Source: an uncultured Flavobacteriales bacterium (GTDB lineage Bacteria; Bacteroidota; Bacteroidia; Palsa-965). From it: DNA of 33,439 nt. This document shows positions 1 to 33,439 of this stretch, in pieces; the first letter of the stretch is position 1, and every line of letters starts with the position of its first letter. The position numbers and the translations under genes were made by a program. The stretch is taken from positions 1 through 33,439 of the forward strand of contig CAIQQJ010000098.1 of assembly GCA_903873905.1 (NCBI GenBank). The letters run 5' to 3'. The notes under the pieces were generated by a model that saw only the letters and a list, made by a program, of their open reading frames with translations, ran no database searches and had not been told where the DNA came from.

Positions 1-731
1 ACGCAAGAATTTTTTCCTGCTGCAATAATGGATTGATATCCCGCAAATCCAGCACCATGACGAATGAACTCATGCGCCAATTCCGCTTCGATTTCATATT
101 CCATCACACCCGGTTTTACAAAACCAAGCAAACGACGGAAACCTTTTTCAGTGAGATTGCAAGCTTTCTGAATCAATTGAACTTCAAGATCAGATTTGAT
201 TGCGCGCAAGTTGTACATGATTGGTGCGCTGCGTACATAATTATGTAAAGGGTATTTTTCCTTGCACCATTTGTAAAAACGTTCATCGCGTGTTTCCGTT
301 TCATTGCCCGAACGCACATGTTCATTCGAATTGATGTAAATGTTTTCCGCTTCGAAAATCATTCCCGTCAAAATTTGTTTGAACTGATGCACCCAATACA
401 CTTTTTTGATTCCTGAATTTTTCGATGCTTGTTCTTTCGAAAGTTTTTCACCTTCCCAAATTGCAATTTGCTCATTGGTTTCACGAATGAACAAAACTTC
501 TGTGTGTTCCTTATCTGGACAATCAGGAAAAAGAACAAGAATGGTTTCTTCCTGATCAATCCCTGCGAGGTAAAACAAATCGCTGTTTTGACGGAATGGC
601 ATGGTGCCATCAGCATTTGTTGGTTGAATATCATTCGAGTTAAAAACCGCTATGGATTTTGGTTTCAGTTTTGTTCTGAAATTCTTGCGATTGTCAGTGA
701 AGAGTTTGTTGTTGATGGGAGCGTAGCGCAT
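1..731 (-). CDS. pepP: Xaa-Pro aminopeptidase (aminopeptidase P), N-terminal part, cut by left edge
   Basis: Reading the minus strand from ATG at 731 gives about 243 residues with an open frame to the window edge. The start MRYAPINNKLF, the stretch NADGTMPFRQNSDLFYL near residue 40 and HEFIRHGAGFAGYQSIIAAG near the edge match the N-terminal (creatinase-like) domain and the beginning of the metal-binding pita-bread domain of aminopeptidase P. This enzyme removes the N-terminal residue from peptides with proline at position 2 and uses a dimetal centre; the Asp/His/Glu metal ligands lie beyond the left edge and cannot be checked. No signal peptide is visible, so it is probably cytosolic. It is transcribed divergently from the sdh operon. 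The many plus-strand reading frames over this region are shadows. Recognition of the family is secure, completeness is not. Confidence 0.88.
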   Translation of the reverse strand, partial: MRYAPINNKLFTDNRKNFRTKLKPKSIAVFNSNDIQPTNADGTMPFRQNSDLFYLAGIDQEETILVLFPDCPDKEHTEVLFIRETNEQIAIWEGEKLSKEQASKNSGIKKVYWVHQFKQILTGMIFEAENIYINSNEHVRSGNETETRDERFYKWCKEKYPLHNYVRSAPIMYNLRAIKSDLEVQLIQKACNLTEKGFRRLLGFVKPGVMEYEIEAELAHEFIRHGAGFAGYQSIIAAGKNSC

Positions 732-753
732 AATGGATTTTTTATTGGAATAA

Positions 754-784
754 TAAAGGTAAAAGGAATATACACTTATTTGAA
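754..784 (-). promoter_or_regulatory. Candidate promoter of the aminopeptidase gene
   Basis: On the minus strand TACCTTTA (754-761) resembles the Bacteroidota -7 box TAnnTTTG with one mismatch, and TTC (782-784) lies 20 bp upstream at the -33 position. It is 22 bp upstream of the ATG at 731. Moderate match only. Confidence 0.4.
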
Positions 785-919
785 GTTTTTATGTTAGGCA
801 AGGAGCCTTGAAATTATTTCGATAGATGATTTACGACAGGTTTTGCAATCAATTTATCCCAAACAAAGGCAAATACTTTTCAACTTTTCAACTTTCCAAC
901 ACATTTTTCTGTTTTTTAC

Positions 920-950
920 TTGATACAATTCCTAGCGATAGATACATTTG
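920..950 (+). promoter_or_regulatory. Promoter of the sdh operon
   Basis: TTG at 920-922, a 20-bp spacer and TACATTTG at 943-950 match the Bacteroidota primary-sigma consensus (TTG, 19-20 bp, TAnnTTTG) exactly. Transcription should start near 955. An in-frame start at 948 for sdhC would lie inside the -7 box, so this site also supports the downstream start at 996. Confidence 0.75.
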
Positions 951-995
951 TTCCCGCCTGTAGATTTTCATTCCCTACAGCAAAACAAAATCAGT

Positions 996-1688
996 ATGCA
1001 AAAATTTCTCACTTCCTCAATTGGCAAAAAAACAGTGATGGCGCTTTCGGGCCTTTTTCTCATCATGTTTTTACTCGAACATTTATACACTAACGTCACG
1101 CTTTTCTTCGGCGATGGTGGTATAGAATTTAACGAGACCTCGCACAGCATGGTACGAATGATTATTATTCGCGTCATCGAAATCGTATTATTCCTTGCGG
1201 TTTTTGTTCACGTTGCGCAGGCGATTTTACTTACAAAAGAAAACTCCAATGCAAGATCTGTAAAGTATGCAGTGAACGGAGCAAAAGACACGAGTTCTTG
1301 GAATTCCCGCAACATGGGATTTACAGGAAGCGTTATTTTCTTTTTCATTGTTGTTCACCTTTACAACTTCTTCGTTCCCTATCGTATCACAGGAACGATT
1401 GGCGGAGCAGGTCAGGAAACCGTTGCACAAGATGTAGTAGCAGCAATGGAAAATCCGATTTATGCTGGAATTTATCTTATTTCTGTAATTCTCCTTGCCT
1501 TTCATTTAAGTCATGCATTGTCATCTGCATTCCACACACTTGGGATGAGCAACAAAAAATACATGCCAATTTGGGATAAGGTTGCGATGGGTTTTGCAGT
1601 GTTCATGGGAATAGGATTCGGATCATTCCCAATCTTGTTTTTCATTGCCAAACTGATGCATAAAGATCTCCTCAATTGGGGCATGTAA
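996..1688 (+). CDS. sdhC: Succinate dehydrogenase cytochrome b subunit (b558 family)
   Basis: This 230-residue membrane protein anchors succinate dehydrogenase (complex II) in the cytoplasmic membrane and passes electrons from succinate to quinone through heme b. Five hydrophobic segments can be seen, at about residues 13-31, 55-79, 108-127, 155-180 and 196-219. Histidines suited to heme ligation lie in or beside them (H29, H72, H121, H170). This single five-helix subunit is the Bacteroidota/B. subtilis b558 arrangement, so no separate SdhD is expected. The start at 996 (MQKFLTSSIGKKT) is chosen over the upstream in-frame codon because the promoter overlaps the latter. It is first in the order sdhC-sdhA-sdhB, with 85 bp to sdhA. 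Confidence 0.93.
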   Translation: MQKFLTSSIGKKTVMALSGLFLIMFLLEHLYTNVTLFFGDGGIEFNETSHSMVRMIIIRVIEIVLFLAVFVHVAQAILLTKENSNARSVKYAVNGAKDTSSWNSRNMGFTGSVIFFFIVVHLYNFFVPYRITGTIGGAGQETVAQDVVAAMENPIYAGIYLISVILLAFHLSHALSSAFHTLGMSNKKYMPIWDKVAMGFAVFMGIGFGSFPILFFIAKLMHKDLLNWGM

Positions 1689-1773
1689 CTATTCAATAAA
1701 ACAAAATAACAGCTATCAAAAATTAGCTTCCATTTGGAATCTGAAAATTTGGGATCTGTAATCTTCAACTGAT

Positions 1774-3753
1774 ATGAGCAAATTAGATTCAAAAATTCCT
1801 GAAGGATCATTAGAACAGAAATGGACTGATTACAAAAGTCATGTTCCATTGGTTAATCCTTCAAATAAACGCAACCTCGAAATTATTATCGTAGGTGCTG
1901 GACTAGCAGGCTCTTCTGCTGCTGCAAGTCTTGCGGAACTTGGTTATAAAGTAAAAGTTTTCTTTTATCAAGATTCGGCTCGTCGTGCCCATTCCATTGC
2001 AGCGCAAGGTGGAATTAACGCCGCAAAAAATTATGCGAATGATGGCGATAGCGTTTACCGTCTTTTTTACGATACAATTAAAGGTGGTGATTACCGCGCA
2101 CGTGAAGGAAACGTTCATCGCTTAGCGGAAGTGAGCAATAATATCATTGACCAATGTGTTGCGCAAGGTGTTCCTTTCGCTCGTGAATATGGTGGATTGC
2201 TTTCCAATCGTTCATTCGGTGGAACGCAAGTTCAAAGGACTTTTTATGCTGCCGGACAAACTGGACAACAATTATTACTCGGAGCTTACAGTGCTTTGCA
2301 ACGTCAAGTAGGATTGGGAATGGTGAAAACCTACACCCGTCACGAGATGTTGGACATTGTAACTATTGATGGGAAAGCAAAAGGAATTATTGCGCGCGAT
2401 TTAGTTACTGGAAAACTTGAACGTCATTCTGGTCATGCTGTTTTGCTTTGTACAGGTGGATACGGTAACGTGTTTTATCTTTCCACTAATGCAATGGGTT
2501 GTAATGCAACTGCAGTTTGGAAAGCTCACAAGCGCGGTGCATTTTTCGGAAATCCTTGTTACACACAAATTCATCCAACTTGCATTCCTGTTTCCGGTGA
2601 TCATCAATCAAAATTGACTTTGATGTCGGAATCACTTCGTAATGACGGTAGAATCTGGGTTTCCAAAACGGCTAATGATAATAGAAAGGGAACTGATATT
2701 CCAGAAGGAGAACGCGATTATTATTTGGAGCGTCGTTACCCAGCTTTCGGAAACCTAGTTCCTCGTGATGTTGCTTCGCGCGCTGCAAAAGAACGTTGTG
2801 ATGCAGGATTTGGAGTGGGCACTTCTAAAATGGCTGTTTATCTTGATTTCACAGCTGCAATTGACAGATTTGGAAAACAACAAGCAGGAAAACTAGGAGA
2901 GGAAAATGCTTCTGCTGCTCGTATTGTTGAACTTGGAAAAGAAGTTGTCAAAGAAAAATATGGTAATCTTTTCGAGATGTATGAAAAAATTACCGGCGAA
3001 AATCCTTACGAAGTTCCAATGAGAATTTACCCTGCTGTCCATTATACAATGGGTGGTCTTTGGGTTGATTACGAGTTGATGACAACCATTCCAGGATTGT
3101 ACGCATTGGGTGAAGCGAATTTCTCAGATCATGGTGCAAACCGCCTGGGAGCTTCCGCTCTGATGCAAGGACTTGCAGATGGATATTTTGTAATTCCTTA
3201 TACAATTGGTGGTTATCTCAATCCACAAATTAGTGAAAAGGCAATTCCAACAGATCATCCTGCATTTGTTGAAACAGAAAAAAACATTTCCGATCTCATT
3301 GATAAATTGATGAACATTAAAGGATCGAAATCAGTTGATCATTTCCACAAACGTCTTGGAAAAATCATGTGGGACAAGTGCGGAATGGGACGCAATGAAA
3401 AAGGATTGACAGAAGCTCTTTCTGAAATCCGTGTGTTGCGCGATGAATTCTGGAAAGACCTTCGTGTTCCTGGCGAAAAAATGGATTTCAATTTGGAATT
3501 GGAAAAAGCAGTTCGTGTGGCAGATTTTCTCGAACTGGGAGAATTAATGTGCTTGGATGCACTTCAAAGAAAAGAATCCTGCGGAGGACATTTCCGCGAG
3601 GAATATCAAACCTCAGAAGGCGAAGCACAACGCGACGATGCGAATTTCATGTATGTGTCAGCTTGGGAATTCAAGGGCGATAACAAATATGAAATGCACA
3701 AGGAAGATTTGAAATACGAAAAAATTAAAGTTCAAGCTAGATCTTATAAATAA
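1774..3753 (+). CDS. sdhA: Succinate dehydrogenase/fumarate reductase flavoprotein subunit
   Basis: This 659-residue catalytic subunit oxidises succinate to fumarate (or the reverse) with covalently bound FAD on the cytoplasmic face of the membrane. The dinucleotide-binding motif GAGLAG is at residues 41-46. H73 in [10 protein letters not shown] is the expected covalent FAD ligand. H267 in the IHPT motif and R457 in ANRLGASAL fit the known substrate-binding and proton-transfer residues. The length is normal for the Bacteroidota/epsilon-type enzyme, which is longer than the E. coli form. It sits between sdhC and sdhB in one operon. From sequence alone one cannot tell whether it runs mainly as succinate dehydrogenase or fumarate reductase. 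Confidence 0.96.
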
Positions 3754-3829
3754 TAAATCTCTGTGATCTCTTCGCTTCTGTTGTAAAAAACAAACAGAAC
3801 ATAGAAATTCAGAAATAACAAATTGTACT

Positions 3830-4573
3830 ATGAATCTTACTCTCAAAATCTGGAGACAGCACGACGGAAATTCCAAAGGAGACTTTGTAACGTATCAAGT
3901 TTCTGATATTTCAACTGAAATGTCTTTTCTTGAAATGTTTGATGTTCTCAATGAACGTTTAGTCAACGAAGGAAAAGTTCCAATTGCATTTGATCACGAT
4001 TGTCGCGAAGGAATTTGTGGAATGTGCAGCCTCCATATCAATGGTCGTGCGCATGGTCCACAAGCTGGAACAACAACTTGCCAATTGCATATGCGTCATT
4101 TCAAAGATGGCGAAACAATTACTGTTGAGCCTTGGCGCGCACAAGCATTCCCTGTCATTAAAGATTTGGTTGTTGATCGCACAGCATTCGAAAAAATTCA
4201 AGCAGCAGGCGGATTCGTTTCTGTCAATACAGGAAACGCACAAGACGCTAATTGTCTTCCAATTCCTAAAGATGATGCAGATGCGTCTTTCTTTGCAGCA
4301 TCATGCATCGGTTGTGGGGCTTGTGTTGCGGCGTGTAAAAATTCTTCCGCGATGTTATTTGTTTCTGCGAAAGTTTCTCAATTTGCATTATTGCCACAAG
4401 GACAAGTTGAACGTGCCGATCGCGCATTAAACATGGTGAAGGAAATGGATGCACTTGGTTTTGGAAATTGTACCAATACAGGTTCTTGCGAAGCGGAATG
4501 TCCAAAAGAAATCTCTATCGATAATATCGCAAGATTAAATCGCGAATATTTATTGGCGACTTTGAAAAAATAA
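3830..4573 (+). CDS. sdhB: Succinate dehydrogenase iron-sulfur subunit
   Basis: This 247-residue protein carries electrons from the FAD of SdhA to the quinone site at SdhC through three iron-sulfur clusters. Ligands for the [2Fe-2S] cluster are C58, C63, C66 and C84. The motif [11 protein letters not shown] (C159, C162, C165, C169) together with C214, C220 and C224 in [12 protein letters not shown] gives the [4Fe-4S] and [3Fe-4S] clusters; by family precedent C159, C162, C165 and C224 bind the 4Fe cluster and C169, C214 and C220 the 3Fe cluster. All expected cysteines are present. The gene is 76 bp behind sdhA and completes the complex II genes. Confidence 0.96.
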
Positions 4574-4590
4574 ACTTTAAACCCAAAGCC

Positions 4591-4911
4591 ATGATAAATT
4601 TTCTTTTCAATAATTTCAGTGGAATGCCTGTCATCGGTGGGCCAATAAAAGCAGCTTATGTTGGTTCTCTTGTGAAAAACTTGATTCAGCAAGGGAAAAA
4701 CAGTCCAGTTAAGGACGAATTGAAAAACATGGGAAAGGATGAGTTGGAATCTGCACTAAATGACCAAGCAAATCAGTTATTTGATCAGCATGTTGGTGGT
4801 GTAATTTCCCAACACAATATTCCTTCCATAATTACCAATCCCATTAAGGAAAGGGCGATTTCAGAACTTGTAACACAAATGCGAACACAGGTTTCCAATA
4901 TCAAGAAATAA
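4591..4911 (+). CDS. Small hypothetical protein, last gene of the sdh operon
   Basis: A 106-residue protein begins 17 bp after sdhB and ends just before a strong terminator, so it is probably co-transcribed with complex II. I do not recognise the family. The N-terminal third is hydrophobic and glycine-rich (FNNFSGMPVIGGPIKAAYVG); the rest is helical and charged (KDELKNMGKDELESALNDQ) without cysteines, metal motifs or a clear signal peptide. The codon use resembles the neighbours. A peripheral membrane or assembly role beside complex II would be a guess from position only. Confidence 0.7.
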   Translation: MINFLFNNFSGMPVIGGPIKAAYVGSLVKNLIQQGKNSPVKDELKNMGKDELESALNDQANQLFDQHVGGVISQHNIPSIITNPIKERAISELVTQMRTQVSNIKK

Positions 4912-4934
4912 TTGAAGTAATGCTCTTAAAAGTG

Positions 4935-4970
4935 AAATCCCTTTCTGTACTACAGAAAGGGATTTTTTTA
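4935..4970 (+). terminator. Intrinsic terminator of the sdh operon
   Basis: AAATCCCTTTCTG (4935-4947) pairs perfectly with CAGAAAGGGATTT (4953-4965) around a 5-nt loop and runs into a T tract ending at 4969. It lies 24 bp behind the small hypothetical gene. Confidence 0.88.
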
Positions 4971-5068
4971 TTTGAAAAAATGTGATAACCAAACAACCAT
5001 TAATTTTCAATCAAAAATCGTTCCACTTTTAGTTTATTTCTCGTATTTTGTACTGTCAATTGACGGTT

Positions 5069-6541
5069 ATGCTACGACAAGGGTTACATCAGAAAATGCT
5101 TCAGAAGCTTTCTCCTCAACAAATTCAGTTGATGAAATTGCTTCAATTGCCGACTGTTGCTTTAGAACAACGCATTAAAGAGGAGATGGAAATCAATCCT
5201 GCTCTTGAGGAAGGGGAAGAAAATAATGAAGATGATCTAAAAGATGAAATCGACGAGGATGATGATGGTCTTTATGAAGATGGAAAAGAAAAAGATGGAG
5301 AAAGTGTTGATGATGATTTCGCTTTAGGCGATTACATGAATGAGGATGAGGGATATTCTTACAAAGAACATTCTAATAATAGCAGTCCCGATGATGAGCG
5401 CCGTGAAATGCCTCTTTCGCAAGGTCCAGGATTTCATGATTTATTATTAACGCAATTGGGCTTACAACCTTTAGATGATCACCATTATCAGGTGGGTGCT
5501 TATCTCATAGGTAATATGGATGAAGACGGTTACATGCGCCGTGAATTGGCCGCTGTAATTGATGATCTCGCATTTGCGCAGAACATTACTACGACTGAAG
5601 AAGAATTGACAGAAATTTTGAAAGTCATTCAGACTTTTGATCCTGCAGGAGTGGGTGCAAGAGATTTGCAAGAATGTCTGTTGTTGCAATTGCAAAGAAA
5701 AGTTCCAAAGACTCCTCATGTGGTAATGGCAATGAGAATTGTGCAAGAACACATGGAAGAGTTTTCCAAAAAACATTATGATAAAATTTCCCGTCGCTTG
5801 GGAATTGATGATGAATCATTGAAGCTTGTTATTAAGGAAATCACGCATCTCAATCCACGACCAGGAAGTTCAGCTAGCGATTCATCACGAAATGTTCAAG
5901 ATGTCATCCCTGATTTTTTGGTAACCAATAATGATGGGAAATTGGACCTGACCTTGAATGACCGCAACATGCCCGACTTACGTGTGAGTGGAATGTATGC
6001 AAACATGTTGCAGGAATATTCCAGGAGTAAAGACAAACCAGGTAAAGAGGCGGTAACTTTTATCAAGCAAAAAATTGATTCAGCAAAATGGTTCATGGAT
6101 GCTTTGCGTCAGCGCCAGCAAACCTTATTATTGACCATGGAAGCGATCATGGAATATCAATATGAATATTTTTTGGAAGGTGACGAAATGAAATTGAAAC
6201 CGATGATATTGAAAGATATCGCGGATAGAATAGGGCTTGATATTTCAACGGTTTCACGCGTGGCAAATAGTAAATATGTACAGACGCAATTCGGGACATT
6301 TCTTCTAAAAAGTTTTTTCTCAGAATCACTTTCTACCGACTCTGGAGAAGAGGTTTCAACGCGAGAAGTGAAAAGAATACTGTCAGATGTAATTGCTGCT
6401 GAAGACAAAAAGAAACCTGTAACGGATGATAGCCTTACCAAAATCCTAAAAGACAAGGGATACAACATTGCCCGTCGAACAGTTGCAAAATATCGCGAAC
6501 AGCTTGATATTCCAGTTGCACGATTACGGAAGGAACTTTAA
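5069..6541 (+). CDS. rpoN: RNA polymerase sigma-54 factor
   Basis: This 490-residue alternative sigma factor directs RNA polymerase to -24/-12 promoters that need AAA+ activators. The N-terminal activator-interacting region is Gln/Leu-rich (LSPQQIQLMKLLQLPT, about residues 14-29) and is followed by a strongly acidic region II (about 45-100). The core-binding domain and helix-turn-helix follow (ISTVSRVANSKYVQT, about residue 390), and the C-terminal RpoN box ARRTVAKYRE is at about 468-477. ATG at 5069 (MLRQGLHQKM) is preferred to the upstream TTG at 5048, which overlaps a possible TATTTTG promoter element. No bacterial enhancer-binding protein is encoded in this window, so its targets are elsewhere. 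Confidence 0.96.
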   Translation: MLRQGLHQKMLQKLSPQQIQLMKLLQLPTVALEQRIKEEMEINPALEEGEENNEDDLKDEIDEDDDGLYEDGKEKDGESVDDDFALGDYMNEDEGYSYKEHSNNSSPDDERREMPLSQGPGFHDLLLTQLGLQPLDDHHYQVGAYLIGNMDEDGYMRRELAAVIDDLAFAQNITTTEEELTEILKVIQTFDPAGVGARDLQECLLLQLQRKVPKTPHVVMAMRIVQEHMEEFSKKHYDKISRRLGIDDESLKLVIKEITHLNPRPGSSASDSSRNVQDVIPDFLVTNNDGKLDLTLNDRNMPDLRVSGMYANMLQEYSRSKDKPGKEAVTFIKQKIDSAKWFMDALRQRQQTLLLTMEAIMEYQYEYFLEGDEMKLKPMILKDIADRIGLDISTVSRVANSKYVQTQFGTFLLKSFFSESLSTDSGEEVSTREVKRILSDVIAAEDKKKPVTDDSLTKILKDKGYNIARRTVAKYREQLDIPVARLRKEL

Positions 6542-6543
6542 TT

Positions 6544-7158
6544 GTGAAATATTTTTCCAATTTTATTTCGTGGATTTTTCATCCAATGATGATGGTGACA
6601 TACGCCGCAGCCATCTATCTTTTTTTCATGCCATCCGATTTTGGTTTTCCGGATAATGATATTCCTTTGCGAATTGTGGGAATGCTTTTCATTTGTACGG
6701 TAATCCTTCCAGTGTTGTCTGTTTTATTCATGCTGCGTTTTGGGAAAATTGAAAGTGTTCAAATGGAACAACAACAAGAAAGAAACTGGCCCCTATTGCA
6801 ATCCGCAATTATTTACGTTGGTGCATATTATGTATTACACAGCAGGGTTGTTCCAATTTTTATTCAACTTTTTCTTCTCGGATCAATTGTCGGAATACTA
6901 TTTTCACTCTTGGTTAATCTTCGATGGAAAATAAGTTTGCATATGATCGGAATAGGCGGATTGTGCGGAGGAATTTCTGTTGCAATGCTCTTGCAGAATG
7001 TAGGGGCTCCAATAATTCTTTCAGTTTGTTTTTTAATTGCAGGACTGCTTGGCACTGCACGCCTATATCTTCATGCACATTCTCCAGCACAGATTCTGGC
7101 TGGATTCACAGCTGGATTTGCCATTGAATTTCTCTTACTCTTCACAATGCTTTCCTGA
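6544..7158 (+). CDS. PAP2-like integral membrane protein, probably catalytically altered
   Basis: A 204-residue, five- to six-helix membrane protein starts with GTG two bases after the rpoN stop codon, so the two are translated together. The C-terminal stretch ARLYLHAHSPAQILAGF (about residues 167-183) has the shape of PAP2 phosphatase motif 3 (SRx5Hx3D) but with Ala for Ser and Gln for the catalytic-triad Asp. The KxxxxxxRP and PSGH motifs are not present; the region that would hold PSGH reads GIGGLCGG. The fold is therefore inferred to be PAP2-like while phosphatase activity is doubtful. Many Bacteroidota have a similar protein annotated simply as PAP2 family. Its substrate, if any, is unknown. 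Confidence 0.75.
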   Translation: MKYFSNFISWIFHPMMMVTYAAAIYLFFMPSDFGFPDNDIPLRIVGMLFICTVILPVLSVLFMLRFGKIESVQMEQQQERNWPLLQSAIIYVGAYYVLHSRVVPIFIQLFLLGSIVGILFSLLVNLRWKISLHMIGIGGLCGGISVAMLLQNVGAPIILSVCFLIAGLLGTARLYLHAHSPAQILAGFTAGFAIEFLLLFTMLS

Positions 7159-7197
7159 TTTTTTTTCGCCTCTTATCCCTTGCCCTCGTCCCAAATT

Positions 7198-7455
7198 TTA
7201 CCCCACCATATCCACCACTTTGTCATAATTGATTTGCACCAGCATCTCATCCCCAGTAGTGAGAATAATCTTGCATCCTTTCCCAAAGCGTATGACAGAT
7301 TGAATATGCCCTCTTGGAATAAAATAGTTGCCAATTTTCAAAAGCACAGGAATGTCACTTGCCGGCCCAGTTGTATCGTCTTGTTTGAATTGCTTATTTA
7401 CCACGTCCTTTGTAAAAATATTGTTTTGTAAAGATAATGAAACACATAGTGCCAT
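7198..7455 (-). CDS. Small hypothetical protein, possible LytTR-like or FlbD-like beta protein
   Basis: An 85-residue ORF on the minus strand, convergent with the PAP2-like gene (40 bp apart) and divergent from the giant adhesin. I do not recognise it firmly. Residues from about 35 (IPVLLKIGNYFIPRGHIQSV) to the C-terminus (CKIILTTGDEMLVQINYDKV) read as alternating beta strands, recalling the first half of a LytTR DNA-binding domain or the small FlbD family. The first ~30 residues look unstructured, so the true start could be internal. It may be a genuine small protein or a truncated remnant. Confidence 0.5.
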   Translation of the reverse strand: MALCVSLSLQNNIFTKDVVNKQFKQDDTTGPASDIPVLLKIGNYFIPRGHIQSVIRFGKGCKIILTTGDEMLVQINYDKVVDMVG

Positions 7456-7491
7456 TGCGATGATGTTGCCTGGAATTTCATTTCGGTTTTA

Positions 7492-7511
7492 AAGGCGCTA
7501 TTTCCCGCCTT
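7492..7511. repeat. Short inverted repeat in the gap upstream of the giant adhesin
   Basis: AAGGCG (7492-7497) and CGCCTT (7506-7511) form a perfect 6-bp inverted repeat with an 8-bp spacer. It is in the 246-bp intergenic region between the divergent small ORF and the giant adhesin, where an operator could lie. No consensus promoter was found for the adhesin; TAGTTTTC near 7645 is the nearest -7-like match. Confidence 0.35.
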
Positions 7512-7701
7512 CATCGACACTTTGTAAGTATTAATGTGAGAAGGTAGGTGGGTATGCACTTTGCTTTCACATGCCAATGGAAATCCCTATATTTCGTGAA
7601 GTAAAAGATTCTGCCCGTTTTTCGTAGACTGTTAATAACCCTGTTAGTTTTCAGGATCAAACGATTATCGGTGGCAAGCAGATATCAATGAACTTTACTG
7701 A

Positions 7702-10700
7702 GTGTTCCCTAAAAGCATTATTTTGAAACAGCGTTTACCTGCTTTCATTTTGTTTATGTTTTTTGCGTCATCGCTTTTTGCGACGGACGTGGATGGGCGA
7801 TTTTGGGTTGGAGGTTCTGGGAAATGGAATGATACAAAACATTGGGCAGCTATTCAAGGTGGTGCAGGTGGTGCAACAATTCCCACATTAAATGATGTTG
7901 TTTTTCTGGGCTTGAGTGGGAATGGTATTTCCAATGATTCCATTCAAATTGAAGGAACTGCAAGCTGTGGAAGGCTTGTGTTTGGCAAAGACATTATCCC
8001 AAATTACGATCCTAATTCACAGGGGACTTACAATACAGTTGTGTTATTAGGCAACGGTGAAATTCAGATAAATGGCTCACTCACCATTCGTGAAAAATTC
8101 GATGATCATTTTACGGGGATCTGGAAATTTCAGAATAGACTTTCGTCTTTGCGCGATAACAATGCTGTTTCCACAATTTCGGCCCCTTCGCATATATTTC
8201 CAGGGAAGGTTATTTTTGAATCGCCCGAGTCTTCTGATTGGAGCAATTCCTTTGTCATAGCAGAAGAGTTGTATGTCAATAATCAAATTGAGATTCAAAA
8301 AAATGCAAAATTATTTTTTGATAATCATGCAAAACTTGCTGCGATAAATTTTATAGTTAATGAAGGAGCTGAAGTAAATAAAAATAAAGCGGACTTTGTT
8401 GTAAGTGGAAATTCACAGCGCAATGCAAACCCTCAATCTCCCCAATCACATACGGTCACCACAATCGTTACCCCTAATCTTTGTAATGGACAATGTATCG
8501 CAACTGCTCAAGCAATTGTGGTTGGAGGATCTGGAAATTTTAGTTATCAGTGGAGTAATACACAAACCACGCAAACAGCAACCGGTCTTTGTGCTGGTAC
8601 TTATCTTGTGGTTGTTACCGATAATGTCAATGGTGATCAGGTTCCCGCATTTGCAATTGTAACGGATCCTCCTCCTTTGATTATTTTCTTCTCTACTATT
8701 TCCCCACTCTGTAATGGACAGTGCAACGGCTCAAGCAGTGCATCTGCTGCTGGAGGTACGCCTGGCTATACCTATTTGTGGTTGCCAGGAGGTCAAACTA
8801 CTTCTACCATTACGAATCAATGTACAGGAACTTATACGTTGACTGTGACAGATGTCAATGGATGTTCAGTTACCCAGAATTCTCTTATAACACAACCTGC
8901 AGTTTTAATTCCAAATGGAAGCAGATCAAACGTTACGTGTTTCGCAGCTTGTAATGGTTCTGCATCAGTTGCTCCAAGTGGAGGAACGGGTCCCTACACA
9001 TATTCTTGGGCGCCTGGCGGACAAACAACCAATAGCATTTCACCTCTTTGTCCAGGTGGATATACATGTACTGTTACGGACTCTCATAATTGTACAACTA
9101 CTTATTCAACTCAAATTACGCAGCCAACATTCTTAAGTGTTAGCATCAGTCATACAAATGTATTATGCAATGCTGCTTGTAATGGAACAGCAACTAGTAC
9201 TGTAACAGGTGGAATAGCACCTTATACTTATTTATGGTCGCCCGGCGCACAAACAACTCCAAATCTTGGAGGCATGTGTGCAGGAACCTATACACTTACT
9301 GTAACAGATGCAAATGGGTGTACAGCTACAAATCAGGTTGTCATTACACAACCTTCTGCTTTAGTTGTTGCACCTACTGGCATTAATGTAAATTGTTTTG
9401 GTTCTTGTAATGGATCTGCAATTGCAAATGCATCTGGTGGCACACCAATCTATACATACTCATGGGCTCCAAGTGGAGGAACAGGTGCAACAGCATCGAG
9501 CCTTTGTCCTGCAACTTATACAGTAACGGTCACAGATGCGAATGGATGTCAGGGTAGTGGACAAATTATTATAACACAACCTACACAATTGCTGTCAAAT
9601 TCTTCTGGAACGAATGTTACCTGTAATGGATTTTGCAATGGTACTGCAACTGCAAACGCTGTTGGTGGAATCGGTCCTTACACTTACAATTGGATGCCAG
9701 GAAATATTAATTCACAAACCATTTCTTCTTTGTGTCCTGGGTCTTATACTGTTACTGTTCATGATGCAAATAATTGTACTTCAACAGGAACAGTTATTAT
9801 TACACAACCGCCACTTTTACAAACAGGAGTTACTTCAACAAACGTAGCCTGTAATTCCGGATGCAATGGAACAGCAACTTCAAATCCAACTGGTGGTGTT
9901 GGTCCTTACACTTACAATTGGGCACCTGGAGGACAAACCACAAATTCGATCAATAGTCTTTGTCCTGGAACATATACACTCACAGTTACAGATGCCAATG
10001 GTTGTATTCAAACACAAAACGTTACAATTACACAACCTAATCCACTTGTTGTAACAATAAATGCAATTCAAATTTCTTGTAATAGTTCATGTGATGGATC
10101 AGCAGCTGCAGTTGTTTCGGGAGGCTCTCCGCCATTTACATATTTATGGTCACCTGGAGGCGAGACAACCTCTTCTATTAGTAATTTGTGTGCAGGAACT
10201 TATACTGTTCAAGTAACTGATGCAAATGGTTGTGTGAATACTGCAACGGTAACAATGGTGCAACCAACAGTATTGACATTAATACCTTCAGTAACAAATA
10301 CCAGTTGTAATGGAAGTTGTAATGGAAGCGCTGCAGTTGCAACTTCGGGTGGTACAGCACCCTATACTTATTTGTGGGCACCTGGTGGACAAACAACATC
10401 CTCAATCAATTCCCTTTGTGCAGGATCCTATACAGTTACTGTAAATGATGCTGGAAGTTGTTCTAACACCGCTACTATTATTGTAACACAACCTGCACCT
10501 TTAAATGCTGGTGTTACATCAAATAATGTTTCCTGTAATGGAGGTTGCAATGGAACAGCAGCGTCAAATCCAACAGGTGGAACAGGACCTTATACTTTTC
10601 AATGGTTACCAGGAGGGCAAACAACAAACAGTATCAATGGCCTTTGTCCTGCAACCTATACTTGCATTGTTACTGATGCAAATGGATGTTCAATAAATCA

Positions 10701-13700
10701 ACAAGTAAACATTACGCAACCTTCCCCACTTTCCGCGATTATTACTGCAACAACTGCAAGTTGTGGTGTTAATAATGGAACAGCAACAGTTTCTGTTAGT
10801 GGAGGAACGGCGCCCTATGCTTATTTCTGGACACCAACTAATCAAACAAATCCAACTGCTACGAATCTTGCATTGGGAAGTTATACTGTTACTGTAACGG
10901 ATGCAGCAGGATGTACAACAACCGCAACTTGTACAATTGTTCAAGTTGTAAATATTATCGTTACAAGCTCAACAACAAATCTTACCTGTTTCAGTTCGTG
11001 TGATGGTGTTGCAAGTGCGAATGCTGCTGGAGGAACAACTCCGTACACGTATGTCTGGATGCCTGGCAGTTTTGTTACACAAACAATTTCTGGATTATGT
11101 GCAGGTTCTTATACTGTTATTGTTACAGATGCAAATGGTTGTTTCAATACTTCAACAGTAACATTTACAGACCCTCTTGCATTAGTAGCAACATCAACAA
11201 TTATTAATGCAAGTTGTAATGGCTTCTGTAATGGGTCTGCAACAATAAGTCCAAGTGGAGGAACGGGAGTTTATTCTTATTTGTGGGCTCCAGGAGGGCA
11301 AACGACTGCAACCGTAAATGGATTGTGTGCAGGATCTTATACGGTTACAGCATCTGATGTAAATAATTGTACCGTTACATTAACGGTTACGATTACAGAG
11401 CCATCTCTTGTTGTTGCAAATTCTGTTGTAGTTCCAGCGAACTGTACGCTTTGTGATGGAAGTATTACTGCAAATCCATCGGGAGGTACAGGACCTTATA
11501 CTTATTCTTGGGCACCAGGAGGACAAACTACACAAACCATTTCGAATCTTTGTCCTGGGATTTATACTGTTACAATTACTGATGCAACTTCTTGTTCGGT
11601 TATTACTCCAATTGCAGTTAGTAATTTGAGCGGACCAACTGTTGTTGCTTCGTCGACAAACACAAATTGTAATTTGGCTTGTAATGGAACCGGAACCGCA
11701 ACTGTAACGGGAGGAGCGGCCCCATTTACTTATGACTGGACGCCAGGAAACCCTGCAGGAGATGGAACACCAAGTGTTACGGGTTTGTGTGCGGGAACTT
11801 TTTTCTGCCAAGTGACAGATGCTATTGGGTGCGTTACTTTTGCAAGTATTGTTATAACACAACCTCCAGTCTTAATAGTAACGGCAACTATTGTCGATGA
11901 AAATTGCACGGGGAATAGCAACGGAAGTATTACCGCAAATCCTTCAGGAGGAACAGGACCTTATACTTATTTGTGGGCACCTGGTGGGCAAATAACACAA
12001 ACTATATCTGGTCAAACAGCAGGAACATATTCAGTAACTGTTACGGATGCGAATGGTTGTTCTTTATTACAACAATTTACAATTAATCAGCCAGTGGCAC
12101 TTTCAGCCACCATTGCATTTACTAACGTTATTTGTAATGGTGCTTGCAATGGAACTGCAAGTCTGACAATGGTGGGGGGGACAGGTCCTTTCACCTACAG
12201 TTGGTCTTCGGGGCAAGGAACTTCTGCTGTAGCAAACCTTTGCGCTGGATCGTATACAGTTGATATTACAGATGCAAATGGATGTACTTCACAGCAAACC
12301 GTTATAATTACTGAACCGACTTTGCTTTCGTCTTCAATTGTTTCAACAAATGCATCATGTAATGGAATTTGTGATGGAACAGCAACAGTAACTGCAGTTG
12401 GTGGTATTCCAGGTTACACCTATACATGGTCGCCAGGCGGTGGAACGACACCGTTTGTAAATGGATTATGTGCTGGCGCATATTCCGCAATCACTACAGA
12501 TTTGAATGGATGTACATCGGTTTCTTCTGTAATTATTTTACAACCATCTGCAATCGTTCTTTCAGCAAGTAGTGGACCTCTTAGTTGTTTTGGGAATTGT
12601 AATGGTGTTGCTTCGGTAATTGCCTCTGGAGGTTCACCAGGATACACTTACAATTGGGCTCCAGGCGGACAAACAACTCCAGTAGCAACAGCTCTTTGTG
12701 CAGGAATTTATACGGTAACTGTAAATGATTTAAATGGTTGTTCGCAAAATGTTAGTACAACAGTTATTCAACCATTGTTATTACAATCCAACACTTCTTT
12801 CACAAGTCCAATTTGTAGTAACGCTTGTGATGGAACGGCAACTGCAAATCCTGTTGGTGGAACAGGGCCATATAATTACTTGTGGGCACCTGGCGGACAA
12901 ACAACATCAACGATTACAAATCTTTGTGCTGGAACATACACAGTCACGGTTCATGATGCAAATGGTTGTATTGATATACAACAGGTAATTGTAACCCCTG
13001 CTGCAGGAATGTCAGCTGTATCTGCAACTGCCCCTGCAAGTTGTGGAAATTGTGATGGCACAATAAATATTAGTCCTTCAGGAGGAATTGCACCATACAC
13101 TTATTCATGGACTGGTGGTTTACCACCAACTGCCAATCAGATAAATGTTTGTCCAGGAGTATATGTGGTTACGATTACAGACGCTGGCTCTTGTACAGGC
13201 ACGTTTACAGTGGTCATAAATAATTCTGGCGGACCAACTGGCGAAACTGTTTTGGCAACAAATGTTACTTGTCCTGCATCTTGCAATGGAACGGCATTGG
13301 TAACTCCTATTGGAGGAACTGCCCCTTATACTTATTTATGGATTCCTGGTGGGCAAACAGTCAATAATCTTGTAGGTATGTGTGCTGGAAACTATTTCCT
13401 TCAAGTAACAGATGCAAACGGATGTATTCGTTTTTCTCCAGTGATAATAAATTCTCCGCCTCCAATTGTTGCAAACCCTTTTGTTACCAATGCAACATGC
13501 ACGGGTATTTGTGATGGTGCAATTTTGGTTACACCAACCGGAGGTACGGGACCCTATTCTTACAGTTGGGCTCCAAGTGGACAAACAACACCTTCAATAA
13601 ATGGTTTATGCGTGGGCTCGTATGTGGTAACCATTACAGATGCAAATGGGTGTTTGCAAAACTCTACGTCAGTTATAAACCCATGGAATTCTTTGTCTGC

Positions 13701-16047
13701 GTCAATTACAGCTGTCGGACCCACATGTGGAAATTCTTGTGATGGTTTTGCTGTTGCAAATATTATTTCTGGTACAGCACCATTTACTTTCAATTGGTCG
13801 GATCCTCTTGGACAAAGTTCTGCAACGGCTAGCGGTTTGTGTGCTGGAAATTATATGGTGAATATTTCTGATTTGGTGGGATGTAATGTGTCCTTGGCTG
13901 CAATATTAAATAGTCCATTGCCAATTATTATTAATCCCGTCATTACATCTACAACATGTGGTCAATGCAATGGTGCGGCAACTTTAAATGCAAGCGGAGG
14001 AACAGCTCCTTACACTTACTCATGGAGTAATGGTGCAACAGCAAGCGCAGTTAATGGTCTTTGTGCAGGAGTGTATTCCGTTATTGTTTCAGATTCCGCA
14101 GGATGTTCAATGACGTTTACTATTTCAATCAGCAGTAGTGGGGGACCAACGGCTGCAAATGGAACTGTGATCAACACTTCTTGTAATGGAATTTGCGATG
14201 GATCAATTACTGTTGCTCCAACAGGAGGAATTCTTCCTTATTCCTATTTGTGGTTGCCGAGTGGACAAACAACACCAACCGTAAACAGTCTTTGCGCAGG
14301 AAATTACATTGTTCAAATTAGAGATTCTGCAGGTTGTATTTTAACACAAAACTTTACAATTGCCTCTCCAACTGCAATTCTTCCAAATCAATTGATTACC
14401 AATACTGATTGTGGTGTTTGTTCAGGTTCCATTGTATTAAATACATCTGGCGGAACAGGACCTTATACTTATGCTTGGGCTCCAGGCGGACAAACTACTT
14501 CTACGATCGCCAGTTTATGTGCTGGATTGTATTCGGTAACAATTACGGATGCAACTGGTTGTACTCAAATACAAACGATCCCCGTGAGCAATTCCAATAG
14601 TGGAATGATTTTGACTGCGAACGGTACTGACATATCATGTAATGGAAGTTGCAACGGAACAGCAATAGTGACAGTTGTTGGAGGAAACTCCCCTTATACT
14701 TATGTATGGAGCAATGCGGCAACAAATGACACCATCAACGGTTTATGTGCGGGAAACTTTATTGTTCAAGCGACAGATGCAACGGGTTGTGTAAGTACTT
14801 CGTCCGTTACAATTGTTCAGCCAACGTTGCTCGCAGGTTCCTTCCCTTTCGTGCAGGATGAATTATGTGCTAATGCTTGTAATGGATTCATCACTTCAAT
14901 TCCTTCAGGAGGAACACTGCCATATGTTTATGTTTGGACACCAACAGGACAAATAACACAAACGGCAACTAATCTTTGTGCAGGAATTTATTCTGTAACA
15001 GTGACCGATGCTAATGGTTGTACTATAGTACAAAGTGACACAATTGTTTCACCTATCGTTTTGATATTAGCCCCTCCTGTAATTACGGATGCAACATGTA
15101 ACAACTCCCTCGATGGTGCAATTGACATTACAGTTACTGGTGGTGGATTGCCATACAATTATTCATGGACTGGGCCAGGAGCCTTCACCGCAAATTCAGA
15201 AGATTTGACTGGTGTGCTTTCGGGCTCATACACGATAACAATTACTGATGCTAATGGTTGTTCCGTTACAGATACAATTGTAATTAATGCATTGACAGCA
15301 GTGATTGCGAATGCAGGAAATGATACTACCTTCTGTGTTGGCGGAGCATTGACGCTTGATGGTTCAGGAAGTTCAAATGTGACTTCTTATCAGTGGATTC
15401 AATTGCCATCAAACACTATTGTTGGTAATAACGTGACAACTGTTGTGATTCCAGTTGGAGGAGTAACTACTTATGTTTTGCTCGCAACAAATGGAGTTTG
15501 CACTTCTTCTGATACAGTTGTAGTTACGTCTTCCCCTGGGCCAGCAGCAAATGCAGGACCTGATCAAACAATTATTTCTGGAATGACCGCAACTCTTGGA
15601 GGAAGTCCAACAGGTCCTCCGGGTTCAACGTTTGCATGGGGTCCTTCATCAGGATTAGGAAATACTTCTTCTTCAAATCCAATCGCATCACCTGCGGGTA
15701 CTACAACTTATATAGTAATTGTTACAGATGCAAATGGTTGTGTGGGAAGTGATACTATGAATTTGAATGTTGTTCCTTCTATAAAATTCCCGAATGGATT
15801 TACTCCAAATGCTGATGGAACAAATGATATTTGGGAAATTGATAATATTCAACTCTTCGTTCATTGTCAAGTTGAAGTTTATAATAGATGGGGAGAATTA
15901 TTGTTTAATTCTACCGGATACAATATCCCATTTGATGGAAGATATGATGGGAAAGATCTTCCTGTCGGAACCTATTATTACATTATCAAATTGAATGACC
16001 CGCTATTCCCGGATGTTTATACTGGTCCTTTAACTATTATGCGATAA
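7702..16047 (+). CDS. Giant SprB-like repeat adhesin with T9SS type B sorting domain
   Basis: A 2,781-residue secreted protein. A signal peptide ends near residue 27 (SSLFA/TDVDG). Residues ~30-249 form a beta-rich N-terminal region (RFWVGGSGKWNDTKHW) of the kind found at the front of Bacteroidota surface proteins. Residues 250-2535 hold 30 SprB-type repeats of about 76 residues (CNGxCNG, GGTxPYTYxW, PGGQTT, LCAGTYTVTVTDANGC, ITQP). Two PKD/Ig-like modules follow (2536-2693), then the gliding-motility-associated C-terminal sorting domain (about 2694-2781: FPNGFTPNADGTND, VYNRWGE, DLPVGTYYY). By family knowledge such proteins cross the outer membrane by T9SS and act as mobile or static cell-surface adhesins. 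No ATG start exists: GTG at 7702 directly follows an in-frame TGA, and TTG at 7723 is an alternative giving a compact signal peptide. The SprF-like partner is 11 bp downstream. Confidence 0.93.
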   Translation: MFPKSIILKQRLPAFILFMFFASSLFATDVDGRFWVGGSGKWNDTKHWAAIQGGAGGATIPTLNDVVFLGLSGNGISNDSIQIEGTASCGRLVFGKDIIPNYDPNSQGTYNTVVLLGNGEIQINGSLTIREKFDDHFTGIWKFQNRLSSLRDNNAVSTISAPSHIFPGKVIFESPESSDWSNSFVIAEELYVNNQIEIQKNAKLFFDNHAKLAAINFIVNEGAEVNKNKADFVVSGNSQRNANPQSPQSHTVTTIVTPNLCNGQCIATAQAIVVGGSGNFSYQWSNTQTTQTATGLCAGTYLVVVTDNVNGDQVPAFAIVTDPPPLIIFFSTISPLCNGQCNGSSSASAAGGTPGYTYLWLPGGQTTSTITNQCTGTYTLTVTDVNGCSVTQNSLITQPAVLIPNGSRSNVTCFAACNGSASVAPSGGTGPYTYSWAPGGQTTNSISPLCPGGYTCTVTDSHNCTTTYSTQITQPTFLSVSISHTNVLCNAACNGTATSTVTGGIAPYTYLWSPGAQTTPNLGGMCAGTYTLTVTDANGCTATNQVVITQPSALVVAPTGINVNCFGSCNGSAIANASGGTPIYTYSWAPSGGTGATASSLCPATYTVTVTDANGCQGSGQIIITQPTQLLSNSSGTNVTCNGFCNGTATANAVGGIGPYTYNWMPGNINSQTISSLCPGSYTVTVHDANNCTSTGTVIITQPPLLQTGVTSTNVACNSGCNGTATSNPTGGVGPYTYNWAPGGQTTNSINSLCPGTYTLTVTDANGCIQTQNVTITQPNPLVVTINAIQISCNSSCDGSAAAVVSGGSPPFTYLWSPGGETTSSISNLCAGTYTVQVTDANGCVNTATVTMVQPTVLTLIPSVTNTSCNGSCNGSAAVATSGGTAPYTYLWAPGGQTTSSINSLCAGSYTVTVNDAGSCSNTATIIVTQPAPLNAGVTSNNVSCNGGCNGTAASNPTGGTGPYTFQWLPGGQTTNSINGLCPATYTCIVTDANGCSINQQVNITQPSPLSAIITATTASCGVNNGTATVSVSGGTAPYAYFWTPTNQTNPTATNLALGSYTVTVTDAAGCTTTATCTIVQVVNIIVTSSTTNLTCFSSCDGVASANAAGGTTPYTYVWMPGSFVTQTISGLCAGSYTVIVTDANGCFNTSTVTFTDPLALVATSTIINASCNGFCNGSATISPSGGTGVYSYLWAPGGQTTATVNGLCAGSYTVTASDVNNCTVTLTVTITEPSLVVANSVVVPANCTLCDGSITANPSGGTGPYTYSWAPGGQTTQTISNLCPGIYTVTITDATSCSVITPIAVSNLSGPTVVASSTNTNCNLACNGTGTATVTGGAAPFTYDWTPGNPAGDGTPSVTGLCAGTFFCQVTDAIGCVTFASIVITQPPVLIVTATIVDENCTGNSNGSITANPSGGTGPYTYLWAPGGQITQTISGQTAGTYSVTVTDANGCSLLQQFTINQPVALSATIAFTNVICNGACNGTASLTMVGGTGPFTYSWSSGQGTSAVANLCAGSYTVDITDANGCTSQQTVIITEPTLLSSSIVSTNASCNGICDGTATVTAVGGIPGYTYTWSPGGGTTPFVNGLCAGAYSAITTDLNGCTSVSSVIILQPSAIVLSASSGPLSCFGNCNGVASVIASGGSPGYTYNWAPGGQTTPVATALCAGIYTVTVNDLNGCSQNVSTTVIQPLLLQSNTSFTSPICSNACDGTATANPVGGTGPYNYLWAPGGQTTSTITNLCAGTYTVTVHDANGCIDIQQVIVTPAAGMSAVSATAPASCGNCDGTINISPSGGIAPYTYSWTGGLPPTANQINVCPGVYVVTITDAGSCTGTFTVVINNSGGPTGETVLATNVTCPASCNGTALVTPIGGTAPYTYLWIPGGQTVNNLVGMCAGNYFLQVTDANGCIRFSPVIINSPPPIVANPFVTNATCTGICDGAILVTPTGGTGPYSYSWAPSGQTTPSINGLCVGSYVVTITDANGCLQNSTSVINPWNSLSASITAVGPTCGNSCDGFAVANIISGTAPFTFNWSDPLGQSSATASGLCAGNYMVNISDLVGCNVSLAAILNSPLPIIINPVITSTTCGQCNGAATLNASGGTAPYTYSWSNGATASAVNGLCAGVYSVIVSDSAGCSMTFTISISSSGGPTAANGTVINTSCNGICDGSITVAPTGGILPYSYLWLPSGQTTPTVNSLCAGNYIVQIRDSAGCILTQNFTIASPTAILPNQLITNTDCGVCSGSIVLNTSGGTGPYTYAWAPGGQTTSTIASLCAGLYSVTITDATGCTQIQTIPVSNSNSGMILTANGTDISCNGSCNGTAIVTVVGGNSPYTYVWSNAATNDTINGLCAGNFIVQATDATGCVSTSSVTIVQPTLLAGSFPFVQDELCANACNGFITSIPSGGTLPYVYVWTPTGQITQTATNLCAGIYSVTVTDANGCTIVQSDTIVSPIVLILAPPVITDATCNNSLDGAIDITVTGGGLPYNYSWTGPGAFTANSEDLTGVLSGSYTITITDANGCSVTDTIVINALTAVIANAGNDTTFCVGGALTLDGSGSSNVTSYQWIQLPSNTIVGNNVTTVVIPVGGVTTYVLLATNGVCTSSDTVVVTSSPGPAANAGPDQTIISGMTATLGGSPTGPPGSTFAWGPSSGLGNTSSSNPIASPAGTTTYIVIVTDANGCVGSDTMNLNVVPSIKFPNGFTPNADGTNDIWEIDNIQLFVHCQVEVYNRWGELLFNSTGYNIPFDGRYDGKDLPVGTYYYIIKLNDPLFPDVYTGPLTIMR
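8449..15306 (+). repeat. Thirty tandem ~228-bp coding repeats (SprB repeat domains)
   Basis: 6,858 bp encode 30 consecutive units averaging 76.2 residues. Most units carry four cysteines: Cys1 and Cys2 in CNGxC, Cys3 in LCAGTY and Cys4 in DANGC. The units are diverged at DNA level, so they are an old array rather than a recent expansion. Units 14, 21, 25 and 27 have CxxC instead of CxxxC and exit through an SGGPT-like linker. Units 11, 16 and 30 lack both Cys2 and Cys3. Unit 1 lacks Cys4. Confidence 0.93.
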
Positions 16048-16058
16048 TCTTTCAAGCT

Positions 16059-16985
16059 ATGAGAAAATATTTTTTCATACTTCTTGCTTTTTTCCCTCTT
16101 GTGATTTTTTCGCAACAGCTTCCGCATTATAGTCAGTACATGATTAATGATTATGTAATGAATCCTGCGATTGGTGGAAAGAACAATTATTTCGAAGGAT
16201 TGTCCGCGAATAGATATCAGTGGGGAGGAATTACGGACGCGCCGCGCACTTATGTTTTGAGTGTAAATGGACCTCTGAAATTTGAACACATGGGAATTGG
16301 AGGACAATTGTTCACTGACAATGTTGGTCCAACACGACGCACAGGATTTTATTTGTCGTATGCCTATCACGCACCCATTACCGAAAAAATAAAATTAGCA
16401 TTCGGTTTGTCTGCTGGAATATTGCAATTCATGGTGGATGGACAGAAAATAACGCTTCATGATGCAGGCGATTTGATTCTGACAAATGCTTTGCAATCTT
16501 GCCTTACGCCAGATTTTACGGCAGGGTTTTATTTGTACAGCGATCGTTTCTGGATCGGAGCATCTTGTTTACAGATTCAACAAAACAAATTGAAATTTTT
16601 CGATTACATGTCGGGAACTGCTAGTGTAATGAACCGACATTATTATGGAATGTTAGGATATAAACTACCACTCGGTGATGATTTTGTTTTAGAACCATCT
16701 GCCTTATTGAAATTTGTTAATCCAGCACCTTTTCAATTTGACATTAGTTTACGTGCGATTTACAAACAAAAAGTTTGGCTGGGTGGATCATTCCGTAATC
16801 GCGATGCGATAGCGATTTACACAGGATATGTTTTCCGTGAAAATTTGATGTTAGGTTATTCCTACGATTTCACAACAACCGATCTTGGAAATTATTCCAC
16901 AGGTACACATGAACTTGTAATTGGAATTCGTTTTAATCGATCGGGACTAAAGCGTGGTGATGGAACAGCACCACCGACGAATTAA
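16059..16985 (+). CDS. PorP/SprF family type IX secretion system membrane protein
   Basis: A 308-residue protein with a signal peptide of about 18 residues (LAFFPLVIFS/QQ), then QLPHYSQYMINDYVMNPAIGG, the hallmark opening of the PorP/SprF family. The rest alternates beta strands as expected for an outer-membrane barrel, ending ELVIGIRFN. In Flavobacterium johnsoniae SprF is needed for export of SprB, and PorP/SprF-like proteins commonly accompany genes for type B sorting-domain proteins. Here the gene follows the SprB-like giant by 11 bp and is ended by a terminator, so I infer it is the dedicated partner for secretion or surface attachment of that protein. No other T9SS machinery gene (gldK-N, porV, sov) is in the window. 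Confidence 0.9.
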   Translation: MRKYFFILLAFFPLVIFSQQLPHYSQYMINDYVMNPAIGGKNNYFEGLSANRYQWGGITDAPRTYVLSVNGPLKFEHMGIGGQLFTDNVGPTRRTGFYLSYAYHAPITEKIKLAFGLSAGILQFMVDGQKITLHDAGDLILTNALQSCLTPDFTAGFYLYSDRFWIGASCLQIQQNKLKFFDYMSGTASVMNRHYYGMLGYKLPLGDDFVLEPSALLKFVNPAPFQFDISLRAIYKQKVWLGGSFRNRDAIAIYTGYVFRENLMLGYSYDFTTTDLGNYSTGTHELVIGIRFNRSGLKRGDGTAPPTN

Positions 16986-17010
16986 TTATTTCAAAAAATA
17001 TTAGACACAA

Positions 17011-17040
17011 AAAAACCCCCGATTGCTCGAGGGTTTTTTT
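17011..17040. terminator. Bidirectional terminator between sprF-like and csp genes
   Basis: AAAAACCCCCGA (17011-17022) pairs with TCGAGGGTTTTT (17027-17038) with one mismatch and a 4-nt loop. Flanking A and T tracts let it serve the plus-strand adhesin operon and the convergent cold-shock gene. Confidence 0.85.
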
Positions 17041-17058
17041 GAGATATAAAATAGGAGA

Positions 17059-17250
17059 TTAAGCCAATTTTACGTTTACCGCGTTTAGGCCTTTTTTGCC
17101 TTCTTGTAGTTCGAAAACTACCGCGTCGTTTTCACGGACTTGATCTGTGAGTCCTGATACATGGACAAATACTTCTTGATTTGATCCGTTTACTTTGATG
17201 AAACCAAAACCTTTTGATTCATTAAAGAATTTTACAATTCCACTTTCCAT
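17059..17250 (-). CDS. Cold-shock protein, copy 1
   Basis: A 63-residue single cold-shock domain protein, an RNA/ssDNA chaperone that melts structured mRNA. RNP1 reads KGFGFIKV (residues 13-20) and RNP2 reads VFVHVS (27-32); the aromatic residues F9, F15, F17 and F28 needed for nucleic-acid stacking are present. It lies 207 bp from a near-identical copy in the same direction, from which it differs at only two residues (V instead of I in LTDQV; E instead of Q in LQEG). It has its own promoter and terminator, so the pair is separately controlled. The leader is only about 20 nt, unlike the long thermosensor leader of E. coli cspA. Confidence 0.96.
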   Translation of the reverse strand: MESGIVKFFNESKGFGFIKVNGSNQEVFVHVSGLTDQVRENDAVVFELQEGKKGLNAVNVKLA

Positions 17251-17276
17251 TGTGATGATATTTTTTTTGTGAATGC

Positions 17277-17306
17277 CAAAGATACTCTATATCTGTCGAT
17301 TATTAA
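17277..17306 (-). promoter_or_regulatory. Promoter of cold-shock gene copy 1
   Basis: On the minus strand TTA (17304-17306), a 19-bp spacer and an exact TATCTTTG -7 box (17277-17284) fit the Bacteroidota consensus. The -7 box ends 26 bp before the ATG, so the leader is very short. Confidence 0.65.
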
Positions 17307-17403
17307 CATTGTAAGCCACCTTAGCCTTACAAAAATTTGCTATGTATTAATAATCAGGCATTTAGGATTAAGTTATTTTTGAAAATCAGAAAAAGAAAGG
17401 GCA

Positions 17404-17432
17404 CAAAAAAACCTCCGTGTTATCGGAGGTTG
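17404..17432 (-). terminator. Terminator of cold-shock gene copy 2
   Basis: Read on the minus strand, AACCTCCG, a 6-nt loop and CGGAGGTT are followed by a run of T residues. It lies 25 bp past the stop codon and separates the two csp transcription units. Confidence 0.85.
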
Positions 17433-17457
17433 TCTTTTCCTGGTATAAAAAAGGAGA

Positions 17458-17649
17458 TTATGCCAGCTTTACATTAACGGCATTAAGACCTTTTTTGCCT
17501 TGCTGTAGTTCGAAAACTACTGCGTCGTTTTCTCGGATTTGATCAGTTAGACCTGAAACGTGTACAAATACTTCTTGATTTGATCCGTTTACTTTGATGA
17601 ATCCAAAACCTTTAGACTCATTAAAGAATTTTACAATTCCACTTTCCAT
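17458..17649 (-). CDS. Cold-shock protein, copy 2
   Basis: A second 63-residue cold-shock domain protein, identical to copy 1 except for I in LTDQI and Q in LQQG. RNP1 (KGFGFIKV) and RNP2 (VFVHVS) are intact. The start is set at MESGIVKFF by homology with copy 1; the longer open frame upstream to 17802 contains the promoter and has no family similarity. Both copies share the bases ATCATCACA immediately before ATG or differ there by a single base, so the translation-initiation region was duplicated too. Confidence 0.96.
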   Translation of the reverse strand: MESGIVKFFNESKGFGFIKVNGSNQEVFVHVSGLTDQIRENDAVVFELQQGKKGLNAVNVKLA

Positions 17650-17674
17650 TGTGATGATGTTTTTAGTTGAATGG

Positions 17675-17682
17675 CAAATATA
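17675..17682 (-). promoter_or_regulatory. -7 element of cold-shock gene copy 2
   Basis: An exact TATATTTG box on the minus strand, ending 25 bp before the ATG, the same geometry as copy 1. No good -33 TTG is present. Confidence 0.55.
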
Positions 17683-17846
17683 AGTGATAATCATTTGAAA
17701 ATCACAGCATTTTGTTGAAAATTTGTTCATAACATTACGCAATACACTAAGGGTCAAATAAATAACAATGGCTTTTTGAGCTGTCAAACAATTGGGAATC
17801 ACCTTTTAAAACCATAATATTACCTCCGAAATTTACTTTGGAAACT

Positions 17847-18296
17847 ATGAAAACGATTTTTGATAAAGCTGCTTATTCTGAGTTATTGATGCGAATCAAG
17901 CAACTGCAAAAAAACACCTCTCCACTTTGGGGAAAAATGAATAGTGCACAAATGCTTGCGCACTGCAATAGCACCACAGAAGTTGCTCTTGGTGATATTA
18001 TGATTCCGCAAAGTTTAATGGGTAAATTGATTGGTGGATTGTTTAAGAAAAGTTTTCTTTCTGAAAAGCCATTCTCCAAAAATGGTCCAACAGCAGCTGA
18101 ATTCATCATGGCCGAAGCAAAGGACTTTGAAAAAGAAAATGAAAGAGCCTTGTTATTACTGAAACGTTTTCATGAAGGTGGAGAACCAGGTGCCACGAAG
18201 CATCCTCATGCTTTTTTTGGGAAATTAACTTCGAAGCAGTGGGGTGAAACACAATGGAAACATTTTGATCATCATCTGCGCCAATTTGGAGTATGA
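17847..18296 (+). CDS. DUF1569 (DinB-like) protein
   Basis: A 149-residue protein of the DUF1569 family. Hallmarks are the N-terminal MKTIFDKAAYSELLMRI, PLWGKMNSAQMLAHCNSTTE around residues 28-47 and the C-terminal HHLRQFGV. The family belongs to the DinB/YfiT four-helix-bundle superfamily; H39 in LAHC and the C-terminal HFDHH histidines could form a metal site as in other DinB proteins. The biochemical role is not known. The start at 17847 is preferred to TTG at 17838 because MKT matches the family start. It stands alone, divergent from the csp genes. Confidence 0.85.
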   Translation: MKTIFDKAAYSELLMRIKQLQKNTSPLWGKMNSAQMLAHCNSTTEVALGDIMIPQSLMGKLIGGLFKKSFLSEKPFSKNGPTAAEFIMAEAKDFEKENERALLLLKRFHEGGEPGATKHPHAFFGKLTSKQWGETQWKHFDHHLRQFGV

Positions 18297-18301
18297 ATTC
18301 A

Positions 18302-18331
18302 TTAAGGAAAATACAGCAATATTTTTCTTAA
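18302..18331 (+). terminator. AT-rich hairpin after the DUF1569 gene
   Basis: TTAAGGAAAATA (18302-18313) pairs with TATTTTTCTTAA (18320-18331), including one G-U pair, around a 6-nt loop. It lies just behind the stop codon. It lacks a GC-rich stem and a separate T tract, so termination is plausible but not certain. Confidence 0.4.
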
Positions 18332-18408
18332 CTTCATACAAGCAAAAACGCCAAAGTCTTCCTGACGAATGCTCGTCCTTATACTTTTAGTTTTCGCAAA
18401 TAGGACTC

Positions 18409-20511
18409 ATGAAAAAAATTTACGTTTCTGTTTGTGTAATTTTCATTGGAGTCAATGTTCTTTTTGCACAAACTTTTATTGGAGGAGGTGGGCCAATCAA
18501 TGATGTTTCTACGAATGATTTTCCAGTTATAGTTTCCGGACTTGTTCCTTCCACAATTGACACGGCAAATTTTGGATTGGAATCGGTTTGCATTAATCTC
18601 ACCCATACGTGGGATGCAGATATGGAAATAAGAATCATTGCACCAGACGGAACGAGCGCAATTCTTAGCAGTGGAAATGGTGGTTCAGGTCATGATTATA
18701 CAAACACTTGTTTTGATAATTCTGCAGCAACAAATATTTCTCAAGGAGGAGCTCCCTTTACAGGAAGTTTTATTCCGCAAGGCCAAATGGGCGTTGTCAA
18801 TAATAATCAGAATGGAAATGGTACTTGGGTGTTGCGCGTGATTGATATGTATGCGCAAGATTTCGGCACCATGTTGAATTGGAGTATCACTTTTGGAAAT
18901 AATCCTGCATCTTATTTTTCTATGCAGGATTCGAATCTCCCGATTGTTATGATTAACACAAACAATCAAAACATTCCCGATAGTCCGAAAATTTCATGTG
19001 ACATGGGCATCATTTTTAACGGAGTTGGAAATAGAAATCATATCACTGATCCGTGGAATAATTACAATGGAAAAATTGGAATTGAAGTGCGTGGTTCTAG
19101 CTCGCAGGGATTTCCGAAAAAATCTTACGGATTGCAATTATGGGATTCCACCAGTTTGCCAATTAACCATCCCATCTTGGGAATGCCATCTGAAAACGAT
19201 TGGTGCTTGATCGCAAATTATTCCGACAAATCATTATTGAACAATTCACTTTCCTATTATCTATCGCGACAAATGGGATGGTATGCTGTGCGGTGGCGTT
19301 GTGTTGAATTGATAATTGATGGACAATATATGGGCGTTTATTTATTGACAGAAAAACTAAAACGCGATAATGCAAGAGTGAATATTTCAAAATTAAATCC
19401 TACTGATACAACTGGTGATCAATTGACAGGGGGATACATTATCAAAGTGGACAAAACCACATCGAGTAGTGGAGCAGGTTGGGTTTCTCCTTTTGCGCCG
19501 GATACGGCTCCGAATGGTCAGACCATTTATTTTCAATATGATTATCCAAGTGATGTAAACATAAATGTCCCTCAGCAAAATTATATTCAAGCTTACGTTG
19601 ATAGTTTTGAAACCACTCTTGCAGGACCAAATTTTGCGGACACTTCAATTGGTTATGCACATTACATGAATGTGAATTCATTCATCGATTATTTCCTAGT
19701 CAATGAGCTTTCCAAGAATGTGGATGGTTATCGATTGAGTACATTTTTCTACAAGGACAGAGCGAGCCACGGTGGAAAAATAACGATGGGTCCAGTTTGG
19801 GATTATGACATTTCATGGGCGAATGCAAATTATTGTGATGGAAGTGTTGTGTCCGGATGGGCCTATCAATTCGGAAATGTTTGTTCGGGTGATTATTGGC
19901 AAATACCATTTTGGTGGGATCGATTGATGCAGGATCCTGTTTTTAGAGATAAGGTACAATGTCGTTGGCAGGAGTTAAGTCAAACACTTCTCAGCAAACA
20001 ATTTCTATTCAATTATTGCGACTCCATGGCAATTTTATTGAATGAAAGTCAACAGCGGAATTTTACAGTGTGGCCAATTCTTGGAACTTATGTTTGGCCA
20101 AACCCTTCTCCAATTCCGACAACTTATCAAGGGGAAATTGATGAATTGAAAAACTGGATTGATTTGAGATGGGATTGGTTGAATGCAAACATGCCTGGAA
20201 ATGCAGCAAATTGTAACCTGAATGGAATTCCTTCAGCAACAAGTTATGCAACAACACAACCTTTGGCTTTTCCTAATCCTTTCGCCAATGAAATAAACCT
20301 TTCTATATTTTTGCCGCATGAACAACCGGTGAAAATGGAATTGCTGAACGCACTCGGACAAGTGGTTCAGCCGATTCAATTACAGCAGCACGCTGGAGGA
20401 ACACAAACAATCGTCTTTCATCCTGATGCAAGTTTACCGACAGGGATTTATTTGCTACGCATCACTGCTGGGAATAACACTTGGACTGAACCATTATCAA
20501 AAACAGAATAA
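18409..20511 (+). CDS. Secreted CotH-family protein with P-domain and T9SS type A sorting domain, paralogue 1
   Basis: A 700-residue protein with signal peptide 1-20 (VNVLFA/QT). A proprotein-convertase P-like domain spans about 25-163 (CINLTHTWDADMEIRI, QNGNGTWVLRV). A CotH kinase-like domain follows (about 185-600), with RGSSSQGFPKKSY (228-240), LLTEKLKRD (312-320) and GPVWDYD (461-467). The last ~80 residues (FPNPFANEINL to the end, with LPTGIYLLRI) are a T9SS type A sorting domain. CotH proteins are atypical secreted kinases, first described on Bacillus spore coats; the target here is unknown. All signature residues are kept, so an active enzyme is plausible. Paralogue 2 follows after 9 bp. 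Confidence 0.9.
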   Translation: MKKIYVSVCVIFIGVNVLFAQTFIGGGGPINDVSTNDFPVIVSGLVPSTIDTANFGLESVCINLTHTWDADMEIRIIAPDGTSAILSSGNGGSGHDYTNTCFDNSAATNISQGGAPFTGSFIPQGQMGVVNNNQNGNGTWVLRVIDMYAQDFGTMLNWSITFGNNPASYFSMQDSNLPIVMINTNNQNIPDSPKISCDMGIIFNGVGNRNHITDPWNNYNGKIGIEVRGSSSQGFPKKSYGLQLWDSTSLPINHPILGMPSENDWCLIANYSDKSLLNNSLSYYLSRQMGWYAVRWRCVELIIDGQYMGVYLLTEKLKRDNARVNISKLNPTDTTGDQLTGGYIIKVDKTTSSSGAGWVSPFAPDTAPNGQTIYFQYDYPSDVNINVPQQNYIQAYVDSFETTLAGPNFADTSIGYAHYMNVNSFIDYFLVNELSKNVDGYRLSTFFYKDRASHGGKITMGPVWDYDISWANANYCDGSVVSGWAYQFGNVCSGDYWQIPFWWDRLMQDPVFRDKVQCRWQELSQTLLSKQFLFNYCDSMAILLNESQQRNFTVWPILGTYVWPNPSPIPTTYQGEIDELKNWIDLRWDWLNANMPGNAANCNLNGIPSATSYATTQPLAFPNPFANEINLSIFLPHEQPVKMELLNALGQVVQPIQLQQHAGGTQTIVFHPDASLPTGIYLLRITAGNNTWTEPLSKTE

Positions 20512-20520
20512 TTTTTACAA

Positions 20521-22632
20521 ATGAAAATAAAGAATTTTTTATTCGTCATGGGGATTGTTTCGTCGCTCCTTGGTTTTTCACAAACCTATAATGGAACAGT
20601 TGGCCTTATTAACGATGTGGCTACGAATGATTTTCCATTGGTGGTTTCAGGGTTGAGTCCTGCAACAATTGACACCACCAATTTCGGTCTTGAAACAATT
20701 TGCATCAACCTTACACATACTTACGATGCGGATTTGGAAATTTCAATTGTCGCTCCCGATGGCACAACGAAAATTCTTGCAACATCTTTGGGTGGTGGTG
20801 GACAGAATTATACGAACACGTGTTTTAATATTTTCGCACCAACTTCCATTACCACAGGAACGCCACCATTCACAGGAACTTTTATTCCTCAAGGTGTAAT
20901 GGGAATGGTGAACAATGGACAAAATGGAAATGGGACTTGGATATTACGTGTCAGAGATATGGCTGCACAGGATTCAGGAAATCTTTTGTCTTGGTCAATT
21001 ACTTTCGGAAATACTCCTGCAACCTATCATTCGTTTTCCTCTTCAAACATGCCGATTGTTATTATTAATACAAACAATCAAACCATTGTGCAAACAGGAA
21101 AGATCACAGCTGATATGGGAATTATTTACAATGGAATCGGAATTCGTAATCACATGACAGATCCGTGGAATAATTACAGTGGGAAAATTGGAATTGAAAT
21201 TCGTGGAAATTATTCAGCATCACTTCCTCAGTTACCATATGATTTTGAAACACGTGATGCATTGGGCAACGGAATGGACACTTCGCTCATTGGAATGCCT
21301 TCTGAAAATGATTGGTGTTTGGTGGCGATGTATAATGACAAATCATTTATGCGAAATATGCTTTCGTACAATACGTTTTACGACATGGGCCATTGGGGAC
21401 CGCGGAATAAATTGTGTGAGGTAATTCTAAATGGAGAATATCAAGGTGTGTATTCATTGACAGAAACAATCAAGCGAGATAGTAACCGGGTGAACATTGC
21501 AAAGCTGGATACGAACGAGGTTGTTTGGCCAAATGTGAGTGGTGGTTATATTTTCAAAACAGATTATTGGGACAATTCGAATTCATGGTTGTTGAATTAT
21601 CACCCGATCGATCATCCAACACTTGACGTACACATGGTTTATTTTTATCCGAAACCAACTGTTATTGTTCCCCAACAACAAGCCTACATACAAGGAGCAG
21701 TGAATGATTTGGAAGCGGCATTATACGGGCCAAATTTTGCCGATCTAACTGTTGGGTACAGAAAATATATGAGTGAAAGATCTTTCATTGATTATTTTAT
21801 TGTCAATGAACTTTCACGAAATACTGATGGATTCAAGAAGAGTTGTTATTTCTATAAGGAGAAAGATGTGACATCAACAGGAGTAATTGGAAAAATAAAA
21901 GCGGGTCCAGTTTGGGATTTTGATTGGGCATGGAAAGATATTTGGGATTGCATTATTTTTCAAGCAACAGATGGAAGTGGCTGGTCATATCATGTCAATG
22001 ATTGTGGATCGGATGTCAACGGAACGGGTTGGTATGTGAGGTTGTTACAAGACACAACTTTTGCCAATGATCTGAATTGTCGCTGGCAGGAATTGCGCGG
22101 AACTTTGTTGGACACAACTCGCATGTTCCATTTTATTGATTCCATTGCGGCATACTCCAATGAAGCCCAAGCACGCCATTATGCCTATTGGGGGAATATG
22201 GGCGCAGCAACGGGAACAGCAGAAATCGAGCCACCGCGACAATCCTATCAGGAAGAAGTGGACAGTTTGAAAAGTTGGATTCGCCGTCGCATTAGTTGGA
22301 TGGATGCAAACATGCCTGGAAATTCTTCCCAATGTAATTTGACAGGAATAGCCGACAATCAAAATGCAAATGCGGCAGTTGCAACCTATCCGAATCCTTT
22401 TGCAAGTGAAATACATTTGAGTTTTGTTTTAGCACAACCTGAGAATGTGGAAATGGAATTGTTCAATGCCTTAGGACAAACCGTTCAGCCGAATCAAAAA
22501 GAACACCACAATGGTGGTGGCACACAAGTCTTCACCTTTAATGCGGACGCAAACCTTCCTCCAGGAATTTATTTGTTGCGAATAAAATGCGGCGATAAAG
22601 TATGGACGAGACAACTTTCGAAAGTGGAGTAA
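20521..22632 (+). CDS. Secreted CotH-family protein with P-domain and T9SS type A sorting domain, paralogue 2
   Basis: A 703-residue tandem paralogue of the preceding gene with the same order: signal peptide (SSLLGFS/QT), P-domain (CINLTHTYDADLEISI), CotH-like domain and type A sorting domain (YPNPFASEIHL, LPPGIYLLRI). The P-domain and sorting domain are well conserved between the two. In the CotH domain the first motif has changed: where paralogue 1 has FPKKSY at 235-240 this one has LPQLPY, and EKLKRD has become ETIKRD (K316 to T). GPVWDFD (462-468) is kept. This suggests altered or lost ATP use in paralogue 2, as an inference from family conservation. Co-transcription with paralogue 1 is likely. 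Confidence 0.9.
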   Translation: MKIKNFLFVMGIVSSLLGFSQTYNGTVGLINDVATNDFPLVVSGLSPATIDTTNFGLETICINLTHTYDADLEISIVAPDGTTKILATSLGGGGQNYTNTCFNIFAPTSITTGTPPFTGTFIPQGVMGMVNNGQNGNGTWILRVRDMAAQDSGNLLSWSITFGNTPATYHSFSSSNMPIVIINTNNQTIVQTGKITADMGIIYNGIGIRNHMTDPWNNYSGKIGIEIRGNYSASLPQLPYDFETRDALGNGMDTSLIGMPSENDWCLVAMYNDKSFMRNMLSYNTFYDMGHWGPRNKLCEVILNGEYQGVYSLTETIKRDSNRVNIAKLDTNEVVWPNVSGGYIFKTDYWDNSNSWLLNYHPIDHPTLDVHMVYFYPKPTVIVPQQQAYIQGAVNDLEAALYGPNFADLTVGYRKYMSERSFIDYFIVNELSRNTDGFKKSCYFYKEKDVTSTGVIGKIKAGPVWDFDWAWKDIWDCIIFQATDGSGWSYHVNDCGSDVNGTGWYVRLLQDTTFANDLNCRWQELRGTLLDTTRMFHFIDSIAAYSNEAQARHYAYWGNMGAATGTAEIEPPRQSYQEEVDSLKSWIRRRISWMDANMPGNSSQCNLTGIADNQNANAAVATYPNPFASEIHLSFVLAQPENVEMELFNALGQTVQPNQKEHHNGGGTQVFTFNADANLPPGIYLLRIKCGDKVWTRQLSKVE

Positions 22633-22759
22633 ATTAGTAATGTGCTAATGTGTCGATATGCTGATGTGCTGATGAAAAAAACATTTTGACTTTTGGTCTC
22701 TCGATTCTTATGGAGTGGTAATTCTTTTTGCGTGAGGGATGGAGGTATTGTTGGAGCTC

Positions 22760-22786
22760 TTTTTCCCAATTTTTCATTGGGAAAAA
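22760..22786. repeat. Hairpin inside dispersed element copy 1
   Basis: TTTTTCCCAAT and ATTGGGAAAAA form a perfect 11-bp inverted repeat around a 5-nt loop. It could end transcription from the CotH genes. Confidence 0.6.
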
Positions 22787-22806
22787 AGCGACTACCGAGA
22801 GCCCGA

Positions 22807-22838
22807 CCCCAATCCCAACAGTACTGTTGGGATTGGGG
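22807..22838. repeat. Perfect 32-bp palindrome inside dispersed element copy 1
   Basis: CCCCAATCCCAACAGT is followed directly by its exact reverse complement, a 16-bp-arm palindrome without spacer. Confidence 0.85.
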
Positions 22839-22887
22839 ACACGCCCAAAGAAAATTGGTAATTGGTAATCTGATAATCGGTAATTAA

Positions 22888-24009
22888 TTATTCACCTGCA
22901 TCACTATCTTCATCACGGCTCATCACTTCAGTTTGTTTTTTAATGGAAGCTTTGTGCAACAACTGACACAATTCAACAACCATTTCACTATCCAAACCAA
23001 GAGATTCCCCTGCTTCCGTTCGCGTGCGTAAAATTTCCAACCAACGTTCAATTTGCAAAATTGTAACACCATGATCGTGTTTGAATTCTCCTATGCGTTC
23101 CACCACTTGCATTCTTCGCGCAAAAGATTGAATGATTTCCTGATCAATTTCATCAATCACTTCTCGCAAGGTATTCAGCATGTGTTCGAAGCCTGCATCA
23201 CCAATGGAAGTTTCGCGCACAACTAATTTCTCCAATACGATATCGAGCATTGCTGGTGTGAGTTGTTGTGCCGCATCACTCAATGCGGTAGCAGGATCGC
23301 GATGTGTTTCAATCATCAAACCATCCATGTCCAAATCCATCGCACGTTGTGCAACTTCCAAAATCAAATCGCGGCGACCGGAAATATGGCTTGGATCGCA
23401 AATGACAGGAAGAGAAGGACAAGATGCTTTCAGTTCAATTGCTAATTCCCACATGGGAGCATTGCGAAATTGTGTTTTGATATTGGTGTGAAATCCGCGA
23501 TGAATGGCTCCGAGTTTTTTTATTCCTGCACGGTTCAATCTTTCCAATGCGCCAATCCATAATGGTAAATCGGCATTGACAGGATTTTTTACAAGAACGG
23601 GAATGTCAACACCAAGCAATGCATCTGCAATTTCTTGAACTGAAAATGGATTTACAGTTGTGCGAGCTCCAATCCACAAAACATCAACACCATATTTCAA
23701 TGCGAGTTCAACGTGTTGTGCATTGGCAACTTCAACAGTTACAGGAAGGCCAATTTCTTTTTGAACGCGATTCAACCACTTTAAAGCTTCTTCACCCATT
23801 CCCTCAAATGCGCCAGGGCGCGTGCGAGGTTTCCAAACGCCAGAACGAAACAAACTCACTTTATCATTCCTAGCAATTCCTTTTGCTGTTTCCAAAACTT
23901 GATCTTCCGATTCCGCACCGCATGGTCCAGCAATAACTAATTTTCTCTTCCCAGATTTCAACCAAGTGGAAAGCGGCAATAAATCGAGATCTAAATGGGA
24001 GATTGACAT
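22888..24009 (-). CDS. Bifunctional DAHP synthase / chorismate mutase (AroQ type)
   Basis: A 373-residue fusion acting at the entry and branch point of aromatic amino acid synthesis. Residues ~1-260 are a type I-beta 3-deoxy-D-arabino-heptulosonate 7-phosphate synthase (condenses phosphoenolpyruvate with erythrose 4-phosphate), with GPCGAES at 28-34, VWKPRTRPGAFEG near 58, GAIHRGFH and ICDPSHISG. Residues ~270-360 are an all-helical chorismate mutase (converts chorismate to prephenate), with ARRMQVVERIGEFK carrying the expected Arg and Lys. In this arrangement the mutase domain commonly gives prephenate feedback on the synthase. No other aro gene is adjacent. The acidic tail (SRDEDSDAGE) is probably disordered. 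The gene is bracketed by short GGTAATTGG repeats. Confidence 0.94.
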   Translation of the reverse strand: MSISHLDLDLLPLSTWLKSGKRKLVIAGPCGAESEDQVLETAKGIARNDKVSLFRSGVWKPRTRPGAFEGMGEEALKWLNRVQKEIGLPVTVEVANAQHVELALKYGVDVLWIGARTTVNPFSVQEIADALLGVDIPVLVKNPVNADLPLWIGALERLNRAGIKKLGAIHRGFHTNIKTQFRNAPMWELAIELKASCPSLPVICDPSHISGRRDLILEVAQRAMDLDMDGLMIETHRDPATALSDAAQQLTPAMLDIVLEKLVVRETSIGDAGFEHMLNTLREVIDEIDQEIIQSFARRMQVVERIGEFKHDHGVTILQIERWLEILRTRTEAGESLGLDSEMVVELCQLLHKASIKKQTEVMSRDEDSDAGE

Positions 24010-24032
24010 GGATACAAATTACGGATTACGAA

Positions 24033-24135
24033 ATTACCAATTACCGATTACAAATATTATTTTGTTTAAAGTTTGGCTCATTTTTTTGATGAGAGAAATT
24101 CCAACTCCCTGTTTTTTTCATTGGTAATTGGTAAT
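24033..24135. repeat. Inverted GGTAATTGG repeat pair between aroF-CM and sco1
   Basis: ATTACCAATTACC (24033-24045) and GGTAATTGGTAAT (24123-24135) are perfect 13-bp reverse complements with 77 bp between. A third, related tract is at 22854-22887 on the other side of the aromatic gene. Confidence 0.6.
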
Positions 24136-24149
24136 CCAGTAATTGGCAA

Positions 24150-24809
24150 TTATTTTTTAAAATAGGATCCCAGCAGTACATTCATATCTACCATCAAGCG
24201 ATTCACTTCAACAGAATCTGTTCCATCATAAACGCCTCTGATATGTCCGGCTTTATCAATGAGTGCAAAATTTTGTGAGTGAACAAAATCTTCTTTTCCG
24301 CCATTACCATTCGTATTCGATACCAAATAAGATTTTCTTGCCAGCTTATACAATTGTGGTTTGTCGCCTGTAACAAAGTGCCATTGATTTGCATCTGCAT
24401 TGTAATGCTTTGCGTATTCGGCTAAAACTTCTGCAGAATCTTTTTCAGGATTTACAGTATGGGAAAGGAATTTCACTTCAGGGTTTCCTTTGTAATTTTC
24501 ATAAACGCGTTTTAACTGTGAATTCATTTTTGGACAAATTCCCTGACAACTCGTGAAGAAAAAATCCACCACGGTAATTGAATTTTCAAAATCTTTTCTG
24601 GTAACTGTTTTTCCGGTTTGATCCGTCAGTGAAAAATCAAAAACAAGATGACGGTTAAGTGAATCCGTATTGTTTTTCAATCCTTGCTCGATCGGCTCGA
24701 AGTAAGGAAGTTCACGTACTTGTTGTCCATTATTAAAAGCCACATATCCACCAATGAGAATCCCTACTGCTGCCAACGCAAGAATAATATTCAGATATAT
24801 TTTATGCAT
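24150..24809 (-). CDS. SCO1/SenC family copper chaperone
   Basis: A 219-residue membrane-anchored, thioredoxin-fold protein that delivers copper to the CuA centre of cytochrome c oxidase. One transmembrane segment (about 5-24) anchors it with the domain outside the cytoplasmic membrane. The copper ligands are present: C88 and C92 in CQGIC, and H177 in FVHSQNF. The length is typical. It lies 50 bp downstream of the hybrid kinase gene on the same strand, yet has its own exact TACCTTTG box directly before the ATG, so it is probably transcribed on its own, perhaps without a leader. No oxidase genes are in the window. Confidence 0.93.
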   Translation of the reverse strand: MHKIYLNIILALAAVGILIGGYVAFNNGQQVRELPYFEPIEQGLKNNTDSLNRHLVFDFSLTDQTGKTVTRKDFENSITVVDFFFTSCQGICPKMNSQLKRVYENYKGNPEVKFLSHTVNPEKDSAEVLAEYAKHYNADANQWHFVTGDKPQLYKLARKSYLVSNTNGNGGKEDFVHSQNFALIDKAGHIRGVYDGTDSVEVNRLMVDMNVLLGSYFKK

Positions 24810-24813
24810 TTTG

Positions 24814-24821
24814 CAAAGGTA
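24814..24821 (-). promoter_or_regulatory. -7 element abutting the sco1 start codon
   Basis: TACCTTTG on the minus strand is followed by CAAA and then ATG. The distance implies transcription starting at or next to the A of the start codon (leaderless mRNA). A -33 TTG at correct spacing was not found. Confidence 0.55.
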
Positions 24822-24859
24822 CGGGGAATAAAAAGAAAAGGGGATAGCGGTGCAATGGA

Positions 24860-27800
24860 TTAGTTCGAATCAATTTTCAGTTTCGCAATTAGTTTTTCTG
24901 TTCGGTCCAAAATTTCTGATATCATATCTGCAATATTTTCTGGTGGACGGTCGGAAGAGCAGGCGTTTTCGCAATCTTCCAGCAAAACGGATAATTTATT
25001 TTCGCCCGCAAGTGCTACGGATGATTTGATGCGATGTGCGATGGATTTTGCAAGCGAAAAATTATTTTCTCGAATCGCGGAAACCATTTTTGAAACATCT
25101 TCGGGAATTGAAAGGATCATAAGTTCAATGATTTCTCTTTCGAAAACTTTATCTCCTCCAGCCAACGCCTTGATCGGATTTTCATCTCGAATATTTGTTT
25201 CTGAAGGAATAGTATTGCCAGTGATTGCTTTTTCAACATTGCTTACAATCTTATAATACAACTCTTGTGCACGATAGGGTTTGGTGAGATAATCATTCAT
25301 TCCAAGAGCCAAACATTTTTCCCGTTCTCCAGAAGAGGAGTGGGCAGTAAGTGCGATGATTGGAACGTCGAGATGGAGAGTTTGGCGAATTACTTTTGTT
25401 GCTTCGTAACCGTCCATTTCAGGCATTTGCAAGTCCATGAGTACAATATCAAAAGTTTCCCCGCGTAAAAATTCTACTGCCGTTTTTCCATTAAAGGCAA
25501 CTTCTGTTGTGAATCCAAAATCATGGATCAATTTTTTTGCCAATTGCTGGTTAAGCGGTTGGTCCTCCACAATAAGCACGCGCACATTTCCAGGCGATTC
25601 TATCGGTTGCAATGCTTTTTCAACCTGTTGAATCACTTCGATGCTCACTTTTTTCATTGGTAAATTCACGGTGAATGAAGAACCGATTCCTTCTATACTT
25701 TTCAAGCTGATCATTCCGCCCTGTAACTCGGTTAGGTTGCGAACAATACTTAAACCAAGGCCTGTGCCTCCAAATTTTCTGGTTGATTCTGTACTGGCTT
25801 GAACGAAAGGATCAAAGATGAGTTGTAGTTTTTCAGATGGAATTCCAATTCCCGAATCTTCAACAACAAATTGCAAATCAAAAATCTCGTCGTTTTCGTT
25901 TTTGATAAAACAGGAAAAACGAACAAAGCCACGTTCCGTAAATTTTATGGCATTGCCTACAAGGTTGATTAGTATTTGCGTCAATCGTAATTCGTCACCC
26001 AAAACATAAGCGGGAACATTGGGATCACATTTCCATTCAACCGATAATTTCAATTGTGTTGCATTAGGAGACAGCAGTCGGTGAACATTCGACATCACAT
26101 TTCTGATAGCGAATGGGTTTGCCTCGAATTCAATTTTCCCCGATTCAATTTTAGCAAGATCGAGGACATCGTTGATCATGGAAGTGAGATTGTCTCCCGC
26201 AATGTGAATGGCCTGCAAATACTCGATCTGCTCGTTATCCAATTTTGTTTTCAAAAGAAGATCGCTGAAACCAATGATTGCATTCATAGGAGTGCGCAAC
26301 TCATGACTGATATTTGTAACAAAACGACCTTTCAATTCCAAGGCTTCCTCTGCAAGTTTTTTCGCCGTGCGCAATTCCTTTTCCATTTCAATGCGGCTGG
26401 TAATTTCCACATTGCTACTTAATACATAAGGATTTCCATCGGGATCGTTGAGCAGAATGTTGTTGTAAAGCCAAACGGAAGATTCGCCGTCTTGTACAAG
26501 CAAACGCATGAGTCCAGTTGCTTTCCCATTATGAATGATCGTTTGCAAATACTTTTCAAATTCATCCTGGCTTTTTGTCCAGAAAAACGCATTGATATTT
26601 CTACCAATAATTTCCTCTGGAAGTAGTCCAACAGCATTTGCGCCTGCAGGATTAATGCTCATGATGGTTCCCTCCAAATCATGAATGCAAATCATGTGTT
26701 GAGAATTTTCGAAAAGGCTGCGATATTGCTTTTCCGCAGTTCGCATTTCATTCTCAATATATTTGCGCTCTGTGATGTCTTGAATCGTGCCGAACAGCAT
26801 TTTGAAGTTTTCTGTCCCAGCATTAAAAGACTGTGCTGTTAGATAAGCATACTTTACGGTGCCATTGATGACAAGTCTGAATTCAATTTCAAACGGTGAA
26901 CTTCTTTGCATTCCGTTTTCAAATGTTTTGCGCAATACATTTGTATCTCCAGGATGAACAAGTTTCAACATTGATTCAGCAGATGGAACTTTTGCGATGT
27001 CCAATTCAAGCATTCGCAACATCTCATCGGAGCAGGAAATACTTTTAGTGCTTTCATTCCATTCCCAACTTCCAATTTTCGCCTGACGCTGTGCTGTTTT
27101 TAATAATTCTCGACTCCTACTTAATTCTTGCTCTCTTGCTTTAATTTCAGAAATATCCTCCTGGATGGAAACGTAACGCTCAAGTTTTCCATTTTCATCA
27201 AACAACGGAGTAACGTGGATTTGCATCCATAAAGGACTTCCGTCCTTACGATAATTTAGAATGGTGTCATGAAAGGAAGTCAACTTGTTTTTATTCTCCT
27301 CAATTCTGCTTATTGAAATTGAATCTGTTTTCGCCCCACGCAAAAAAGCCGCTTTTTTTCCAATAGCGTCTTCGAAGGAATATCCAGTAATTTCTGTAAA
27401 TCCCTTATTGACCCATTCTATAACATCATCAGGACCACTGATGATTACAGCAGTATTCACACTACTGGCAACCAAGGCCAGAATGTTATCGTGTGAAAGG
27501 CGTTCTTCCAAAGCAATTTTTATTTTATGCAAGGAGCGATAATCTTCAACAATTTTTTTGTTGAACTGCTGTAATTTTTCTTGGAATCGACGACTGGCAT
27601 ACGATAAACAAAGGGTCAGGAGGCCGCCGATGGAAAGGCGCGAAATGAAGAGCGCCGATGTTAAATGTGGATGGTCTGTATTGGTTATGGCAATGGTGGC
27701 AATTGCAAGACCGAAAATGAGATAAATGATAAGATCGCGAACGGAAAGGAAATAAAAACTGCAAATAATGTATAGGCCGAGAAAGGTTAATGTACGGTCA

Positions 27801-28090
27801 TTATCAAAATGATGATTCACATTCTGAAAGATGGAAAAGGATAGCGCCATCGCAATGGACAAATACGCGAGCCACTTAATGTTTTTGAGTGAAGCTTTTT
27901 TCGAATGGGTAAATATAAATGAAGCGCAAGTAATTGCGAAGATTGAAATCCTAAACAAGAATTCTGTCGAGAAACTATTGAAAATGCCAAGTATCCATCC
28001 ATCAAAGAGTATGATGCTGGCAAGCGCAAGAAATAAAGTCCTTTCAGCGAAAAAATGATTGCTGAAAAGCAATCGAATTTTTTTTCTCAT
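24860..28090 (-). CDS. Hybrid sensor histidine kinase with PAS repeats, REC and HPt domains
   Basis: A 1,076-residue membrane sensor. The N-terminal ~165 residues form about six hydrophobic helices. Three PAS domains follow (about 200-320, 330-450, 455-570), the first ending in the PAC-like SIQEDISEIK, the second in GTIQDITERK. The HisKA domain has H596 in SHELRTPMNAIIGFS as phospho-acceptor, and the HATPase has NLVGNAIKFTERG and GTGLGLSIVRNL. A receiver domain carries D886 in LMDLQMPEMDGYEA, and the C-terminal HPt carries H1019 in AHRIKSS. The full His-Asp-His chain for a phosphorelay is intact but there is no output domain, so an external response regulator is needed. The signal sensed is not evident. 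Possible promoter TACCTTTA at 28122-28129 gives a 31-bp gap to ATG. Confidence 0.93.
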   Translation of the reverse strand: MRKKIRLLFSNHFFAERTLFLALASIILFDGWILGIFNSFSTEFLFRISIFAITCASFIFTHSKKASLKNIKWLAYLSIAMALSFSIFQNVNHHFDNDRTLTFLGLYIICSFYFLSVRDLIIYLIFGLAIATIAITNTDHPHLTSALFISRLSIGGLLTLCLSYASRRFQEKLQQFNKKIVEDYRSLHKIKIALEERLSHDNILALVASSVNTAVIISGPDDVIEWVNKGFTEITGYSFEDAIGKKAAFLRGAKTDSISISRIEENKNKLTSFHDTILNYRKDGSPLWMQIHVTPLFDENGKLERYVSIQEDISEIKAREQELSRSRELLKTAQRQAKIGSWEWNESTKSISCSDEMLRMLELDIAKVPSAESMLKLVHPGDTNVLRKTFENGMQRSSPFEIEFRLVINGTVKYAYLTAQSFNAGTENFKMLFGTIQDITERKYIENEMRTAEKQYRSLFENSQHMICIHDLEGTIMSINPAGANAVGLLPEEIIGRNINAFFWTKSQDEFEKYLQTIIHNGKATGLMRLLVQDGESSVWLYNNILLNDPDGNPYVLSSNVEITSRIEMEKELRTAKKLAEEALELKGRFVTNISHELRTPMNAIIGFSDLLLKTKLDNEQIEYLQAIHIAGDNLTSMINDVLDLAKIESGKIEFEANPFAIRNVMSNVHRLLSPNATQLKLSVEWKCDPNVPAYVLGDELRLTQILINLVGNAIKFTERGFVRFSCFIKNENDEIFDLQFVVEDSGIGIPSEKLQLIFDPFVQASTESTRKFGGTGLGLSIVRNLTELQGGMISLKSIEGIGSSFTVNLPMKKVSIEVIQQVEKALQPIESPGNVRVLIVEDQPLNQQLAKKLIHDFGFTTEVAFNGKTAVEFLRGETFDIVLMDLQMPEMDGYEATKVIRQTLHLDVPIIALTAHSSSGEREKCLALGMNDYLTKPYRAQELYYKIVSNVEKAITGNTIPSETNIRDENPIKALAGGDKVFEREIIELMILSIPEDVSKMVSAIRENNFSLAKSIAHRIKSSVALAGENKLSVLLEDCENACSSDRPPENIADMISEILDRTEKLIAKLKIDSN

Positions 28091-28166
28091 GTCATTGGGT
28101 TCGAATTATCTCTGCCAATGGTAAAGGTATGAAATGGTTCATGGGAAAGGATTCATGAAAGTTTGG

Positions 28167-28210
28167 TTTGGGGGCATTTTTAACCCAAAATCTTGCCATA
28201 AGCCCCCAAA
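28167..28210. repeat. Inverted repeat A in the gap upstream of the hybrid kinase
   Basis: TTTGGGGGC (28167-28175) and GCCCCCAAA (28202-28210) are perfect 9-bp arms with a 26-nt spacer. First of four successive inverted repeats in this otherwise gene-free stretch. Confidence 0.7.
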
Positions 28211-28235
28211 GTCCTTCCTTTTACTTATCTTTGCC

Positions 28236-28255
28236 TTAGTTGTCCCCCCAACTAA
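28236..28255. repeat. Inverted repeat B
   Basis: TTAGTTG and CAACTAA pair perfectly around TCCCCC. It starts 3 bp after an exact TATCTTTG box on the plus strand (28226-28233). Confidence 0.7.
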
Positions 28256-28290
28256 AAAATCAAAGGGTGCTCGTCGTAACGAACACCCTT
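28254..28290 (-). terminator. Intrinsic terminator on the minus strand (inverted repeat C)
   Basis: AAGGGTG (28263-28269) pairs with CACCCTT (28284-28290), extended by TCGT/ACGA across one mismatch. Read on the minus strand it is followed by TGATTTTTT, so it fits a Rho-independent terminator for the tiny ORF at 28319-28516. Confidence 0.65.
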
Positions 28291-28294
28291 CTGC

Positions 28295-28341
28295 CGAGAG
28301 TACAAAACAGCATAACCCCTACACTTTAGTTTGTACTCTCG
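28295..28341. repeat. Inverted repeat D overlapping the end of the tiny ORF
   Basis: CGAGAGTACAAA (28295-28306) and TTTGTACTCTCG (28330-28341) are perfect 12-bp arms with a 23-nt loop. The right arm encodes the last codons of the minus-strand ORF, and its stop codon lies in the loop. Confidence 0.75.
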
Positions 28342-28516
28342 TGTCTCTTTTAATCAGATTTTGAATAACCAAAACATCATACATCTCGGCTATTTTCTGA
28401 TCACTATATTTTAAAAAACTAAAATCTCTATATACTGGATGGAATTCGATAATCATTCCAATTTGCATTTCCCGTTTTTGAGTCGTTAGCACATCTTGGT
28501 AATTCGATCCCGTCAT
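28319..28516 (-). CDS. Tiny hypothetical protein
   Basis: A 65-residue ORF beginning MTGSNYQDVLTTQKREMQIG and ending IKRDTRVQTKV. I recognise no family. It is mixed hydrophobic and charged, has no cysteine, signal peptide or membrane segment, and looks like a small soluble protein or a fragment of a larger one. Support for it being real is indirect: an ATG start, a terminator-like hairpin with a T tract about 30 bp behind the stop, and a pair of operator-like direct repeats 110-139 bp ahead of the start. It lies between the LytTR regulator and the hybrid kinase on the same strand. Confidence 0.4.
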   Translation of the reverse strand: MTGSNYQDVLTTQKREMQIGMIIEFHPVYRDFSFLKYSDQKIAEMYDVLVIQNLIKRDTRVQTKV

Positions 28517-28625
28517 TATCTTCGTTTATTCTTCACAAGTGTGATTTCCTCTTCAATTACTGATACAAAAATGTAGAGAAAATTCAAAGGTTTTTTGAAA
28601 ATCCGATAGTGTGTAGGGAGTCTCC

Positions 28626-28655
28626 GACGAGTGGTCGTTTGTGTCGGACGAGTGG
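28626..28655 (-). promoter_or_regulatory. Pair of 9-bp direct repeats with LytTR-operator spacing
   Basis: GACGAGTGG occurs at 28626-28634 and 28647-28655, separated by exactly 12 bp. LytTR regulators are known to bind two 9-bp direct repeats with about 12 bp between. The bases match the general LytTR consensus only partly (6 of 9). The site lies between a LytTR gene and the tiny ORF. Confidence 0.35.
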
Positions 28656-28676
28656 ATTGGAGATGGCTTTCAAATA

Positions 28677-28708
28677 GGTGAAAAAGGGTAACGGAGTTAC
28701 TTTTTACC
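28677..28708 (-). terminator. Hairpin behind the LytTR regulator gene
   Basis: GTAAC (28688-28692) and GTTAC (28696-28700) pair around GGA, extended outward by AAAAA/TTTTT and GGT/ACC with small bulges. It lies 70 bp past the LytTR stop codon and could end its transcript. A smaller AT hairpin, TTGCAATT/AATTGCAA, is at 28753-28771. Confidence 0.45.
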
Positions 28709-28777
28709 TATTTCCTATTATAAAATTGGGGGATAATATTTAAACAAGAATTTTGCAATTATAAATTGCAATTGATA

Positions 28778-29470
28778 TCACAAAAGATTTAATCTCTTAA
28801 ATAAATCTTCCTTGTGAGAGCGGCTAACTGGAAGAACTTTACCAGCAATGACGACAGAATTTTCTTCGATTTCTGATATCTTATCCAAGCGAACGATGTA
28901 GGAGCGATGGATTCGTATAAAATCTTTAACGGGAAGCTTGGTTTCAATGGATTTCATCGTTGCCAAAATGGTGTGGCGAGCATCCTTGGTGTGAATGTTT
29001 ACATAATCGGCAAGCGCCTCAATCCAGAGAATCTCTTTTGCAGGAAGACGCACCAATCGATTGCCATCTTTCTTTATGAAAATTGAATCTTCGCCATTCT
29101 CATTTTTCACCTGCATTCCATTGTGAATGGATTGCGCTTTCATTGCCGCTTTTAAGAAACGTGGATAGTCAACCGGCTTCAACAAAAAATCGGTCACATC
29201 GTAATCAAATGCCTCTGCGGCATATTCTTTCTTGCCAGTAATGAGAATGATCTGTGGAATTTCTTTGAAAGTGCGCAGAAAATCAATTCCTGTCATTTCA
29301 GGCATTTCAACGTCAAGAAAAATTAAGTCTATTTGTTTATCCCTGATAATTTTCAAGGCTTCAGGAACACTTGAACATGAAGCCACAAGCTGAAGAAAAT
29401 CAGTGCGTTCAGCGCAATGCTGAACGGTTCTGCGGGCTATTTCGTCATCATCTATTATTAAACATTCCAT
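28778..29470 (-). CDS. LytTR family DNA-binding response regulator
   Basis: A 230-residue two-domain regulator. The receiver domain (1-~118) has the acidic pocket D7-D9, the phospho-acceptor D53 in FLDVEMPEMTG, a switch Thr in ILITGKK and the Lys in LLKPVD. The LytTR DNA-binding domain (about 125-228) has the typical EILWIEALADYVNIHT and FIRIHRSYIVRLDKI. Most Bacteroidota regulators of this type pair with a LytS-type kinase next door, but none is present here, so it is an orphan in this window. The nearest kinase is the hybrid kinase 690 bp downstream. It lies 39 bp after meaB on the same strand and may be co-transcribed with it. Confidence 0.93.
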   Translation of the reverse strand: MECLIIDDDEIARRTVQHCAERTDFLQLVASCSSVPEALKIIRDKQIDLIFLDVEMPEMTGIDFLRTFKEIPQIILITGKKEYAAEAFDYDVTDFLLKPVDYPRFLKAAMKAQSIHNGMQVKNENGEDSIFIKKDGNRLVRLPAKEILWIEALADYVNIHTKDARHTILATMKSIETKLPVKDFIRIHRSYIVRLDKISEIEENSVVIAGKVLPVSRSHKEDLFKRLNLL

Positions 29471-29509
29471 GGGCTACGCTTCGACAAGATAGGGCGGATT
29501 CCGCAATTT

Positions 29510-30427
29510 TCAATCCTTTTTTTTGATGAACACTTCTACAAAGATATAAAGTTGAAAGGTTCCACCTAAAATCTCATTTGCAATCTGAATTCGGAGATCT
29601 TCCTTATTCAAATCTTTCGTTCTAGCTTGTTGAATTAAGCGCCATGCCTTTTCAGAAAAGAGATAAGCTTTTCGAGAATTGGTGATCGCTTCTTCTTGAT
29701 GCGCAAGAATGGTTGCATACAATTCTTCCGCACCTTCTTTTTTTGTTGCAATCGTTTTTATAATTCTTGGAATCCAATTTGAACCTTCCCGAGGATGAGC
29801 AAGTGCGAGCAGATTCTTGACAAAAGTATTGGCACCATCACGATCCGATTTATTCACTACATAAATATCCGCAATTTCCATTATTCCCGATTTCAGCGCC
29901 TGCACTTCATCTCCCGATTCAGGAACCAAAACAAGAACTGTCGTGTCAGCCAATCCCGCAATTTCAACTTCCGATTGCCCAACACCAACGGTTTCTATAA
30001 TCACCAAATCAAATCCCGCAGCCCGAACTACATCACTTACCTCAATCGTTTTTGCTGAAAGGCCTCCGAGTGAACCTCGCGTTGCAAGGGAACGAATAAA
30101 AACATTGGGATTTGTAAAATGTTCCGACATGCGAAGTCTGTCGCCAAGCAGGGAACCGAAATTAAATGGAGAAGTTGGATCAACAGCAATCACCGCAACT
30201 TTTTTCCCTTGCGATGTCAAATGTGAAATGAGTGAACTGATCAAGGTACTTTTTCCTGCACCAGGCGGACCAGTAATTCCTACAATTGGGGCAGCTTTTT
30301 GCAAGTCTAGCGATTTCAATAATTCACTTGACCCTTCCAGTTCATTTTCCACAATTGTAATTGCTCGCGCCAAAGCATGTCTTTCTCCAGCTATAATTTG
30401 TTGCAGCAGTATTTTTGGATCGCTCAT
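29510..30427 (-). CDS. meaB: Methylmalonyl-CoA mutase-associated GTPase MeaB
   Basis: A 305-residue P-loop GTPase of the MeaB/ArgK group (G3E family). It protects and reloads the adenosylcobalamin-dependent methylmalonyl-CoA mutase. Walker A is GPPGAGKS (53-60); the switch region has DPTSPF and ETVGVGQSEVE, and the base-specificity motif is NKSD. Length and motif order are normal. The mutase genes themselves are not in the window. An exact TAACTTTG -7 box lies 6 bp before the ATG. Confidence 0.95.
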   Translation of the reverse strand: MSDPKILLQQIIAGERHALARAITIVENELEGSSELLKSLDLQKAAPIVGITGPPGAGKSTLISSLISHLTSQGKKVAVIAVDPTSPFNFGSLLGDRLRMSEHFTNPNVFIRSLATRGSLGGLSAKTIEVSDVVRAAGFDLVIIETVGVGQSEVEIAGLADTTVLVLVPESGDEVQALKSGIMEIADIYVVNKSDRDGANTFVKNLLALAHPREGSNWIPRIIKTIATKKEGAEELYATILAHQEEAITNSRKAYLFSEKAWRLIQQARTKDLNKEDLRIQIANEILGGTFQLYIFVEVFIKKKD

Positions 30428-30433
30428 GCATTA

Positions 30434-30441
30434 CAAAGTTA
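30434..30441 (-). promoter_or_regulatory. -7 element abutting the meaB start codon
   Basis: TAACTTTG on the minus strand is followed by TAATGC and ATG. This spacing predicts an mRNA with no or almost no leader. No convincing -33 TTG was seen. Confidence 0.5.
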
Positions 30442-30537
30442 GAAGAATCAGAATAGAGTTTGGTATTGCAAATTGGCATCGAGCTTTTTGATATTGGTTA
30501 CCGCTACCGCTTTTTGATTGTCTCTCCTTCTTAATTT

Positions 30538-30656
30538 GGGCGTGTCCCAAGGGTAGGGCTATCCACTGCAAGTCCTCTCCCAACCCCACCAATTCTGTTG
30601 GGGGATCCGGGCTTTCTCCCGAATGGACCACTATGTGGCACTGCTATCCCTCACGC
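30538..30656 (+). repeat. Dispersed intergenic element, copy 2
   Basis: Opens with GGGCGTGTCCC and closes with ATCCCTCACGC (119 bp), the same ends as the inverted copy at 22730-22846. Inside are AGGGCTATCC and CCGGGCTTTC, resembling the central TCGGGCTCTC of copy 1, and the hairpin arms CCCAAC (30579-30584) and GTTGGG (30597-30602). CCACTATGTGG near 30628 is a small palindrome. Two short ORFs over this segment have no coding character. Confidence 0.75.
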
Positions 30657-30850
30657 GAAAAAATGCCACGGAGACACAGAGAAAAAATAATTTCACCAAT
30701 CTGTTATGCTGCAGATTGCGCGTATTTTTTCGAATGATTTTAATTATCAAATCCCCAATCACCTCATCACCTAATTCCCTCATCACCCTCCCCATTTCCC
30801 TTCACAGAAAATCTCATCATTCAAACGATAAACGTATTTTTACATTATCA
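30657..30850 (+). other. Gene-free stretch with low-complexity tracts ahead of the GT2 gene
   Basis: After the dispersed element this gap holds CCACGGAGACACAGAG (30666-30681) and a degenerate tract of CATCACC and CCCTCAT-like units (about 30756-30800). A weak -7-like TATTTTTA lies near 30833. I see no gene here; the in-frame extension of the glycosyltransferase frame through it has no family similarity. Confidence 0.6.
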
Positions 30851-31618
30851 ATGGCAAATCCAATTCAACTTTCTGTTGTCATCATCACCTTCAATGAAGA
30901 ACGTAATATTGGGCGTTGTTTGGACGCTGTAAAAAAAATTGCGGATGACATTGTTGTCGTTGATTCTTTTTCAACCGATAAGACCGAAAGCATTTGCCTG
31001 GAAAAAGGCGCTCGATTCATCCAACATAAATTCGAGGGGCACATTGAACAGAAAAACTGGGCAATTACCCAAGCCAAATTTTCACACCTACTTTCCCTCG
31101 ATGCTGATGAAGCGCCAGATGAAAAACTCATCGCATCAATTCTAGAAGTGAAAACCGATTTCAATCATGACGGATATGAAATGAATAGGCTCACGAATTA
31201 TTGTGGAAAATGGATTCGACATTGCGGTTGGTATCCCGATACGAAATTGCGTTTGTGGAATGCAACAAAAGGAAAATGGGGTGGAATAAATCCGCATGAT
31301 GTTTTTGAAATGGATTCCTCAGCGAAAATTGCACATCTCGAAGGAGATCTTCTTCATTATAGTTTTTATTCCATTGAGCAACATTACAAACAGGTGGACT
31401 ATTTTACAAGCATTTCTGCGAAAGCAATGTTTGAAATGGGAAGAAAATCATCTCCACTTAAATTGATAATAAAACCATTCGCGAAATTCCTTAAGGATTA
31501 TTTTATAAAAATGGGAATACTCGATGGTTATTACGGATTTGTCATCAGCAGGATTTCAGCAAAAGCAACTTATCTCAAATATAAAAAACTGCTTACGCTC
31601 CAGCGATCGTCTTCCTGA
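30851..31618 (+). CDS. Family 2 glycosyltransferase (WaaE/KdtX-like)
   Basis: A 255-residue GT-A fold glycosyltransferase. The nucleotide-sugar part is SVVIITFNEERNIGRCL (8-24) with VVDSFSTDKT, and the metal-binding DxD motif is DAD (84-86) in LSLDADEAP. This subgroup resembles the LPS-core beta-glucosyltransferases WaaE/KdtX; donor and acceptor cannot be told from sequence. The start at 30851 (MANPIQLSVV) is chosen because the longer frame would cross the repeat-rich gap. The last 26 bp overlap the end of the convergent glycosyltransferase gene. It is cytoplasmic or peripheral to the inner membrane and likely acts in surface polysaccharide synthesis. Confidence 0.9.
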   Translation: MANPIQLSVVIITFNEERNIGRCLDAVKKIADDIVVVDSFSTDKTESICLEKGARFIQHKFEGHIEQKNWAITQAKFSHLLSLDADEAPDEKLIASILEVKTDFNHDGYEMNRLTNYCGKWIRHCGWYPDTKLRLWNATKGKWGGINPHDVFEMDSSAKIAHLEGDLLHYSFYSIEQHYKQVDYFTSISAKAMFEMGRKSSPLKLIIKPFAKFLKDYFIKMGILDGYYGFVISRISAKATYLKYKKLLTLQRSSS

Positions 31619-32642
31619 AAACATGAAGATACGCTTCGGTAACATTTGAAATTGAATTTTTGTCTCTTGTAATTTCGAAGGCTTTCGCAGTCAATGTTTC
31701 CTTCAATTGATCGTCGGATAATATTCGATCCATATTTTCTGCCAAAGCTTTTGGATCTTTTATATTACTCAGCAATCCTACATCACCAACAATTTCTTTC
31801 AATCCACCCGCGTTTGTTGAAACAACAGGAACTTTATAAATAAACGCATCCAGCACACTACTTCCCAATCCTTCTTCCTCCGAACTCATTGCGAACACAT
31901 CGAAGATTGTAAAAAAGTCCTCCACATTATCAACGAAGCCCATCAGTTTGTAAAATGCACCAATTCCCAATTCCGAAATTTTTGCTTCAAGTTCCGGCTT
32001 CAAAATTCCCTCACCAAAATGCAGAAAAACAAAATCATTTCTTTTTTTCGACAACTCATGTATCGCCGCTGCCATTGTCAATGGATCTTTATGCTGAACC
32101 ATGGCAGAAGTTGTTGCAATGATTTTCTTTCCGCTAAAACCATTTTCAATTATAAAAGCATGCGCGCGCAAAGCATTGAGTTTTTTTGATTCTGCAATGT
32201 CTGTAATAACGTCAATGTTCTTCACACCAATTCCTTCAAGAATGGTTTTGACTGGAGTGGAAATGGCAATCAACTTATCCGTGCGGCGGTATTTTAGTTT
32301 TGTGAAAAATCCCTTGGGAACAAAATCTACACGTCGTGTGTAAACAACGGGTCTGCCATGAAAAGGTTGTGATAGCAAAGCATGAAATTGTGAATTTGCA
32401 GTTTGCACATGAATGATATCGAAGTTTGAACCATTCCTTGCCAGATAAAGAAATGTTTTCAGTTTGGATTTAATGGTGTGAATGGGAATGGAAAGTTCTT
32501 TTGTTTTTTCCTCCAATGGAAATCCTTCCAAACAAAGCAACTCAACTTGGTGGGAAGCGTCGCGAAATCCTTTGATGTTATACCAGGTTTGTCTTTCCCC
32601 ACCTCTCCACGTTTTTTCAGTATTCACTTCCAGAATGCGCAT
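31593..32642 (-). CDS. Glycosyltransferase of GT4 type (GT-B fold)
   Basis: A 349-residue GT-B glycosyltransferase. The N-terminal domain begins MRILEVNTEKTWRGGERQ, with the glycine-rich acceptor-side loop; the C-terminal domain holds GFVDNVEDFF and the donor-site motif SSEEEGLGSSVLDAF, equivalent to the family's E-x7-E with Asp at the second acidic position. ATG at 32642 is chosen over the upstream in-frame start at 32738 because that extension overlaps the preceding gene and is cysteine-rich nonsense. It follows the O-antigen ligase-like gene by 19 bp, so they form an operon, and it ends inside the convergent GT2 gene. Confidence 0.9.
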   Translation of the reverse strand: MRILEVNTEKTWRGGERQTWYNIKGFRDASHQVELLCLEGFPLEEKTKELSIPIHTIKSKLKTFLYLARNGSNFDIIHVQTANSQFHALLSQPFHGRPVVYTRRVDFVPKGFFTKLKYRRTDKLIAISTPVKTILEGIGVKNIDVITDIAESKKLNALRAHAFIIENGFSGKKIIATTSAMVQHKDPLTMAAAIHELSKKRNDFVFLHFGEGILKPELEAKISELGIGAFYKLMGFVDNVEDFFTIFDVFAMSSEEEGLGSSVLDAFIYKVPVVSTNAGGLKEIVGDVGLLSNIKDPKALAENMDRILSDDQLKETLTAKAFEITRDKNSISNVTEAYLHVFRKTIAGA

Positions 32643-32661
32643 ATTCAAAGATAAGTTTCTT

Positions 32662-33439
32662 TTATTTTTCCAATTCATCAGTACGAATTGCGCTTTCACG
32701 CGGCATCGTGTACAGGAACAAGGCATTGAAGAAAGCAAAGAAATTTACACCCTGACTTGTTTCAAGCGTATCGTCATCCCAGAATGAAAGGAAGAAGACA
32801 ATAAAAAAGGCGAGGTACAAATAACTTCTCCAGCGTTTCATGGAACGTGGAGCATACCAAAGTGAAAAAATAAAATAAAGCAAACCTGGAATTCCAAGAC
32901 AGACCGCAATAGAAAGCAACTGATTGTGTGAATGCAGCCATTGCCACTGTTCACCAAGTTTTGTTCCTTCCGTTTTATAATGGGTGGCAAATGTTTTTTG
33001 TTGCGCACCTGTTCCTGCACCAATCCATGGATGTTGTTCAACACAAATGAGAGCGGTTTGTGCAAGTTCCATTCGCATCGTTACAGAATTTCCACTTGGA
33101 CTTGCACCATTCGCATAATGATAAATTTCCCAGAAAACCTGATAAAGTCTTTTTTCAATTGGTGAACGTGAGGCGTCGAGTGCATTTGTTGCTCCGTTTT
33201 CAATTGCAATTATTTCTGCAGCACTTAATTTTCCAACGGCATCACCATCTTTTCTTTCTCCTTTCGATGCGAGATATCTAATGAGTGTAATTGAAACTGG
33301 ATTTCCATTTACATCTTTTCCACCATTGAGTTCAATTTTGCTTCTTGAATTCCAAGCAGAATCCAATTCATGCCAAGAACAATAAACCATCACCTGGTTT
33401 CCATTTTCAATCATCGTGGAATTCAATTCAAAAGTATAC
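32662..33439 (-). CDS. O-antigen ligase-like polymerase/ligase, C-terminal part, cut by right edge
   Basis: The frame is open to the window edge; at least 258 residues are visible. A long hydrophilic, probably periplasmic loop is followed by CVEQHPWIGAGTG, HSHNQLLSIAVCLGIPGLL and two or three hydrophobic segments, the signature of the Wzy_C / O-antigen ligase family. Such proteins join or polymerise undecaprenyl-linked glycans at the periplasmic face of the inner membrane. The first part, with most of the membrane helices, lies outside the window. It is upstream of and probably co-transcribed with the GT4-type gene. Confidence 0.85.
   Translation of the reverse strand, partial: YTFELNSTMIENGNQVMVYCSWHELDSAWNSRSKIELNGGKDVNGNPVSITLIRYLASKGERKDGDAVGKLSAAEIIAIENGATNALDASRSPIEKRLYQVFWEIYHYANGASPSGNSVTMRMELAQTALICVEQHPWIGAGTGAQQKTFATHYKTEGTKLGEQWQWLHSHNQLLSIAVCLGIPGLLYFIFSLWYAPRSMKRWRSYLYLAFFIVFFLSFWDDDTLETSQGVNFFAFFNALFLYTMPRESAIRTDELEK

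Follow-up and report, generated by a model that had tools for sequence, protein, structure and literature searches.

The two intergenic repeats studied here, which lie in a window of 33,439 nucleotides (the whole stretch of DNA analysed) from an uncultured Flavobacteriales bacterium, are copies of an element that is probably a non-autonomous mobile DNA repeat of the REP/MITE type, with an architecture of its own, a relationship to the Rfam family Flavo-1 (RF01705) and exchangeable hairpins. Searches of the window's genome with the end pattern GGGCGTGNCC-N(50-110)-ATCCCTCACGC gave 74 matches (reversed pattern, 0) and 76 when a wider gap was allowed, with copies of about 68–131 bp, while a looser search of 400 kb, a non-random part of the genome chosen to include its RAYT gene, returned 20 copies, which extrapolates to ~200 genome-wide. 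The element sits between genes in both orientations and at high copy number. An earlier note on this DNA had proposed that the repeats belong to a dispersed family in which the ends are kept while the hairpins vary, and the 74–76 copies (control 0) bear this out, the 11-mer ends being neither restricted to the two copies in the window nor inconsistently spaced. The recurrence in other Bacteroidota that the note had put forward also proved correct, since the pattern was present in 27 of 395 Bacteroidota genomes (control 0), with Flavobacterium, Pedobacter, Chitinophagaceae, Saprospiraceae, Cytophagales and Cryomorphaceae among the named records. One copy used as a query gave no match in plasmid and phage collections, and literature searches, both with exact strings and in general terms, found nothing on the element. 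It was also seen on 20 IMG/VR viral contigs (L201–L220) and in records named Aureimonas (L140), Xenophilus (L118), Gemmatimonadetes (L170) and Spirochaetales (L188), the records of other phyla being likely the result of contamination or misbinning.

Read on the GGGCGTG strand, the element has the layout GGGCGTG, hairpin 1, (T)CGGGCTWTCCGYTNC, hairpin 2, TCCGCTNCWATCCCTCACGC, usually with TTT before it and (A/G)AA after it. The frame, which could fold on itself, comprises a terminal stem (GCGTG/CACGC), inner GGGCT../..ATCCC blocks and repeated TCCGCTNC blocks. The two copies in the window (Table 1) are in opposite orientation and agree exactly at their ends (GGGCGTGTCCC and ATCCCTCACGC) and also in a GGGCT.TC block, but differ elsewhere, as had been described from the sequence. 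The description of two perfect hairpins applies to copy 1 only, because copy 2 folds little better than its shuffles (z -1.1), whereas the predicted DNA fold of copy 1, with two strong hairpins, reached -30.5 kcal/mol (z -7.0; equalled by 0 of 200 shuffles).

Table 1. Positions in the window of the two element copies and their parts.
Feature	Position	Strand	Basis
Copy 1, whole, 117 bp	22730..22846	-	End-pattern match on C98; Flavo-1 25 bits, cut-off 42
Copy 1 left end GGGCGTG, terminal stem 5' side	22840..22846	-	Direct reading; kept in all aligned copies
Copy 1 hairpin 1, CCCCAATCCCAACA-GTAC-TGTTGGGATTGGGG	22807..22838	-	Fold z -7.0
Genome-specific palindrome CCCAACANNNNTGTTGGG inside copy 1 hairpin 1	within 22807..22838	-	99 in genome, control 0
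Copy 1 hairpin 2, GCTTTTTTCCCAAT..ATTGGGAAAAAGAGC	22756..22789	-	Fold; inside Flavo-1 alignment
Copy 1 right end ATCCCTCACGC, terminal stem 3' side	22730..22740	-	Direct reading
Copy 2, whole, 119 bp	30538..30656	+	End-pattern match on C98; no Rfam match
Copy 2 left end GGGCGTGTCCC	30538..30548	+	Direct reading
Copy 2 hairpin 1, shrunk to CCC-AA-GGG	30546..30553	+	Direct reading
Copy 2 hairpin 2 region, AAGTCC..GGGCTT class	30570..30614	+	Direct reading; class found across genera
Imperfect CCCAACCCC..GTTGGGGG within copy 2 hairpin 2 region	within 30570..30614	+	Direct reading
Copy 2 extra small palindrome CCACTATGTGG	30628..30638	+	Shared with some further own copies, e.g. L016, L021
Copy 2 right end ATCCCTCACGC	30646..30656	+	Direct reading

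Hairpin 1 and the ATCTTT class of hairpin 2 conserve pairing, not sequence: own-arm pairing was 0.59 vs 0.33 for the inner arms of hairpin 1 and 0.72 vs 0.40 for the ATCTTT class, in each case above all 1000 arm shuffles. The AAGTCC class of hairpin 2, over the 6 nt tested, gave no signal (0.29 vs 0.31). The interiors fall into a few classes that are found in distant genera (AAGTCC..GGGCTT; TATATCTTTT..AAAAGGATA; CAATC..GATT; CTTTTACTCC..GGGGTAA; and others), and the palindrome CCCAACANNNNTGTTGGG, present in 34 of 63 of the genome's own elements, fills either hairpin slot and also occurs in Flavo-1-type elements. What is conserved at the ends is a stem and not strictly the letters, which qualifies the earlier description of them: in a rare variant both are exchanged together, from GGGCGTG..CACGC to GGGGTT..AACCC, a subfamily found 5 times among 150 Flavobacterium genomes, in 4 of them (control 0). 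The TTT/AAA flanks were considered as an extension of this stem and rejected, as they showed no covariation. In Flavobacterium copies (L045, L046, L049, L257 and others), many arms of hairpin 1 bear a long conserved insert, for example AAAAAGGCGC..GCGCCTTTTT; with its partly conserved tip, this insert is possibly a nested element.

Copy number has risen in the window's species, where one strict pattern gave 36 copies against 0–2 in six congeners (two of the six assemblies being 66–72% complete). At the site of copy 1, congener G543 has the same neighbouring genes (72–79% identity) and lacks the element, the matching stretches lying ~30 bp apart. The remaining intergenic region differs too, so that the site does not count as a base-exact empty one, and the congener comparison yielded none that was base-exact. 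No direct-repeat signal of a 2–8 nt target-site duplication was detected in 228 copies. The left flank carries TTT at 73–88% per position and the right flank is enriched in A, independently of the direction of the neighbouring genes. A second short repeat (TGCTAATGTG.CGATATGCTGATG) occupies 22636–22677 of the window, in the gap that separates copy 1 from the gene end, and similar stretches occur in congeners G542 and G543.

Interiors are replaced at fixed chromosomal sites. In ~26 Flavobacterium species the element lies between the genes for aspartate aminotransferase (aat) and a ferritin-like protein, after the aat terminator in most of those examined, and on the tree of the flanking genes 13 switches of interior class are needed, which is the maximum for the labels (27 labelled sequences, of which L171 is from a different downstream context, on a weakly resolved tree). 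Three species have GGGGTT..CTAACCC ends at this site, where the two sides of the terminal stem have changed in a compensatory way. One copy shared by the close pair G316/G170 differs between the two almost solely in hairpin 1. Other shared sites are the gap between the split metH genes, which is occupied in one Sphingobacteriaceae genome too, and the region upstream of ileS in genomes of Cyclobacteriaceae (at least 5). Such old sites common to several species (metH, ileS, aat) could reflect a host function, which counts against the mobile reading. An intrinsic terminator was rejected, as no T run follows the element on either strand in the flanks and, at the aat site, the element comes after the terminator. 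In two sequences from this site (L299, L304) the element contains or adjoins a MITE-like insert whose ends are AATGTCATTAAGTTAAGC..CTTAACTTAATGACATT, and in four others (L295, L296, L298, L303) aat and the ferritin-like gene are separated by ~1.2 kb of additional DNA that appears to be coding.

The core of the element is homologous to Flavo-1, which adds to the family reading of the earlier note, where that name does not appear. Against the covariance-model cut-off of 42 bits, copy 1 scored 25 bits and copy 2 gave no match, while the relative L047 passed with 46.3 bits and 10 matches above the cut-off were found elsewhere in the window's genome. The Flavo-1 core blocks around hairpin 2 are present, model positions 1–76 aligning in copy 1, L041, L023 and L038, and the matches to related copies fall on the strand opposite to the GGGCGTG reading. 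Flavo-1 (Weinberg et al. 2010, PMC2864571) resembles the element in the blocks GAUUGNAGCGGA around hairpin 2, in its Bacteroidetes range and in its high copy number. It differs in its ends (UAGCCC..GGGA vs GCGTGAGGG..GGGCACGCCC in the element) and has no hairpin 1, which is an extra hairpin of the element; moreover, it was listed as a probable RNA (PMC2864571), whereas the element is read here as DNA. Our literature search found no paper that describes Flavo-1 as mobile DNA. On our reading, Flavo-1 would not be a small-RNA gene but one sub-lineage within this DNA element.

The opposite view, that the element is a structured RNA, either the Flavo-1 small RNA or part of mRNA leaders, with transcription from the GCGTGAGGG strand and selection acting on the RNA fold, draws on the RF01705 matches just described, on the conserved pairing of the hairpins and on the ileS site of Cyclobacteriaceae, where the element lies just upstream in the same orientation, 3' of a promoter-like TATCTTTG motif. 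We consider it unlikely, as interior classes are replaced irrespective of phylogeny, tens of copies in one species face 0–2 in its congeners, and no RNA strand stands out. Orientation relative to genes, a point raised in the earlier note, showed no bias (tandem 44 vs 42; 62 vs 51 in a later count). In stems of at least 7 pairs (~1210 pairs), 21 G.T and 34 A.C mismatches gave no clear wobble asymmetry (tRNA control, 11 vs 2 of 132), the A.C excess leaning weakly toward the Flavo-1 strand; an early wobble excess for the GGGCGTG strand (108 vs 31) was discarded, as it came mainly from one conserved T.G pair. In the published F. psychrophilum transcriptome, Flavo-1 matches were sense or antisense indistinctly, without a consistent strand, and many lay outside transcribed regions (PMC9723704). 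The orientation, mismatch and transcriptome lines are indirect but concordant in favouring DNA over RNA.

As a mobile DNA repeat, the element can be compared with the REPs and BIMEs mobilised by RAYT (TnpA-REP; PMC8266576, PMC6006769), being likewise a high-copy, intergenic, palindromic and non-autonomous repeat for which no target duplication was found; some of its hairpin modules also match the palindrome flanking the RAYT gene and, to the eye, appear to carry a GTGG tag. In contrast to REPs, which have one tagged hairpin and flank the RAYT gene, the element is a frame of 70–130 bp with two exchangeable hairpins and its copies do not adjoin RAYT. CGTC-tagged REPs (PMC3733652) are similarly REP-like, have been reported from Bacteroidetes among other phyla and have had no dedicated transposase found for them, but unlike the element each consists of one stem of 8–9 bp that bears a CGTC tag and a short tail.

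The window's genome has one RAYT, a Y1_Tnp protein of 180 aa with the motifs NHIH, WQ and YIHSNP, like those of RAYT subclass 2.6 of PMC6006769. That the element is the canonical REP of this RAYT seems improbable to us, the link between the two running through hairpin modules and not through the element as a whole. The RAYT gene is flanked by GTGTCGGG..CCCGACAC palindromes (with GTGG ahead in one reading), and the same palindrome makes up hairpin 2 in 9 of 63 elements of this genome. In the 400 kb sample, 26 GC-rich palindromes lie outside elements, and those sharing a 9-mer with at least 5 elements were two stand-alone CCCAACA palindromes, one terminator-like hairpin and the three at RAYT, which are the only RAYT-type palindromes outside elements; this sharing is suggestive only, because the three palindromes at RAYT form a single family and the sample had been selected so as to contain this gene. 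The other genomes compared for palindrome sharing with RAYT have one or two elements each. A GT(A/G)G tag was noted by visual inspection on hairpin 2 modules that match the RAYT palindrome and is absent from most copies, and the element is longer than a REP. No copy flanks the genome's own RAYT, the nearest lying 2.4–2.9 kb away, and the RAYT genes examined in element-bearing genomes, those of Flavobacterium among them, are flanked by other repeats; several element-bearing genomes (e.g. G170, G218, G222, G316) had no RAYT match with the query used. RAYT was accordingly rejected as a neighbour of the element, and a REPtron built on the element ends is not supported, because RAYT genes carry other flanking repeats. 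The association with RAYT suggested by the earlier note thus survives in the palindrome that doubles as a hairpin module and fails for the gene's flanks. RAYTs of other Bacteroidota (L237, L238, L239, L242, L248, L252) have their own distinct flanking repeats, e.g. GCGCGGATTTGCAATCCGTGCC.

The search for a partner gene covered Y1-type genes and yielded no mobilising enzyme. An IS200-type tnpA adjoined the element at 2 of 239 loci (G540, element 39 bp after tnpA; G049, 182 bp) and was rejected as a partner, this frequency being judged compatible with chance. A MITE of a DDE-type insertion sequence, recognised by its terminal inverted repeats, would fit the short inverted ends (GGGCGTG/CACGC), the intergenic position and the high copy number, but was rejected as very unlikely for want of a 2–8 nt target-site duplication in 228 copies and in view of a terminal stem that can be replaced as a pair, which is unusual for an end read by its sequence.

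For the mobile DNA repeat that we favour, the rise in copy number, the structure and the replacement of interiors are direct results. Beyond them we infer a route of spread in which single-stranded copies would fold and a Y1/HUH-type enzyme, or another enzyme that leaves no target duplication, would cut and join them in trans. The exchange of hairpins between copies may proceed through this strand transfer or, alternatively, through gene conversion at hairpin-stalled forks. More tentatively, the element might be a phylum-wide DNA docking frame. In that case a conserved foldable scaffold, so far filed as an RNA (Flavo-1), would have its two hairpins swapped in the manner of cassettes at fixed positions of the chromosome, with RAYT-associated palindromes and further genome-specific ones as the supply. 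If the mobile DNA reading is right, an Rfam family of small RNAs to which no function is assigned would be better read as a mobile DNA repeat, which would change the annotation of many Bacteroidota genomes and explain transcript maps that lack a consistent strand. The fixed sites with swapped hairpins would also offer a direct test bed for the spread of REP-like palindromes, an unsolved question. Elsewhere in the window, one open reading frame on the plus strand (7702–16047) is very long, at 2781 aa.
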